Assembly (NCBI GenBank): GCA_030057555.1
Contig: JASGUU010000071.1
Location: 1 to 59,948, forward strand
Length of the DNA stretch: 59,948 nucleotides
Origin: Bacillota bacterium
GTDB lineage: Bacteria; Bacillota; Clostridia; Saccharofermentanales; Fastidiosipilaceae
Direction of reading: 5' to 3'
Both the position numbers and the translations under genes were made by a program. Shown one piece after another: positions 1-59,948 of this stretch (positions are counted from its first letter, which is position 1; the number at the start of each line of letters is the position of its first letter). Under the pieces are notes generated by a model that ran no database searches, was not told the DNA's origin, and saw only the letters and a program-made list of their open reading frames with translations.

Positions 1-129
1 ACATTTCTTCTTTGCCGCCAAGCCGAATAATATTATCGTGTCTTTTGTACGGGTTTCGCAAAACTGGTCTGTCTTTTGTTTGGGCTTTCAAAATTCAGAC
101 TGTCCACTTTATGGGGTACAGTTTAAAAT
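1..129. other. AT-rich non-coding left edge
   Basis: This stretch is much more AT-rich than the genes beside it. Two imperfect direct repeats with the core GTCTTTTGT are visible near 38-46 and 71-79, each followed by a GGG and an AAAA run. I see no reading frame with a ribosome binding site. It may be a decayed mobile-element end or part of the palindromic repeat cluster that follows, but nothing decides this. Confidence 0.4.
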
Positions 130-184
130 GTGCATAATTTCAACCTTCCGCGCCTGAAACCTGCGGAACCTTGAAAATTTGCAC
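130..184. repeat. Palindromic intergenic repeat, copy 1
   Basis: A 55-bp imperfect palindrome. The 22-nt left arm begins GTGCATAATTTC and the right arm ends AAATTTGCAC; 18 of 22 positions pair around a loop of about 11 nt (GCCTGAAACCT). The two-base mismatch inside the stem (CC against CC, TC in copy 2) sits at the same place in both copies. Copy 2 starts exactly 71 bp later. A degenerate relative lies near 22636-22687. Confidence 0.8.
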
Positions 185-200
185 AGAAACCCTCGGAAAT

Positions 201-255
201 GTGCATTATTTCAATCTTCCGCGCCTGAAACCTGCGGAACCTTGAAATTCTGCAC
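201..255. repeat. Palindromic intergenic repeat, copy 2
   Basis: Second 55-bp copy, 71 bp after the first. Arms start GTGCATTATTTC and end AATTCTGCAC, with the same loop GCCTGAAACCT and the same internal mismatch site. Several arm positions differ from copy 1 near the ends while the overall hairpin is kept. The arms are AT-rich in a GC-rich genome. Between here and hydE (256-347) I see no gene and no clear terminator for hydE. Confidence 0.8.
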
Positions 256-347
256 ACGGACGGCTTGGAAACGGTGCAGATCACCACTATTCGGAGACCA
301 ACAGCCCGCTCATCCCACTAACAAACCCGCCCGACCTCAAAACACCC

Positions 348-1427
348 CTAACCCTCCGGCGCCGCACGCCAGTCACCGCGGCCGAAGTCGATGCGGCAGC
401 CGGCCGACTCGACCTGGCGGCGGATCTCCGCGAGGTCGGCGTCAATCGTGTCCGCGCGCGACTTGTTGTCGTAGAGGGAGTAGTCGGCGCGCACGGCGGG
501 GGGCGTGAAGTTCGGCATCAGGACGTTGGCGCCGGCGTTGAGGCCGGCGACGCGGCCGGCCTCGGAAGCGGTCGCGAGCGCCGTGGTCGCCGGCAGCAGG
601 GCGGAGGGCAGCAGCAGCCGCAGCAGGGCGACGAGGCGCAGCGTCAGCCGCAGATCGCCGTCGGGGGCGGCGGCGAAGGGCGTTTCGTGGTGGTGCAGGA
701 AGGGGCCGATGCCGATCATCTCGGGGCGCAGCTGCTGGAGGTAGCGCAGATCTGCGAGGAGTTCGCGGGGGCTCTGGCCGGGCGAGCCGACCATGAAGCC
801 GCCGCCTACCTGATAGCCTGCCGCACGCAGGTCGGCGAGGGCCCGCAGGCGCGTCGCGAGCTGCTGGTGCGGCGGATGAAGGAGGGCGTAGTGGCGGGGG
901 TCGGCGGTCTCCTCGCGCAGCAGATAGCGGTCGGCGCCGGCCGCGCGCAGGGCCTGGTAACAGGCGGCCGGGTGCTCCCCGACTGACAGCGTAATCGCGA
1001 GATCAGGATGGGCGCCGCGGATCTCGCGCACCAGGGCCTCGAGGCGGCCGCAGGTCCAGAGCGGATCCTCTCCGCCCTGCAGGACGACGGTGCCGAGGCC
1101 GGCCCGCACCACCGTCTCCACAGCAGCCAGGATCGCGGCCTCGTCCAGGCGATAGCGGACGGCGGCGCGGTTTGAGGCGCGGATGCCGCAGTAGTAGCAG
1201 TCATTGCTGCAGTAGTTGGTGAACTCGATCAGCCCGCGGAGGAAGACCGTGTCGCCGTAGACCCGGCGACGCTCGGCCCGGGCCGCGGCCATCAGGGCAG
1301 CATCGGCCGCAGCGCGGCGCTCCGGCCAGGCGGCGAGCCAGTCCGGATCCAGCAGCGGCAGCAGCTCGGCGTCCGGGGCCGTCCGCGTGGCGACGAGGTG
1401 CCGGATGAGGGCGTCGATCCCGCTCAT
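348..1427 (-). CDS. hydE: [FeFe]-hydrogenase H-cluster radical SAM maturase HydE
   Basis: A 359-residue cytoplasmic radical SAM enzyme of the HydE family, which acts with HydG and HydF to build the 2Fe subcluster of [FeFe]-hydrogenase. The SAM-cluster motif CSNDCYYC supplies Cys73, Cys77 and Cys80, followed by the GIR segment seen in HydE/BioB-like enzymes. Length and the Gly-rich segments near residues 110-130 and 205-215 fit the family. Its ATG overlaps the cysK stop by 4 nt (ATGA), so it is very probably translated with cysteine synthase. HydF and HydG lie more than 40 kb away in the same window, so the maturation genes are split. The hydrogenase itself is not in the window. HydE-like paralogues without a role in hydrogenase assembly exist, but the presence of HydF and HydG favours true HydE. 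Confidence 0.9.
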
Positions 1428-2338
1428 GGCGCCGCGAAGAGCTCGGTCGAAAGGTAGCGCTCACCGCTGTCGGGGAGGATGACGACGATGTTCTGGCCGG
1501 CATGAGCTGGTTCAGCAGCCAGACAGAAGGCGGCATGAGCCGCGGCGCCGGAGGAGATGCCGACGAGGAGACCCTCCTCGCGGGCGAGGCGGCGGGCGGC
1601 GGCGATGGCCTCGGGCCCCGTCACAGCGATGACGCGATCGATCAGGGAGGTGTCGAGGACCTCCGGGATGAAGCCGGCGCCGATGCCCTGCAGCGGGTGC
1701 GGGCCGGGCGGGCCGCCGGAAAGCACGGCGGAATCGGCCGGCTCGACGGCGACGATATGGAGGTCGGGATTCTGGCTGCGCAGATAGCGCCCCACACCGG
1801 TCAGCGTGCCGCCGGTGCCAACGCCGGCCACGAGGACATCGACGCGCCCCCCGCAGTCCGCCCAGATCTCCGGACCGGTCGTCTGCTCGTGGACGGCCGG
1901 GTTCGCAGGATTGCGGAACTGGTCCGGGATGAAGCCGCCAGAAGCGGCGGCGAGCTCCCCGGCGCGGGCGATGGCGCCCGCCATGCCGAGGCGGCCGGGG
2001 GTGAGCTCGACCTTTGCACCATAGATTTCCATTAATCGCTGGCGCTCGACGCTCATGGTATCGGGCATGACCAGAATACAGCGATAGCCGCGCGCTGCAG
2101 CGATCGCCGCCAGTCCGATGCCGGTGTTGCCGCTTGTCGGCTCAATGATGGTGGCACCGGGGCCGAGGCGGCCCTCGCTCTCGGCGGCGTCGATCATGGC
2201 CAGGGCGACGCGGTCCTTGATCGAGGCGGCGGGGTTCAGGGCCTCGAGCTTTGCGAAAATGCGGGCACGGCCCGTCTGGCGGCCGATCTCGACGAGGGGC
2301 GTGCGGCCGATAAGGTCGGTAAGCGAAGAAGCGGGCAT
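1424..2338 (-). CDS. cysK: Cysteine synthase A (O-acetylserine sulfhydrylase)
   Basis: A 304-residue PLP enzyme that makes L-cysteine from O-acetylserine and sulfide. The PLP lysine is Lys41 in SIKDR, the substrate loop TSGNTG is at 68-73, and the phosphate-binding GTGGT loop follows near 175. Length is typical. The start ATG has a good Shine-Dalgarno (GGAGGA) 8 nt upstream. It is the first gene of a two-gene minus-strand unit whose second member is hydE, joined by an ATGA overlap. The coupling suggests cysteine supply and H-cluster assembly are co-expressed; that is inference. CysM or cystathionine beta-synthase-like enzymes share the fold, but the motifs fit CysK best. No serine acetyltransferase is in the window. 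Confidence 0.92.
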
Positions 2339-2464
2339 GGCGTTGTCCTCCAGAGCTGATGGATCGATTTTAGCAGTCCTCCCGGCAGGGACGGCGATTT
2401 TCCGCTACGATACATGCAAAAGCAGCCACCCTCTCCCGTTCCCCCAAGAAGGAGTGTGAACCTC

Positions 2465-3391
2465 ATGAAACTTCAGATTCTGCTGCGCGATCCCCTGGGC
2501 ATCTCCGACGGCCTCGTCCTGGCGGCGACCGCCCCGCTGCGGGAGGCCGGCCATCTGGTGGGCCCGGACATCGACCCCGCCGAGGCCGACGTCCTCCTGA
2601 TCACGAACCGGCCGCTGACGGCTGCGGACATCGCCGCCAAGCCGAAACTGCGCTTCGTTGCGGTCGCCTTCGCCGGCTATGACCACGTCGACCTGGCCGC
2701 CGCGACGGCCCGCGGCATCCGTGTCGCGAACGCCCGCGGCTACGCCAGCCAGGCCGTCGCCGAGCTCGCCGTCGCCCTCATGATCGCCGGCCTGCGCCGC
2801 TGCGGCGAGATGGAGGCCCGGCTGCGTGCCGGCGGGGACCGCGCCGGTTTCGCGGGTCTCGAGCTTGGGTCGCAGACGGTCGGCTTCATCGGCACCGGCA
2901 GCATCGGCCGCCGCACGGCGGCTCTGGTGCGGGCCTTCGGCGCCCGGACCGTCGGACAGCTGCGCCGGCCGGAGCAGGCGGAGGATCCGGATTTTGACTG
3001 CTGGCTGCCGCTTGAAGAGCTGCTCGCGGCGAGCACCGTCGTCAGCCTGCACTGTCCGCTGAATGCCGATACAAAGGGTCTCATCAATACCGCGGCGCTG
3101 GAGCGGTTGCGGCCCGGCGCCCTGCTTGTCAACACGGCGCGCGGCCCGGTGGTCGATCAGGCGGCGGTGGTGGCCGCCCTCGAGAGCGGCCGCCTGGGCG
3201 GCTACGCGACGGATGTCTTCGAGCGCGAGCCGCCGCTGGATCCCGACGATTCGCTGCTCGGGGCGCCGCGCGTCACCCTGCTGCCGCACATCGGCTACGC
3301 GAGTCAGGAGGCGCTCACCGCGCGGCTGGAGACCAGCGTCGCGAACATCCTTGCCTGGGCCGCGGGCAGCCCGACGAACCTGGTAAACTGA
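2465..3391 (+). CDS. D-isomer-specific 2-hydroxyacid dehydrogenase
   Basis: A 308-residue NAD(P)-dependent dehydrogenase of the D-2-hydroxyacid family, which includes phosphoglycerate, glyoxylate and hydroxypyruvate reductases. The Rossmann motif GTGSIG lies at 143-148. The catalytic triad is visible as Arg226 (NTARGPVVD), Glu255 (VFEREPP) and His275 (PHIGYAS). I chose ATG 2465 because AAGGAG precedes it at good spacing; an upstream in-frame ATG lacks this. There is no ACT domain, so it is not a classic long SerA. The substrate cannot be assigned. It is divergent from cysK-hydE. A degenerate copy of its 3' end lies at 8701-8775, showing that its tail was included in the downstream tandem duplication. 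Confidence 0.88.
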   Translation: MKLQILLRDPLGISDGLVLAATAPLREAGHLVGPDIDPAEADVLLITNRPLTAADIAAKPKLRFVAVAFAGYDHVDLAAATARGIRVANARGYASQAVAELAVALMIAGLRRCGEMEARLRAGGDRAGFAGLELGSQTVGFIGTGSIGRRTAALVRAFGARTVGQLRRPEQAEDPDFDCWLPLEELLAASTVVSLHCPLNADTKGLINTAALERLRPGALLVNTARGPVVDQAAVVAALESGRLGGYATDVFEREPPLDPDDSLLGAPRVTLLPHIGYASQEALTARLETSVANILAWAAGSPTNLVN

Positions 3392-3767
3392 CGCCCTCCC
3401 GCGCGGGAGTGTGGCTGTTGATTCGGGAGCGGTGGTCAACTTTGCCTGAAATCCAAAGAGTTATGCATAAATACCCAGAATAATGAATATTCAAGGGCTT
3501 TTATGCAGGAGCATGCATGTTTACCCATTTGTTTTTGGATTTCACGCTGTTTTGACCACTGATACCCCGGCGTTCTGGCTGGCCCCCCGACGCTCTGTCC
3601 TGTTTTTCTGGAAGCCGGGTGCCCCCGGAACAGGCGTCGTGTCTGACTGAACTCCAGTTCCTGGATTCACAGGTAAATGCCGAACAATTTTCGTTGTTCC
3701 GGAGAGGCAGAATCATGCGATAATGCGGAAAGGACACGGGATACCATAAAGAGGCCTCAAGGTGACC
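3392..3767. other. Intergenic region with palindromic element
   Basis: About 375 bp between the dehydrogenase and the Gfo/Idh pseudogene. It holds the inverted-repeat element annotated at 3432-3559. The region is homologous, with divergence, to about 8763-9147 in the second duplication unit, including the GGTGGTCA stretch near 3432 and 8802. No gene was seen. Confidence 0.6.
3432..3559. repeat. MITE-like inverted-repeat element
   Basis: Two 26-nt arms, 3432-3457 and 3534-3559, are inverted repeats matching at 21 of 26 positions. The outer ends read GTGGTCAA and TTGACCAC. The 76-nt spacer is AT-rich and contains the perfect palindrome TTATGCATAA. The arms resemble the stem of the 71-bp tandem repeats near 47.6 kb (TGGTCAA at the outside, ATCCAAA at the inside), so the two loci probably share an origin. 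Confidence 0.65.
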
Positions 3768-4480
3768 ATGAAGCGCATCCGAACCCCCATCATCGGACAG
3801 GGTCGCAGCGGCCGCGACATCCATGGACTGATTCTGCCGCAGCCTGGCGATCTCTATCGGATAGCAGATAATATGGCGGAACTGCCGGAACGCCGTGCGC
3901 GAGCCGGGTGTGAGTTTGGCTGCCCGGTGCATGCCGATTATCGTGCTCTGTCTGGCTGCGATGTCATCGATCTTATCTTCAATACTTCCTGCAGCTGCCG
4001 GCACGTGCGGCTGGTACTTGAGCTGCCTGAGGACGGGCTGGATGTGCCTGGGCAAAAAGCGCCGACGTGTACCGCCGCCGATGTCCCGTGGGTTGGGGCA
4101 GGCATTTCATTCTGCAGCGCCTTCCCGGCGCCGGCCTGCCGCTATCAGGCGACGCTCGGATCTCTTGAAGGAGATTTGACCGAGCTCAAGTGGCACTGGT
4201 TCGACGACCGCGAAGCTCCCAACCAGGTACTGTAGCCTGCGCCCTGTCTGTTGAGGGTGGCTTGTCCCGTTACTGCCGCGAAGAACTGCCCTGGCAACGA
4301 GTCCGCTGGATGTGCCCGGAGAAGAGGCCGCTCCCTTCCTGACCACAGGTTCTGCCTTTTCTGCATGCTCCATGCTCTTCTGACAACCGTTGTCCCGCTC
4401 GCCGTGGCCCCGCGGCATTTAAGCCGCAGATTACTGTGATGGAAGTCAGTCATCTGCCAAAACCGCTCAACCGTCTGGAC
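3768..4480 (+). pseudogene. Gfo/Idh/MocA oxidoreductase, internally deleted copy
   Basis: A degenerate duplicate of the intact gene at 9148. The first 90 or so codons align well (IIGQGRSGRDIHGL shared), then the EKP motif of the family is lost and about 120 codons are missing. The alignment resumes at a segment corresponding to residues near 230 (CSAFPAPACRYQAT against CSAFPVPTYRIQAT). An in-frame stop lies at 4233-4235, but DNA similarity to the functional gene continues in shifted frames to about 4480, including the terminal NRLDN/SRLDD region. The NAD-binding start survives; the catalytic and substrate domain does not. It is therefore non-functional. It sits upstream of a lipoprotein exactly as its intact paralogue does. 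Confidence 0.85.
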
Positions 4481-4546
4481 AACGGAATCTGCCATGTTCG
4501 GCCCGTCCGGGGTGAGAGCCCGGTCGGAGCCTGAGAGGAGAAAAAC

Positions 4547-7500
4547 GTGAAACGAATCACTCGATGGACCGCTCTGCTGCTTGGTGCGCTGCTCATCATC
4601 GCAGGGCTGGCGGCCTGCCAGCGCGCCACCCTGACGTCACCGGTGCAGCCGTCAACCACAAGATCACCGTTCAAGCCGAGCTCCGACGCCACGACCTCGG
4701 AGGACGGTACGGAGCCGACGACGACCGCCGCACCGACGACGACCGCCGCACCAACGACGACCGCAGCACCGACGACGACGGCCGCGCCGACGACGACGGC
4801 CGCGCCGACCACGACTGCGGCGCCGACCACGACTGCGGCGCCAACTACGACACCAGAGGCGACGACGACCGGGGAGCCGGCGGGGGACATCGTTGCCGGA
4901 CTGCCTCTGAATACGCCTTACAAGTTTGCAGACAGTACTATCATCTTCCGGGATATCAGCCAGATCGAGAGCTGGGATGAAACAACCGCTGTCAAGCTGG
5001 TGCTGGACTGGAGCTATGACGGCGAAGTGCCGCGCTCTTTCGCCGAAGAGTTCTTCACCAGTGGCGAGCAGGATGGGATGCTGCTCGAAAGACAGCCCTG
5101 GAGTCCTGCTCTCGGCGATGATATGACAATGTGGGCGATGCTGCCCGGCTATACGATGTACAACCTGGAACTCGCATTCCTTCTTACGAACCCGGACGAA
5201 CTCATGACCGTAACGTTCGAATACGATGGTTCTTCCGATCCGGTGACCTTCGAGCTGCTGACGTCCGAAGCACCGGTGAACGAAGAAGCGCTTGAGGCGG
5301 AGCTGCGTCCTGATCGGCCGCTGGATCCCCAGCCGCGCGATCTCCTCCTGGATCAGCCGCTGACACTGGTGCGCGATGATATTTCCTGGGCTGAAGGCGG
5401 TGAAGCCATCTGGCGTTCTTTTGAGCTTGTCGAGGAAGATGGTGAAGTTCTTCTCATTCTGACCTTTGACTGGACGAATCTTTCCGAGGATACGGAAAAG
5501 TTCTGGACGGCCCTCCGGACACTCACTTTTCAGCAGGGCCTGCAGCTGCAGCCAGCCTATTTCAGCGATTATGTCGATTACGAAAAGTCGGACGCCGAGG
5601 TTGAACCGGGAGAAAGCATGACAGGTGTCCCGCTGGCGTACTACCTGCGCGATCGCAGCGATCTGCTGATTGAGCTCACCGACTGGTCAAATGTCAACCC
5701 GCATTATGCCGTGATCCGGGTCAGTGAGCTTGAGGGGCTGCCGGAGGACTTTGCCCCGATCGATCCGGACGCGCCGCCCTTCCCGACGCTGCCGATCGAC
5801 AGTTCGGAGCCGGCCGGGACGGCTGCGTCGGAAGCGACGGAACCCTCGGAAACCGAGCCCGCAGCAACCGAGCCCGCAGCAACCGAGCCTGCTGGGAGTG
5901 AAGCCGACTGGTCGGAGCTCGTTGCCGGTCTGCCCGTCGGTCCCGTCATCTCGCTTGGCGAGAATGAGATTACGTTCACGGATATTCGCCGTATTGTGAC
6001 GTATGACGGCGAACCGGCGCTGCGTATCGATCTCGACTGGCACAACTCCATCGCGGGTGACATTGTCAATGCCACAACGATGTTCCGGGTGACGGCCAGA
6101 CAGAACGGACAGGAGCTTGACGACATTCCGTGGAGCGATGCCATCAGCCAAGAGCCTGCAACGGTGGCCCTCCTGCCGAACGCGATGCTGTCCGGGCTGC
6201 AGTATGGCTTTGTGCTGCTGGATGAGACGAGTCCGGTGGATCTGGAATTCGCTCTGCGTTCAGAAGAGGAGTGCCTGTTCCTTACGCTCCAGCCGGCGCA
6301 GGCTGAAGAGGCAGATGAAGCGCCGCAGTGGCACACCATGATGGACGCCGAAACGGACTGCTTCGCGGGCCGGGAACCCTTTGCCATTGGCACGACACTC
6401 GACGTGGCGCCGCTGGCCTTTACGCTGCGCGGGACCGGCATTCAGACGGGAGAAGGGGAGGACGCGGCGCGGGTTGTGGTGCTGCGCTTCGATGTTGAGA
6501 ACAGGGGTGATACGGCCACCTCGGCCTGGCTGGAGCTCGACCTCTATCTGATGCAAAACGGCGGCAGTCTGCCGTGGATTGAGCTCGGGATGCCAGATGA
6601 AGATCCCGAGCTGCTGCGCCTGATCGAGCCCGGCGAAACACTGGAGGGTGTGGAGATCGGCTTCCAGCTGCGTTCCGTCGCGGATCCGGTTTTTCTGGTG
6701 AGCAATGGCGCGGTCGACATCCCGTTCCATCTGCCTCTGTCGCTGACGGACCTGGAGGAGATCAAGGGCGACGATACGGATCGGGCTCCCGTTGAAGTGG
6801 CCGGACTGCGGCTCCATGATCCGGTACGCCTCGGTGGTCAGCTCGTGACCTTCCGTTCCATTACCCGTGTGCCGAACCATGACGGGACGACCTCGCTGAA
6901 ACTGGTCATGGACTGGCAGAGCGGAAACCGGGACATCAGGACGGCGGATGACACCTTTGACATCAGCGCAACTCAAAATGGCCAAATTCTGGACGACATA
7001 CCGCAGAGTGACTACATCGACCATGAACCTTCGATTCGCGCCCTGCTGCCCGGCACCAGTCTCTGCGGTCTGCAGTACGCTTTCGTGCTGCACGATGAAA
7101 GCAGTCCGGTGGAGCTGGGCATCGGCACCCCGAGCGCCGGGGAGACGCTGGCGATCACGCTGCAGCCGGGTGAGGCGGAAGTGCTGCCGGCAGTGGACCA
7201 TTTCTGGACCGAAGAGGTTGAGCCCTATTTTACAGGCGACCCGGCGCTGGTTCCCGGCGAGGCGCTGCTGGTCGGTGGTGAGGAAATCACCGTTCAGTCC
7301 ATCATCATGCTGGATCTGCCGGAGCCGGATGAAACCTTTGGTGCCGACAGCCTCTTTGTGGCGACCTTCGACTGGACCAATATGGGCGATGAGGCGGCGA
7401 GCTTTGCCGAAATCTTCTATATTCAGGCGCTGCAGAGCGGACTTGGCACGCCGTTCATCATGAACAGCGAGTGGGTGCCGGATACGCAGTTTGAGACGGA

Positions 7501-8512
7501 GGTGGAGCCGGGCGGGACGCTGACCGGCATCAGGATGGTCTACATCCTGCGCGACAACAGCCCGGTGATGCTGACCGTGGAGACCTACACCGAGTGGCAG
7601 ACCGAGTATATGCTGCTTGATCCGCTCGCCCTGGAGCACGAGTCCGTCGAACTGGATCCGGTGGAAGTGGCCGGCCTGATGCTGCATGAGAAGTACGAGC
7701 TGGGCGAGACGGAGCTGGTGTTCCGCCGTATTGAACGTGTGGAGACGTACGCAGCCGGAGTCGAGGCACTGCGCATCGCTTTAGACTGGACCAACCTGTC
7801 GGACAAAATGTCATATTCGGACTACATGTACGGCTTTGATGTGACGCAGAAGGGCGAAAAACTCGATGGCGTCCCGATGAGCCCCGTGATCGACCACGAT
7901 CCGTCGCTGCGCTCGCTGCTGCCGGGTGCGACCATGTGCGGCGTGCAGTACGCTTATGAACTGATTGATCCGGAGGCTCCGGTCCAGTTCACCATCTATC
8001 CCTACTCCGATGAGAGCCAGTCACTGTCGTTTGAGCTGCTGCCGGCTGAGGCGCCGGAGTCAGACAGGGAACTTGTCTGGTACGGCCGCATGGCGCGTGA
8101 TTGGGAGTCGCCGCAGACACTGCCGTTGGGCGAAGCTGTGCAGCTCGGCAGCCATGACTTAATCGTGAACTCGATCGACTATGTGCGCGAAGGAGAAGAT
8201 GAGATCGTGCTGCGCATGGGTTTCAGCTGGACGAACGGTGGTGACTCGGCAGCCAATTCGCTCTTTGCGTTGGACATCAGTGCCTTTCAGCGCGGTGTCG
8301 GCCTTAAAGTGGCCTATGGCAGCGAGTATCTGGACTGGGATGCCGTCGGTGAGGACGTGGAGCCGGGTGAGAGTCAGGATGTCGAGATATGCTGGTATCT
8401 GATTAATATGAACCAGATCCTGATTCGTGTACAGGACTTCACCGAGGAGAGTGAGGCGCTGTATCTGGAGTTCGGCCTTGATAAGATTGCAGACAGCACG
8501 CCGCAGGACTGA
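4547..8512 (+). CDS. Giant multi-module repeat lipoprotein 1 (DUF5067-like)
   Basis: A 1321-residue predicted surface lipoprotein of unknown function. It starts at GTG 4547, preceded by GAGAGGAG. A signal peptide ends in the lipobox LAAC (Cys24). Seven TTTAAP units (residues 58-99) form a stalk. Then come about eight modules of 120-150 residues, which I read as four A-B pairs. A modules carry signatures such as FRSITRV, ELDDIPWSD, LLPG and LQYAFVL; B modules carry DWTN and EPGE motifs followed by YILRD. A second Ser/Thr/Pro linker lies between the second and third modules pairs (near 415-460). The module pattern (FDWTN, QNG, PG, then a strand) resembles the DUF5067 family of Firmicute lipoproteins, but that is recognition by eye. 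It is highly similar to the next lipoprotein at 10284, its tandem duplicate. Confidence 0.85.
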   Translation: MKRITRWTALLLGALLIIAGLAACQRATLTSPVQPSTTRSPFKPSSDATTSEDGTEPTTTAAPTTTAAPTTTAAPTTTAAPTTTAAPTTTAAPTTTAAPTTTPEATTTGEPAGDIVAGLPLNTPYKFADSTIIFRDISQIESWDETTAVKLVLDWSYDGEVPRSFAEEFFTSGEQDGMLLERQPWSPALGDDMTMWAMLPGYTMYNLELAFLLTNPDELMTVTFEYDGSSDPVTFELLTSEAPVNEEALEAELRPDRPLDPQPRDLLLDQPLTLVRDDISWAEGGEAIWRSFELVEEDGEVLLILTFDWTNLSEDTEKFWTALRTLTFQQGLQLQPAYFSDYVDYEKSDAEVEPGESMTGVPLAYYLRDRSDLLIELTDWSNVNPHYAVIRVSELEGLPEDFAPIDPDAPPFPTLPIDSSEPAGTAASEATEPSETEPAATEPAATEPAGSEADWSELVAGLPVGPVISLGENEITFTDIRRIVTYDGEPALRIDLDWHNSIAGDIVNATTMFRVTARQNGQELDDIPWSDAISQEPATVALLPNAMLSGLQYGFVLLDETSPVDLEFALRSEEECLFLTLQPAQAEEADEAPQWHTMMDAETDCFAGREPFAIGTTLDVAPLAFTLRGTGIQTGEGEDAARVVVLRFDVENRGDTATSAWLELDLYLMQNGGSLPWIELGMPDEDPELLRLIEPGETLEGVEIGFQLRSVADPVFLVSNGAVDIPFHLPLSLTDLEEIKGDDTDRAPVEVAGLRLHDPVRLGGQLVTFRSITRVPNHDGTTSLKLVMDWQSGNRDIRTADDTFDISATQNGQILDDIPQSDYIDHEPSIRALLPGTSLCGLQYAFVLHDESSPVELGIGTPSAGETLAITLQPGEAEVLPAVDHFWTEEVEPYFTGDPALVPGEALLVGGEEITVQSIIMLDLPEPDETFGADSLFVATFDWTNMGDEAASFAEIFYIQALQSGLGTPFIMNSEWVPDTQFETEVEPGGTLTGIRMVYILRDNSPVMLTVETYTEWQTEYMLLDPLALEHESVELDPVEVAGLMLHEKYELGETELVFRRIERVETYAAGVEALRIALDWTNLSDKMSYSDYMYGFDVTQKGEKLDGVPMSPVIDHDPSLRSLLPGATMCGVQYAYELIDPEAPVQFTIYPYSDESQSLSFELLPAEAPESDRELVWYGRMARDWESPQTLPLGEAVQLGSHDLIVNSIDYVREGEDEIVLRMGFSWTNGGDSAANSLFALDISAFQRGVGLKVAYGSEYLDWDAVGEDVEPGESQDVEICWYLINMNQILIRVQDFTEESEALYLEFGLDKIADSTPQD
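4718..4843 (+). repeat. 18-nt coding tandem repeat, TTTAAP stalk
   Basis: Seven in-frame 18-nt units encode TTTAAP in lipoprotein 1. The units differ mainly at third codon positions, but neighbours are identical or nearly so (for example units 4 and 5). Such arrays can change copy number by slippage or recombination without frameshift, which would change stalk length. Confidence 0.85.
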
Positions 8513-9147
8513 AGTGCCTGCGCGCCAGGCCGCAGCGGGTGCCGCTGTAGCCGCCTGAACGCAGGGCGGTCAAGAGGGACAGGCCGGCTGAAACAGGTAT
8601 AGGAATGTGAGGGGCTGCTGCCGAGGCGTCGTGATGGCGCTGCTGGTGGCAGTCTTTCGCTTTGTTCGCTGCCGATTGTCGTCTGCGGATTGCTCTGGTG
8701 CTGGAGACATTTGCCGCGACATCCTCGCGAGGGTCGCGGGCCGGCCTGAAAACCTGGTGAACGGACGTTGCGCGGGTGGGTCGCTGTTGATCCGGACGTG
8801 GTGGTCAGCTTTTCCTTAGATTCATAAAGTTCTGCTTAACTACCCCGAGTACTGATTTTTGTCCTCCTGGAGGCCGGAAATGCCAAAATTTGGAGTTGTG
8901 TCACTGTAGGCTACTGATACGCCGACACCCTGGCCTGTTCGTCGTTGAGAGAGATGGCTCCAAATCTGGGAGGGAAGAGCAGGTCTGGCGCCTCATGGTT
9001 TGGCTCCAGGTCATGTCCGGGCAACGGTGAACCATTTTCTTAAATAGAAGATAAGTTTCTAATCATTAATCGCAGTCCCCAGAGAGGTAAAATCATGAGA
9101 CAATAGGAAAAGATGCTTAGAATCCATAAAGGAGGTTTATTCTGACC
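8513..9147. other. Intergenic region spanning the duplication joint
   Basis: About 630 bp without an intact gene. 8611-8652 resembles the sequence after the second lipoprotein (14491-14534), including a weak form of its stem-loop. 8701-8775 is the dehydrogenase remnant annotated separately. 8763-9147 resembles 3389-3767, upstream of the pseudogene. The order of these blocks marks the joint between the two tandem units. Confidence 0.7.
8701..8775 (+). pseudogene. Remnant of 2-hydroxyacid dehydrogenase 3' end
   Basis: This short block aligns with 3326-3400, the last codons and stop region of the dehydrogenase: shared stretches include CTGGAGAC, a GCGACATCCT/GCGAACATCCT segment and AACCTGGT-AAC. 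The offset is a constant 5374-5375 bp across the block. The stop codon is not kept and no longer frame upstream is intact. It shows that the left edge of the duplicated segment fell inside the dehydrogenase gene. Confidence 0.7.
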
Positions 9148-10221
9148 ATGAATCCCATCCGTACCGCCATCATCGGGCAGGGACGCAGCGGCCGCGACAT
9201 CCATGGACTGGCCCTCCCGCAGCTTGGCGACCTCTACAGGATCACCGATATCGTGGAGGAGCTGCCGGAGCGTCGCGCGCGTGCCGAACGTGAGTTTGGC
9301 TGCCGGGTGCATGCCGACTACCGTGCGCTGCTGGGCCGTGACGACATCGATCTGGTCGTCAATGCCTCCTACAGCTGCCAGCATGTGCCGCTGACACTCG
9401 AGCTTCTCGAAGACGGTCAGAATGTGCTCTGCGAGAAGCCGCTGGCGCGGACTGCGGCCGATGTCGACCGCCTGATCGCCGCGGCGGAGAAGAGCGGTGC
9501 GAAGTTTGCCATTTTCCAGCAGTCGCGTTTCTCGCCCGCCTATCAGCAGGTCCGCCGCGTCCTCGAGTCCGGTATCCTCGGCCGCCCGGTCCAGATTACG
9601 ATTGCCTACAGCGGCTTCGCCCGGCGCTGGGACTGGCAGACGCTGCAGTCCATGCACGGCGGCAATCTCCTGAATACGGGGCCGCACCCGGTGGACCAGG
9701 CGCTGACCTTCTTCGCCCCCGATGTCATGCCCGAGGTGCGCTGCCGCATGGATCGCGCGAACACCTTCGGCGATGCCGAGGATTTCGTCAAGCTCAGCCT
9801 CAGCGCCCCCGACGCCCCGCTGGTCGAGGTCGAGATCTCGTCCTGCAGTGCCTTCCCGGTGCCGACCTATCGCATCCAGGCGACGCGCGGCGGTCTCGAG
9901 GGCAGTCTGACCGAGCTCAAATGGCGCTGGTTCGACGAATGCGAGGCGCCCCGCCAGACGCTGCAGCGTGCACCCCTGTCCGGTGAGGACGGCACACCCC
10001 GCTACTGTGGCGAGGAACTGCCCTGGCAGAGCGGGAGCTGGACCGTGCCCGAGGAACAGTCCGATCTTTTCCTGACCATGAGCTTTGCCTTTTACCGCAT
10101 GCTCCATGCCCATTTGACAGCCGATGCCCCGCTCGCGGTAACGCCGCAGCAGGTACGCCGCCAGATCGCCGTGATGGAGATCTGTCATATGCAAAACCCG
10201 CTCAGCCGTCTGGACGACTGA
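9148..10221 (+). CDS. Gfo/Idh/MocA family oxidoreductase
   Basis: A 357-residue NAD(P)-dependent oxidoreductase, probably acting on a sugar or cyclitol. The N-terminal Rossmann segment is IIGQGRSGRDIHG (8-20), slightly unlike the usual GxGxxG. The family motif CEKPLA gives Glu96-Lys97-Pro98. The likely catalytic His180 and Asp183 are in GPHPVDQAL. The ATG is preceded by GGAGG at 9130-9135. The C-terminal half is the alpha/beta substrate and oligomerisation domain. Its tandem paralogue at 3768 is decayed, so this is the surviving copy. It lies 62 nt upstream of lipoprotein 2 and may be co-transcribed with it, though a link between a sugar dehydrogenase and a lipoprotein is only contextual. The substrate is not determinable. 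Confidence 0.9.
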   Translation: MNPIRTAIIGQGRSGRDIHGLALPQLGDLYRITDIVEELPERRARAEREFGCRVHADYRALLGRDDIDLVVNASYSCQHVPLTLELLEDGQNVLCEKPLARTAADVDRLIAAAEKSGAKFAIFQQSRFSPAYQQVRRVLESGILGRPVQITIAYSGFARRWDWQTLQSMHGGNLLNTGPHPVDQALTFFAPDVMPEVRCRMDRANTFGDAEDFVKLSLSAPDAPLVEVEISSCSAFPVPTYRIQATRGGLEGSLTELKWRWFDECEAPRQTLQRAPLSGEDGTPRYCGEELPWQSGSWTVPEEQSDLFLTMSFAFYRMLHAHLTADAPLAVTPQQVRRQIAVMEICHMQNPLSRLDD

Positions 10222-10283
10222 GTTTTGTCACCAGCCTGCCCGTCCGGTATCAAAGCCCGGTCAAAACCCGAGAGGAGGACAAT

Positions 10284-13200
10284 GTGAAACGAATGACACG
10301 ATGGACCGCTCTACTGCTGAGCGCGCTGCTTATCGTCGGGGGTCTGGCGTCCTGTCAGGGGCCCGCTCAGGCGACCACAGCGGCGCCAACAGCTACGCGG
10401 GCGCCGTTCCGGCCGACCACCAAGGCCACAGCTGCGGAGACGACGCTCTCGCCCACGACGAGGCAGACGGAGACGAGCTACAGCGAGGAGCCAACAACAA
10501 CGGCGGAAGCAAGCGCAACGGAAGAGCCGACGACGACGCCGGAAGCAACGACGACGGAAGCAACGACGACGGAAGCAACGACGACGCCGGAAGCAACGAC
10601 GACGCCGGAAGCAACAACGACGCCGGAAGCAACAACGACGCCGGAAGCGACGACTGTCGCGCCGACGATGACCGTGGTCCCGCCGGCTCCGGACGCACCG
10701 GTAGTAGAGACGGTTGCCGGGCTGCCTTTGAACGAAGCATTCGAATTTGAAGACAGCACCATCATCTTCCGGGATGTCAGTCAGATTGAGACCTGGGACG
10801 AGGAAACTGCCATCAAGCTCATCGTGGAATGGAGTTATGACGGCGAGAAGCCGAGATCGTTCTCGGACGAGTTCTACGTTGATGCCCTGCAGGACGAAGA
10901 GAGGCTCGAGAAGCAGCCCTGGAGCTCCGCACTCGGTGACGATATGATGCACAGCCTGATGCTGCCCGGCTATACGATGCTCAACATGGAGCTGGCGGTG
11001 CGTGTTCCGAATCCTGAGGAGCCCTTTACGCTGACATTCGAGTACCATACCTTGAATGAGGATCTGCTGAGCTTCGAGCTGCTGACGTCCGAGGCGCGGG
11101 TGACCGAGGAGCCAGTCAAGCTGGAGATGCGCCAGGACCGGCCCTGCGATCCACAGCCGCGTGACCTCAAGATGAATGAGCCGCTCCTGCTCGTGCGCGA
11201 TGATATTTCCTGGGGCGAAGGCGGCGAAGCCATCTGGCGTTCCTATGATGTTGTCGAGGAAGACGAGGACATGCTTCTCGTCATGACGCTTGACTGGACG
11301 AACCACTCGGATGAGGCGGATTCCTTCTGGTCTGTCTTCCAGCTGCGCGCCTACCAGCAGGGCCTTGAGCTGAAAGAATCCTATTTCGCCGATGCCATCG
11401 ACTACAACAAGGTGGATGAAAAGATTGAGCCGGACGAGAGTCTGGAAGGTGTCCAGGAGGCGATCATTCTCCGGGATCGCAGTGATCTGCTGATCGAGCT
11501 GGGCAACTGGTGGGGCTACAATTCCCACTATGCCGTGCTGCAGGTCGGTGAGCTCGAGGGGCTGCCGGAGGCGTTTGCCCCGATCGATTCCGATGCCGAG
11601 CCTTTCCCGACACTGCCAACCGACAATCTGGTGCCCATCTCGGGCGACGGGACGGAATCTACCGAGCCGACCGTGCCCACGGAAACGGAACCCACTGAGC
11701 CGACCGAGACGGCCGAGGCGACGGAGCCGGTGGAGACGACGGAGCCCACTGATACAGAGCCCACTGTAAGCGAGCCTCTTCCTTCGGAGGGAACGGTGCT
11801 TGGCGGTCTGCCGCTGGGCGCGGTTATGAAGCTTGGTGAGAATGAGATCGCGTTCATCGATCTCCGCCGTGTCGTAACACGGGTTGGTGATCCGGCGCTG
11901 CGTATCGATCTGGGCTGGAACAACTGTACGGCAAGAGACATCGTCAATGCCGAGACCATGTTCCTGGTGACGGCCACGCAGAACGGACAGGAGCTGGACG
12001 ATATTCCGTGGAGTGATGCCATCAGCCACGAACCCTCAACTGTGGCCCTCCTGCCTCAGGCGATGATAGTCGGTCTGCAGTATGGCTTTGTGCTGCTGGA
12101 TGAGACGAGCCCGGTGGAGTTGACGTTCGCCCTGCGCAGCGGTGATACACCGGAGAGCCTCAAGTTCACGCTGCAGCCGTCGGAGGTCGAGGAGACGAGT
12201 GAGCCGCGGCTGTGGTTCACCCTGTTTGAAGATGAAGACAACTTCTTCTCGGATGCGGAAGCCTTTGCCATTGGCACGACACTCGACGTGGCGCCGCTGG
12301 CCTTTACGCTGCGTGAAGCCGGTATCCAGACGAGCGACGAGGAAGGTGGGAAGCCGGTCGTGGTACTGCGCTTCGACATCACGAACAACGGTGAAACGGC
12401 CACCTCGGCCTGGCTGGCGCTAGATCTCCTGCTGATGCAGGACGGCGGCAGTCTGCCGCTCGTCGAGATTGGCAGCAGCGACGATCTGAAGCTGCGGCGC
12501 CTCATTGATCCCGGCGAGACACTGGAGGGTGTGGAGATCGGCTTCCAGCTGCGTTCGGAGGCGAACCCGATTTTCGTCGTGGACAACGACTCGCTCGACT
12601 TCCCGCTGCACACGGTGCTGACGCTGACGGATCTGGCGGAAATCACGATTGAGGAAACGGACCGGGCGCCCGTTGAAGTGGCCGGCCTGCTGCTCAACGA
12701 TCCGGCACGTATCGGCGGCCAGATGCTGACCTTCCGTTCCATCACCCGGGTGCCAAACTATGACGGCACGACTTCGCTGAAGCTGGTCATGGACTGGACG
12801 AGTGGCAACCGTGATATCCGGACGGCGGATGAGACCTTTGACATCAGCGCTACACAGAACGGTGAAGAGCTCGACGCCATACCGTGGAGCGACTACATCA
12901 ATCATGAACCTTCGATTCGCGCCCTGATGCCCGGCACCAACCTCTGCGGTCTGCAGTACGCCTTCGTGCTGCTGGACGAGAGCACTCCGGTGGAGTTCAG
13001 CATCGGCACCTCGATTTCCGAGCAGCCGCTGGAGATCACACTGCTGCCGGCCGAGGCGGAAGTGCTGCCGTCGGTGGACACATTCTGGACCGATGAGGTG
13101 GAGCCCTATTTCACCGATGGGCCGGCGCTGGTTCTGGGTGAACCCTATATCATCGGCGGTGAGGAAATCACCGTACAGTCCGTCTACCTGCTGGATCTGC

Positions 13201-14417
13201 CGGAGTGGGATGAGGACTATGACACGGATACCATCTTCGTGGCGACTTTCGACTGGACCAACATGGGGAGCGAGACAGCGAGCTTCAGGGACATCTTCTA
13301 TGTGCAGGCGATGCAGAGCGGGCTCGGTACGAGGTTTGCCATCAGCAGCGAGTGGGTGCAGGACAATCAGTTTGAGACGCCGGTCGCGCCGGGCGAAACC
13401 CTGACCGGGATCAAGATGCCCTATATCCTGCGTGACAACAGTCCGGTGATGCTGACCGCGGAGACCTATACCGACTGGCAGACCGAGTACATGCTGCTTG
13501 ACCCGCTCTCGCTCGAGCACGACAGTGCACTGCTGGAGCCCGTGGAAGTGGCCGGCCTGATGCTGAATCAAAACTACGAGCTGGGCGAGACGGAGCTGGT
13601 CTTCCGCCGCATCGAGCGGGTGGAGACGTACGACGAGGGTGTCGAGGCGCTGCGCATCGTCCTCGACTGGACGAACCTGTCGGAAGCCGCACGCTGGACG
13701 GACTTCATGTACTCATTCGATGTGACACAGAACGGTGAAGAACTCGACGCCGTTCCCTTTGGAGATGCAATCGATCACAGCGCGTCTATCCGTTCGGTGC
13801 TGCCGGGCGCGTCCCTGCGCGGTGTGCAGTATGCCTTTGCGTTGATCGATCCGGAGACGCCGGTGGAGTTCTCCATGAGTCCGATCTTTGGAGGGGGCGA
13901 GGAGCTGTCGTTTGTTCTGCAGCCCGCCGAAGCCATGCTGACGGATGAGGAGGTCCCCTGGTTTGGCCGCGCGCCCCGCGACTGGGAGTCGCCGCAGACA
14001 CTGCCGAAGAACGAAGCGGTGAAGTTCGGCGACTATGACTTTACCTGGACCACGATCAACTACTTCGTTGAGGGTGCGGAAGAGGAAGAAGGCGAGGAGG
14101 CCATTCTGGTACGCATGGGCTTCAGCTGGACCAACGGCAGCAGTGAGGCAGCCAGTCTGTTCTTTTCGCTGGACGTCGATATCTTCCAGCATGGCGTCGA
14201 GCTCGATGTGGCCTATGGCAGCGAAAACGTTGACTGGGACTTGATTGGCGAGAATGTGGAGCCGGGCGGGAGCCAGGATCTCGTGAAGGGCTGGTACCTG
14301 ATAGACAAGAGCCCGATCGTGATTCGCGTGCAGGACTTTGCCGAGAGCAGCGAAGCGCTGTACATGGAGCTCGACCTCAGCGAGATCGAAGACACCACAT
14401 TTCTGGTTCTGCCCTAG
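10284..14417 (+). CDS. Giant multi-module repeat lipoprotein 2 (DUF5067-like)
   Basis: A 1377-residue predicted lipoprotein, tandem duplicate of the one at 4547. It starts at GTG 10284 with GAGGAGG upstream; an out-of-frame ATG directly before it runs into TGA (ATGTGA), so GTG is the real start. The lipobox is LASC (Cys24). A stalk of about 115 residues is rich in TTTPEA and TTTEA units. Eight modules follow in the same A-B order, with a second Thr/Glu/Pro linker (near 455-505, EPTEPTETAEATEP type). Key repeated signatures are FRSITRV, ELDDIPWSD, NHEPS, LQYAFVLLDE and FDWTN. The modules of each position match their counterpart in lipoprotein 1 better than each other, so the eight-module form predates the gene duplication. 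Function unknown; extracellular adhesion or scaffolding is a guess. Confidence 0.85.
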   Translation: MKRMTRWTALLLSALLIVGGLASCQGPAQATTAAPTATRAPFRPTTKATAAETTLSPTTRQTETSYSEEPTTTAEASATEEPTTTPEATTTEATTTEATTTPEATTTPEATTTPEATTTPEATTVAPTMTVVPPAPDAPVVETVAGLPLNEAFEFEDSTIIFRDVSQIETWDEETAIKLIVEWSYDGEKPRSFSDEFYVDALQDEERLEKQPWSSALGDDMMHSLMLPGYTMLNMELAVRVPNPEEPFTLTFEYHTLNEDLLSFELLTSEARVTEEPVKLEMRQDRPCDPQPRDLKMNEPLLLVRDDISWGEGGEAIWRSYDVVEEDEDMLLVMTLDWTNHSDEADSFWSVFQLRAYQQGLELKESYFADAIDYNKVDEKIEPDESLEGVQEAIILRDRSDLLIELGNWWGYNSHYAVLQVGELEGLPEAFAPIDSDAEPFPTLPTDNLVPISGDGTESTEPTVPTETEPTEPTETAEATEPVETTEPTDTEPTVSEPLPSEGTVLGGLPLGAVMKLGENEIAFIDLRRVVTRVGDPALRIDLGWNNCTARDIVNAETMFLVTATQNGQELDDIPWSDAISHEPSTVALLPQAMIVGLQYGFVLLDETSPVELTFALRSGDTPESLKFTLQPSEVEETSEPRLWFTLFEDEDNFFSDAEAFAIGTTLDVAPLAFTLREAGIQTSDEEGGKPVVVLRFDITNNGETATSAWLALDLLLMQDGGSLPLVEIGSSDDLKLRRLIDPGETLEGVEIGFQLRSEANPIFVVDNDSLDFPLHTVLTLTDLAEITIEETDRAPVEVAGLLLNDPARIGGQMLTFRSITRVPNYDGTTSLKLVMDWTSGNRDIRTADETFDISATQNGEELDAIPWSDYINHEPSIRALMPGTNLCGLQYAFVLLDESTPVEFSIGTSISEQPLEITLLPAEAEVLPSVDTFWTDEVEPYFTDGPALVLGEPYIIGGEEITVQSVYLLDLPEWDEDYDTDTIFVATFDWTNMGSETASFRDIFYVQAMQSGLGTRFAISSEWVQDNQFETPVAPGETLTGIKMPYILRDNSPVMLTAETYTDWQTEYMLLDPLSLEHDSALLEPVEVAGLMLNQNYELGETELVFRRIERVETYDEGVEALRIVLDWTNLSEAARWTDFMYSFDVTQNGEELDAVPFGDAIDHSASIRSVLPGASLRGVQYAFALIDPETPVEFSMSPIFGGGEELSFVLQPAEAMLTDEEVPWFGRAPRDWESPQTLPKNEAVKFGDYDFTWTTINYFVEGAEEEEGEEAILVRMGFSWTNGSSEAASLFFSLDVDIFQHGVELDVAYGSENVDWDLIGENVEPGGSQDLVKGWYLIDKSPIVIRVQDFAESSEALYMELDLSEIEDTTFLVLP
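10529..10660 (+). repeat. Coding tandem repeat, TTTPEA/TTTEA stalk
   Basis: In-frame near-identical units encode TTTPEA (18 nt) and TTTEA (15 nt) in the stalk of lipoprotein 2. The mix of 15- and 18-nt units points to past unit gain and loss. The equivalent array in lipoprotein 1 has a different unit (TTTAAP), so the stalk has been rebuilt since duplication while the modules stayed alignable. Confidence 0.8.
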
Positions 14418-14840
14418 ACGGCGCCGGGTGCGGAGCTGAAGCGGCCGTCCCTGAACGGGCGGTCGGCAGAATGAAACAAGTCTGAAAGCGGGGCTGCCGC
14501 CGGAGCATCATGAGAGTGCACCGGCGGCAGCTTCTGTTGTCCGGAAAATGGTGCATGGAGAAGTGACCAAAGCAGGCCGTTTTCGGCTGTCGTGCGCCGG
14601 GCATGGAGGCGGAAAACGGCCGGCCCTGCCTGATGTGCTGGATTGTGGGTTCGCTGTCATATACCTGCAGTTCACCTGTTGAGTCCGGAACGGCATGTAG
14701 GTGGTAGAATATCCCCCAGATCATATGCACGGCTTTCTTCGACATCAGTCGACCCTGTGCCCGCCAAAGCAGCCGGTGCGAAGCTCCCTGACGATTTGTC
14801 CATGGATCGTGCTGCATGGCCGGCGAGCGGAGGATTTTGC
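14418..14840. other. Intergenic region between lipoproteins 2 and 3
   Basis: About 420 bp without a supported gene. It holds the stem-loop at 14493-14531 and a second inverted repeat with arms near 14575-14584 (GGCCGTTTTC) and 14611-14621 (GGAAAACGGCC). An in-frame extension of lipoprotein 3 upstream to 14643 exists but has no signal peptide or ribosome binding site and is rejected. Confidence 0.6.
14493..14531 (+). terminator. Stem-loop after lipoprotein 2
   Basis: A perfect 11-bp inverted repeat (GCTGCCGCCGG and CCGGCGGCAGC) with a 17-nt loop, followed by TTCTGTTGT. The U-tract is weak. A diverged version lies after lipoprotein 1 at about 8613-8652. Its place 75 nt after the stop suggests a transcription terminator. 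Confidence 0.5.
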
Positions 14841-17800
14841 ATGAAACACAAAAAATGGCTGGCGCTGACTGTTGGTCTGGTCATGTTTCTGGGCGTTCTG
14901 GCTTCCTGCCAGCGTTATTCGGGAAGAACCATGCCAACACCGCAGCAGACGACCACCGAGCTGCCGGTGTTGACCACGACGCTGCCACAACTGACGACAC
15001 TGCCGCCCACGACGCTGCAGACGCAGACGAGCTCCAGCGAGGCGCCGATTCCACTACCCACCACTACGGAAGCGCCGGCGACGCCGGAGCCGACCACGAC
15101 ACCGGAGCCGACGACGACACCGGAGCCGACGACGACACCGGAGCCGACTACAACGCCGGAGCCGACTACAACGCCGGAGCCGACGACGACACCGGAGCCG
15201 ACTACCACGCCGGAGCCGACTACAACGCCGGAGCCGACGACGACGCCGGAGCCGACGACGACACCGGAGCCGACCACGACACCAGAGCCGACGACAGAGC
15301 CGGAGCCTACGGAGACGACGGAGCCGGTGCCGGAGACGGTCGCGGGGCTGCCTTTGCATACTCCATTTGTCATGGGCAACAGTACCATCGTCTTCCGCAG
15401 CATTCAGAGGATCCAGACCACCGATGGTGGAGTGGCGGCGAAGCTGACCTTTGACTGGTCGCTCGCAGGAGAGTCGATTCACAGTTTTGGCAGTCTTTTC
15501 AGCCTGACTGCGCAGCAGGGCACTGAAGAGCTCGAGCGCAATCCCGACAGTCCTGCGCTTGACGGCAGGGCGAGCAGTCTCTTCATGCTGCCGGGATATA
15601 CGCTTGAGGGTGTACAGGCTGCATTCCGGATTCCGGAGGCATCCGAGCCTTTCGTGCTGCATCTGGCGCCCTGGTTCATGCCGGGGACAGAACCGCTGGC
15701 CTTTGAAATTCAGACGGCGGAGCTGCAGTCGAACGAGGAGCAGGCGGGCTGGAAAGCAGTCTGGAACGAGCCCTTTGACCCGCATCCACGTGATCTCGTG
15801 CCCGGGCGTCCACTCGCGATGGTGGATTCTCTGCTGACCTGGCAGGGATCGTGGCTTGTGACCGGCGAATCGGGAGTGGTGAGCCTCGTCATGCAGCTGG
15901 ACTGGCAGAATCTGGGAGAGGAAGACAGGACATTCAGGCAGGCCTTTGAGACCATTTTGTTCCAGGGAGGACTCCCGCTCCCCGTCAACTACGATCCGGC
16001 TGTGTCAGTCGTGGACAGCCTCGATGCCGTGGTGGCTCCCGGTGGGACCCAGACGGGTGGCCAGGTTGCCGTTGATCTGCGCAGCCGCGGCGATGTGCTG
16101 GTCTGGCTGCGATCGCCGGGTTATGACGATCAGCACTTTGCCGTGATCCGGCCCGCGGATATCGGTGAGCTGCCGGAGGACTTTGTGCCGGTCGACCCGA
16201 GTGCCGAGCCGGAGCCGACACTGCCGACGGATACATCGGAGCCATCGACGACACCGGAGCCGGAGGAAACACCGACTTCGACACTGCTGCCCGAGCCGGT
16301 GCTGCCCGAACCGGTGCCGCCGGAGACAACGCCGACTTCGACGGCGCCGCCGGAGACAACGCCGAGCGAGACCGAGCCGCCGGAGACGGCACCGCCCGAG
16401 ACAGCACCGCCCGAGACGGCACCGCCCGAGACAGCGCCGATCGAGACCGAGCCGCCGGAGACGACACCGCCCGAGACGACGCCGAGCGAGCCTGAACCCA
16501 CGGAGACAGAGCCTGGAGAAGACAGCCTGATTCTGGATGAGGATCTGGCCAGCGGCGAATCGTATCTGACCTTCCGTTCGGCGAGCCTGGTGCCTGCGGC
16601 TGAGGGCAGGACTGCGCTGAAGCTGGTACTTGACTGGCGGAATGGAAATCCGGATATCCGGACGGCGGCGGAGAGTTTTGCCTTCGAAGGCATGCAGAAT
16701 GGCCTGCTGTTGAACAACGTCCCGGCGAGTGACTATATCAATCATGAGCCGGCGTATTCGGCGCTGCTGCCGGGCATGCTGCTGCGGGGTCTGCAGTATG
16801 GTTTCGTGCTGGAGGATCTGGCTGCGCCGGTGACGGTGACAGTCCGCAATCTGGTGCAGGAGGGCGAGCTTGTCTTCGTGATCGACCCTGCCACGCTCAT
16901 GGAGCGGCTGGAGTCGGATGCGTTCTCGACAGAGCTGGTGGAGGACTTCTTCGCCGGCCAGCCACCCGTGACGCTGGGAGAAAACACGGATATCGGTGGC
17001 CAGGTGCTGACGGTGGAGAGCGTGCTGCTGCTGCAGCTGCCGGACTTCGATGCCGAGCTCGGGACCGACCGGCTGCTGGTGGCGGGTTTTGCGTGGACGA
17101 ACCTCGGCGCCGAGACGGCGACCTTCGGCTCGACCTTTGATATTCAGGCGCTGCAGTACGGGCTCGGCTGCCTCCATGTGCAGACGGAGCATGTGCCGGA
17201 GACGCGGACGGAGATGCAGATCGCGCCCGGAGAGACGATCCGGGGAGTGCTGCTGCCCTTTGTGCTGCGCGATGACAGTACGGTGCGGCTGACGCTCGCG
17301 ACAGCGGCGGACGGGCAGGCAACATATCTGGATGTCCTGCCCGGAGATCTGGAGCTGGTGACGGAGATCGAGCCCGCGCCCATCGAGCTGGCCGGTCTGC
17401 TGCTCAACGAGGCGCTGGGGCTGGGGACGACGACGGTGGAATTCCGCCGGATTGAACGGGTGCCCGACGAAAGCGATGCGCTGACCGTGCTGCGGCTGGT
17501 TCTCGACTTTGGTCATGGCGATGTGCGGCCGCGGACGAGTGCCGAGCTGCTGGATCTCGTGGCGGTGCAGAACGGGGTTGAGCTCGAAGCTGCGGCCGCT
17601 TCAGCCGTGCTCGACCTGAGCGGGCAGTCGCAGTCGGTCCTGCCGGGCGCGACACTGCGTGGTGTCCAGTATGGCTTCGCGCTGCTGGATGCCGTGACGC
17701 CGGTGGAGCTGACGGTGAAACTGCGGGATGCGGGGGCCGAGGCCGGAATGCTGGTCTATACACTGCTGCCGGATCAGGCTCCCGAGAGCCGCACCGTCTA

Positions 17801-18248
17801 TGCAACGAGCGGGATCGCGGGCGGGGAGTGGATCCCGGATCCGCTCGATCTGGCCTACGGGCTGCCGCTTGAGCTGACGCAGGATACCTTTGTGTGGCAG
17901 GCCACGAATTACTGTGTTGGAAGTGATGACGTGAAGACGCTGCGGCTGACCTACGACTGGACCAACAGGGGCGCGGAGGAGACGGGCGCCGCGCTCGCAC
18001 TCAGTCTGCGTGCCTATCAGAACGGGGTCGAGCTGGCGGGCGCGAATGCCCATCCTCTGGTGGATCCGGACGGGCTGCGCATGAAGAGCGCGGCGCCGGG
18101 TGAGACGGTGGCGGGCATCGTGGCCGGCTGGACGCTGGATGATGACAGCGCCGTCCTGATTGCGGTGATGGATATCTGGGAGAGCGAACCCGCGCACTAT
18201 CAGTGGATCGCGGTCACGGAGCTGGAGAATGTGACGCCGGCGCCCTAG
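14841..18248 (+). CDS. Giant multi-module repeat lipoprotein 3 (DUF5067-like)
   Basis: An 1135-residue predicted lipoprotein, a more distant relative of the two upstream. ATG 14841 has GCGGAGG at 14827-14833 and starts a clear signal peptide with lipobox LASC (Cys23). The stalk has about a dozen EPTTTP units. I count six modules instead of eight: one A-B pair, a long Pro/Glu/Thr linker (near 455-555, PPETAPPETAP type), then two further A-B pairs. The pair corresponding to modules 3-4 of its relatives seems to be missing, its place taken by the longer linker. Signatures such as FRSASLV, LQYGFVLED, FAWTNLG and YDWTN are kept. There is no Gfo/Idh gene before it, so it is not part of the same duplicated unit. 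Function unknown. Confidence 0.85.
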   Translation: MKHKKWLALTVGLVMFLGVLASCQRYSGRTMPTPQQTTTELPVLTTTLPQLTTLPPTTLQTQTSSSEAPIPLPTTTEAPATPEPTTTPEPTTTPEPTTTPEPTTTPEPTTTPEPTTTPEPTTTPEPTTTPEPTTTPEPTTTPEPTTTPEPTTEPEPTETTEPVPETVAGLPLHTPFVMGNSTIVFRSIQRIQTTDGGVAAKLTFDWSLAGESIHSFGSLFSLTAQQGTEELERNPDSPALDGRASSLFMLPGYTLEGVQAAFRIPEASEPFVLHLAPWFMPGTEPLAFEIQTAELQSNEEQAGWKAVWNEPFDPHPRDLVPGRPLAMVDSLLTWQGSWLVTGESGVVSLVMQLDWQNLGEEDRTFRQAFETILFQGGLPLPVNYDPAVSVVDSLDAVVAPGGTQTGGQVAVDLRSRGDVLVWLRSPGYDDQHFAVIRPADIGELPEDFVPVDPSAEPEPTLPTDTSEPSTTPEPEETPTSTLLPEPVLPEPVPPETTPTSTAPPETTPSETEPPETAPPETAPPETAPPETAPIETEPPETTPPETTPSEPEPTETEPGEDSLILDEDLASGESYLTFRSASLVPAAEGRTALKLVLDWRNGNPDIRTAAESFAFEGMQNGLLLNNVPASDYINHEPAYSALLPGMLLRGLQYGFVLEDLAAPVTVTVRNLVQEGELVFVIDPATLMERLESDAFSTELVEDFFAGQPPVTLGENTDIGGQVLTVESVLLLQLPDFDAELGTDRLLVAGFAWTNLGAETATFGSTFDIQALQYGLGCLHVQTEHVPETRTEMQIAPGETIRGVLLPFVLRDDSTVRLTLATAADGQATYLDVLPGDLELVTEIEPAPIELAGLLLNEALGLGTTTVEFRRIERVPDESDALTVLRLVLDFGHGDVRPRTSAELLDLVAVQNGVELEAAAASAVLDLSGQSQSVLPGATLRGVQYGFALLDAVTPVELTVKLRDAGAEAGMLVYTLLPDQAPESRTVYATSGIAGGEWIPDPLDLAYGLPLELTQDTFVWQATNYCVGSDDVKTLRLTYDWTNRGAEETGAALALSLRAYQNGVELAGANAHPLVDPDGLRMKSAAPGETVAGIVAGWTLDDDSAVLIAVMDIWESEPAHYQWIAVTELENVTPAP
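15085..15300 (+). repeat. 18-nt coding tandem repeat, EPTTTP stalk
   Basis: About a dozen near-identical in-frame 18-nt units encode EPTTTP. Units differ by synonymous changes (ACGACGACA, ACCACGACA, ACTACAACG), and small blocks of the same variant sit side by side, as expected from repeated unit duplication. Copy number may vary between strains. Confidence 0.85.
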
Positions 18249-18308
18249 AGGCTGTCGTCCGGTTGGCTGGTGGCTGACCGGCCGGCGGAGACGGGAAGCT
18301 GTGCCCGC

Positions 18309-18887
18309 TCAGGGCCGCGGTCCGTCTGGCGCCGGGAGGTCCTTTTCGAAGATGCGGCCGTCGTTGCGGCGGCAGATGAGGCCGCTGTCGCGGTAGCCCC
18401 GGGCACACCAGAAGGCGGCGGCCTGGTCGGTGGTCAGATAGATGGCCGCGGCGGCGCGTTGACGGAGCTCGTGTTCGGCGGCTGCGACGAGGCGGCTGCC
18501 GAGGCCATGGCGGCGTTCTGCCGGCATGACATAGAGTTCGCGGATGAAGCCCGAGCCGGGGCGCAGGCACCAGTCGCTCGCAGGCGTATCAATCTGATAC
18601 AGGATGAAGCCGCGGATGCTGCCGTCCTCCCGGTCGGTGGCGAGCAGCAGGTGCAGATAGCCCTCCCGGATCCCCTTTTCGACCTCGGATCGGATGTAGG
18701 AGATCTCGGACGGTGGCAGGTCGATGGCGAATTCCTCGGCATAATAGCGGACAAAGACAGCCATGAAGGCCGCCAGATCACCGGTGTCAGGAGGACGCGC
18801 GTCTACGGGCTGTGCTTCCACGGGCTGTGTATCTACGGGACATGCTTCCCATGGGTGCAGGAGAATGGGACGCAGGAGTATGGGCAT
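18309..18887 (-). CDS. GNAT family N-acetyltransferase
   Basis: A 192-residue predicted acetyltransferase using acetyl-CoA. The core shows the GNAT pattern: a strand with GFILYQID, then IRELYVMPAERRHGLGSRLVAAAEHE, whose RRHGLGSRL is the acetyl-CoA loop (motif A), and the C-terminal AFWCARGYRDSG (motif B). ATG 18887 is preceded by GAGGAG. The first 40 residues contain a Pro-Val-Asp/Glu-rich stretch not typical of the fold. A much longer frame continues upstream opposite the exonuclease gene, but it lacks a start signal and is discounted. It converges on lipoprotein 3 and is divergent from the YhaO/YhaN-like pair. The substrate cannot be told. Confidence 0.85.
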   Translation of the reverse strand: MPILLRPILLHPWEACPVDTQPVEAQPVDARPPDTGDLAAFMAVFVRYYAEEFAIDLPPSEISYIRSEVEKGIREGYLHLLLATDREDGSIRGFILYQIDTPASDWCLRPGSGFIRELYVMPAERRHGLGSRLVAAAEHELRQRAAAAIYLTTDQAAAFWCARGYRDSGLICRRNDGRIFEKDLPAPDGPRP

Positions 18888-19019
18888 CAGAGGACTCCTC
18901 TCTGTACGGCGGTCGGGCCGGTTGCTGGTATTGTATCGTGAGACGGCTCCCGTACGGGACGGGGGCGACACATGGACGGTGCCATCCGGACGGGATGAGG
19001 CGGAGAGGAGGGAAGACCC

Positions 19020-20186
19020 ATGCGGCAGACGCCCATTGTTCTGGCGCTGATTGCGGACTGGCATCTGGGCTTTTCTTTCGCCGGCATCGCCCGCCGCGAT
19101 CCTGACCTCGCCCGGCAGCTGCGGCAGCAGCAGGCGGCCTCGGTCGAGACGGTATTCCGCCGCGCGGAGGAGGCCGGCGTCCGCCTCCTGCTCATCGCGG
19201 GGGATCTCTTTGACAGTGCCCGCCCCGCCCCCGAGGATCTGCTGCGCGTCATCGACGCCGCAGCCGCGCGTCCGCATCTCACGGTTGTTCTGGCGCCGGG
19301 CAACCACGATCCGTTCTATCCCGACGGCTACGCGGCCGATCCGCGCTGGCCGGCTTCGGTCCATCGCCTCGCCCCGGAGGGCGGGCGGCTCGTCTTTCCG
19401 GAGCTGGGGGTGACGGTGGACGGGGCCGGCTTTGCCCAGATGATCGAAGAGGAGAATCGCTTCACCGGTTTCCGCCAGCCCATCCCGCCGTCGCAGCTGG
19501 CGGTCTGCCTGCTCCATGCCGATCTCGACCCACCGGGCGGGCGCAGTCTCTACCGGCCGCTGTCGAGCCGGGAGCCGTGGCTCGGCGCCTACGATCTGGT
19601 GGCGCTGGGACATCAGCACAGTCCGCTGGTGCGGCAGATCGGGAGCGGGCGGTGCGGGGAGCTGCGCTATCCGGGGCCGCCTCTGGCGACAACGTTTGTG
19701 GATGCGCAGGCAAAGGGTCTCTGGCTCGCCGAGGCCCGTCCGTCCGGCGGGGCCGGCTGGCGGCTCGACTGGCGGGTGCTGGATCTGCCGGGTCCGCGCT
19801 TCGTGCGGCGGACGCTGGATCTCGGCGGTGTGCGCGAGGACCGCGAGCTTATGGCGCGGCTCGTGCGGCTTGCAGCCGTGCCGGAGAGGGCGGCGGGGCC
19901 CTGCCTGCTGGAGCTGGTGCTCGAGGGGGCCAGGGTGCCGGAGCTCGTGCTTGACGAGGCGCTGGTGGAGCAGCGGCTCGGGCGTCTGGGCTGGGACTGG
20001 GTGCAGGTGGCTGACCGCAGCCGGCCGGCGCCGCAGTTCGGGGCGGGGCACGCAGCGGGAGGCTTCGCGCAGCTTCTAGGCGAGGCCGCGGCGCGGCTGG
20101 GAGAGGCGGAGCCTCCGGAGCGGGTGGCGGGGGCGCTGGGGCGGATTGCGTCGCTGCTCGCCGCGGCAGAGGCGGAGAACCGCTGA
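19020..20186 (+). CDS. SbcD/YhaO-type DNA repair metallophosphoesterase
   Basis: A 388-residue calcineurin-like phosphoesterase of the SbcD/Mre11/YhaO type, expected to be a Mn-dependent nuclease subunit. The metal-binding motifs are all visible: Asp13 and His15 (ADWHLG), Gly61-Asp62 (GDLFD), GNHD at 94-97, His166 (LLHAD) and GHQH at 197-200. It starts at ATG 19020 after GGAGAGGAGGG. Its stop overlaps the ATG of the next gene by one base (TGATG), tying it to the ATPase subunit. The C-terminal 130 residues are Arg/Leu-rich and probably form the partner-binding cap. Size and pairing match B. subtilis YhaO better than E. coli SbcD. Confidence 0.88.
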   Translation: MRQTPIVLALIADWHLGFSFAGIARRDPDLARQLRQQQAASVETVFRRAEEAGVRLLLIAGDLFDSARPAPEDLLRVIDAAAARPHLTVVLAPGNHDPFYPDGYAADPRWPASVHRLAPEGGRLVFPELGVTVDGAGFAQMIEEENRFTGFRQPIPPSQLAVCLLHADLDPPGGRSLYRPLSSREPWLGAYDLVALGHQHSPLVRQIGSGRCGELRYPGPPLATTFVDAQAKGLWLAEARPSGGAGWRLDWRVLDLPGPRFVRRTLDLGGVREDRELMARLVRLAAVPERAAGPCLLELVLEGARVPELVLDEALVEQRLGRLGWDWVQVADRSRPAPQFGAGHAAGGFAQLLGEAAARLGEAEPPERVAGALGRIASLLAAAEAENR

Positions 20187-21856
20187 TGCAGATCGAGCGG
20201 ATTGAGGTGCTGGGCTTTGGCCGCCTCGAACAGGTGGTGCTCGAGCCGCCCGCGGGGCTCGTCGTTCTTTATGGTCCCAACGAGAGCGGGAAGTCGACGC
20301 TGTTTGATTTCATCGAGGCCATGCTGTTCGGCCTGCCTGCGGGGCGGCGCCGGCTGGAGGCGGATGAGCGGCGGCTCTACCGTCCCTGGTCGGGCGCTGA
20401 CTTTGGCGGCAGCCTGCGTTTCGTGAGCGGCGGGCTGCGCTATGAGCTTGTGCGGCGCTTTGGCGAGAGGCCGCGGCTGGATCAGGTGCAGCTGGTGAGG
20501 CTGCCGCAGCGCGAAGTCGTGGCGCTCGGGGATCAGGAGCCGGGGATGTGGCTTTTCGGGCTCGACCGCGCCGCCTTTGAGAATGCGCACTATTTCAGGC
20601 AGCAGGGCAGCCGTGTCGAGGCGGACGAGACGCTCCGGCGGCGGCTCGCAGCCCTCGCGGGGGGCAGCGGCGCGGCCATGTCCGCCGAGGAGCTGATCGC
20701 GAGGCTCGAAGAGGAGCGCGGCCGCTATCGGGCGCGGCGCGGGGGCGGCGGGCGGATTCCGCAGCTGGAGCGGGCGCTCGCGGAGGAACGGTCGGCGCTT
20801 GAGGAGCTGCGCCTGGCGGCCCGGGAGGCCGAAGCCTCGCGGCGGGAGGAGGCGCGGCTGGCGACGCGGCTCGCAGCGGACGAGGAGGCCTGGGCCAGGC
20901 GGGATGTGTACGAGGCGGAGCGGGCGGCGCTGCTGCAGGAGCTCGAGGCGGCGGAGGACACGCGGCCGGGGCAGCGCCGGAAGCTGTGGCCGGCGCTGCT
21001 GCTGGGGGGCGGTGCCCTGCTCGCTGCCGCCTGGGCCTGGCGGCTCGGTGAGCCGCTGACAGCGGCGCTGCTGCTCGTGCTGGCCGGCTGCGGGCTGCTC
21101 GTGCTGTGGGCTGCCGGACGCCGGAGAGGCGGGGGCGGCGGGGGCAGCGGCGCCCGGAGCAGCACCCGGAGCAGCGTCCGGGAACTGCGTGCCAGGCTGT
21201 GGGAACTGGAGAGGATTGTGCCGGAGCCCCGGGCGCGGGTGGAGCGTGAGGAGGATATCGCGCGTCTGAATCAGCTGGCGGCGCTGCGCGGCCGTCTCGA
21301 GGGCTCCGGGGACAGTCCGCCGCTGCGGCAGGCGGCCATCGCGGAGCTGGAGGAGGAGCTGGCGCGGGCGCACGAGGCGGTCGCCGAGATCGACCTCGCT
21401 GTGCAGATTGTGCAGGAGGCGGCGGCGCAGCTGGACGGCCGTGTGGCCCCGCGCATTCACGAGCTGGCGCAGGCGATGCTGGCGCGGATCGAGGGGCGTG
21501 AGGGGGGCGACAGCCTGGTCATCGACCGGGGACTCGGGATCCATGTCCGCGACGCTGCGTCGGGTTTCCAGCGCGAGGCCGCCTACTACAGCGGCGGGCG
21601 TATCGACCAGCTGTATCTGGCGCTGCGCCTCGCCCTCGTCGTCTGTGTTTATGACGAGCGGGAGCCGCTGCCGCTGCTGCTCGACGATGTCTGTGCGCAG
21701 TTCGACGAGGAGCGGACGGCTGCGACGCTGGGGCTGCTCGCGGATCTCGCGCGGCAGGAGGGGCGCCAGATCTTCCTCGCCAGCTGCCATGCCCGGGTGG
21801 CTGCCTGGGCGCGGACGAACGGGGCGACGGTGGCGGATTTTGCAGCATTGAAATGA
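20186..21856 (+). CDS. SbcC/YhaN-like ATPase with internal membrane segments
   Basis: A 556-residue ABC-type ATPase of the SbcC/Rad50/YhaN group. Walker A is GPNESGKST (30-38), the signature region is YYSGGRIDQLYLAL (about 467-480), and Walker B is LPLLLDDVCAQFD (about 494-506). Between the two ATPase halves is a short coiled coil interrupted near residues 268-312 by two hydrophobic segments and a Gly-rich turn (RRRGGGGGGSG), which look like a membrane hairpin. There is no Cys zinc hook. YhaN of Bacillus, as I recall, also has membrane segments but is far longer (over 900 residues). This is a compact form. It is translationally coupled to the nuclease gene, and together they should form a membrane-linked nuclease complex. 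Confidence 0.82.
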   Translation: MQIERIEVLGFGRLEQVVLEPPAGLVVLYGPNESGKSTLFDFIEAMLFGLPAGRRRLEADERRLYRPWSGADFGGSLRFVSGGLRYELVRRFGERPRLDQVQLVRLPQREVVALGDQEPGMWLFGLDRAAFENAHYFRQQGSRVEADETLRRRLAALAGGSGAAMSAEELIARLEEERGRYRARRGGGGRIPQLERALAEERSALEELRLAAREAEASRREEARLATRLAADEEAWARRDVYEAERAALLQELEAAEDTRPGQRRKLWPALLLGGGALLAAAWAWRLGEPLTAALLLVLAGCGLLVLWAAGRRRGGGGGGSGARSSTRSSVRELRARLWELERIVPEPRARVEREEDIARLNQLAALRGRLEGSGDSPPLRQAAIAELEEELARAHEAVAEIDLAVQIVQEAAAQLDGRVAPRIHELAQAMLARIEGREGGDSLVIDRGLGIHVRDAASGFQREAAYYSGGRIDQLYLALRLALVVCVYDEREPLPLLLDDVCAQFDEERTAATLGLLADLARQEGRQIFLASCHARVAAWARTNGATVADFAALK

Positions 21857-21988
21857 AGCAAACGGCTGCGGGTTGTAACATTCGCTCTCCGGGAGGTTAC
21901 GCGTCCAGATGTCGATACCTGCTATGGTGATGCAAACATCATTGACAGGCGCTTCCCGCAGCCATTTTCAGAATCAGGAGTATCCGCC

Positions 21989-22531
21989 ATGTGTCATAGA
22001 ATAGGCATTCTCGTTGGCAGCCTGCGTAAAGGCTCCTTTACCCGCAGCATCGCAGAGGCGATGGCCGGGCTCTTCCCGGACGATTTTGAGCTTGAGTTCA
22101 TCGAGATCGGGCAGCTGCCGTATTTTAACCAGGATTTCGAGGAGGAGGGTGCGACACCACAGAGCTATCACGATTTCCGTGAGCGGATTGCGTCCTGCGA
22201 TGGCTTTCTCTTTGCCACCCCCGAGTACAATCGCTCCTGTCCGGCGGTGCTGAAGAACGCGCTCGATGTGGCCTCCCGGCCCTATGGCGAAAATCGCTGG
22301 AGCACAAAACCGGCGGCGATTGTCTGTGTCTCGCCGGGGCAGATGGGAGGCTTTGGCGCGGGTCAGAGCCTGCGGCAGACGCTTTCGTTTCTGAATCTCA
22401 ATCTGGTGCAGCAGCCCGAGGCCTATATCGGCAATGTTGTAAATCTGCTCGACGGCGAGGGCCAGCTGGCGAACGAGGGCACCCGCGCCTTCCTGCAGAC
22501 GGTCGTTGACGCCCTGATCGCAAAATTCTGA
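21989..22531 (+). CDS. NADPH-dependent FMN reductase family protein
   Basis: A 180-residue flavodoxin-fold oxidoreductase. The N-terminal phosphate-binding loop is VGSLRKGSFTRSIA (9-22), and the family motif TPEYNRSCPAVLKNALD follows near 76-92, with SPGQMGGFGAG near 115. This matches the NAD(P)H:FMN or quinone reductase group (YieF/ArsH-like). ATG 21989 has CAGGAG upstream. It stands alone, with no operon partner. Likely cytoplasmic and acting on quinones or other electrophiles; the physiological substrate is unknown. Confidence 0.88.
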   Translation: MCHRIGILVGSLRKGSFTRSIAEAMAGLFPDDFELEFIEIGQLPYFNQDFEEEGATPQSYHDFRERIASCDGFLFATPEYNRSCPAVLKNALDVASRPYGENRWSTKPAAIVCVSPGQMGGFGAGQSLRQTLSFLNLNLVQQPEAYIGNVVNLLDGEGQLANEGTRAFLQTVVDALIAKF

Positions 22532-23178
22532 CAACAGGGGTTACGATACGTCCGACTGTCCGGGTTATCCAGCGAAAGGTCGTGAGAGCTGGCGCATATG
22601 CAGTTTTCTGTCGTGACAGCGGCAGCTTTTGGTTGCCGTTTTGTCAATCTTCCGCTTCCGAAAGCTGCGAAGTCCTGAGTTTTGTACTTTGACGGTCTCA
22701 AATGACCTCAAGGGGAGCTAAGTTTCTGTTTCAGACTTGTTTTGGCTGTTCTCAGAGCGGTGTCGCTGTCAAGAGCGAAAATCCCTGCAGAAAGGGTCTT
22801 AGGAGGGGAAGAATTCCGTCCAGCGCAGTTTGGAGCGCATAGTCCATGGATTTTCTACTCATTCCACATGTCTCAAGAGACGATGAAAGATATGATGTCG
22901 CGTAAATCCATCCAGGATTTTGTCAGCATCTCTGAACTTTCGAAACGGCACATCCGGGAGCTGAACTGTGCAGGCGGGCAGGAACGGAAAAAATGTCCAA
23001 GCGTGGACAAAAAATCCGCTGGTGCCCCGGAATTGAGGCAGAAACGTGCGAAACCTTGAAAAACTGCACATGTGGTCATAGAACGAGCTGAATTTCCACT
23101 CCGCACATGTCTTCACAATCCCAGCTGTGATCATTCGTACGGGCCTGCTCCGCCGCCCCGGCAGCCCCGCCGCCGCTG
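22532..23178. other. Intergenic region with degenerate repeats
   Basis: About 650 bp, more AT-rich than its neighbours, between convergent genes. 22636-22687 resembles the palindromic repeats at 130-255 (shared TCAATCTTCCGC and GTCCTGAGTTTTGTAC against CTTGAAATTCTGCAC), and 23048-23070 repeats GAAACCTTGAAAAACTGCAC. A 105-codon frame from 22742 has no ribosome binding site and no recognisable family, so I do not call it a gene. Confidence 0.55.
22636..22687. repeat. Degenerate palindromic repeat copy
   Basis: A decayed relative of the 55-bp repeats at 130 and 201. The left arm keeps TGTCAATCTTCCGC, the loop TTCCGAAAG is altered, and the right arm reads GCGAAGTCCTGAG. Stem pairing is poorer than in the two intact copies. 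Confidence 0.5.
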
Positions 23179-25023
23179 TCACTCGACCGCGATCCGGTCC
23201 ACCAGCCGCCCGATCGCGTCGATGACGCCCGGCAGCGTCTCGGGCCGCGTGATGTCGGTGCCCGCCCGTCTCGCGAAGCCCGTCACCGTCCAGGTCCCGC
23301 CGCCCGCCAGGCAGGCGAGCCAGTCGTCAACCGCGGGCTGCCCCTCCGTGCGGATCCGCTCCGCCGCCGCCGTCGCGATCGTCAGCCCGGCCGAGTAGGT
23401 ATAGGGATAAAGCCCCATGTAGTAGTGCGGCTGCCGCATCCAGGTACGCTCGGCGCCGGGATCAAGCACGACCGCGTCGCCCCAGAAGCGCTCCAGCGTC
23501 TCCCGGAAGAGACGGTCGTAGTCGTCGGCCCCCAGCGTCTCGCCGCGGTCGACGGCACGGTAGACCTCGCGCTGCCAGTGCGCCTCGAGCAGATGGGTGA
23601 CGAAGTTGTGATAGTAGGTGTTGGTGACCAGCATCGCGGCGACCCTGGAGCGCGTCGCCTCATCCCGGGCCTCCTGCATCAGGTACTGTCCGAGCAGAAG
23701 CTCGTTCATGGTCGACGGCGCCTCAACCAGATACTGCGAGCACTCGGCGGCGAGCAGCCGCACGTGTTCGAAGCTGAGCTCGAAATGCACCGCATGCCCG
23801 AGCTCATGGACGAGGGTGAAGAGATCGGCGAGGCGGCCGTCCCAGGACAGCAGAATATAGGGGTGGACACCGGGGACGGGATTGCAGAAGCCGCCGGTGC
23901 TTTTGCCCTGATTCGCTGCAAAGTCCGTCCAGCGCTCCGCAAAGCTCTGTTCCACCCGCCGCGCATAGTCCGGGCCGAGGACGCCCAGCGCTGCCACCGC
24001 CATCTCCCGCGCGCAGTCGATGCTGAGACGCTCCCCGCCGGGCAGTTCGAGATCGGCGATCGGACGCTTGAGGTCGGCAAAGTGGACGCGGTCGAGCCCG
24101 GCGATCGCCCCAAGCTTCGCAGCATAGCGCCGCATCACCGGCGCCAGCCGCTTGACACTGACATCGATCTGCCGCTCATAGAGCTTGTGCTCGACCTGCT
24201 GGCGGGCGAGCAGCATGCTGAAGGTGTCGGGATAGCCACGCAGGCGCGCCAGCGTCCGCTCCTGCTGCGTCCAGGAACTGAGGTAGCCGGCGATCGTGTG
24301 GCGGTAGGCGCCCAGGCCCTCGCTGAAGGAGCGGAAGGCGGCGCGGCGCACAGCCGTGTCCTTCTCCGTCTGATAGCGGTTCTCATACAACACAAAAGAG
24401 TTGGGCAAAGCTCCATCCCCGACCGCAGCGACAGGCGCCTCCATGTCGGCCTCCGGGACGAAGGGGTGAAAGCGCATGTCTGCGAGCTTCGTTGTACTGT
24501 AGCCCTGACAGGGGAAGTCGAGGGCGGGCTTCAGGGCGCCGAGTACCCGCTCGGCTTCGGGGTGCAGGCGATGGGCGCGGCGCTCGGCGATACGCTCGAC
24601 GAAGCGGGCGAGGTCGGGCTCGCGGCGGGCGAGGTCAGTGAGCAGGGCGGGGTCGAGATCCTGCAGCTCGCTGTCAAGCCAGGCGAGCTCCTCGCCGAGG
24701 CGTCCCTCGAGCTGGGAAAGCTGCTCGGAGCGCTGCTGCCAGTCGGGGTCGCCGTAGTCGCCGGCGAGTCCGAGCCGGGCATAGGAGGCAACGCGGCTGC
24801 GGGTGACGAGGAGGGATTCGTAGTCGGCGAGCAGGGAATCGAGTTCGGCGGCCGCCCGGCCGCGCCAGCGTTCGCCAAAGGCCCGGACGGCGGCGCTGAG
24901 CTCGGAGCAGGCGGCTTCCCAGGCAGCGGATGTCGAGTAGAGATGCTCGAGGCACCAGGTCTCCGCGACGGGGACTTCGCTGCGGCGGGGCAGGGCGGTG
25001 GGGCTGGGGTTCCTGGCGTGCAT
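23179..25023 (-). CDS. M3 family oligoendopeptidase (PepF-like)
   Basis: A 614-residue cytoplasmic zinc metallopeptidase that cleaves oligopeptides. The zinc motif HELGHAVHFE lies near residues 404-413, and the third ligand is the Glu of YLVEAPSTMNE about 25 residues on. The long N-terminal helical domain and total length match oligoendopeptidase F. ATG 25023 is preceded by CAGGAGAAG. No signal peptide is present. It is divergent from the aldo/keto reductase at 25100, sharing a 76-bp intergenic region. Thimet-type peptidases share the fold, but the length and EAPSTMNE motif fit the PepF group. Confidence 0.92.
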   Translation of the reverse strand: MHARNPSPTALPRRSEVPVAETWCLEHLYSTSAAWEAACSELSAAVRAFGERWRGRAAAELDSLLADYESLLVTRSRVASYARLGLAGDYGDPDWQQRSEQLSQLEGRLGEELAWLDSELQDLDPALLTDLARREPDLARFVERIAERRAHRLHPEAERVLGALKPALDFPCQGYSTTKLADMRFHPFVPEADMEAPVAAVGDGALPNSFVLYENRYQTEKDTAVRRAAFRSFSEGLGAYRHTIAGYLSSWTQQERTLARLRGYPDTFSMLLARQQVEHKLYERQIDVSVKRLAPVMRRYAAKLGAIAGLDRVHFADLKRPIADLELPGGERLSIDCAREMAVAALGVLGPDYARRVEQSFAERWTDFAANQGKSTGGFCNPVPGVHPYILLSWDGRLADLFTLVHELGHAVHFELSFEHVRLLAAECSQYLVEAPSTMNELLLGQYLMQEARDEATRSRVAAMLVTNTYYHNFVTHLLEAHWQREVYRAVDRGETLGADDYDRLFRETLERFWGDAVVLDPGAERTWMRQPHYYMGLYPYTYSAGLTIATAAAERIRTEGQPAVDDWLACLAGGGTWTVTGFARRAGTDITRPETLPGVIDAIGRLVDRIAVE

Positions 25024-25099
25024 GGGGCTTCTCCTGATCCGGAATGAATGTTTTGTCTAGTCTATAATAAACCGGCAGCCTTGACGGGAGGTGCAGGAC

Positions 25100-26248
25100 A
25101 TGATCTATCGCGAGATTGGCAGAACCGGGAAGCAGGCGGGCATCATCGGCCTCGGCTGTGAGCATCTCGATCGCAAACCCTGGGAGACGGTTGAGGCGAC
25201 GGTGCGCACGGCACTCGATCTCGGTGTCAACTACATGGACATGTTCATGCCGGGGACCGAGGTGCGTCAGCATCTGGCCCGGGCGCTCGGAGAGCGCCGG
25301 AAGGATGTCTATATTCAGGGGCATTTGGGCTCGTCGGACATCCGGCAGCAGTATGACATTTCACGCGACCTGCCGACGGTGAAACGCTACTTCGAGGAGT
25401 ATCTCAGGCTCTTCGGCCATATCGATTTCGGCATGCTCTTTTTCATTGACAGCGAGGATGACTACAACGCCGTCTTCGACGACGGCGGGCTGGCGGAATA
25501 CGCCCTCGAGAGGAAACGCCTCGGCGACATCCACCACATCGGCTTCAGCTCGCACACGCCGGCGACGGCCCTGCGCGCGATCCGGACCGGCGTGCCCGAG
25601 ATCATGATGTTCAGCATCAACCTGGCCTTTGACCTGAGTCCCGGTGCCGGCAGTTCGCTGGCCGTGCTCGACGAGGGCTTCGGCGAAACGGAGCCGGCAC
25701 AGCTCAATGCCGGGCGCCTCGCCCTCTACCGCGAGTGCGAGCGCCGCGGCATCGGCATCAGCGTGATGAAAAGCCTCGGCGCCGGCAAGCTGCTGTCGCC
25801 GGAGCTGACACCGTTCGCCAAACCGATGACGGCCGTCCAGGCGATCCACTATGCGCTCTCGCGGCCCGCAGTCTTCACGGTGCTGCCCGGTGCGGCGACG
25901 CCGGCCGAAATCCGCGCCTCCCACGCCTATCTCACAGCGACCGCTGCCGAGCGCGATTTCTCGGATTTCCTCGGCGGCCTGAAACAGGACTTCTCCGGCC
26001 GCTGCGTCTACTGCAGCCACTGCCAGCCCTGCCCTGCAGGAATCGACATCGCCGCGGTCCACCGCGCCCTGGATCAGGCGCGGCTCGCTCCCGACGCCAT
26101 CCCCGCGCCCGTGCGTGAGCGCTACGATGCACTCGCGGTTACAGCCGACGCCTGCATCGCCTGCGGCAGCTGCGAGGAGCGCTGCCCTTTCGGCGTGCCC
26201 GTCATCGCGAACATGCAGACGGCCGCGGAGCTCTTTGCTGCACCATGA
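25100..26248 (+). CDS. Aldo/keto reductase with C-terminal 4Fe-4S domain
   Basis: A 382-residue fusion of an aldo/keto reductase barrel with a ferredoxin-like tail. The barrel has the family start YREIGRTG and the LGVNYMDMF segment. The tail has two Cys clusters, CVYCSHCQPCP (from about residue 301) and CIACGSCEERCPFGV (from about 352), each suited to a 4Fe-4S cluster. The classic active-site Tyr is not evident after NYMDMF (FMPGTEV instead), so it may not be an ordinary NADPH reductase. I chose ATG 25100, 8 nt after GGGAGGTG, over an upstream GTG. Its stop overlaps the RecD2 start by 4 nt (ATGA). Such proteins are common in anaerobes, with mostly unknown substrates. Confidence 0.85.
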   Translation: MIYREIGRTGKQAGIIGLGCEHLDRKPWETVEATVRTALDLGVNYMDMFMPGTEVRQHLARALGERRKDVYIQGHLGSSDIRQQYDISRDLPTVKRYFEEYLRLFGHIDFGMLFFIDSEDDYNAVFDDGGLAEYALERKRLGDIHHIGFSSHTPATALRAIRTGVPEIMMFSINLAFDLSPGAGSSLAVLDEGFGETEPAQLNAGRLALYRECERRGIGISVMKSLGAGKLLSPELTPFAKPMTAVQAIHYALSRPAVFTVLPGAATPAEIRASHAYLTATAAERDFSDFLGGLKQDFSGRCVYCSHCQPCPAGIDIAAVHRALDQARLAPDAIPAPVRERYDALAVTADACIACGSCEERCPFGVPVIANMQTAAELFAAP

Positions 26249-28794
26249 GGGTCCGGGATAGCGCAGCGCCCGAAGCGGCCGAACCGCAGCGCAGGGTGCG
26301 CTTTCTGGGGAGCCTGCGCCACCGCATCTTTGTCCGCGACGATTTCTCGATCTGGGCGGTGGCGGTGGCCGGCGAGCCGCTCATCGACCCCGACGGTGAA
26401 CCGCAGTCCAGACTGGTTATTTTAGGCGAAGGCATCGACAGCCACCCGCCGGAGGTCACGGTCGACATTGCCGGCGTCTGGGAGAAGCGCAGCGGCTACG
26501 ATGACTGGCAGGTGCGCGCCTGGTACGCTACCCCCGCGCTGCCGACCGGGCGGGAGGGCATGCTGCGCTTTCTGGAGAGCGACTACATCAAGGGCTGCGG
26601 CCCTGCCCGTGCGCGCAGCATCGTCGATCGTTTTGGCGCTGAGACCTGGGCGGTCATCGAGCATGAGCCCGAGCGCCTCCAGGAGATCCCCGGCATCGGC
26701 AGGAAGATTATGAAGATGATCCACAAGTCCTATCTTGCGAACATCTCCGTCCGCGACGTCATCAGCGAGCTGGCTCCCTACGGCGTCTCGCCCCGCCTGG
26801 CTGTACGCATCGCCCACAAATTTCCGGGCGCCGTCGGCCTCATCCGCCAGGATCCCTGGCAGCTCTGCGGCGAAGGCATCGGCGTCGGTTTCCACACCGC
26901 CGATCTCATTGCGGAGGCGAACGGCGTCGATCCTCTGTCGCCTTCGCGGCTGGTGGCGGGCTTCGACTACATCTTCACCATGGCCGAGCCCTCCGGCCAC
27001 TGCTATCTGACCGGCGAGCAGCTGCTCACGGAGGCAAGGGAGCTTTTTGCAAAATCCCGCCCGCACCCCGATGTCATCTCCGCCCTTCCGGGCATCCTGG
27101 AGGAACAGATCCGGGGCGGGCATCTGGTCCGCGAGCATTTCGGATCCGCGCCCGGCGGCGGGCCGGATCTCGACCTGCCCATCTACACCCGACTCTTCTG
27201 GAAGCTCGAAAGCGAGGCCGCCCAGTATCTCTGGAACCTGCTGGCGGCGCACCAGGCACGCGACAGCGGCGCGACGCGGCGCCGCGCCCTCCGCACCGAG
27301 CGCGAGCTCCTCGTCGACCGCATTGCCGGGAAGCTCGGCTTCGTGCCGGCCGCCGCCCAGCGCGAGGCGGCGGTCCGCTTTGGCATCGACCCCGTCCTGA
27401 TTCTGACCGGCTATCCCGGCTCCGGCAAGACCACGACCCTGCGCCTGATCCTCGAGACGCTGGACCTGCATCCGAGTGAAGTGCTCCTCTGTGCCCCCAC
27501 CGGCCGCGCGGCCCGGCGCATGAGCGAACAGACGAAGCGGCCGGCTGTGACCATCCACCAGGCGCTGACACTGGATCCCGAGACCGGCGAGATGCCGGAC
27601 GACAGGCTGCCCTTTGCCGCCGTCATCGTCGATGAGGCCTCCATGGTCGACATCCGCCTGCTCGGCCAGCTGCTGAGCCGCCTCAGGCCCGACTGCCGCC
27701 TGCTCTTCTGCGGCGATCCCTGGCAGCTGCCCTCGGTGGGTCCGGGCAATGTCCTGAACGACCTCATCCGCTCCGGTGTGATTCCGGTGGTGGAGCTGAC
27801 CGAGATTTTCCGACAGGAGGAGGGCAGCGAAATTGCGCACAACGCCGCCCAGATCCGCGCCGGCAGCAGTGACCTGGTCTACAACGCGAACTTCGCCTTT
27901 CGCACGGCCGAGACGCCGGAAGCGGCGGCCGACCTCGTCGAGCGCCTGCTGCTGCGGGCGATAGACTATGTCGGGGACGAGGAGCAGGTGGTCTGCCTGA
28001 CCCCCTTCCGCACGCGCACGGCGGCCGGTGCCGACGCCCTCAACGAGCGCCTGCGCGAGAAGCTGAATCCGCCCGCGCCCGGTCGCCGCGAGGTCCGGCA
28101 TGGCGAGCACGTCTTTCGCGAAAATGATCGCGTGATGCTGACGCGCAACTCGCGCCTGCCCCTCTGGGACCGGAAGGCCAGAGCGGCCAGCTCCGATCAG
28201 GGGCAGGTGTCGAACGGCGATATCGGGCGCATCCTGCGCATCCGTGAGGATGCGGAGAAGAAGACCTATGTCGTGGTGCGCTTCAACGCTGCGGAGTACT
28301 GCCTTGGCTCCGAGCACTTTGGCAACCTGGACTGGGCCTACGCGACCACGGTGCACAAGAGCCAGGGCTCGGAATACCAGTTCGTCATTGTCGTCATGCT
28401 GCGCAGCCACTATGTGATGCTCAAGCGTAACCTCATCTATACGGCGCTGACGCGGGCCAAAAAGAATGTGGTCATCATCGGGCAAAAGGAGGCCGTCAAC
28501 CTCGCCATCCGGACTCCGGATTCCGCGCGCCGGCAGACGGGACTGGCCGAGCGCCTGCAGCTGCTGGCCGGTGAACGCCCCGCCGAGCCTGTCCTGGCGG
28601 CCGGCGCCGCGCTCGCTGATCCCGGGGAGGAGGCGGAGGCGGCGACCGGGGTCGCGGGCGAACTGTATTCCGAGACTCAGCCGCCCCGCCTCGAACTCGC
28701 CCAGCCCCCGCCCGCTGCGGCTCCGCCCGCCCCGCGGCGCTTCGGCGAGGACATCGCCGCCGACCTCGCCTCGATCGCCCATATCAGGCTTTAG
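26245..28794 (+). CDS. recD2: RecD2-type ATP-dependent DNA helicase
   Basis: An 849-residue superfamily 1B helicase. The N-terminal region (about 1-110) is the OB-like part, followed by helix-hairpin-helix segments (IKGCGPARA, IPGIGRKI) that bind DNA. Walker A GYPGSGKTTT is near 390, the DEAS box VIVDEASMVD near 461, and the C-terminal motif VHKSQGSEY near 702. This is the RecD2/YrrC architecture of Firmicutes, not the RecBCD subunit. It translocates 5' to 3' and acts in replication-linked repair. No Shine-Dalgarno is seen; translation probably couples to the preceding reductase through the ATGA overlap. The last 90 residues are Ala/Pro-rich and likely disordered. Confidence 0.92.
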   Translation: MRVRDSAAPEAAEPQRRVRFLGSLRHRIFVRDDFSIWAVAVAGEPLIDPDGEPQSRLVILGEGIDSHPPEVTVDIAGVWEKRSGYDDWQVRAWYATPALPTGREGMLRFLESDYIKGCGPARARSIVDRFGAETWAVIEHEPERLQEIPGIGRKIMKMIHKSYLANISVRDVISELAPYGVSPRLAVRIAHKFPGAVGLIRQDPWQLCGEGIGVGFHTADLIAEANGVDPLSPSRLVAGFDYIFTMAEPSGHCYLTGEQLLTEARELFAKSRPHPDVISALPGILEEQIRGGHLVREHFGSAPGGGPDLDLPIYTRLFWKLESEAAQYLWNLLAAHQARDSGATRRRALRTERELLVDRIAGKLGFVPAAAQREAAVRFGIDPVLILTGYPGSGKTTTLRLILETLDLHPSEVLLCAPTGRAARRMSEQTKRPAVTIHQALTLDPETGEMPDDRLPFAAVIVDEASMVDIRLLGQLLSRLRPDCRLLFCGDPWQLPSVGPGNVLNDLIRSGVIPVVELTEIFRQEEGSEIAHNAAQIRAGSSDLVYNANFAFRTAETPEAAADLVERLLLRAIDYVGDEEQVVCLTPFRTRTAAGADALNERLREKLNPPAPGRREVRHGEHVFRENDRVMLTRNSRLPLWDRKARAASSDQGQVSNGDIGRILRIREDAEKKTYVVVRFNAAEYCLGSEHFGNLDWAYATTVHKSQGSEYQFVIVVMLRSHYVMLKRNLIYTALTRAKKNVVIIGQKEAVNLAIRTPDSARRQTGLAERLQLLAGERPAEPVLAAGAALADPGEEAEAATGVAGELYSETQPPRLELAQPPPAAAPPAPRRFGEDIAADLASIAHIRL

Positions 28795-29282
28795 CGCGAT
28801 TCTGCGCCGCCCGGGTCTGCTGCAGCCGCGGTTCGCTGCCGCTGCTGTCTCGTTTTGAGACGACCGGGGCCAACGGACGGGATATCCGTGCCGGTATGCT
28901 GCGCCTGCCGGAGAGCTGGCTGGGAGGTGCCGGCCTGATGCGGAAGCGGGCTGCCGTCAACGAACAGGAAGTGAGCTGCCTTCAGCGAAAAGGAGAGGCG
29001 GGAACCCGGGCACACGCAAACCAGGCGCTTTTTCGGCCAGCGGACAGCTCGTTGCCTGTTGCATAAAGGGTTCGTGAGCAATTATTCGATTTGTACACAG
29101 GGAGGCGTGTACAAGTCGATTTCTTGAGCGAAAAACCACCACTCGGACCGAATTTTGTGCAATAATTCGATTTGTGAGCAACGAAAACGCGCATAAATCG
29201 AATTATTGCTCACTGCATACTCTACCCAGGTCGAAAGAGAGCAGACCCGCCGCCCCGAAACCTGCCCCCGCCGTCCCGGCGC
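28795..29282. other. Intergenic region with tandem hairpins
   Basis: About 490 bp between convergent genes. A small stem-loop (GTCTC/GAGAC) lies at 28847-28861 after recD2. Two AT-rich hairpin repeats occupy 29074-29213 and are annotated separately. No coding frame here has a family signature. Confidence 0.6.
29074..29213. repeat. Two tandem AT-rich hairpin repeats
   Basis: Hairpin 1 (29074 to about 29130) has the left arm GTGAGCAATTATTCGATTTG and a right arm GTGTACAAGTCGATTTCTTG; hairpin 2 (29157-29213) pairs CAATAATTCGATTTGT with ATAAATCGAATTATTG and ends GCTCAC. The two start 83 bp apart. The core ATTCGATTTGTACAC recurs at 41807-41821. The ends GTGAGC/GCTCAC parallel the GTGGTC/GACCAC ends of the 3.4 and 47.6 kb elements. 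Confidence 0.75.
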
Positions 29283-30146
29283 TCAGATGCCAGGGGTAAA
29301 GATCATTTCATCGCGGACCGCCCCGGCCTCATGGCGGAGATAGCTGAACTCCTCGTCGGTGAGCGGCTTCTGAGCCTCCTCGAGGAGCTTCCACATCAGG
29401 TTGGAGCTGTCAAAATTACCCGGCGGTATCAGGATCTGGGCGCCCATCTGGAAACCGTACTTCATTGCCAGCAGGGCGAGCCTGTCATTGTCGAAGATGG
29501 GGCGACACCAGGACTTGGGGTAGACACGCGGTTCGCCCTCGCGCCAGAGCCGCCAGGCCAGAGTCTTCATGGCCAGCAGCCCCTTGTCCGATGCCCGGCA
29601 GACCTCGGCGATGCGCCGGCCCCAGCTGCAGTTCAGACCCAGCGCCCAGTTCATCGGGAAAAGAATGGTGTCGAAGTCGTAGCGGCGGCAGGCTTCGAGG
29701 CCGATCTCCTCGCTGTGCAGGGAGCAGCCCACAAAACGGATGAGCCCCTCCTGTCTGGCCCAGGCGATCGTCTCCATCCCGCCGCCCTCGCCGAAGAGAA
29801 TGTCGAGATCCTCCTGCGTCGACAGTGCGTGCAGCTGATAGACATCGAAGTAGTCGGTCCGCAGGCGCCTGAGGGAGGCCAGCAGCTCGCGCTTCATGCC
29901 GATGGCACTGCGCTCGCTGGATTTGCAGGCGAGATAGATCCGGTCGCGATGGCGACGCAGTGCGGGCCCCGTGTGCTCCTCGGCATTGCCGTAGGAGGGT
30001 GCGATGTCGAAATAGTTGATGCCATTGGCGACGGCGTGGTCGACAAAGGCGGCCGCTGTCGCTGGCGTCTCGTTCATGGAGACGACGCCGGCATAGGCCA
30101 TGGGTGTCACCAGCAGTTCCGTCCGTCCCAGTCGCTGTTGCTTCAT
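29283..30146 (-). CDS. Aldo/keto reductase
   Basis: A 287-residue NADPH-dependent reductase of the aldo/keto family. The catalytic tetrad is visible: Asp47 and Tyr52 (FDIAPSYGNAE), Lys75 (YLACKSSER) and His106 (VYQLHALS). I chose ATG 30146, directly after GGAGGAGA at good spacing; a longer frame upstream to 30296 has no such signal and adds no conserved residues. It lacks the ferredoxin tail of the paralogue at 25100. No neighbour on its strand is close enough for an operon. The substrate is unknown. Confidence 0.88.
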   Translation of the reverse strand: MKQQRLGRTELLVTPMAYAGVVSMNETPATAAAFVDHAVANGINYFDIAPSYGNAEEHTGPALRRHRDRIYLACKSSERSAIGMKRELLASLRRLRTDYFDVYQLHALSTQEDLDILFGEGGGMETIAWARQEGLIRFVGCSLHSEEIGLEACRRYDFDTILFPMNWALGLNCSWGRRIAEVCRASDKGLLAMKTLAWRLWREGEPRVYPKSWCRPIFDNDRLALLAMKYGFQMGAQILIPPGNFDSSNLMWKLLEEAQKPLTDEEFSYLRHEAGAVRDEMIFTPGI

Positions 30147-30408
30147 CTCGGGTCTCCTCCAGATCTCCTCTGCCATGCTTCCTGCAGAAAGTATAACTGC
30201 AGTCAGGCAAAGAATGCCGGGCCGTCCGCACATCTGCCACTGGCAGAGAGCAACATGGCAGGAGCATGGCGGGCTCCCTCTATGATGAGGGATCATGCAG
30301 TCGGACTCCAGTCAATGTGACGGCTGCCCGGCGCCATCCCATATCAATCAGACAGGTTGAGCTAAAATAACATGTATTTCTGCCGACATGAGGCGCAGGA
30401 GAAGAATG

Positions 30409-30843
30409 ATGAAAAATACTGAAATGATAGACAATATGATTGACTGGGCTGAGGAACAGCTCGGCAGCCGCTACTATGCTGGCCTGTGTCTTGCGTTCAT
30501 TGAGGAAGCGCTTGAGATCAGCAATTCCATTGAAATCTTTGGAGGCGACTCGGCCAGGGAATCACTTGAAATGTACCGGGATGCCCTGCAGACAGGAGTT
30601 CCGGAGCGCGGCGCTTTCGTGTTCTATGATTGTCTGTGCCCAGGTCCCGATGGCCCGATGAACTGGGGGCACTGTGGCATATGCCTCGGAGACGGGAACG
30701 TGATTCACTCCTGGGACTGCATTCGAGTCGATCACTTCCGGCAGATTGAGAGCATGCGAACCCTGGTTGGCGATTATCCCCGATATCGCGGCTGGGTTCC
30801 CATTAGCCGGGTGCTGGCGCAGGAATCTGACCGCTGCGAATGA
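30409..30843 (+). CDS. NlpC/P60-like cysteine hydrolase, no signal peptide
   Basis: A 144-residue protein with the layout of a papain-like NlpC/P60 or CHAP fold: Cys27 in YAGLCLAFIEEA, His88 in NWGHCGICLGDG and His100 in VIHSWD. GAFVFYD before the first His is also typical. The start is chosen at ATG 30409, 7 nt after AGGAG; ATGs at 30406 and 30388 are alternatives. There is no signal peptide, wall-binding repeat or membrane helix, so it may be cytoplasmic, or exported in another way. Many such proteins cut peptidoglycan stem peptides, but that needs export. It is a stand-alone gene converging on the histidine kinase. Family call is moderate, function unknown. Confidence 0.7.
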   Translation: MKNTEMIDNMIDWAEEQLGSRYYAGLCLAFIEEALEISNSIEIFGGDSARESLEMYRDALQTGVPERGAFVFYDCLCPGPDGPMNWGHCGICLGDGNVIHSWDCIRVDHFRQIESMRTLVGDYPRYRGWVPISRVLAQESDRCE

Positions 30844-30942
30844 CAGCCCTGGGCATGGGCGTCCAGCACATTCATTCCCGCGCCATACCTGCAACAGCCT
30901 CTTTGACCGCGGCTTTCCGGCGCGGCAGTTTCAGAGCCGGCC

Positions 30943-32247
30943 TCAGGACACCCCGCCTGCGCCGGTAGTGAGCGCCGCATCCCCGTGGCGCGGCAGACTC
31001 ACGGTAAATGTTGTCCCGGCTTCCACACTGCTGGTCGCCCAGATCTGTCCGCGGTGGCGCAGGACGATGCCGCGCGCGATGGCGAGGCCCAGTCCGAAGC
31101 CGCTGCGGCTGCGCTCGGCCGCAGCGCGATAAAAGCGGTCGAAAAGATGCGGCAGATCGCGCTCGGGGATCGGCTCCCCCTCGTTCGTGACCTCGAGGCG
31201 CAGACTCCGCCCGCCACGCGCCGCCAGACGCAGCTCGACCGGCCGCCCCGGCGCACCGTGGCGCAGGGCGTTTTCGAGCAGGATGCCCAGCAGCTGGCGC
31301 AGCTCCTCGGCGTCGCCGCGCACGATGAGACCGGCCTCAATATCGGCCGCGATCTCCTGCCCGCCCTCATGCGCCAGCGCCTCGAAGGCCAGACAGGCCC
31401 GTTCGCAGACGCGGCTCAGGTCAACCGCAGCCGCAGCCCTCGGATCGAGCTTTTCCGACTCCAGCCGCGACAGGGTCAAAAGGCTCGTGATCAGGCGGGT
31501 CATGCTGTCGATCTCAACCGCCATGCCCTCGAGCCAGCGCTCCTGCTCGGCCACCGTACGCTCCGGGTGCGAGCGCACCAGCCCCAGATTGGCCGACAGC
31601 ACCGCGAGCGGCGTCTTTAATTCATGTGAAGCATCCTCCAGAAAGCGGCTCTCGGCGAGCCAGGCCCGCCGCACCGGATCGAGGACGATGCTCGCGAGCA
31701 GCCAGGCCAGCAGCCCCAGTCCCAGCACCGCGGGGATGCCGATGCGGGTCAGGTTGCCGCGCAGGGCGGCGAGCTGGCGCCTTTCGGCGGAACGGTCAAC
31801 GAAGGCCAGCCGGATGTTGCGCTGGGCATCAGTATCACGCAGGTAGCGCAGATTGAGCTCGGGGATGACGCCCTCGGCCGCCGGCCGCTCGAGACTCAGC
31901 TGCACCAGTGCCCGCAGGGCCTCCTCGTTCTCGACATTGAAGCTTGTCTGAATGATCTCGATGCGTCCCCGCGGCGTGAGCTGTACGTACAGCGCAGGCA
32001 AAGCTCCCGCCGTCGCCGGATCCCAGTCGGCCGGATCCACTCCGATGGGGCGCTGCAGGGTCGTGCCATTCTGGATGACGAACTCGAGCTGGCGCCGGCT
32101 CTCGTTCTCGACCCGCTTGACCTCGGTGATGTAGATGACGGCGAAAATCACCGCCAGCAGAAGGACTGTAATCACGAAAATGACCGCCATCAGCTTCAGA
32201 CGCAGACGGCTGAGCAGGCGCTTCGCCTCGGGTCCCAGCTTAGCCAT
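30943..32247 (-). CDS. Sensor histidine kinase (OmpR-type partner)
   Basis: A 434-residue membrane histidine kinase. One hydrophobic segment lies at about 19-41, an extracellular loop of about 130 residues follows, and a second segment sits near 175-195. The phosphoacceptor box is ASHELKTPLAVL (His near 210), then the N box LLENALRHG, and G boxes near RSGFGLGLAIARGI. Its start overlaps the response regulator stop by 8 nt, so the pair is one operon with the regulator first. The signal and target genes are not evident from the context. Confidence 0.92.
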   Translation of the reverse strand: MAKLGPEAKRLLSRLRLKLMAVIFVITVLLLAVIFAVIYITEVKRVENESRRQLEFVIQNGTTLQRPIGVDPADWDPATAGALPALYVQLTPRGRIEIIQTSFNVENEEALRALVQLSLERPAAEGVIPELNLRYLRDTDAQRNIRLAFVDRSAERRQLAALRGNLTRIGIPAVLGLGLLAWLLASIVLDPVRRAWLAESRFLEDASHELKTPLAVLSANLGLVRSHPERTVAEQERWLEGMAVEIDSMTRLITSLLTLSRLESEKLDPRAAAAVDLSRVCERACLAFEALAHEGGQEIAADIEAGLIVRGDAEELRQLLGILLENALRHGAPGRPVELRLAARGGRSLRLEVTNEGEPIPERDLPHLFDRFYRAAAERSRSGFGLGLAIARGIVLRHRGQIWATSSVEAGTTFTVSLPRHGDAALTTGAGGVS

Positions 32248-32920
32248 CTTCGGCGAGGCGCAGCATGTAGCCGAGCTTCCGCAGCGTGCGGATCTCGACC
32301 TTTGTATTCAGGTAGGCGAGCTTTTTGCGCAGAAAGGAGATATAGACCTCCACGTGATTGTCCTCGGCCTCGGAGTCGAGCCCCCAGACCTTGACCAGGA
32401 TCTCCTCCTTCGGCACCACCACGCCCGGCCGGGCAAAGAGCAGCTGCATGATCTGGAATTCCTTGTTCGAAAGCTCAATGGAGTCCGTCGCCGTGCTCAG
32501 CTGGAAGCGCCTGGTGTCGAGCGTCAGGTCGCCGAAGGCGGGCTCGCTGTCGAGCATGTCGGTCGTGCGCCGGGCGACCGCCCGCACCGCCGCGACCAGC
32601 TCCTCATTGTGGAAGGGCTTCGTGAGATAGTAGTCGGCCCCGCTGTCGAGGCCCTCGACGCGCTTCTCCACGCTTGACAGGGCGGTCAGCATCAGCACCG
32701 GCGTCTGGATGCGCTCGCCGCGGATGCGCCGCAGCACCTCGAAGCCGTCGAGCGAGGGCAGCAGGACATCGAGCACGATGCAGTCGTAGATGCCGCTGCG
32801 GGCGTAGTCCACCGCCTCGGCACCGTCATAGCAGCCGTCGCTCGCGAAGCCATGCTCCTCGAGCAGGGTGCGGATCGCCTGGTTGAGGGGGCGATCATCC
32901 TCGACAACGAGTATGCGCAT
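32240..32920 (-). CDS. OmpR/PhoB family response regulator
   Basis: A 226-residue two-domain response regulator. The receiver has the acidic pair VVEDD (6-9), phosphoacceptor Asp51 (IVLDVLLPSLDG), and the conserved Lys in LTKPFHNEEL. The C-terminal winged helix carries ELSNKEFQIMQLL and the recognition region DNHVEVYISFLRKKL. ATG 32920 is preceded by AAAAGGAGG. It is the first gene of the operon with the kinase at 30943. No binding site was identified. Confidence 0.93.
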   Translation of the reverse strand: MRILVVEDDRPLNQAIRTLLEEHGFASDGCYDGAEAVDYARSGIYDCIVLDVLLPSLDGFEVLRRIRGERIQTPVLMLTALSSVEKRVEGLDSGADYYLTKPFHNEELVAAVRAVARRTTDMLDSEPAFGDLTLDTRRFQLSTATDSIELSNKEFQIMQLLFARPGVVVPKEEILVKVWGLDSEAEDNHVEVYISFLRKKLAYLNTKVEIRTLRKLGYMLRLAEDG

Positions 32921-33165
32921 TTCGTTTCCGGCCTCCTTTTCTACATTTTACGCCAGTGAGGCTGAACTGAAGCTGGAATGGGAGGCCCTGTATCTCCGCT
33001 TGTGCTGAACAGACAGGTGCCGCTGGCTGCTGCCATGAGTTCCGGCTGCCCGTGGGCTGCGCTTCAGGTCCGGCAGCTGTGCTGCCTGGCAATTGTGACC
33101 CGGCTCCCATATGATCTGCTTACCGGAAGATGATGTCCCAGGTATTTTCAGCTGGAGGTCGGAAC

Positions 33166-33783
33166 ATGATTCTGCAGAAGCTCGAATACATAATACTTCC
33201 ACCCAAAACAGGGGATCTGGCAACGGATGTGGCGAATCTGCTCCGTCATAATGGCAGGGAGGATACCCTGACGCATGTGATCGATGTTGCCAGGGTGAAT
33301 GGCGAGCTCGCGGACCGCTTCGGCCTGGTGCGGGATACATGCATCGCGGCGGGTCTCCTGCACGATATCAGCGCCATCATTCAACCGGACGATATGATGC
33401 GCTACGCGATCGCAGGCGGCTTTGAGATCTGCGAAGCCGAACACCGATTCCCGTTTCTGCTGCATCAGCGCTTTGCCCGGATGATCGCCAGTGGCTACTT
33501 CGAGGTTGAAGACCGCGATATTCTGTCAGCTGTTGCATGTCATACCAGTCTCAGGGCCTCACCGACTCCCTGTGACATGGCCCTGTTCATTGCCGACAAG
33601 CTGGCCTGGGATCAGGAGGGTACGCCGCCATACTACGACGCCGTATGGTCAGCGCTGGATGAGTCTCTGGAAAGGGCCAGTTACGTCTTTATGACGTTTG
33701 TGATGGACAATGGGATGCTCCTGTACCCTCATAAGGACTGGACTCTGGCCTATGAATACCTGAAAGGAAAGCTGGAGAGCTGA
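33166..33783 (+). CDS. HD-domain phosphohydrolase (YqeK-like)
   Basis: A 205-residue HD superfamily hydrolase. The metal ligands are visible as His37 (LTHVIDVARV), His66-Asp67 (GLLHDIS) and Asp144 (FIADKLAWDQ), with His126 in the CHTS motif. The pattern HDI, CHTS and ADK is that of the YqeK group, whose characterised members split diadenosine tetraphosphate symmetrically. I chose ATG 33166, 7 nt after GGAGG. It has no NadD fusion or partner here; it lies 97 nt upstream of rtcB in the same direction and may be co-transcribed. A YqeK role is likely but not proven, since the region between ligands is divergent. Confidence 0.75.
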   Translation: MILQKLEYIILPPKTGDLATDVANLLRHNGREDTLTHVIDVARVNGELADRFGLVRDTCIAAGLLHDISAIIQPDDMMRYAIAGGFEICEAEHRFPFLLHQRFARMIASGYFEVEDRDILSAVACHTSLRASPTPCDMALFIADKLAWDQEGTPPYYDAVWSALDESLERASYVFMTFVMDNGMLLYPHKDWTLAYEYLKGKLES

Positions 33784-33880
33784 AGCCGGACCCGACGCGC
33801 TTTGGTGTACCTGATCCCATGCTGTGAACGGCCATGTATGTGTACCTTTCAGATCATGAAGGCGGGAAAGGAGCTTTGGC

Positions 33881-35005
33881 TTGATTATCATCAAAGGTCA
33901 GTACAACGAAGCCAGAGTCTTCACGAGCGAGCTGGAGGTGACGGCGCGGGCTCAGATTGAGAATCTCGTCAATCAGCCCTTTGTGGCTGGAAGCAGGATC
34001 CGGATCATGCCGGATGTGCACGCCGGTGCGGGCAGTACGATCGGTACGACGATGACGATCAGCGACAGGGTGGTTCCGAATCTGGTCGGTGTTGACATCG
34101 GCTGTGGCATGCTTACCTGTGAGCTTTCAGGACTCACGGAGGCGGATCTCGATCTGCCCCGGCTCGACCGCCTCATCCGCTCCCGCATCCCCTCAGGCTA
34201 CGAGATTCGCAGGCAGCCACACGGCTTTCTGGAACGGACGCGGCTCGATGCACTCTGCTGCCGTGAGGGCGGACAGAACGACAAACGCCTGAACATGACG
34301 CGGGCCCGCCTGTCACTCGGCACCCTGGGCGGCGGCAATCACTTTATTGAAGTCAACAAAGGACATGGCGGCAGGCTCTATCTGGTGATCCACTCCGGCT
34401 CTCGACATATCGGCCATCAGGTGGCGCTGCACTACCAGCGGCTGGCTGCCAGACTGCAGCCGGGGCAGGCGCGGGATCTGGCCTGGCTAGCAGGCAGGCC
34501 GCTTGACGACTACCTGCATGACATGAGAATCATGCAGGACTATGCCGTCCAGAACCGGAAGGCGATGGCCGAGACCATCATCACGGGGATGGACTGGCCA
34601 ACTGGAGCGCGCTTTACCACCATCCACAACTACATCGATCTGGACTCGATGATTCTGCGCAAGGGAGCCATTTCAGCGCATGCCGGCGAACGGCTCCTGA
34701 TCCCGCTGAACATGCGTGACGGCTCTCTCCTTTGTGTCGGAAAGGGTAACCCGGACTGGAACTTCTCCGCCCCTCATGGAGCGGGCCACATCATGTCACG
34801 CAAAGAGGCCAGACGGGTGCTCTCCATGCAGGACTTCCGCGAGAGCATGGACGGTATCTACTCCACATCCATCCGGAAGGATACCCTCGATGAGGCACCG
34901 ATGGCCTACAAGTCCCGCGAGAGCCTCGAGGAGTATCTCGACCAGACGGTGGACATTCTGGACCACCTCAGTCCCGTCTACAACTTCAAGGCCAGTGGAG
35001 GCTGA
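33881..35005 (+). CDS. rtcB: RtcB family RNA-splicing ligase
   Basis: A 374-residue Mn- and GTP-dependent RNA ligase that joins 2',3'-cyclic phosphate or 3'-phosphate ends to 5'-OH ends in RNA repair. Metal and catalytic residues are clear: Asp72 and Cys75 (VGVDIGCGM), His154 (GGGNHFIE), His171 (VIHSGSRHIG) and the guanylated His299 (APHGAGHIMSR). It uses TTG at 33881 as start, with AAGGAG 7 nt upstream; no better start exists before the conserved N-terminus. Length is in the short bacterial range. No RtcA, archease or release factor homologue is nearby. The HD-domain gene precedes it. Confidence 0.93.
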   Translation: MIIIKGQYNEARVFTSELEVTARAQIENLVNQPFVAGSRIRIMPDVHAGAGSTIGTTMTISDRVVPNLVGVDIGCGMLTCELSGLTEADLDLPRLDRLIRSRIPSGYEIRRQPHGFLERTRLDALCCREGGQNDKRLNMTRARLSLGTLGGGNHFIEVNKGHGGRLYLVIHSGSRHIGHQVALHYQRLAARLQPGQARDLAWLAGRPLDDYLHDMRIMQDYAVQNRKAMAETIITGMDWPTGARFTTIHNYIDLDSMILRKGAISAHAGERLLIPLNMRDGSLLCVGKGNPDWNFSAPHGAGHIMSRKEARRVLSMQDFRESMDGIYSTSIRKDTLDEAPMAYKSRESLEEYLDQTVDILDHLSPVYNFKASGG

Positions 35006-35047
35006 GGGCCGCAGCGGAGCGCAACGAGGCAGCCACGGTCCGGCTGT

Positions 35048-36094
35048 TTACAGCGCGTCCCTGGTATCATGCTCCATGCCCCACTGATGCATGAAGCGGC
35101 AGATCAGGTCGTCTCTGTCATACAGTTTCGTGCTGTCCGGGTTTCCATAGCGGCGGGCCAGCTCCGACACGGGGATCGTCCGGTTCGCGATCATGCCCGG
35201 TGTCGTACCGTCGCGGTAAGCGCGCATCACGGCATCCACGCCGTCGCTTCTCAGATTGCCCAGCCGCCACCACTCGGCCGGCTCGGCGATGTTCGGGTAG
35301 ACGTTGTAGTCGGCGTCCACCGCCAGACTGGGGACAGGCACGCTGATCTGCGGCGCTGCATGCTCTGAGAGCAGCTCGGGCAGCAGCTCTGATTCCGGCC
35401 TGCCGAGCAGCTCCAGACCATCGCGGGAGAGCAGGATCAGCTCCTCCGGAATGAGCGCGAGGTCCGCAGCTTCCATTCTCTCATCTTCGAGCTCAAAGCC
35501 GCAGCCCTCCGGCGAGATACCACCGATAAAGAAGCTGCTAATGTCGTACTCCTGCAGCAGGTCCAGAAACGCGCCCAGCTCGGGAAGACAGCGCCGGGTC
35601 AGAAAGAGCTGCCAGCGGGGCGTGATGCCGACCGCCTGACAGCGCCGCGTCGCCTCCAGCTGGTCGCGAAACGCACCGCGCCGCCGCATGCCCCAGTCGG
35701 TGCTCTCCTCCATGCCGAAGAAGCTGATCTGGCAGACCTGTGGCGGGAGCGTCGCCGCCCAGCGGGCATAGTCGGCATCCCGTGCGAGGCGCCAGGTGGA
35801 CAGGAGTTCAAAGCGCTGTGCGCGTCCCGGCGAGGAGAGCTCCTGCTCCAGCGCCCACAGCTCACGGTAATCGTCGCGGTAGTCCGGCTCGCGCCACCAG
35901 GAGAAAAAGCCCATTTCGGCAATCTGGTTCCCTTCTTCGTCGCGCCAGTTTCTGAACTCAGCTGCGATATTTCGGAACTCGTCAACGCTCATGTGCCCGT
36001 TACGCTTGTCCCCAAGCCAGCAGTGCCGGCAGCGGTTCGGACAGCCTGCCATGTCAAGCATGACGGCGAGATAGCTCATGTCAAATTGTCCCAT
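35048..36094 (-). CDS. Radical SAM protein of unknown substrate
   Basis: A 348-residue radical SAM protein. The cluster motif CPNRCRHC gives Cys18, Cys22 and Cys25. A C-terminal part contains a NVYPN segment followed by LGNL, a pattern seen before SPASM-type tails, but the multiple Cys residues of a SPASM domain are absent. I chose ATG 36094 because the conserved motif follows 17 residues on and GAGAGG lies upstream; a longer frame to 36262 adds unconserved sequence. It converges on rtcB with 42 nt between. No peptide precursor gene was seen beside it, so a RiPP role is unsupported. Confidence 0.8.
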   Translation of the reverse strand: MGQFDMSYLAVMLDMAGCPNRCRHCWLGDKRNGHMSVDEFRNIAAEFRNWRDEEGNQIAEMGFFSWWREPDYRDDYRELWALEQELSSPGRAQRFELLSTWRLARDADYARWAATLPPQVCQISFFGMEESTDWGMRRRGAFRDQLEATRRCQAVGITPRWQLFLTRRCLPELGAFLDLLQEYDISSFFIGGISPEGCGFELEDERMEAADLALIPEELILLSRDGLELLGRPESELLPELLSEHAAPQISVPVPSLAVDADYNVYPNIAEPAEWWRLGNLRSDGVDAVMRAYRDGTTPGMIANRTIPVSELARRYGNPDSTKLYDRDDLICRFMHQWGMEHDTRDAL

Positions 36095-36427
36095 TCTCAG
36101 ATGCCTCTCATGTTGATGGTGGTTTGTCCGATGATCCTCTGGAAACGTTTCTGGGCAGCAGCTGCCAGTTTCAGCCGGGTCTGTTCCAGTCGCATCTCTC
36201 TCCCGTGTGTGCAGCAGGGGCCAGTGTACCGGATCTGCTTGAGAGGCTCCAGTTGACGGCACCTGTCCACGGCAACCTTCCCGCGGGAAAACCGCCAGAG
36301 AGGCCTCGCCAGATGCCTTGAACTCTTCCGCCTCCCGGGCCCCGCGCGGATGGTTCTGTCAGTCGAGCGGAAAGATGAAGATGTACAATGCAATTTAAGC
36401 TGTACATGCGGTTATGGGAGACTGAAA
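36095..36427. other. Intergenic region upstream of the radical SAM gene
   Basis: About 330 bp between the divergent radical SAM gene and the M20 remnant. The base composition shifts from GC-rich to AT-rich near 36370. Two TGTACA hexamers lie at 36382-36387 and 36401-36406, 19 bp apart, in the likely promoter region of the remnant and TRIC gene. No gene was seen. Confidence 0.5.
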
Positions 36428-36640
36428 ATGCCATATTGGGCCAGAGCAAAGAGGCTTTTTGACGAGGCAAGAGCTGTAAGACGACAGATACACCAGAATC
36501 CCGAAACAGGATTTGAGCTGCCTGAGATGAAGAAAGAGGCTGACTGCAGAGTTGTGTCCCAAAGCATGAAATCGCATCTCTGCAGCCATGAGCTACATGC
36601 GACATCCCTCCGGGTCGCTTTGATCCTGCTGAAAGAAAAT
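36428..36640 (+). pseudogene. N-terminal remnant of an M20 amidohydrolase
   Basis: The first 35 or so codons read like the start of an M20 peptidase: AKRLFDEARAVRRQIHQNP followed by ETGFELPE, the family's RRxxHxxPExxxEE motif. After that similarity ends; the metal-binding ACGHDAH and Glu-Glu motifs are absent and the frame ends by 36649, overlapping the TRIC gene start. Codon use is AT-richer than in the intact M20 gene at 41990, and the N-termini differ, so it is not a recent copy of that gene. A deletion that removed the rest and brought the TRIC gene close would explain it. Confidence 0.6.
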
Positions 36641-37244
36641 GAATATTGATTTTGTTTTTGCTCTGGAAATCATTGGTACGATCGTTTTTGCCATCTCAGG
36701 TGCATCGGTCGCCATTCAGGAGAAAATGGATCTCCTGGGTGTCTGCATACTCGGGATGACAACGGCTGTAGGTGGCGGTACGATCAGGGATCTTGTTTTG
36801 GGGATAACTCCGCCAGCAGCGTTTCAACACCCGTTTTTTGCGCTGACAGCCCTGGTCACATCACTGCTGGTCTTTCTGTTTGCCCGACAGGATGTCATTG
36901 ACCTGGATGGCTGGCTGTATACGATCAGCGATTCTCTCGGTCTGGCTGTATTTACGATTACAGGAGCTTTGACGGGTGTCTCCAGCGGAAATCCCTTTCT
37001 GATCGTCTTTGTTGGCTGTATTACCGGTGTCGGCGGCGGTGTGATGAGAGATGTTTTTGCCAACAGGAAGCCGGTCATTTTTCAAAAGCATGTGTATGCC
37101 ACAGCCTCTTTGGCGGGGGCGGTTGTTTTCGCTGTGCTGTCTCAGTTTAACCGCTATTCAGCGGCTGCTGTCGGAGGAGCAGTCATTTTCATTCTCCGGA
37201 TACTGGCTTATAAAAACAAATGGGATCTGCCGAGAGCTGAATAG
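36639..37244 (+). CDS. TRIC/UPF0126-type membrane channel protein
   Basis: A 201-residue inner-membrane protein with about seven hydrophobic segments in two similar halves. Each half holds the family glycine motif: GMTTAVGGGTIRDLVLG in the first and CITGVGGGVMRDVFAN in the second. This is the bacterial TRIC (YadS/UPF0126) family, trimeric cation channels. ATG 36639 is preceded by GAAAGAAAATG with only a weak ribosome binding site. The gene is visibly less GC-rich than most neighbours and uses many A/T-ending codons, which suggests later acquisition. It has no operon partner other than the truncated M20 remnant. Confidence 0.88.
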   Translation: MNIDFVFALEIIGTIVFAISGASVAIQEKMDLLGVCILGMTTAVGGGTIRDLVLGITPPAAFQHPFFALTALVTSLLVFLFARQDVIDLDGWLYTISDSLGLAVFTITGALTGVSSGNPFLIVFVGCITGVGGGVMRDVFANRKPVIFQKHVYATASLAGAVVFAVLSQFNRYSAAAVGGAVIFILRILAYKNKWDLPRAE

Positions 37245-37464
37245 CTGTATCTGACGGCCCTGGAAAAAGGCTGATAGCGTTTCGCTGCAGGTCCTGTCCA
37301 CGGTTTCATCTCCCGGGACCGAAGAATGCCGGTTCCCACGCAAAAGGAGCAGGCTGCCAGCGCGATCCGCCGCTGCCTCAGGAAATGTTTTCGCTTTCGT
37401 CACCCGCACCGCGCCCCGGCGCGGTACACTTTGAGGGACAACACTCAGGGAGGGTACAAGAGAC

Positions 37465-38208
37465 ATGACAGCCGCAGCACTTTCGGCCATCGCCGCCCGT
37501 ATCGGCTTCTACTACGACTGGACCTATATCTTCGTTATCATCGGCGCCATCTTCAGCGCCATCGCCGCGGCGAATGTCCGCGGCACCTATGCGAAGTGGT
37601 CGCGCGTGCCGAATCAGCGCGGCATCACCGGCGCCGATGCGGCCGCCGCCATCCTGCGCGCCAGCAACACCGGCGGCGTGCGTATCCAATCCATTCCCGG
37701 CCGGCTGACCGACCACTACAATCCGCGCGAGCAGAGCCTCGGCCTCTCCGAGGGCGTCTACGGCGAATCCTCGATCGCCGCCGTCGGCATCGCCGCCCAC
37801 GAGGCCGGCCATGCCATCCAGCACGGCACGGGCTACAGCCCGCTGCATGTCCGCAACGCCATCGTTCCCGTCGTCAACATCGGCTCGCGGCTCTCGTTTC
37901 CCATTCTCCTCGTCGGCTTCATGATCCAGAGCCGTTTCGGCGACGGCCTGCTCATGATTGGCGTCGTCCTCTTCTCGCTGAGCTTTGTCTTTACCCTGAT
38001 CGCGCTGCCGGTCGAGTTCAATGCCTCGCGCCGCGCCCTTGAGGCGATAGAAGCCGGCGGTCTCCTGACCGCAGAAGAGCTGCGCGGCACACGCAGCGTC
38101 CTGCGTGCGGCCGCCCTGACCTACGTCGCCGCCGCCGCCGCTTCGCTGCTCTCCCTGCTGCGCATCATTCTGCTGGTCTCAAGCCGCGGCCGCAGCCGTC
38201 GCCGCTAG
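37465..38208 (+). CDS. YugP-type neutral zinc metallopeptidase
   Basis: A 247-residue membrane zinc peptidase of the Zn_peptidase_2 family. The zinc motif HEAGHAIQH is near residues 112-120, and the third ligand probably lies in ALPVEFNASRRA (Glu near 190). There are hydrophobic segments at the N-terminus (about 20-40), after the motif (about 148-185) and near the C-terminus. The start ATG 37465 follows GGGAGGG. Its stop and that of dtd overlap tail to tail by 4 nt. The physiological substrate of this family is not established. Confidence 0.88.
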   Translation: MTAAALSAIAARIGFYYDWTYIFVIIGAIFSAIAAANVRGTYAKWSRVPNQRGITGADAAAAILRASNTGGVRIQSIPGRLTDHYNPREQSLGLSEGVYGESSIAAVGIAAHEAGHAIQHGTGYSPLHVRNAIVPVVNIGSRLSFPILLVGFMIQSRFGDGLLMIGVVLFSLSFVFTLIALPVEFNASRRALEAIEAGGLLTAEELRGTRSVLRAAALTYVAAAAASLLSLLRIILLVSSRGRSRRR

Positions 38209-38669
38209 CGCCGCCTGCCGGCCAGAACCTCCCCGCTGTCGAGCCAGATCGTGAACGGCCCGTCGTTTATCAGACGGACCTCCATCCGGGCGCCGAATTG
38301 TCCGGTCGCCACCTCGACCCCGGTTGCCCGCGCCAGCTCCGCCAGACGCTCGCAGAGCGCCTCGGCACGGTCGGGAGAGGCCGCGTCGGTGAAGCTGGGC
38401 CGTCTGCCTTTGCGACAATCCGCATAGAGGGTGAACTGCGACACCAGCAGCAGACTGCCGCCCACCGTCTCGAGGTCGAGGTTGGTGCGCCCCTCCTCAT
38501 CCTCAAAGATGCGCAGGCCGTGGAGTTTCGTCCACATCGCCTCCACCGTCGCCTCGTCGTCGTCATGGCTGATGCCGACGAAAACCAGCAGCCCGGGCCC
38601 GATGGCGCCGACCGTCTCGCCGGCCACCAGCACCCGGGCTTCTCTTACGCGCTGAACGAGGAGTCTCAC
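38205..38669 (-). CDS. dtd: D-aminoacyl-tRNA deacylase
   Basis: A 154-residue homodimeric enzyme that removes D-amino acids, and glycine from tRNA-Ala, from mischarged tRNA. The two active-site motifs are present: SQFTLYADCRKGRRPSF (the SQFTL motif) near 77-93 and NDGPFT near 134-139 (the GP motif). It begins MRLLVQRV as in the family. The start is GTG 38669, overlapping the uxaC stop by 4 nt (GTGA). It is the last gene of the ThuA-like, uxaC, dtd operon, an unusual context for a translation-quality gene. Confidence 0.95.
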   Translation of the reverse strand: MRLLVQRVREARVLVAGETVGAIGPGLLVFVGISHDDDEATVEAMWTKLHGLRIFEDEEGRTNLDLETVGGSLLLVSQFTLYADCRKGRRPSFTDAASPDRAEALCERLAELARATGVEVATGQFGARMEVRLINDGPFTIWLDSGEVLAGRRR

Positions 38670-40060
38670 TGTTTTTTCAGCAGCATGTCGCGCGAGTTCT
38701 CGTAGCAGACCCGGCGCATGATCCAGGCCAGGGTGTCGGGATCGTTCGGGTACTCGCCGCGCTCGACATAGCCGCCGATGACGTTCGCGAAGAGGCGGCG
38801 GAAATACTCATGGCGGACATAGGAGAGGAAGGAGCGCGAGTCGGTCAGCATGCCGGCGAAGTTGACCAGCAGGCTCGTGTTGGCGTAGTTCTCGAGCTGC
38901 GCCTCCATCCCGCTGCGGGTGTCGTTGAACCACCAGGCGGCGCCGTGGCGCACCTGGCCGCGCACGCCCGGGAAGGAGCCGGCAATCGTCGACAGGATCG
39001 TGTCGTCGTGCGGGTTCAGCGAGTAGAGGACCACGCGCGGCAGGTGGCCGTTCTGGTCCATGGCGTCGAGCAGGCGGGCGGTGGCGGTGGCCAGCGGCTG
39101 CTCGTGCATGACGTCGAAGCCGGTGTCGGGCCCCAGCAGACGCGTCATGCGCGTGTTGATGCGGCGCAGGGCGTTGACGTGCAGCTGCATGACCCAGTCG
39201 TGGCGGTGGATCATTTTTGCAAAGTTCACCAGCACGTCCGCCGTCAGCGCATCCGTCTCGCGCCCGTCGAGGCTCTCTCCGGCCAGCACGCGGCGGAAGA
39301 GCTCCGCCGGATTGGCCGTCGGATCCGGCAGCGGCATGTGGTGCAGGCCGTGGTCGGAGGTGACGCAGCCGCGCCCGGCGAAGAAGTCGACGCGCCGCTC
39401 GAGGGCCGTCAGCAGGTCGTCGTAGCTGCGGATGGCCTCAAGGCCCGCGGCCGCCGCCAGGGAGGACAGGTAGTCGAGGTAGCCTGGCGTATCGAAGGCG
39501 AGGGCGCTGTCGGGGCGGATGCCGGGGAGCACCCTGACGTCCCAGTCGGGGTCGGCATCGAGACGGGCGTGCTCGGCGAGGTCCGAGACGGGGTCGTCGG
39601 TGGTCACGATGACCTCGACCTTTGACATGCGGATGAGGTCACGGACGCCAAGCGTCGGCAGAACCCGGCAGCCGGCCTCCCAGATCGCGTCGGCGTTGGC
39701 CGGTTTGATGACGAGGTCGGTGCCGATATAGCGCTGGAGCTCCAGATGCGACCAGGCATAGAGCGGGTTGCCGATGGCCCGCGGCAGCATCCCGACATAG
39801 GCGTCGTATTTCTCACGGGCGCCGGCGTCTCCCGTGATCAGGCGCTCGTCGATGCCGTCGGCGCGCATCAGGCGCCACTTGTAGTGGTCGCCCTCGAGCC
39901 AGGCCTCGGTCAGGTTCTGGAAGCGGCGGTCGGCCAGGATTTCAGCCGGCTGAATGTGGCAGTGGTAGTCGATAATCGGCTGTTTGGCCGCCACCTCATG
40001 GTAAAGCCAGACGGCGGTATCGCTCTCGAGCAGGTAGTTCGGTCCCATAAAGGTCGTCAT
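38666..40060 (-). CDS. uxaC: Glucuronate (uronate) isomerase
   Basis: A 464-residue amidohydrolase-fold enzyme that interconverts D-glucuronate with D-fructuronate, and D-galacturonate with D-tagaturonate, the first step of hexuronate breakdown. The N-terminal DYHCHIQP motif places His33 and His35 as metal ligands, and LMRADGIDERLITG is a typical segment. Length fits the family. ATG 40060 is preceded by GGAGAAGGAGAAAG. An upstream in-frame start is discounted. It lies between a ThuA-like gene and dtd. UxaB, UxuA and KdgK homologues are not in the window, but the 2-hydroxyacid dehydrogenase and Gfo/Idh genes are sugar-acid-type enzymes elsewhere in it. Confidence 0.95.
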   Translation of the reverse strand: MTTFMGPNYLLESDTAVWLYHEVAAKQPIIDYHCHIQPAEILADRRFQNLTEAWLEGDHYKWRLMRADGIDERLITGDAGAREKYDAYVGMLPRAIGNPLYAWSHLELQRYIGTDLVIKPANADAIWEAGCRVLPTLGVRDLIRMSKVEVIVTTDDPVSDLAEHARLDADPDWDVRVLPGIRPDSALAFDTPGYLDYLSSLAAAAGLEAIRSYDDLLTALERRVDFFAGRGCVTSDHGLHHMPLPDPTANPAELFRRVLAGESLDGRETDALTADVLVNFAKMIHRHDWVMQLHVNALRRINTRMTRLLGPDTGFDVMHEQPLATATARLLDAMDQNGHLPRVVLYSLNPHDDTILSTIAGSFPGVRGQVRHGAAWWFNDTRSGMEAQLENYANTSLLVNFAGMLTDSRSFLSYVRHEYFRRLFANVIGGYVERGEYPNDPDTLAWIMRRVCYENSRDMLLKKQ

Positions 40061-40087
40061 GGTTCTTTCTCCTTCTCCCATCTTTGT

Positions 40088-40747
40088 TTATGCGGATGCG
40101 ACAAGCCGGCCGAGGCAGGCGGCCAGACAGTGAACGAAGCCATCGGGCGCACAGCTGGCAGCGTTATGGCCGGGCCCGAAATAGACGAGACGGCCGCGGC
40201 CAAAGGTGCGGCTCCAGACGATCGGGTGCAGCCGCCCCTGGTACTCGTAGTCGACCAGCACCTCGACGGCGCTGTCGAACCAGGGCTCAAAGTCGAACTC
40301 ATAGGGCTCATCGACCGCCGTCCAGCCACCGAGGCCGGCCATGCCTTCGGCGTCCGTGCGCGGGATGAAACGCAGCTCGGTCTCGGGATCGTGGCGGGTG
40401 AAGTCGGCGGCGCCGAGGCTCAGGAGGTCGGGGCGAATTTTGGCGATGAGCCCCTGATGCCAGATGAGAAGACGGCCGCCGGCCGCGACGTGGACGAGCA
40501 GGCGTGAGGCGAGGAGGGCGGCTGCCCCGGGATCCAGGTCAGACCAGTTGTCGATCGCGTTGACCACCAGGGCCTCGGGAGCGAAGTCACTGGCGGCGTA
40601 GGCCTCGCGGCCGATGCGGAGATCGAGATCCTCTGCGGCGATGCCGGCGTGAGCGAGTGCCCGTCGCAGTGCCGGCAGCTGGGCCCCGACAGGGTGATAG
40701 CGTGCGACCCCTTCCGGGTCGCCCAGAACGATGATCGGCAGTCCCAC
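40088..40747 (-). CDS. ThuA-like protein (glutamine amidotransferase fold)
   Basis: A 219-residue protein that resembles the ThuA (trehalose utilisation) family. The middle reads ALVVNAIDNWSDLD then GGRLLIWHQG, where ThuA proteins have the nucleophile-elbow-like strand and turn, and the end reads YFGPGHNAASCAPDGF, matching the family's GH motif. I chose GTG 40747 with GGAGG 8 nt upstream. Its stop lies 27 nt before uxaC, so the two are probably co-transcribed. In other bacteria ThuA-type proteins often sit beside sugar oxidoreductases, which agrees with a role in carbohydrate metabolism. The exact reaction is unknown. Confidence 0.65.
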   Translation of the reverse strand: MGLPIIVLGDPEGVARYHPVGAQLPALRRALAHAGIAAEDLDLRIGREAYAASDFAPEALVVNAIDNWSDLDPGAAALLASRLLVHVAAGGRLLIWHQGLIAKIRPDLLSLGAADFTRHDPETELRFIPRTDAEGMAGLGGWTAVDEPYEFDFEPWFDSAVEVLVDYEYQGRLHPIVWSRTFGRGRLVYFGPGHNAASCAPDGFVHCLAACLGRLVASA

Positions 40748-40764
40748 GGTGCACACCTCCAAGT

Positions 40765-40789
40765 GGCAGTCTCCTACAGTGTGACTGCC
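40765..40789 (-). promoter_or_regulatory. Stem-loop in the ThuA-uxaC-dtd leader
   Basis: A perfect 7-bp inverted repeat (GGCAGTC and GACTGCC) with an 11-nt loop, just upstream of the Shine-Dalgarno of the ThuA-like gene. It could be an operator for a uronate-responsive repressor or a leader RNA hairpin. The sequence alone does not decide. Confidence 0.4.
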
Positions 40790-40925
40790 GGTTATTGCGA
40801 GTGTACCACGCGGGCGGAGAGCGGGGCAGAGCGACATGCATGGCCCTGGCGATCGGGCTGGCCAGAATCCACACGGCAGTGCCTGAATTGACAGAACCCA
40901 TGTGGCGGGTCTCGCCTCTGTCCGG

Positions 40926-40953
40926 AGAAAAGAGGGAAGCAGAGCACTGCTTC
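40926..40953 (-). terminator. Rho-independent terminator of the 41002 gene
   Basis: Read on the minus strand: GAAGCAG, loop TGCT, CTGCTTC, then CCTCTTTTCTCC. A 7-bp stem with a U-rich tail, about 49 nt after the stop of the small unknown gene. It separates that gene from the ThuA operon. Confidence 0.6.
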
Positions 40954-41001
40954 TATCGGGAGCAGATGGCCGCCCGGCCGCGCTGGAGGCAAAGTGCCTG
41001 C

Positions 41002-41478
41002 TCAGGGGACTGAGAACGGGGGGATTTTCTCCTGGCTGTCGGCTGCCGCGAAGCCGCCGATGACCTTGCCAAACAGGCAGAAGTCCGGATCGAAGCTCGC
41101 CGCCTGACGCAGCTCCGGGGCTGTGCAGTCGGGTTTCGGAACGGCCAGGGCGCTGCCATCGTGGGCGTAGAGCAGGTAGCAGAACCCGGCATCGTCGAGG
41201 CGGGCGAGCCAGGTTTCGCCACAGTAGCGCAGCAGATAGTCGCCGTTGCCGCCGAAGTCGCCGCCCGTCGCCAGAAGCAGGCGGTCACCCGGTTCATAGC
41301 TTCCTGATCCCACCCATTCTCCCAGCTCGATGACACATAGTTCGGTGCCCTCGAGCCCGGCGGGCAGTTCCACATACTGCTCCAGGCGGTGCAGATGGGG
41401 CCATGCCGCGTCTCCGGAGGCCGTCAGCAGATACACGGGCGAGCGGGTCGGCTCGCCGGATTTCATCGCCTGACCCAT
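41002..41478 (-). CDS. Small protein of unknown function
   Basis: A 158-residue soluble protein I do not recognise. It is rich in Asp, Gly and aromatic residues, with segments such as YEPGDRLLLATGGDFGG and LRQAASFDPDFCLFGKVIGG. The FGKVIGG piece recalls cyclophilin ends (FGKVVEG), but no other PPIase motif is present. I chose ATG 41478, 10 nt after AAAGGAGG. There is no signal peptide. It is a single-gene unit with its own terminator at 40926 and two strong palindromes in its promoter region (41496-41510 and 41525-41551), so expression is probably tightly controlled. Confidence 0.7.
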   Translation of the reverse strand: MGQAMKSGEPTRSPVYLLTASGDAAWPHLHRLEQYVELPAGLEGTELCVIELGEWVGSGSYEPGDRLLLATGGDFGGNGDYLLRYCGETWLARLDDAGFCYLLYAHDGSALAVPKPDCTAPELRQAASFDPDFCLFGKVIGGFAAADSQEKIPPFSVP

Positions 41479-41495
41479 GAGCGTCCATCCTCCTT

Positions 41496-41510
41496 TGACA
41501 ACTGTTGTCA
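41496..41510. promoter_or_regulatory. Palindrome upstream of the 41002 gene
   Basis: TGACAACTGTTGTCA is a perfect 15-bp palindrome with one central base. It lies 18 nt upstream of the start codon, next to the Shine-Dalgarno, a position suited to repressor binding. No matching regulator is encoded beside it. Confidence 0.6.
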
Positions 41511-41524
41511 GGGCGGTCCGCAAT

Positions 41525-41551
41525 CTAATAACAAGAATAACTTGTTATTAG
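41525..41551. promoter_or_regulatory. Long operator-like palindrome
   Basis: Perfect 11-bp inverted repeats CTAATAACAAG and CTTGTTATTAG, separated by AATAA, lie in the AT-rich promoter region of the 41002 gene. Symmetry and size fit a MarR- or TetR-type dimer site. The second palindrome AAACAAGTTT at 41554-41563 shares the ACAAG half. Confidence 0.65.
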
Positions 41552-41635
41552 AAAACAAGTTTATCACGGAGCCGATTCCTGCAGGATCAAGCATGCCCGG
41601 ACAGGGCTGTGAATAGACGGGGAAAAAGACGCGAA

Positions 41636-41657
41636 AAAGCGCCCGTTTCGGCGCTTT
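41636..41657. terminator. Terminator-like hairpin
   Basis: Perfect 8-bp arms AAAGCGCC and GGCGCTTT with loop CGTTTC. On the minus strand it is followed by TTCGCGTCTTTTTCC. It closely resembles the terminator at 41927-41945 and the flanks match as well (GCGAAAAA before, TTTCTG after), so one may be a copy of the other. No minus-strand gene lies between them. Confidence 0.5.
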
Positions 41658-41757
41658 CTGTCGCGGGGGTATCTGTGTGTCCCAAGGGCTGCAGTGGCAG
41701 CCGCTGCACCTGGGTACGATATGCAGTGAGCAGGAATGCGGCTTAGGCGCATTTTTC

Positions 41758-41854
41758 CGTGGATAACTCGATTATTTGCCCACGAAAGATGCTTTTCTGT
41801 TCAATAATTCGATTTGTACACGCTTTCGCGTGGATAAGTTGATTTTTCGCTCAC
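41758..41854. repeat. AT-rich hairpin repeat pair
   Basis: The first element (41758-41784) runs CGTGGATAACTC to TTTGCCCACG. The second (about 41802-41854) has the left part CAATAATTCGATTTGTACAC, a tight CACGC-TTTC-GCGTG turn and the right part TGGATAAGTTGATTTTTCGC ending CTCAC. GTGGATAACTC resembles TTGGATAACTC of the 47.6 kb repeats, and CAATAATTCGATTTGTACAC matches the 29.1 kb repeats, linking the two families. Confidence 0.65.
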
Positions 41855-41926
41855 AAGCCCCATATGCAGGCCGCTCCGCCGCAGCCGCCCGGCTCCGATT
41901 TCGCATGCGGCCGGGCCAGAAGCGCG

Positions 41927-41945
41927 AAAAAAGCCCGGATCGGGC
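41927..41945 (-). terminator. Terminator of the hydG-hydF-malY-M20 operon
   Basis: On the minus strand: GCCCG, loop ATC, CGGGC, then TTTTTT. A classic Rho-independent terminator, 45 nt after the stop of the M20 amidohydrolase, the last gene of the operon. Confidence 0.8.
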
Positions 41946-41989
41946 GCTTTCTGCCGCAGCAGGGCGGCGGAGCTGTGCAGCTGAGGGCG

Positions 41990-43201
41990 TCAGTCGTTCT
42001 GCAGGAGGTCGAGCAGGAGGCGGGTCGTGTAGGCGACCGCAGGCTCCAGGGCCGCCTCATCGATGTCGAAGTTGCTGGTGTGGTGTCCGGCACCGGAGCC
42101 GGCTTCCGGGTTCGTGATACCGATGAAGCTGTAAAGGGCAGGCGCGAGCCTGGAGTAGACAGCGAAGGACTCCGAGGCGTACCAGATGGAGCCGGGCTGA
42201 CTCATGCCGGGGTAGAGGCGGCCGGCGACCTCCTGTGCCCGGCGCGCCAGGGTGGGCTCGTTCTCGAGCGGCTTCGTAAAAGGCTGGGACTGGTTACTGA
42301 ACTCGACGCGGCAGCCGTGGGCGGCAGCCGTCTGTTCCGCCACCTGCCTGAGCACCGCGAAAGCCGCCCAGCCGGCCTCTTCGTCGAAAAAGCGCAGGGT
42401 GCCTCCGACAGTGACCTCATCGGGGATGACATTGAGCGCCGTGCCGCCGTGAATCTGGGTCAGACCAAGCGTGACGGGGCGGGTGATATCGAGGCGGTTG
42501 GGCCAGGCCGAGGTGATGCCCTGCAGGACCGCCGCCGCCGCAAAGACCGGGTTGACCGCGAGGTCCGGCCGCGAGCCATGGCCGCCGCGGCCGATGACTC
42601 TGAAGCCGACACGCAGCTGGCCGGCCATGACCGGGCCCGCCGTCGCGGAGATGGCGCCCGTCGGCAGCTCCGAGTAGACGTGGTTGCCCAGGATGGCGCC
42701 GAGGGGCCGGTCGGCGAGGGCGGCCAGCATGGAATCGATGCCGATACCGGTCTCTTCACCCTCTTCAAAGAGCAGCATGAAGGTACCGCACCAGTGCCCG
42801 CTGAGTCCCAAAAGGCAGCGGGTGACGCCGAGGGCAATGGCCATGTGGGCATCGTGGCCACAGGCATGGCTGACACCATCATTCAGGGAGCGACAACTAC
42901 GCGGGCCGGCGAGGTTCTCGGGGGCTTCTGTGACGGGCAGGGCGTCCATGTCGGCGCGGAGGGCGATCGTGGGGCCGGGCTTTGCGTGGATAAAACGCGC
43001 AATCAGGCCGGTACCGGGCAGCCGCTCGATCGTGGCACCAAGACCCTGGCAGTATTCGGCAAGGTAGCGGCTGGTCCCGACCTCTTCACCGGCGACCTCC
43101 GGGTGCTCGTGAAAATGCCGGCGCAGGCGGCGGACCTCCGCGGCTGTAGCTGCGGCCCGCTCCAGGGCCAGGCGGTCGAGTTCGAACTTCGCCTGCGTCA
43201 T
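41990..43201 (-). CDS. M20 family amidohydrolase
   Basis: A 403-residue metal-dependent hydrolase of the M20D type (hippurate hydrolase, N-acyl-amino acid or IAA-amino acid amidohydrolase-like). The N-terminal RRHFHEHPEVAGEE motif is typical; metal-site motifs follow as ACGHDAHM near 111-118 and LLFEEGEETG with the catalytic Glu pair. The dimerisation lid lies in the middle (GRGGHGS). Its start overlaps the malY/patB stop by 4 nt (ATGA). It ends the hydG-hydF-malY operon before a terminator. A link to deacylation of cysteine or methionine conjugates, with the preceding C-S lyase, is plausible but inferred. Confidence 0.9.
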   Translation of the reverse strand: MTQAKFELDRLALERAAATAAEVRRLRRHFHEHPEVAGEEVGTSRYLAEYCQGLGATIERLPGTGLIARFIHAKPGPTIALRADMDALPVTEAPENLAGPRSCRSLNDGVSHACGHDAHMAIALGVTRCLLGLSGHWCGTFMLLFEEGEETGIGIDSMLAALADRPLGAILGNHVYSELPTGAISATAGPVMAGQLRVGFRVIGRGGHGSRPDLAVNPVFAAAAVLQGITSAWPNRLDITRPVTLGLTQIHGGTALNVIPDEVTVGGTLRFFDEEAGWAAFAVLRQVAEQTAAAHGCRVEFSNQSQPFTKPLENEPTLARRAQEVAGRLYPGMSQPGSIWYASESFAVYSRLAPALYSFIGITNPEAGSGAGHHTSNFDIDEAALEPAVAYTTRLLLDLLQND

Positions 43202-44394
43202 GCGTTCCGGGCCGCCCGGCCGAGGCGTTCAAGCGCCGCCAGCAGGATGTGCTCCGGACAGCCGATGTTGAGGCGCATGCAGCCGCTGCCGCCGCTGCCG
43301 AAGGAGCGGCCGTCCGACATGTAGAAGGCGGCTTTTTCGCGCAGCCAGGCATCGAGCCCGTCCGGATCAAGGCCCAGTCGGTCCAGCGCCGGAGCAAAAT
43401 CGAGCCACTGCAGGTAGGTGCCCTCGAGGGGGAAGACGACGACATCGGGCATATGAGAGGCGAACCAGTCCTTGACCAGGGCATGGTTGGCGGCGATCAG
43501 CAGGAGAAATTCGTCGAGCCAGCCGGCGCCGTGACGCCAGGCGGTCTCGGCAGCCACCAGACCGTAGCGGTTCGCTCCCGCCGTCCCGATGGACGAGGTC
43601 CAGTCCGTGTAGCGGCGGCGCAGTTCGGGATCGGGGATGATCACGGCGGCGGTGTGGAAGCCGGCGATGTTGAAGGTCTTCGACGGCGCCACGCAGATGA
43701 CGGCGTTGCGGGCGGCGGCTTCACCCAGGCGGCCCCAGGTGACATGTTCGTAGCCGGGCAGAATGAGGTCGGCGTGGATCTCGTCCGAGAGTACGATCAC
43801 ATCATGCTGCCGGCAGATGGCATCCATGCGCTCGAGTTCGTCTCTGATCCAGACCCGGCCGACGGGGTTGTGCGGGGAACACAGCAGCAGCAGGCGTGTC
43901 GCGGGGTCGGCCGCCTGCCGCTCAAAGAGGTCAAAGTCGATTTTGTAGTCGAGTCCTTCACGCAGAAGCGGGCAGTTCAGGAGGCGGCGGCCGGTCCGCT
44001 CAACCGCTCCCATGAAGGGCGGATAGACAGGCTCCATCACGATGACCGCTTCGTCCGGCGTCGTAAGTGCCAGAATTGAGTTGAAGAGAGCGGTCACGAC
44101 GCCTGTGCTGATGAGCACCCAGTCGGACTCGATCGTCCACTGGTGGCGCGTCCGCAGCCAGTCCGCCAGAGCCGCGTAGAAACTGTCCGGTATGCCGGAA
44201 TAGCCGAAGACCTGCGTCCGGCTGTACTCGACCAGCGCCGCGCGGATCTCGGGCAGTACGTCCATGTCGTTGTCGGCGACGCTGAAGGGATAGAGATCCG
44301 TGGCATCCGGATACTCCGCCTCCAGCTGCCACCATTTTCCGGCACCGGTGCCGCGTCTGGAGATGGCTTTGGTCCAGTCAAAGCTGCCAGTCAT
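43198..44394 (-). CDS. MalY/PatB family PLP-dependent C-S lyase
   Basis: A 398-residue fold-type I PLP enzyme of the MalY/PatB group, which have cystathionine beta-lyase or cysteine-S-conjugate lyase activity. The start FDWTKAISRRGTGAGKWW is the family's typical opening. The PLP lysine is in APSKTFNIAGFH (near 237); NPVGRVW and SDEIHADLI precede it, and RLNIGCP near the end binds the substrate carboxylate. It overlaps both neighbours by 4 nt (ATGA on each side), lying between hydF and the M20 gene. A role in releasing sulfide from cysteine or cystathionine is likely. Confidence 0.9.
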   Translation of the reverse strand: MTGSFDWTKAISRRGTGAGKWWQLEAEYPDATDLYPFSVADNDMDVLPEIRAALVEYSRTQVFGYSGIPDSFYAALADWLRTRHQWTIESDWVLISTGVVTALFNSILALTTPDEAVIVMEPVYPPFMGAVERTGRRLLNCPLLREGLDYKIDFDLFERQAADPATRLLLLCSPHNPVGRVWIRDELERMDAICRQHDVIVLSDEIHADLILPGYEHVTWGRLGEAAARNAVICVAPSKTFNIAGFHTAAVIIPDPELRRRYTDWTSSIGTAGANRYGLVAAETAWRHGAGWLDEFLLLIAANHALVKDWFASHMPDVVVFPLEGTYLQWLDFAPALDRLGLDPDGLDAWLREKAAFYMSDGRSFGSGGSGCMRLNIGCPEHILLAALERLGRAARNA

Positions 44395-45662
44395 CGTTTG
44401 TGCTCCTCTCCTGTCCGGGCGAGGCCCGGAATGTCCACACGATCCAGAATGCCGCCGAGCCAGGCCAGCGTCATGCCGTAGTTGGTCACCGGCACGCCGG
44501 CCTCGTCGAAGCGGCCGAGTCGCGCCAGCACATGGGCGCGGTTGAACATGCAGGCGCCGCAGTGAATGATGAGGTCATAGGCGGAGAGGTCTGCGGGCAG
44601 GTCCGCTCCGGAGGCGAAGTCGATCGTGAGCCCCTCGCCGAAGCGCCGCCGCAGCAGACGCGGCAGCTGTACACGCCCGATGTCCTCGCTCTGCGGAACG
44701 TGGGCGCAGGCCTCGGCGATGAGGAGACGGCTGTGCTCCGTCAGCGTGGCGAGCCGGTCGGCGCCGCGACGGAAGACAGCTGCATCGCCGCGCCAGGCGG
44801 CCATCAGGATGGAGAAGGAGGTCAGGCGGCTGCCGGCGGGCGCATGCCGCTCGACCAGGGGGAAGACCTGGGAGTCAGTGATGATGAGGTCGGGGGCGCG
44901 CCGCAGTTCGTCCAGGACCGCCGGGTATTCATGGGCGGTGACGGCGACCACCCGGCAGCTCTTGTCGAGCAGTTCGCGCAGGGTCTGTACCTGCGGCAAA
45001 ATCAGGCGGCCGGCCGGGGCCTGGATGTCCTGCGGCATGACCAGCAGGACGAGATCGCCGGCCGCGCAGAGCTCAGCGGTGATGCTGGTGGGTTCGCTTG
45101 ACTGGCGTGCCCGTTCGCGGCGCAGGGCGACACTCGAAACCAGGGCGGCGCGGAGACGGTCAAGGCCGGCCCCGGTCGCGGCATCGACGGTCAGGACGAC
45201 GGTCGGCTGTGGCAGTTCGGCGGATTGGGCTTTTTGCAAAAGCTGTGCTATGCGTCTGTCGTCGGCGGCCGTCCCATTCGTGACCAGAAGCCAGTCGGCC
45301 TTCTGTTCCGAGAAGTGGCGGATCCAGTCCAGCTCGGGGGCAAAGTCAAGTTCCGCCTCTTCCGGGCGCAGCAGGAGTATGGCCAGGTCGATGCGTTCGA
45401 GGGCCCGGCGGCTGCGGGCGACGCGGGCGAGACCGAGGTCGCCCGTGTCGTCGAAGCCTGCCGTGTCTACGAGGACGGCGGGGCCGATGCCGTGGAGCTC
45501 AATGGATTTGGTGACCGGATCGGTGGTGGTGCCGGGCTCGGGGGAGACCAGGGCGATCTCGGAGCCGGCGAGGGCGTTGATGAGGGTGGACTTGCCGCTG
45601 TTGCGGCGGCCGAAGACGCCGATCCAGAGACGGTCTGCCTGCGGTGTCGCCGTGAGCCCCAT
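44391..45662 (-). CDS. hydF: [FeFe]-hydrogenase maturation GTPase HydF
   Basis: A 423-residue three-domain protein: GTPase, dimerisation and 4Fe-4S scaffold domain. HydF carries the 2Fe precursor and delivers it to the hydrogenase. The P-loop is GRRNSGKST (18-26), followed by the G2/G3 regions PGTTTDPV and DTAGFDD. The C-terminal cluster motif is ACAH about 300-330, with HCGACMFNR near 370, as in the family. It lies 9 nt after hydG. Its stop overlaps the malY start. Confidence 0.95.
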   Translation of the reverse strand: MGLTATPQADRLWIGVFGRRNSGKSTLINALAGSEIALVSPEPGTTTDPVTKSIELHGIGPAVLVDTAGFDDTGDLGLARVARSRRALERIDLAILLLRPEEAELDFAPELDWIRHFSEQKADWLLVTNGTAADDRRIAQLLQKAQSAELPQPTVVLTVDAATGAGLDRLRAALVSSVALRRERARQSSEPTSITAELCAAGDLVLLVMPQDIQAPAGRLILPQVQTLRELLDKSCRVVAVTAHEYPAVLDELRRAPDLIITDSQVFPLVERHAPAGSRLTSFSILMAAWRGDAAVFRRGADRLATLTEHSRLLIAEACAHVPQSEDIGRVQLPRLLRRRFGEGLTIDFASGADLPADLSAYDLIIHCGACMFNRAHVLARLGRFDEAGVPVTNYGMTLAWLGGILDRVDIPGLARTGEEHKR

Positions 45663-45671
45663 GGTCAGTGC

Positions 45672-47090
45672 CTAGAAGTGGAAGTCGCGGCCGCCGGAGC
45701 GGATCTCGGCGAGCCAGCTGCGCGTCTTCTCACGGACGCGCTCATTCGGGATGCGCCCGAGCTCGGCCTCAATGACTTCGAGCCCACGGGCGCGGGTTGC
45801 GGGCTTGGCATAATCCTCAAGATATTCCTGCAGTGTCATCAGGGCGTTGGGCTGGCAGATGTTGACGATCTGGCCGTTCTTCAGCAGGGTCATGAAGCGG
45901 TCGCCGGTGCGGCCCTCGCGGTAGCAGGCGGTGCAGAAGGAGGGGATGTAACCCAGGCCAAGGAGCCAGTGGACAACGTCGTCCAGGCTGCGGGTGTCGG
46001 AGACATCGAACTGGGCGGTGTCGCCTTCGTTTGTTTCCGGGTGGTCGTAGCCGCCGACGGTGGTACGTGAGCCGCCGCTGACCTGGGAGATGCCGAGGCC
46101 GAGGGCCTGCTCGCGGACGCGGACGGATTCGCGCGTGGAGATGATCATTCCGGTGTAGGGGACGGCGATGCGGATGGTGGCAATGAGGTGCAGGAAGAGC
46201 TCGTCGGGGACGGCGTTTTTGAAGTCAGCGACGTCGATGTCGTCGGCCGGGCAGATGCGCGGGACGGAGATGGTGTGGGGGCCGACGCCGTAGGTCGCTT
46301 CGAGGTGTTCGGCGTGCATCAGCAGGCCGACGAGCTCGTAGTCGTAGTGGTCGAGGCCGAAGAGAACGCCAAGGCCGACATCGTCGATGCCGCCCTGCAT
46401 GGCGCGGTCCATCGCCTCCGTGTGCCAGTCGTAGTCGGCTTTTGGCCCGAAGACGTGCAGCTCTTCGTAGCGCTCACGGTCGTAGGTCTCCTGGAAGAGA
46501 ATGTAGGTGCCGATACCGGCTTCCTTCAGCTTCCGGTAGTCGTCGACCGTGGTGGCCGCGATGTTGATGTTGACGCGGCGGATGGCGCCGTTGGCGTGGT
46601 GGATCGAATAGATGGTGCGGATGGATTCGAGGTAGTAGTCGAGGGTGTTGCGCACCGGGTCTTCGCCGGCCTCCAGGGCCAGACGCTTGTGTCCCATGTC
46701 CTGCAGGGCGATGACTTCACGGCGGATTTCGTCCTGGGTCAGCTGTTTGCGCGGGATGCTCTCGTTCTGGGCATGATAGGGGCAGTAGAGGCAGCCGTTG
46801 ATGCAGTAGTTCGAGAGGTAGAGGGGGGCGAACATGACAATGCGGCGGCCGTAGAAGCGTTCCTTGATGCTGCGGGCGAGCGCATTCATCTCGGCGATGA
46901 GATCAGGCTCGTTCATCAGCAGGAGGAGGGCGGCGTCACGGTGGCCGAGACCCTTCATCTCCTTCGCCGTATCGAGGACGCGGCGGATTTCGGCACGGTT
47001 CGAGGCGTTGGCACGGGCCCATTCGAGACTGTCGAGGATCTCCTGGTGATTGATGAATTCGGCGGCGTTGGACGACCGTGGGTCGTACAT
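45672..47090 (-). CDS. hydG: [FeFe]-hydrogenase maturase HydG (tyrosine lyase)
   Basis: A 472-residue radical SAM enzyme that splits tyrosine to give the CO and CN ligands of the H-cluster and releases an Fe(CO)2(CN)(cysteine) species. The SAM-cluster motif CINGCLYC gives Cys96, Cys100 and Cys103. The C-terminal auxiliary cluster motif CTACYREGRTGDRF, specific to HydG over ThiH, is present near 415. Length is typical. ATG 47090 follows GGAAAGGAG. It is the first gene of the hydG-hydF-malY-M20 operon; a promoter is visible at 47199-47228. Confidence 0.96.
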   Translation of the reverse strand: MYDPRSSNAAEFINHQEILDSLEWARANASNRAEIRRVLDTAKEMKGLGHRDAALLLLMNEPDLIAEMNALARSIKERFYGRRIVMFAPLYLSNYCINGCLYCPYHAQNESIPRKQLTQDEIRREVIALQDMGHKRLALEAGEDPVRNTLDYYLESIRTIYSIHHANGAIRRVNINIAATTVDDYRKLKEAGIGTYILFQETYDRERYEELHVFGPKADYDWHTEAMDRAMQGGIDDVGLGVLFGLDHYDYELVGLLMHAEHLEATYGVGPHTISVPRICPADDIDVADFKNAVPDELFLHLIATIRIAVPYTGMIISTRESVRVREQALGLGISQVSGGSRTTVGGYDHPETNEGDTAQFDVSDTRSLDDVVHWLLGLGYIPSFCTACYREGRTGDRFMTLLKNGQIVNICQPNALMTLQEYLEDYAKPATRARGLEVIEAELGRIPNERVREKTRSWLAEIRSGGRDFHF

Positions 47091-47198
47091 GAGTGATACT
47101 CCTTTCCCGGCCCGGCTGCTGCACTCCGTTCCGTGGAGCCAGGGGGGTCGGGCCCCGTCCGTATACGCACTTCGGATGGCGTATTACGAACCTTAATC

Positions 47199-47228
47199 AT
47201 TATAGTTAGCCGCTGGTGCTCCGTCCAA
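47199..47228 (-). promoter_or_regulatory. Sigma-70-type promoter of the hydG operon
   Basis: On the minus strand: -35 TTGGAC, 18-bp spacer, -10 TATAAT. The predicted start lies near 47192, giving a leader of about 100 nt before hydG. This is the best-matching promoter in the window. Confidence 0.7.
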
Positions 47229-48131
47229 CTCATTTGCATCACTGGGTGCACGTCATCTTTGCCTGGACGAGTAAAACCTCTTTTCGAGCCTTCCTCAAAC
47301 ACTTGAGACACCGGAGTTTTAGCGCAGCTTGCATGCAGGCGATGGAAGATCTTTCTCCAGTTGCCTGCGTAGTGGCCAACCGCACAAATGGACGGAATGT
47401 GAATGGTATCTAAAAGGACAGCGGGCAGAGAGGATGGCAGGCACGACCAGGCACTTTCCAGGAGATCGTGAAGCGATCTCAGGTTCTATTGCTCTGATGC
47501 CGTATGGTAAAGGCGGTCCCGACAAGCAGCGCTGCGCCCTTCTTTGTGGTCAGGATAGCGAGTAATCCAAATCTTTTTTTGGAAAACTCCTCGTTTTGAC
47601 CAGAAATGGCCCTTTTGTGGTCAGGATAGCGAGTAATCCAAATCTTTTTTTGGATAACTCTTCGTTTTGACCAGAAACAGCCCTTTTGTGGTCAAGACAG
47701 CGAGTAATCCAAATCTTTTTTTGGATAACTCTTCATTTTGACCAGAAACAGCCCTTTTGTGGTCAAGATAGCGAGTAATCCAAATCTTTTTTTGGATAAC
47801 GCTTCGTTTTGACCACCAGAAGTACGCAAGTTGCTATTTTCCCCTTGCCAGCTGTACTCCTGGCATGATCACCCGCTTCCCGACATTCATGACGTGCTCC
47901 CTGCTTCGCTTTGGCTCCTGCTTTTCCATGACGGGCGCGAATGAGGATGATTCATCCGCCTGCCGCCGGTCTCTCCTGGGGCTGACAATTGACGCCGTGG
48001 AATCGGGCTGTTTGAATAAGAGATACTGATTCACGTACCATGGACTGAACCCATGGACCAGAGAGGGTCGGACGACCGACCGCAGACCCATCTGCCGGTG
48101 AGATGTCCGGCTGCGAGGAGAGGAGAAGGCT
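47229..48131. other. Non-coding kilobase with stem-loops and tandem hairpins
   Basis: About 900 bp between the hydG promoter and the DUF3842 gene. Stem-loops lie at 47335-47368 (arms GCAGGCGATGGA and TCCAGTTGCCTGC), 47462-47480 (perfect GAGATCG/CGATCTC), and 48067-48082 (GGTCGG/CCGACC). The 71-bp tandem repeat occupies 47547-47815. Frames on either strand have no recognisable family or ribosome binding site. It could encode one or more structured RNAs. Confidence 0.6.
47547..47815 (+). repeat. Four tandem 71-bp hairpin repeats
   Basis: Copies start at 47547, 47618, 47689 and 47760, an exact 71-bp period. Each is a 56-nt imperfect palindrome: a 25-nt arm beginning TGGTCA and ending ATCCAAA, a loop TCTTTT, and a 25-nt arm TTTGGATAAC to TTTTGACCA, plus a 15-nt linker (GAAACAGCCCTTTTG). 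Of 25 positions 19 pair normally, and three of the rest are G-U or U-G when read as plus-strand RNA. Copies differ at only a few bases. There are no variable spacers, so this is not a CRISPR array. Confidence 0.9.
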
Positions 48132-48587
48132 GTGAGACAACAAAGCGAGGCCCTGCTCGTCGTTATTGACGGCAAGGGCGGCGGTCTCGGAGCCGCCCTC
48201 ATCGGCCGCATCCGTGAGCGCCTGCAGGCACCCGCCGGTGTCCGTCTCGTGGCGCTGGGAACGAATGCGAGCGCGACAACCGCCATGCTGCGCGCCGGCG
48301 CCGACGACGCAGCGACGGGTGAAAACGCCATCGTCCATATGTGCGCCCGCGCCGACCTCATCATCGGTCCGCTCGCGATCGTGGCGAGCGGGGCGATGCT
48401 GGGCGAAATATCACAGCAGATAGCCACGGCTGTTGCCGAGAGCCCGGCGCCGAAACTACTCGTCCCCACCGAACGCTGCGGCATCATGGTTGCCGGTGTG
48501 GCCGCCGGACCGCAGCGCCTGCTGCTGGACGAGGTCGCCGAACGCGTGGCCGTCTGGCTGTGCAGCAGCGCAGCCGGGGTGCCGTGA
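48132..48587 (+). CDS. DUF3842 family protein
   Basis: A 151-residue small protein that matches the DUF3842 pattern found in anaerobic Firmicutes. It opens with VVIDGKGGGLGAAL (10-23), continues with ALGTNASATTAMLRAGADDA then ATGENAI, and ends with GPLAIVASGAMLGEIS and PTERCGIMVAG. The glycine-rich start suggests a nucleotide-binding fold. GTG 48132 has GAGGAGAGGAG upstream. It overlaps the following methyltransferase start by 4 nt (GTGA), so they are co-translated. The function of the family is not known. Confidence 0.88.
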   Translation: MRQQSEALLVVIDGKGGGLGAALIGRIRERLQAPAGVRLVALGTNASATTAMLRAGADDAATGENAIVHMCARADLIIGPLAIVASGAMLGEISQQIATAVAESPAPKLLVPTERCGIMVAGVAAGPQRLLLDEVAERVAVWLCSSAAGVP

Positions 48588-49183
48588 AGCGTACGCTCGA
48601 CATCCGGCTGACCGTCGCCGGGCGGGAGCTTGCCTTCTGTCTCGAGACCGAGTCCGGGCTCTTTTCGCCGCGCTACCCCGATCCCGGCAGCCTCGCCATG
48701 CTGGGCCAGCTTGACGCCGGGCATCTCGACGGTCCGGTGCTTGATCTCGGCTGCGGCTATGGTCTGGTGGGACTCACCATCGCGCAGCTCATCGATCCGG
48801 CGCTGGTGACGCTGACCGATATCGATCCGCTCGCCGTCGCGACAGCCAGGCAGAATGCGTCGGCACTCGGGCTAACCGGGTTGCGGGTGCTGGAGTCGGA
48901 TGGTTTTCAGGGGCTGGTAAATGTTGTGCCGGACGGTTTCGCGTGCATTCTCTCTAATCCGCCCTATCATGCGGACTTCTCCGTGCCCAGACAGTTCATC
49001 GCCGGTGCCTGGCGCCATCTTCGGCCGGGCGGGTACCTCTATATGGTGACGAAGCGCCGGACCTGGTATGCCCGGCGCCTCGAGGCGGTTTTCGGTGGCT
49101 TCAGTCTGCGGCTGGTGGATGATTACGCGGTCTTCGTGGCCGAAAAGCGCGTACGCAATTCCTTCAGGCGGTCTGGCGGCTGA
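48584..49183 (+). CDS. RsmC-like class I SAM methyltransferase
   Basis: A 199-residue methyltransferase resembling the single-domain RsmC group (guanine-N2 methylation of rRNA). Motif I is VLDLGCGYG (52-60), the acidic loop TDIDPLAV follows, and the catalytic NPPY lies at 125-128 (SNPPYHADF), typical of enzymes that methylate exocyclic amino groups. The opening FCLETESGLFSP is the family's usual lead-in. The start is GTG 48584, overlapping the DUF3842 stop. The rRNA target is inferred, not shown. Confidence 0.85.
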   Translation: MKRTLDIRLTVAGRELAFCLETESGLFSPRYPDPGSLAMLGQLDAGHLDGPVLDLGCGYGLVGLTIAQLIDPALVTLTDIDPLAVATARQNASALGLTGLRVLESDGFQGLVNVVPDGFACILSNPPYHADFSVPRQFIAGAWRHLRPGGYLYMVTKRRTWYARRLEAVFGGFSLRLVDDYAVFVAEKRVRNSFRRSGG

Positions 49184-49293
49184 TCTGCCGCTGCAGCCGG
49201 AGCCGCTGCTGCCAGGTTCGGGGCAGCGGGATGGCCCGCCTGGCCGCTTCCGTCTCTGCCTGGACCGCTGTGCCGGCGTGACCGGCTTTCCGA

Positions 49294-49776
49294 CTAGCCC
49301 AGCAGAGCAGCGATGACAGAGAAGAGGATGACGCCCAGTGTGAGGGCGAGCACAATAATGATGACCAGCTTGATGCGGCTTTCGAGTGCTGCCTGCTTAT
49401 CCACCGGTGCCTTCGGGGGACGGGGCGGCGGTGCGTAGCCCTGCGGCGGCGCCTGCTGCTGCGGCGGTGCGTAGCCCTGCGGCGGCCCCTGCTGCTGCGC
49501 ATAACCCTGCGGCGCTGCCTGCTGCTGCGGCATCTGGTAGCCCTGCGGCGGTACCTGCTGCTGCGGCTGGGCATAGCCCTGCGGCGGAGCCGCCTGCTGC
49601 TGCGCATAATCCTGCGGCGCTGCCTGCTGCTGCGGCATCTGGTAGCCCTGCGGCGGCGCCTGCTGCTGCGGCTGGGCATAGCCCTGCGGTGCCGCCTGCT
49701 GCGGCGGTGTCTGGTAGCCCTGCGGTGGTGCCACCGGCTGGTTCTGCTGCCTCTGATTGGCGTTCTGGTCCTGCAT
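49294..49776 (-). CDS. P/Q/G/Y-repeat protein with C-terminal membrane anchor
   Basis: A 160-residue protein with an N-terminal low-complexity region (about 15-115) built from repeats such as [11 protein letters not shown] and [11 protein letters not shown], then a charged stretch and one hydrophobic helix near the C-terminus ([20 protein letters not shown]). It looks tail-anchored, with the disordered part probably in the cytoplasm. The underlying DNA has long near-identical repeats, so length may vary. ATG 49776 follows AAGGAG. The repeat type resembles the disordered N-tails of Firmicute DUF4190-type proteins such as the one at 58482. No function assigned. Confidence 0.75.
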
Positions 49777-49935
49777 CGCACAATTCTCCTTCTTCTTTGT
49801 GGTCGCGCCTGTAGCATAAATGCATTACGGCCCGGCCCGCTCTGGGCCCAGCGCACGACGATCGAACTGCAGTCAGTTTAAAGCTTTATCGATGACTTTG
49901 GTAGGCGCTGTTGCTTTCCCGCTGTTCAGGTGCCG

Positions 49936-49975
49936 TTAAGAAGAAGCAGGCCGCTTGACCATCAGGTCAGCCTGC
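49936..49975 (-). terminator. Terminator of the ABC exporter operon
   Basis: On the minus strand: GCAGGC, an inner GACC/GGTC stem, then GCCTGC followed by TTCTTCTTAA. It lies about 35 nt after the stop of the second permease. A further CCTGCC/GGCAGG inverted repeat is directly before it (49971-49992). Confidence 0.65.
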
Positions 49976-50009
49976 CCGCCTTCTCCGGCAGGTAATTCAC
50001 TGTATACGA

Positions 50010-51251
50010 CTAGGTCAGTCTGTCTCCTGCGATATGGCTGCGGATGCTGTGCCGCGTTCGGGAGGCACGCCGCAGTGCGAGAGTGGCGAGGACGAAGACC
50101 AGGGCAAAGAGCAGCAGGACTCCGTTGTTGCGGGCCACAGTCGACCAGACATTCGTGTCCAGCTCATTCGCCGCCTCGAGCACATCGATCGTGTTGACAT
50201 ACCAGTAGCTGGGCAGGAAGCTCGCGAGGCGCTGTACCGGCTCACTGAGGAAGTGGAAGGGGATGAAGACGCCGCCGAAGAAGCTGAAAACCAGCGGCAT
50301 GACATTCCCGATGCCGTAGACCAGAGCGCTCTGGCGACTGTTCAGGGTGCTGGTGAGCAGCTGAGCCAGCGTGATGCAGACGATGGTGTAGATGAAGGTG
50401 TTCAGCAGCATTGCGATGCCCTGGACCTGCTGCATGCGCCAGCCGTAGTAGAAAAACCCGACGATGGCATAAAGTGCCATGACAGCGAGGGCAGACAGGG
50501 TACCAGCACCCAGGATCCGCAGTGCCAGCTGCTGGGCCGGTACGGGCGAACTGTCGCTGCGCAGGCGGATGTTCTGACGGTTGAACTCCAGTGCGATCAT
50601 GGCCAGCATGAAGTAGATGGTCGCGAGCATGCCGTAGGAGATATAGCGGAAATAAAGGTAGATCGAGGGGCCCAGAGCTTTAACATCGAACTGTTCAATC
50701 TGGACGTCCGTTTCGCTGGCGAGGATGGCGGCGACGTCGGCGCGGCGCTCGACGAAGGAGGCGTCGGGCCGGGCCAGGCTGCTGGTATGCCAGACCCCGA
50801 TCCAGTTATCAAGTTCGAGACGCAGACGCTCAGGGCCGTAGCTCTCTCTTTTGCCGAGTTCGAGAATCAGTTCGGGCCCGTCGTCTGCAGCGGCTTCCTG
50901 CCCTTTGGACTCGGCCTCCCAGCGTGCTTCGAGAGCCGCACTGAAGCCCGGGGGAATGCGGATGAGTGCGTCGGCCTGGTAGAAGAGGGCGTCACGGATG
51001 CGGTTCGTGTTGTCAGCGATTTCGAGGAGGTCGTGCCGCTCGCCGAGCCAGGCCTCCAGTTCGGCGGCCAGCAGGCCGTCCTGATCTTCGTTGAAAAGGA
51101 TGATCTTCTGGCGCCGCGATTGAAACTGTGTCGTGACGGGATCTCCCTGACCAACCAGGACCAGCACGATGATGATCGGGATGGAAATATAGATCCCGAG
51201 GTTCAGGCGGTTGGCGGCGATGATGCGGCGAATGACCTTAAAGATGGACAT
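50010..51251 (-). CDS. ABC-2 type exporter permease (LnrN-like)
   Basis: A 413-residue membrane permease. One hydrophobic segment lies near the N-terminus (YISIPIIIVLVLVGQ), then a large extracellular region of about 160 residues, and five or so segments in the C-terminal half, the ABC-2 type 3 (YhgE/NatB-like) plan. I chose ATG 51251, preceded by CGGAGG. It overlaps the previous permease gene by 14 nt. Together with the ATPase and other permease it forms a three-gene exporter resembling Bacillus LnrLMN (YfiLMN), which gives resistance to linear polyenes; the substrate here is not known. Confidence 0.85.
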   Translation of the reverse strand: MSIFKVIRRIIAANRLNLGIYISIPIIIVLVLVGQGDPVTTQFQSRRQKIILFNEDQDGLLAAELEAWLGERHDLLEIADNTNRIRDALFYQADALIRIPPGFSAALEARWEAESKGQEAAADDGPELILELGKRESYGPERLRLELDNWIGVWHTSSLARPDASFVERRADVAAILASETDVQIEQFDVKALGPSIYLYFRYISYGMLATIYFMLAMIALEFNRQNIRLRSDSSPVPAQQLALRILGAGTLSALAVMALYAIVGFFYYGWRMQQVQGIAMLLNTFIYTIVCITLAQLLTSTLNSRQSALVYGIGNVMPLVFSFFGGVFIPFHFLSEPVQRLASFLPSYWYVNTIDVLEAANELDTNVWSTVARNNGVLLLFALVFVLATLALRRASRTRHSIRSHIAGDRLT

Positions 51252-52386
51252 AGCGTTGCCTCCGAAGTTTGAGAACCGCGACGGTTCCCAGCACGAGTCC
51301 CATGGCGACAAGCATCAGCAGATTGCGGCCGACCCGGCTCAGATCCTCATAGTAGTAAAGAGAGTAGAGGGCATCCGTCATCTGTTCGGCCGGGTTGATG
51401 GCGGACAGCCAGGGGAAATGGGTGTTGATGTTGTAGCGGACCTGATCGTTCATCATGCCGGCGAAGAAACTCATAATCAGGCTCAGGCCGACATTGATGC
51501 CAAAGGCGAGGTCGGGTTTGCGCACGAAGACACCGAGCACGGCGCCGATCGCCGCCGAGGCGAAGGTGCCTGCCAGCGTTATGACGAGGTACCAGGGCAC
51601 GAGCTGCGGGGGGATGACCAGATTCTGAATCCAGATGATGAAGGCGAGCTGCACCAGCTGGCAGACCAGCAGCAGGCTGAGCACCACGGCGAAGGACGAG
51701 CCGATCAGCCGCATATGGTGCAGCGGCGCGACACGGATACGCCGTCCCTCGGCTGACTTGTTCGCCTCCAGTGCTTCAATTTCATTGATGGCAAAGCTCG
51801 CACCGAAGAGCGCCCCCATGCCGAAGAGCGAGAAGAAATAGACGGTCTGGGCGCTGTTGCCGACCCGTTCGGCCGCCTCGATGTCCTTTTCGCTGCCACG
51901 ACTGCTCTCGAGCTCCTCCTCTGCCGTGGCGGCGATCAGGCGGGCAGCCTGGCCGGGATTGCCCTCCAGCAGGGCCTCGATCTGGGCCCGGCGCTGTTCG
52001 ATGGTGGTCCCGAAGCTCTGCAGCACACTCTGCGGGAGCCCCGAGCGCATCACATGCAACGTCAGTCTGCTGTCTGCTTCCACAATGAAGTAGCCGTCGA
52101 GCTCGTTCGCGAAAAGCGCCTGCCGGGCCTCCTCCGCCGGCAGCTGCCGGAGCTTCAGCGGCGTGTCGGCAGCGTTGACATCATCAATGAGCCGGCTGTA
52201 GACATCGGTTTCGGAGAATGCTTCATTTTCGACAAAGGCAGCATGGATCGGTCTGTCCGTCTGGATGCCGCCAATGGTCAGCTGAAAGACAATGGCGAGC
52301 AGCAGCGGGAATACAAGCGCCCAGAAGACCAGCTGCGGCTGTTTGAGGTTGGCCAGCAGGCGGTAGCGGTAAAAATGCCAGAACAT
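51238..52386 (-). CDS. ABC-2 type exporter permease (LnrM-like)
   Basis: A 382-residue membrane permease with the same plan as its neighbour: an N-terminal helix (LVFWALVFPLLLAIVFQLTIGG), a large external domain to about residue 180, and five to six helices after it. It has the GISFAINEIEALEANKSAEG-like cytosolic turn seen in this family. ATG 52386 follows GGGAGGAGG. It is the middle gene of the exporter operon. The two permeases probably form a heterodimer with the ATPase. Confidence 0.88.
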   Translation of the reverse strand: MFWHFYRYRLLANLKQPQLVFWALVFPLLLAIVFQLTIGGIQTDRPIHAAFVENEAFSETDVYSRLIDDVNAADTPLKLRQLPAEEARQALFANELDGYFIVEADSRLTLHVMRSGLPQSVLQSFGTTIEQRRAQIEALLEGNPGQAARLIAATAEEELESSRGSEKDIEAAERVGNSAQTVYFFSLFGMGALFGASFAINEIEALEANKSAEGRRIRVAPLHHMRLIGSSFAVVLSLLLVCQLVQLAFIIWIQNLVIPPQLVPWYLVITLAGTFASAAIGAVLGVFVRKPDLAFGINVGLSLIMSFFAGMMNDQVRYNINTHFPWLSAINPAEQMTDALYSLYYYEDLSRVGRNLLMLVAMGLVLGTVAVLKLRRQRYVHL

Positions 52387-52410
52387 ACTGTGTCCCTCCT
52401 CCCGGCAGCA

Positions 52411-53355
52411 TCAATCGTGGTCGCGCAGGGCGCGTCCGGTAATCTCGAGGAAGACGGTGTTCAGGGTGGGCTTTTGCGCATAGATGCTGCTGTAGGCTGT
52501 ATCGTGCGCGGCGAGTGTCGCGAGCACGCTGTCGAGGCGCCGTTCCCCGTGCCTGGTCTGGATTTCGATGCGCCCCTCGCTGCTTTCCAGCTGGCTGACA
52601 AAATCCAGCTCCCTGAGTGCCTGGATGACGGCGTCATTCGGATCCTGAAGCTCGATGGTGATGGTGTCGCCGCTGGAGATCATGCCCTTGAGCTCGTCGG
52701 CCGTGCCTTCGGCGATCAGCTGGCCGTGGTCCAGAATGCCGATGCGGTCGCAGATCTGCTCAACCTCTTCCATATAGTGGGTGGTGTAGACGATGGTCGT
52801 TCCCTGACGGTTCAGTTCTTCGAGCCCCTCGAGAATGTTGTTGCGGCTCTGCGGGTCGACGGCAACGGTCGGCTCGTCGAGAAAGATGAGATCCGGGCGA
52901 TGCGCGATGCCGCAGGCGATGTTGAGGCGGCGCAGCAGGCCGCCCGAGAGCTTCGCCGGCAGGAACTTCCGGAAATCGCCGAGCCCGGCAAAGTCGATCG
53001 CATCCGCCACCAGCCTCTTCCGCTCGGCGCGGTCGCGGACGTAGAGTCCGCAGAAGAAATCGATGTTCTCCTCGACCGTCAGCGGTCCGAAGACCGCCAC
53101 ATCCTGCATCACGACGCCGATGCGCCGCTTGCTGTCATAGCTGTCGGGGCGCATGGTCTGGCCGAAAATCCGCACTTCGCCGCGCTCATGCGTCAGCAGC
53201 GCGAGCATGCAGTAGATGGCCGTGGATTTCCCGGAGCCGTTCGGTCCGAGCAGTCCGTATATCTCCCCCGCCTGCACCTCGAGCGAGAGCTGGTCGAGGG
53301 CCACGAGATCGCCGTAGCGCTTCACGATTCCGTCGACTTCAATCACATTTGGCAT
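52411..53355 (-). CDS. ABC transporter ATP-binding protein (LnrL-like)
   Basis: A 314-residue ATPase of the drug/polyene exporter type (CcmA/NatA group). Walker A is GPNGSGKST (37-45), the signature [14 protein letters not shown] near 134, and Walker [14 protein letters not shown] near 155, with the H-loop His after TTHYMEE. The 90-residue C-terminal extension is usual for DrrA-like ATPases. ATG 53355 has AAAGGAGG. It is the first gene of the exporter operon, divergent from the two-component system at 53483, which probably regulates it. Confidence 0.93.
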
Positions 53356-53431
53356 GGTGAAACCTCCTTTACCTGGCTCCAGTCTGGGCAAAGCTCCTCC
53401 CGCCCACCAGTGATTCTCATCCGTTTCTCAA

Positions 53432-53445
53432 ATGACATTTGTCAT
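53432..53445. promoter_or_regulatory. Palindrome between exporter and regulator genes
   Basis: ATGACA-TT-TGTCAT, a 14-bp inverted repeat in the 127-bp divergent region. NarL-type regulators bind such imperfect or short palindromes, so it is a good candidate site for the regulator at 54594. This is inference from position. Confidence 0.55.
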
Positions 53446-53474
53446 GCCGTCCAGTGCCCCGGCCGTGTGCTATT

Positions 53475-53490
53475 CTCGACATATGTCGAG
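53475..53490. promoter_or_regulatory. Perfect palindrome over the kinase start codon
   Basis: CTCGACATATGTCGAG is a perfect 16-bp palindrome that includes the proposed ATG start. It shares ACAT/ATGT with the palindrome at 53432. It may be an autoregulatory site or an RNA hairpin at the start of translation. Confidence 0.5.
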
Positions 53491-54613
53491 GCTCGCGGAT
53501 CTCCTGATTCTCTACCTGCTCGCGGCGGCCGCCCTGCTCCTGTCCGCGTCCGATCTCGGCCTGCCTGTCGAAAGGCTCATCCCCCTGCTGCTTGTTGCCG
53601 CCGGGCTCTGCCTGCTGCCGTCCATCCTGAACGGTCGTCCGCAGCTGCCGGCCTTCGTCGCCGCCCTCGTCGCCGGCCTCTTCGCGCCGCCCCTCGTTCT
53701 CTTCCACGCCCCGGTCATCTACGAACTGCGCCGCCGCCGCGAGACGCCGGCAGCGAGCCTCGCGCTCGCCGCCCCGGCCCTGCCGGCCCTGCTGCATGCC
53801 GGCGCCGAGCTGGGGGCTGTCCCCGTACTGCTCAGCCTCGGCCTCACGCTCCTCGCCCTGCGCATGGAACGGCGCAGCGGAGCCCTCGAGAGACTGGAAC
53901 ACGATTTCTACTCCCATCTCGACGAGGCCCGCGAAGCTGCCCGTGAGCAGAGCCGCCATCAGGAGCGTCTCCGCGCCGAGCACCTCGAGGACCGGCACTA
54001 CGCCCGCCTCGAGGAGCGCAACCGCATCGCCCGCGAGCTGCACGACAGTATCGGCCATGTGCTCGCCTCGGGCCTGCTGCAGACGGGTGCCATCGCCGCC
54101 GTCAACCGCGATCCCGCGCTCCGGCCCCTGCTCGCCAATCTCGACGAGACCCTGCAGCGGGGGATCGGCCAGGCGCGCGACAGCATCCACCAGCTGCGCG
54201 ACGAGGGTCTCGATCTCGATGCCGAGCTGCGTCGCCTCGTCGACGGACAGACGGCGTTTGAGGTAAAGCTGGCCAACCACATCGAGGCGGCACCGCCGCC
54301 GGAGATCGCCCGTGTTCTCTATGCCGTCATCCGGGAGGCCCTGACCAACGTCGCCCGCCACAGCAGCGCCCGTCACGTCGACATCGTCCTCGAACGGCAT
54401 CCGGCCTTCTATCGCCTGCGCATCCGCGATGACGGCGAGGGGACGGGAGGGGCGCCTCTGGTCGAGGGGATGGGCCTGGAGACCATGCGCGAGCGCGTCG
54501 AGCGGCTGGGCGGCCGCATCCGCTTCGGGCAACCCGGGGGTTTTGAGATCTTTGCCACCATACCCAGCCGGATGAACAGGAAGGAGGATGGAGATGACCG
54601 CAGCAGCGCCTGA
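53483..54613 (+). CDS. DesK/LnrJ-like sensor histidine kinase
   Basis: A 376-residue kinase of the HisKA_3 type that works with NarL-family regulators. About four to five hydrophobic segments fill residues 5-125, with little external sequence, so it probably senses within the membrane. A coiled-coil follows, then the phosphoacceptor region RNRIARELHDSIGH (His near 186), and the HATPase motifs REALTNVARHS and DDGEGTG. ATG 53483 is chosen as it starts the first helix, though no clear Shine-Dalgarno precedes it and it lies inside a palindrome. It overlaps the regulator gene by 20 nt. With the exporter it matches the LnrJK-LnrLMN layout. Confidence 0.88.
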   Translation: MSRLADLLILYLLAAAALLLSASDLGLPVERLIPLLLVAAGLCLLPSILNGRPQLPAFVAALVAGLFAPPLVLFHAPVIYELRRRRETPAASLALAAPALPALLHAGAELGAVPVLLSLGLTLLALRMERRSGALERLEHDFYSHLDEAREAAREQSRHQERLRAEHLEDRHYARLEERNRIARELHDSIGHVLASGLLQTGAIAAVNRDPALRPLLANLDETLQRGIGQARDSIHQLRDEGLDLDAELRRLVDGQTAFEVKLANHIEAAPPPEIARVLYAVIREALTNVARHSSARHVDIVLERHPAFYRLRIRDDGEGTGGAPLVEGMGLETMRERVERLGGRIRFGQPGGFEIFATIPSRMNRKEDGDDRSSA

Positions 54614-55277
54614 GTCAGGCCCGGCCCGCATTCTGGTTGTCGATGACGACGTTCTGGCGGCCGGTGCACTGGCTACGATTGTCTCCTCGGATCCGGGCCT
54701 CGAGGTGGTTGCCGTCGGTCACAGTGCCGCTGATGCCGTCCGCCTCCATGCCGAACTCGCCCCCGATCTGGCCGTCCTCGACATCCGCATGGGCGATTCG
54801 AGCGGCATCGATGCCGCCCGCGCGATTCTGGCGCGTGATCCCGGAGCCCTTATTCTCTTCCTGACCACCTTTCTCGACGACGAATACATCATCAGTGCGC
54901 TGGCCCTCGGCGCCCGCGGCTACATCCTGAAGCAGGATCACCGCGCCCTCATTCCGGCCATCCATGCCGTGCTGCGCGGGCAGACCGTCTACGGCCTCGA
55001 GGTAACGGGACGTCTGGCCAGAGTCGGCGAGCGCCCGGCTCAGGAGCTCGACGCCCTCTATGAAGAACGGCAGATTACGGAACGTGAGCGCGCCGTCATC
55101 GTGGAGGTAGCCGCCGGCTGCAACAACCGCGAGATCGCCGACCGGCTCTACCTCAGCGAGGGGACGGTCAGAAACCAGATCAGCGTGATTCTGGAGAAGC
55201 TCGATCTGCGCGACCGCACCCAGCTGGCGATTCATTTCTGGCAGCATGGCGGCCGCCTGCCTGAGAGGAAGGATTGA
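54594..55277 (+). CDS. NarL/LnrK-like response regulator
   Basis: A 227-residue regulator with receiver and LuxR-type helix-turn-helix domains. The acidic pocket is VVDDD (16-19), the phosphoacceptor Asp63 is in AVLDIRMGDSSG, and the Lys is in YILKQDH. The HTH contains ITERERAVIVEVAAG, NNREIADRLYLSEGTVRNQI and the recognition helix after it. ATG 54594 is preferred over ATG 54588, since AAGGAGG at 54581-54587 abuts the latter. It overlaps the kinase gene by 20 nt. Its likely targets are the divergent exporter genes. Confidence 0.93.
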   Translation: MTAAAPESGPARILVVDDDVLAAGALATIVSSDPGLEVVAVGHSAADAVRLHAELAPDLAVLDIRMGDSSGIDAARAILARDPGALILFLTTFLDDEYIISALALGARGYILKQDHRALIPAIHAVLRGQTVYGLEVTGRLARVGERPAQELDALYEERQITERERAVIVEVAAGCNNREIADRLYLSEGTVRNQISVILEKLDLRDRTQLAIHFWQHGGRLPERKD

Positions 55278-55297
55278 GAGCTTTCCGCTGCCGGGCA

Positions 55298-55337
55298 GCA
55301 AAAAGCGACCCGTTCACGGATTTGCCGACAGGTCGCT
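55298..55337 (-). terminator. Terminator between regulator and PPIase genes
   Basis: AGCGACC and GGTCGCT form a 7-bp stem with a 20-nt loop; on the minus strand it is followed by TTTTTGC. It lies 59 nt after the PPIase stop and could act in both directions, better on the minus strand. Confidence 0.55.
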
Positions 55338-55395
55338 GTGCTGTGCCCGGTTCCCTGAACGACTGTACGGGACTTCCGGCAAATGCTGGGGCCGC

Positions 55396-55995
55396 TCAGG
55401 GCTCCTCGATACGGATGGAGGCGATCTTCTGCTCCTCGAGCGGACGGTCGTTGCTGTCCGTCGCCACGGCGGCGATGCGGTCCACGACGTCCATGCCTGC
55501 CGTGACCTCGCCGAAAGCGGCATAGAGACCGTCCAGATGTCCGGCGTCCTGATGGACGATGAAAAACTGCGAGCCGGCACTGTCGGGAGCCTTGCCGCGC
55601 GCCATGGAGATGGTGCCGCGCCTGTGCTGGCGGGGATTGTTGACCCCGTTGGAGGAAAACTCGCCCTTGATGGTGTAGCCGGGTCCGCCCATGCCGGTGC
55701 CGTCGGGATCGCCGCCCTGAATCATGAAGCCGGCGATGACGCGGTGGAAGATGAGTCCGTCATAGAAGCCGTCACGTGCCAGCTTGACAAAGTTGTCCAC
55801 CGTAATCGGTGCATGTTCGCGATCCAGTGTGATGCGGATCTCGCCGCCGTCCGCCATGGTAATGACAGCGGTCAGATCCTTCTTTGCCGAACAGGCAGCA
55901 GTGCCGAAAAGGAGGGCGGCAAGCAGGAGCGGCAGAAGCAGGCCCGGAGCCACAGGGCGGCGGGGGCGGGTCTTATGAAAATCGCATGCTGGCAT
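55396..55995 (-). CDS. Cyclophilin-type peptidyl-prolyl isomerase lipoprotein
   Basis: A 199-residue PPIase exported as a lipoprotein. The signal peptide ends in lipobox GTAAC (Cys35). The cyclophilin domain has VDNFVKLARDGFYDGLIFHR, FMIQGGDPDGTG with the catalytic Arg of FHRV and Gln of MIQGGD, SQFFIVHQD and YAAFGEV. I chose ATG 55995 with GGAGG upstream, which places the signal peptide normally. It should help fold proteins at the outer face of the membrane, where the giant lipoproteins of this window also end up. No operon partner. Confidence 0.93.
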   Translation of the reverse strand: MPACDFHKTRPRRPVAPGLLLPLLLAALLFGTAACSAKKDLTAVITMADGGEIRITLDREHAPITVDNFVKLARDGFYDGLIFHRVIAGFMIQGGDPDGTGMGGPGYTIKGEFSSNGVNNPRQHRRGTISMARGKAPDSAGSQFFIVHQDAGHLDGLYAAFGEVTAGMDVVDRIAAVATDSNDRPLEEQKIASIRIEEP

Positions 55996-56231
55996 GATTG
56001 AATACCTCCGCTGGGCATTATAGCGAAACGCGCTCATCCGGCGTCCGCAAAGAGAGACAGCCCCGCCTCTGTTTCGGATCTGTCTCGCGGCGGGTACATT
56101 TGTATGACATATCTCGTTTCGTCTTGGCCGGGCCTATATACTTCTGGTAACTTGATGTCGTACAGCTGTCCTGTGCCGGGGGCCATCATCCGCTGATGGG
56201 AGAACCGGCGGCCTGCCCTCTGGAGGTCCAT

Positions 56232-58268
56232 ATGCGTCGAACCCTTCCTCTTCTTCTGCTGTTTCTTTGTGTCTGCCTGCTGGCCGGTTCCGTGGCAGCG
56301 GCCGCGGACACGTCTTTGCTGTCGGCTGAAATCGGCATCAGTTCAACGGATCCCGAGCTTTGCGAACGCACGCTGGCCGGCCATGTGGACCTTGCCTGGC
56401 CGCCGGAACGGCAGTATTTCGACGTCGTTTTCATTCAGGATGCGAGCGGCTCCTTCACCGAAACGATGCCACAGGTGAAGGAGAGCCTGAACCAGATGCT
56501 GGCCACGCTCGATCTGGGAACCAGCGATGCGGGCTATCCGAAGGACCGCGCCATGCTGGTGACTTATCAGGGGTCTCATGGTTTCGGCATAACAGATCGG
56601 GATGAATCGTTTCGCTATCAGGATTACAGCAGCTGGTTTGGCTACCAGATCACGAGCACCCCGCTCACCAGTGATCTGACTGTCCTCGAAGCCGCCGTGG
56701 CCGCGATCCAGCCCAAGGGGGCTACGCCTACGATCGACGGCCTGGTCCGGGCGCAGACGGAATACCGGGATGCACTGGCCGCGGACAGGCCATACGACGC
56801 GAAACAGTATCTTGAGAACGACACCCGGGCACATCGCCAAACCATCTACTATCTCATCACCGATGGTGTCGCAAACTCGGGCTATTATGCCAATTTTCCC
56901 GAGGGGACCAAACCAGTTGATTTTGTTCCGTCAGGCGCCGCGGACAGAGCCTGGACCTGGGTTTATGAAGAGCAGGCCTACGAGTATTTCAAGCGCTACT
57001 GGGAGGATGATTTTGAGCCCCCCGTCGGTGTCGTTGACAGTGAATACGAGTACCAGCACGAAGGCGAGACGATAAAGTACCGCACCTTCGTGGATGAATC
57101 TGACAAACGGCTGTATCTGCGCGATCCCGACCGCCAGGGCAGCGGCATGTATGAGCGCTTTCAGATGTATGAGGAGAAGGCGGGAGGACTCATCGACGAA
57201 TGCTCGATCTGCTACGAGCCCTGGGAGCACTATGCGCTGATGATGCAGTCGCTTGAGGCAAAGGCCGGTGAGCTGAAGCTCACGGGCGGCGTACCGGACA
57301 GCGCCGGCGGGGCGCCGGGTGATGCCCTCTTTATCTCGGCCTACTGGGAGGATATCAGGCGCTTTGTACCCGGACACCTGCGCGGCGCCACCTACCGGCC
57401 TCATGTCAGACCCGTCGTCACAGCGGCCATGAGGAACATGGCGAGCTCCGGCGAGTACTATATTTCGCACAACGAGGGGGCGGACTTCGGTGAGTTCCAG
57501 GCGAATCTGCTCGCCGCTTTCAAGCGGGCGGTCATGGAATGCAGCGGCGGCGTCCAGATTCAGCTGGATCCGGAAGTCAGCTTCAATCCCGCCACGATCA
57601 GGCTCTCGCGTCTGGTGGATGAAGCCTGGCAGCCTGTCGGAAGTGGCTATGACACACTGCTGAGCGAAGATCTGGGGACGCTGGATCTGACCTTCAGATC
57701 TCTGCCGCGCGGCAGATACCGCATCGACTACGAGCTGCTCGAAGACAGCTACAGGCAGTTCGAATACCGCCCCGTGATCGCCGTCAAAGCCGCGACCATT
57801 GGATCGGATCCGACGCAGCTGACGGGAGATGCGCTCGGCACGGTGAGCGGAAATGACAACACCGACTGCCTGCTCACGCCAACGGATTCCAGTGAGACGA
57901 CGACCGCAGAAACGACGACGGCGGAGTCCGCCACCGGAAGCGAAACCACGACAACGGAGACGGAGAGCGACGTCACGACGCAGTCGGAGACGGAGAGCGA
58001 AGTCACGACGCAGTCGGAGACGGACACGCCAACCGATACGACGGAGCCCGAAACGAGCGCTGAAACGAGTACTGTGCCGGAGACGGTGCTTTCCGAAACC
58101 CCGACGACCCAGCCCACTACGGAACCCGACACTTCGATGCCGCGCACCGGTCGTGACGATGCGTCTCCCCTCATCGCCCTGTTCCTCCTTGGCGGTGCGG
58201 CCATCCTGATATTGGCGGTCATCCTGAGGCGGAAGAGACGCCAGGGCCGCGGGAGGGAACAGGCATAA
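56232..58268 (+). CDS. VWA-domain surface protein with sortase-type signal
   Basis: A 678-residue secreted wall protein. A signal peptide covers 1-25 (LCVCLLAGSVAAAA). The von Willebrand A domain starts near 63 with DVVFIQDASGSF: Asp70, Ser72 and Ser74 form the MIDAS metal site. After about residue 430 there are Ig-like or SpaA-like strands, then a Thr/Glu/Ser-rich stalk (about 550-630, ETTTAE and TQSETES repeats). The end is MPRTG (about 636), a hydrophobic helix and RRKRR, an LPXTG-type sorting signal with Met for Leu. ATG 56232 follows TGGAGGT. Pilus-tip adhesins have a similar layout, but no sortase or pilin gene is in the window. Confidence 0.88.
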   Translation: MRRTLPLLLLFLCVCLLAGSVAAAADTSLLSAEIGISSTDPELCERTLAGHVDLAWPPERQYFDVVFIQDASGSFTETMPQVKESLNQMLATLDLGTSDAGYPKDRAMLVTYQGSHGFGITDRDESFRYQDYSSWFGYQITSTPLTSDLTVLEAAVAAIQPKGATPTIDGLVRAQTEYRDALAADRPYDAKQYLENDTRAHRQTIYYLITDGVANSGYYANFPEGTKPVDFVPSGAADRAWTWVYEEQAYEYFKRYWEDDFEPPVGVVDSEYEYQHEGETIKYRTFVDESDKRLYLRDPDRQGSGMYERFQMYEEKAGGLIDECSICYEPWEHYALMMQSLEAKAGELKLTGGVPDSAGGAPGDALFISAYWEDIRRFVPGHLRGATYRPHVRPVVTAAMRNMASSGEYYISHNEGADFGEFQANLLAAFKRAVMECSGGVQIQLDPEVSFNPATIRLSRLVDEAWQPVGSGYDTLLSEDLGTLDLTFRSLPRGRYRIDYELLEDSYRQFEYRPVIAVKAATIGSDPTQLTGDALGTVSGNDNTDCLLTPTDSSETTTAETTTAESATGSETTTTETESDVTTQSETESEVTTQSETDTPTDTTEPETSAETSTVPETVLSETPTTQPTTEPDTSMPRTGRDDASPLIALFLLGGAAILILAVILRRKRRQGRGREQA

Positions 58269-58380
58269 CGCCCTGCCGGGCTGACCTGCCCTGCATCTCA
58301 AAAGCTTCGGACGGCGGTTCCGGCTATCTGTGCCGGGCGAAGGACTCAGGCCAGCTTTCTGCCGGAGACGGCATATCTCG

Positions 58381-58409
58381 TTGACCGCCTGAGAGTGAAT
58401 GGCTAGACT
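58381..58409 (+). promoter_or_regulatory. Promoter of the DUF4190-like gene
   Basis: -35 TTGACC, 17-bp spacer, -10 TAGACT, about 73 nt before the ATG at 58482. It fits a housekeeping sigma factor. Confidence 0.55.
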
Positions 58410-58481
58410 CAGAATAATGACAGTGGCTGCCGACAGAAGGGGGAATGACTTTTGTTAGCAGTCACTTTTTCGGAGGAACAA

Positions 58482-58958
58482 ATGCAGAATCATCTGAATA
58501 ATAATCCGCCAGCCCAACAGCCGTTGCCTTCGCAGCCTCCGATGGCCCCGCCGTCTTCGCAGCCCACGCAGCCTCCGATGGCCCCCTATCCGCCAGTCCA
58601 GCAGCCGCTGCCTCCCCAGCCTCCGATGGCCCCACAGCCCCCGATGGCCCCGTATCCGCCACGACCTGCAGCGCCGCAGTCCAACGGGTCCGGTATCGCC
58701 TCGCTGGTGCTGGGCATCGTCTCAATTGTCTGTGCCTTTCTGGGCTCGCTGGCCTGGGTTGGTCTCTTCGCCGGTATCATCAGCATCGTACTGGGTGTGA
58801 TGGGGAGGAAAACCCAGCCCGACAGCATTGCAACGGCCGGGCTCGTGCTCGGCATCATTGGCACGGTACTCTGCACCGTGCTTTTCGTCGCCTGTGCCAT
58901 GTTCTGCTCCGTGATGCGAACCGGCTTTCGGGAAGCCTTCCGCAACTACGGGCGCTAG
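58482..58958 (+). CDS. DUF4190-like membrane protein with P/Q-rich tail
   Basis: A 158-residue protein. The N-terminal 60 residues are Pro/Gln/Met-rich (QPPMAPYPP-type repeats) and probably disordered. The rest has two hydrophobic helices with the DUF4190 pattern: IASLVLGIVSIVCAFLG, GLFAGIISIVLGVMGRK and TAGLVLGIIGTV. ATG 58482 is chosen because CGGAGG precedes it; an upstream frame start at 58452 lacks one. Such proteins are common beside envelope genes in Firmicutes; their role is unknown. It is followed by the Lgt homologue 48 nt on. Confidence 0.8.
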   Translation: MQNHLNNNPPAQQPLPSQPPMAPPSSQPTQPPMAPYPPVQQPLPPQPPMAPQPPMAPYPPRPAAPQSNGSGIASLVLGIVSIVCAFLGSLAWVGLFAGIISIVLGVMGRKTQPDSIATAGLVLGIIGTVLCTVLFVACAMFCSVMRTGFREAFRNYGR

Positions 58959-59006
58959 CCAGCCACCGTCGTAGCCGATCTGACAATCCCGGCGACGACA
59001 CGAGCG

Positions 59007-59825
59007 ATGCTTCCTTTTATCCATCTCTTTGGTCATGATGTCGCGACCTGGGGGCTGGTCATCGCCGCCGCCTTTCTGCTGGGCGCCGCTGTCGCCGTCC
59101 TGCTCTCACGCCGGCTCGGCGCTTCCGTGGAAGACAGCTTCTATGCACTGCTCTATGCCTGTATAGGAGTCCTCATCGGCGGCAAACTCCTCTATCTGCT
59201 GACCTCGATCCCCTTGCTTTGCAGCCTGCTGCAAAGCGGCGTATCTCTGCGCGCATTGATCCCGCAGCTCGCCCGGGGCGGCTTCGTTCTCTACGGCGGG
59301 ATTGCCGGAGGTCTCGCAGGCATCTGGATCTATGCCCGTCAGTTTCGTCTCGCTCCCTGGCCTCTCGCCCGCCCTCTCATCGCGGTGATCCCGCTGCTGC
59401 AGGGTCTCGGGCGTCTGGGCTGTTTTGCCGCCGGCTGCTGCTACGGCCGCCGCTGCGAACAGGGGATCGTGTTCACCGTTTCGCCGGTGGCGCCGAACCA
59501 TGTGCCGCTGATCCCCACCCAGCTGATCGAGGCGGCGGTCGGGCTCGTGATCTTCGTCATCATTCTCAGATTCACGCTCAAAGGAATGGGCGCACGCCGT
59601 CTCCTCGCCGTTTACCTGCTTCTCTACGGCAGCGCCCGCTTCCTGATCGAGTTCCTGCGCGGCGATCCGGAGCGCGGCTTCCTTTTCGGCCTCTCGACCT
59701 CGCAGTGGCTGAGCCTCGCAGCCCTGCTCATCGCCGTGCGACTTCTTGCTGGCTCCGGGTACAGAAAATCAGCTGATTCCGGGGGTGAAGGCGGTGGACA
59801 GGCGGCAGAAGACGGGCGCAGCTGA
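59007..59825 (+). CDS. Prolipoprotein diacylglyceryl transferase family protein
   Basis: A 272-residue membrane protein with about seven hydrophobic segments that matches the Lgt family, which transfers diacylglycerol from phosphatidylglycerol to the lipobox Cys. Family segments are seen in order: FVLYGGIAGGLAGIWIYAR (about 91), GRLGCFAAGCCYGRRC (135-150, with the invariant GRxGCF), PTQLIEA (about 170) and ARFLIEFLRGDPERG (about 210-224). The usual HGGL is replaced by LYGGI here, as in divergent Lgt-like proteins, so activity is not certain. Start ATG 59007 has no strong Shine-Dalgarno. It suits a genome rich in lipoproteins. Confidence 0.8.
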   Translation: MLPFIHLFGHDVATWGLVIAAAFLLGAAVAVLLSRRLGASVEDSFYALLYACIGVLIGGKLLYLLTSIPLLCSLLQSGVSLRALIPQLARGGFVLYGGIAGGLAGIWIYARQFRLAPWPLARPLIAVIPLLQGLGRLGCFAAGCCYGRRCEQGIVFTVSPVAPNHVPLIPTQLIEAAVGLVIFVIILRFTLKGMGARRLLAVYLLLYGSARFLIEFLRGDPERGFLFGLSTSQWLSLAALLIAVRLLAGSGYRKSADSGGEGGGQAAEDGRS

Positions 59826-59948
59826 GACCAGCTATATAATGTCAAGCCCTGAATAGTGGTTTTTTGAGGATGTATCAGCAGTAGCTTAGATGCTGCTGAT
59901 ACTAGCTCAACCATCAGAAGTTTCAAGAGAAACGAGCGATTCCGGACT
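59826..59948. other. Right-edge non-coding sequence with hairpin
   Basis: A perfect 10-bp inverted repeat (GTATCAGCAG at 59872-59881 and CTGCTGATAC at 59893-59902, 11-nt loop) follows the Lgt-like gene by 46 nt. A TATAAT hexamer lies at 59835-59840 with no convincing -35. No gene is seen up to the edge. Confidence 0.5.

Follow-up and report, generated by a model that had tools for sequence, protein, structure and literature searches.

Tandem hairpins in a clostridial intergenic gap form the middle module of a dispersed, probably BOX-like element

The four tandem hairpins located in a non-coding gap of contig JASGUU010000071.1 (assembly GCA_030057555.1; the whole 59,948-nt stretch that was analysed is referred to as the window) form the central module of a dispersed element of 658 bp (47244–47901), in which n hairpin units B stand between a left module A and a right module C. 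We consider it quite probable (roughly 0.85) that this element is a composite, BOX-like non-autonomous DNA transposon of MITE-like kind, built as A-(B)n-C. Three features by which MITEs are recognized are observed, namely terminal inverted repeats, a degenerate target duplication of ~9 bp and dispersed copies without an internal transposase gene, and the family displays the BOX-type A-(B)n-C layout with variable n.

The array spans 47543–47815 with a period of 71, 3.8 copies and 95% matches (TRF, score 483), in agreement with the four nearly identical 71-bp hairpin units reported in the initial annotation. On the plus strand, units B1 (47543–47613), B2 (47614–47684) and B3 (47685–47755) each comprise a 56-nt hairpin (47547–47602, 47618–47673 and 47689–47744, respectively) and a linker; in the final unit B4 (47756–47815), with its hairpin at 47760–47815, module C replaces the linker, which holds for most arrays in the family. 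In each hairpin 25 opposed positions enclose a loop of 6 nt, and neighbouring hairpins are 15 nt apart. Folding is far above the chance level, with z-scores of −4.5 to −6.2 per hairpin for the plus-strand RNA and −3.1 to −5.6 for the minus strand (200 dinucleotide shuffles each). The reported lack of CRISPR-type spacers and of coding potential was likewise borne out, as the linkers share one conserved sequence of 11 nt and the longest open stretch in the element is 80 codons across six frames. GC-rich tandem repeats with periods of 15–105 bp were also located by TRF elsewhere in the window, at 4714–4871, 10488–10654, 15079–15326, 16289–16508 and 49425–49732.

The limits of the element became visible from the conserved flanks of the arrays, which extend ~300 nt on the 5′ side and ~86 nt on the 3′ side and have sharp edges in most copies. 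In the window, the 5′ flank corresponds to module A (47244–47542, plus strand; HMM match 47244–47527), for which at least 40 matches were obtained in the same genome, itself included; it contains a small stem-loop at 47462–47480 and closes with a GC-rich joint at 47528–47542. The 3′ flank corresponds to module C (47816–47901, plus strand; HMM match 47816–47899). Both ends of the element carry a bipartite inverted repeat of 12+4+8 positions, GGGTGCACGTCA-4 nt-TGTCGGGA, present at 47244–47267 on the plus strand with two mismatches and at 47878–47901 on the minus strand with one; these two segments were also paired with each other by a repeat finder. The end pattern gave 68 matches at up to three mismatches, as compared to none for a reversed control pattern. 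Immediately outside the repeats lie the two copies of a putative 9-bp target-site duplication, TGCATCACT at 47235–47243 and TGCTTCGCT at 47902–47910, which share 7 of 9 letters.

Altogether 33 complete A-to-C elements could be delimited, 30 in the own genome (361–742 bp) and three in a congeneric sister genome. A second, larger non-coding repeat hosts eight copies, all nested at one position and, where best preserved, bordered left and right by CCATTTTG; seven such same-site elements (L021, L023, L028, L034, L051, L053 and L095) were removed before the duplication test, L052 being kept. Among the 26 non-redundant elements that remained, the best register, which was 9 bp, gave a flank agreement of 0.53 of positions, as compared to a mean of 0.32 and a maximum of 0.40 in shuffled flanks (0 of 2000 shuffles reached the observed value). 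The duplications are degenerate: one is identical at 9/9 letters, three at 8/9 and six, the window copy included, at 7/9, and fewer than seven letters matched in the other 16 elements. A clean empty site was not found, and the eight matches to an empty-site pattern in the second repeat element proved to be filled sites. This larger repeat, which often hosts a nested hairpin element, has ends TACACGTCCGGCACCC/GGGTGCCGGACGTGTA (L052, about 4659–6145; L057, about 963–1588) and an apparent 6-bp duplication of its own (GTCCAC at L057).

Copies are abundant in the own genome, an assembly of 2.9 Mb in 90 contigs that is 96% complete. A one-unit query gave at least 174 matches, some of which represent a single palindrome detected on each strand, and the first 40 arrays, fetched with their flanks, contained 134 units. 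Profile searches found at least 60 loci and at least 168 B units; at least 46 loci contain module A, at least 51 contain module C and at least 58 contain one or more units, the unit and locus counts being lower bounds taken from the best 40 of 84 unit candidates and the best 40 of 52 module-A candidates. Where units are present, their number ranges from 1 to 7 per locus in the own genome and reaches 12 per fetched locus in the sister genome, JASGUW01 (‘Bacillota bacterium isolate MAG87_KBP’), which carries more copies than the own genome. None of the at least 60 own-genome loci has units on both strands, as compared to 4 of 20 fetched loci in the sister.

The initial annotation had proposed a search for related arrays in other genomes, and these were indeed present in the congeneric JASGUW01. 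A DNA search of 38 genomes gave matches in the own genome and one congeneric genome only, and a unit-junction pattern run against 84,980 species genomes, a set that may lack the own genome's records, matched JASGUW01 alone. A covariance model was applied to 188 genomes of the order with stricter filters and the best 30 candidates scored per genome; the own and sister genomes gave at least 30 matches each, and one weak match each was obtained in two of the 186 others (G119, E 4.8e-5; G186, E 4.4e-4), which we take as chance. No match was observed in plasmids, phages or viral contigs, and no report assignable to this hairpin element family appeared in the literature within reach of the search, which excluded most subscription papers. 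Between the two species the similarity of module A is 62%, as compared to 78% within the own genome.

Units are slightly more alike within arrays than between them (0.896 vs 0.866), and 23.1 of 125 units have their nearest neighbour inside their own array, as compared to 2.7 expected, which shows that local unit duplication occurs. Still, the nearest neighbours are found mostly in other arrays, which fits a spread of whole elements. In the closest pair of elements (L029 and L036) the A modules are 96.5% alike and the units number three and four, respectively.

The gene context was as initially annotated, one side of the gap being occupied by HydF (with Pfam HydF domains) and a HydG-type radical-SAM/BATS protein and the other by DUF3842. 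However, a locus-specific RNA belonging to the hydrogenase/DUF3842 gap was not supported, as the element is dispersed, neutral in orientation and without a blastn trace in 571 bp upstream of the DUF3842 match in the sister. The sister contig begins 571 bp ahead of its DUF3842 match, and blastn did not detect the window element in these 571 bp, which carry an unrelated hairpin repeat. For 46 elements with genes on both sides, the strands of the neighbours relative to the element were ++ in 13 cases, −+ in 13, −− in 12 and +− in 8, i.e. without orientation preference; the gene calls derive from a crude hexamer model, under which two elements overlap a predicted ORF and 14 of 60 have no called gene on one side. 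In combination, the unbiased orientation and the negative blastn result upstream of the sister's DUF3842 match make a gene-specific role unlikely, and in view of the dispersal and of that same blastn result a regulatory array for hydG or DUF3842 was rejected.

The hairpin itself is conserved across the family. In 60 diverse units, the opposed positions were paired in 80.9% of cells, as compared to 29.8–49.5% in slid registers, and doubly changed cells numbered 110 vs 68 in shuffles (0 of 500 shuffles reached 110); two of the five pairing measures were nevertheless not above shuffles (doubly changed pairs, 11 vs 12.0; further pair types, 34 vs 32.6). With 179 representatives the paired fraction was 0.836, and at most 0.496 when slid. 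For the own genome alone, doubly changed cells number 17, and slid registers reach as many as 28. The outer stem TGGTCA/TGACCA and the outer pairs 6–10 are nearly invariant, and the apical stem varies between subfamilies with matched arms: ATCCAAA/TTTGGAT, ATGGCAA/TTGCCAT, and ATACAAA with its own match. Apical-stem changes between subfamilies keep the pairing, but within a subfamily no stem block pairs significantly better than shuffled arms, and the ‘covariation’ amounts to a few subfamily-level switches. A pairing between units, from each right arm to the following left arm, was also considered and was no better than that inside a unit.

Positions 18–23 pair worse than shuffled in the two CCAAA sets (the observed value was equalled or exceeded by 981 of 1000 shuffles in one set and by all 1000 in the other), with no clear deficit of pairing in the other subfamily sets. 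On this ground the middle of the hairpin is read as an internal loop; it is perhaps kept unpaired, and perfect long palindromes may be avoided. Regular tandem imperfect hairpins with an internal loop and a strand bias are reminiscent of single-stranded DNA recombination sites of the integron attC kind, or of a CRISPR-like array. Such an identity is next to negligible in probability, as there are no cassettes, conserved 11-nt linkers take the place of spacers between hairpins only 15 nt apart, and the base of the hairpin is a nearly invariant TGGTCA/TGACCA, in which the attC core motif is not recognisable.

The strand preference suggested initially, from G-U pairs expected on plus-strand transcription, proved more nuanced. 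In the consensus, three of the six non-Watson-Crick positions do favour the plus strand as claimed, but the units vary: G-U or U-G pairs number four in units 1 and 2, two in unit 3 and three in unit 4, and pair 15/50, A-C in all four units, speaks for the minus strand; unit 3 has another position of this kind, pair 14/51 (C-A). Across the 179 representatives the mean single-sequence fold energy is −24.4 kcal/mol for the plus and −21.2 kcal/mol for the minus strand, the small ACAAA subfamily slightly favouring the minus strand. Stem changes between near-identical unit pairs were of the Watson-Crick/G-U type in 55 cases and of the Watson-Crick/A-C type in 28 (binomial p 0.004 if the changes are independent; count restricted to 56-nt hairpins with one of three apical types). 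Counted by position, however, the excess shrinks to 8 vs 5, pair 15/50 pointing strongly the opposite way. Among unique hairpins, plus-strand G-U/U-G cells outnumber A-C/C-A cells by 410 to 76 in the own genome and by 557 to 164 in the sister, counts that are inflated by shared ancestry. Folding of the plus strand when single-stranded is thus modestly supported. The bias fits single-stranded DNA as well as RNA, since G-T pairs in folded single-stranded DNA would give an equal bias.

An RNA role was put forward initially, and of that proposal the conserved hairpin and the favoured plus-strand pairing are supported. A rival reading is a host-serving regulatory or sponge RNA, whose transcribed plus-strand hairpins would act as protein-binding sites or as substrates of RNase III. 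The better plus-strand folds, the excess of G-U over A-C stem changes and the nearly invariant outer stem would all suit such an RNA. Still, single-stranded DNA would account for the bias equally well, the excess by position is small, the arms lack covariation within subfamilies and the orientation to genes is unbiased. Furthermore, modules A and C have no plus-strand fold beyond column shuffles; for the minus strand of module A the value was −13.5 vs −8.4 (sd 3.3) in column shuffles. A simple consensus scan of 47000–48300 gave no plus-strand promoter-like site, and Rfam gave no match at the gathering threshold, only a chance-level microRNA match (E 0.25). A host-serving RNA is accordingly unlikely. 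An intrinsic terminator was also considered and rejected, the T-run being in the loop and not 3′ of the stem; two terminator-like matches lie outside the array.

The search for a mobilizing enzyme covered three transposase families in two fragmented draft genomes, and no partner transposase with the ends of the element was found. Transposase_mut gave no match in either genome. DDE_Tnp_1 gave four matches in the own genome, where ends were found near L200 only and belong to a nested copy, and 15 in the sister, where three (L197, L203 and L206) have weak two-mismatch matches to the 12-letter end nearby, never as a flanking inverted pair. The second repeat element was rejected as a transposase carrier, its longest fragment having no Pfam match with stops read as X. 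Y1 transposase was without a match in the own genome, and the only match of the two genomes, at L212:1501–1734 of the sister, is interrupted by four internal stops and is situated between two unrelated hairpin arrays. Judging from its translation, this broken gene is presumably IS200-like, and a REPtron at L212 was rejected.

The latter finding is relevant to palindromes of the REP/BIME type, which a RAYT (Y1) transposase disperses by recognizing hairpins in the single-stranded state. The element resembles REP/BIME and REPtrons in its grouped and dispersed intergenic palindromes (clustered extragenic palindromes in PMC3733652), and the sole Y1 match is placed between other hairpin arrays. Conversely, that Y1 gene is broken, the own genome has no Y1 match, the element is bounded by terminal inverted repeats and target duplications, and its hairpins terminate in TGGTCA and lack the GTAG tag that the same paper gives for REPs. 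This origin is highly improbable.

According to PMC3049150, pneumococcal BOX consists of boxA and boxC around a variable tandem boxB array, and BOX elements (Streptococcus pneumoniae, S. suis) share with the present family the composite A-(B)n-C layout, variable tandem B modules that fold largely alone, and a parasitic, non-autonomous and dispersed character, sometimes inside other repeats. The present element differs in having a 71-bp B unit that forms a long imperfect hairpin, in its duplications of ~9 bp and in a module A of ~300 nt; the likeness is one of architecture. Among the 84,980 genomes scanned, the unit junction matched JASGUW01 alone, which is not a streptococcus. We would call the element BOX-like by design, not by descent. 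With prokaryotic MITEs, as described in PMC10969869 and PMC3733652, it shares terminal inverted repeats, target duplications and a non-coding, intergenic and folded nature, yet it is larger and modular, with a tandem hairpin block, and no partner insertion sequence was identified. Size counts against the MITE reading, as the 30 own-genome elements (361–742 bp) exceed the 70–300 bp stated for MITEs in PMC3733652. Also on the negative side are the unsuccessful searches for a transposase with these ends and for a clean empty site, the 16 of 26 elements with poorly matching duplications, and the four sister loci that have units on both strands.

For the composite, BOX-like transposon the following course appears plausible. 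A transposase supplied in trans would have used the 12+4+8 bipartite ends, and transposition would have made the target duplications of ~9 bp that are now seen in degenerate form. The number of units would then change locally, most likely through slippage or unequal exchange in hairpin-prone DNA, as suggested by the extra similarity within arrays and by the closest element pair with its three and four units. From the G-U bias, the strand that folds when single-stranded would be the plus strand, in read-through RNA or in transient single-stranded DNA. Our best guess is that the hairpins fold in read-through transcripts and may thereby limit the effect of the element on transcription, or the damage that transcription does to it; alternatively, they could constitute a protein-binding structure during movement.

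Four sequence-unrelated families of tandem hairpins were distinguished in the genus, F1 (the window element), F2 (60–61 bp), F3 (70 bp) and F4 (about 92 bp), with a similar design of outer stem, internal loop, apical stem and short linker. Within F2 and likewise within F3, some arrays have flanks in common, as if these too were located in dispersed elements, which is not the case in F4. In the stretches examined, F2 (apical stem CCCCGA/TCGGGG) comprises 15 arrays and 41 units, among them L202:2450–3147, L114:887–1127, L138:1–298 and L195:3152–3342 of the sister and L093:2717–2933 of the own genome. F3 (apical stem GAGTTGTGTCAG/CTGACACAACTC) comprises nine arrays and 20 units, including L203:2869–3072, L191:6852–7014 and L212:910–1185 of the sister, and F4 (GTCCAGAGCG/CGCTCTGGAC) four arrays and ten units, including L192:about 1–180, L211:399–776 and L146:657–880 of the sister; one F4 array is situated upstream of the DUF3842 gene of the sister. 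Arrays of long tandem hairpins might on this basis be a genus-wide device, active as the single-stranded plus strand and bound by a dedicated RNA- or single-stranded-DNA-binding protein, which would be a factor in transposition or else a host nuclease buffered by the arrays, a generalization that we offer as speculative and rather unlikely.

The window array carries a caution, in that a run of tandem hairpins seen in just one intergenic gap may be part of a transposon. The family appears to provide an independent case of the BOX design. A dispersed family with more than 100 hairpin copies in one genome constitutes a set of natural replicates for testing, and as the number of hairpins varies by element, effects on transcripts and on the spread of copies should be readable from RNA-seq and strain comparisons.
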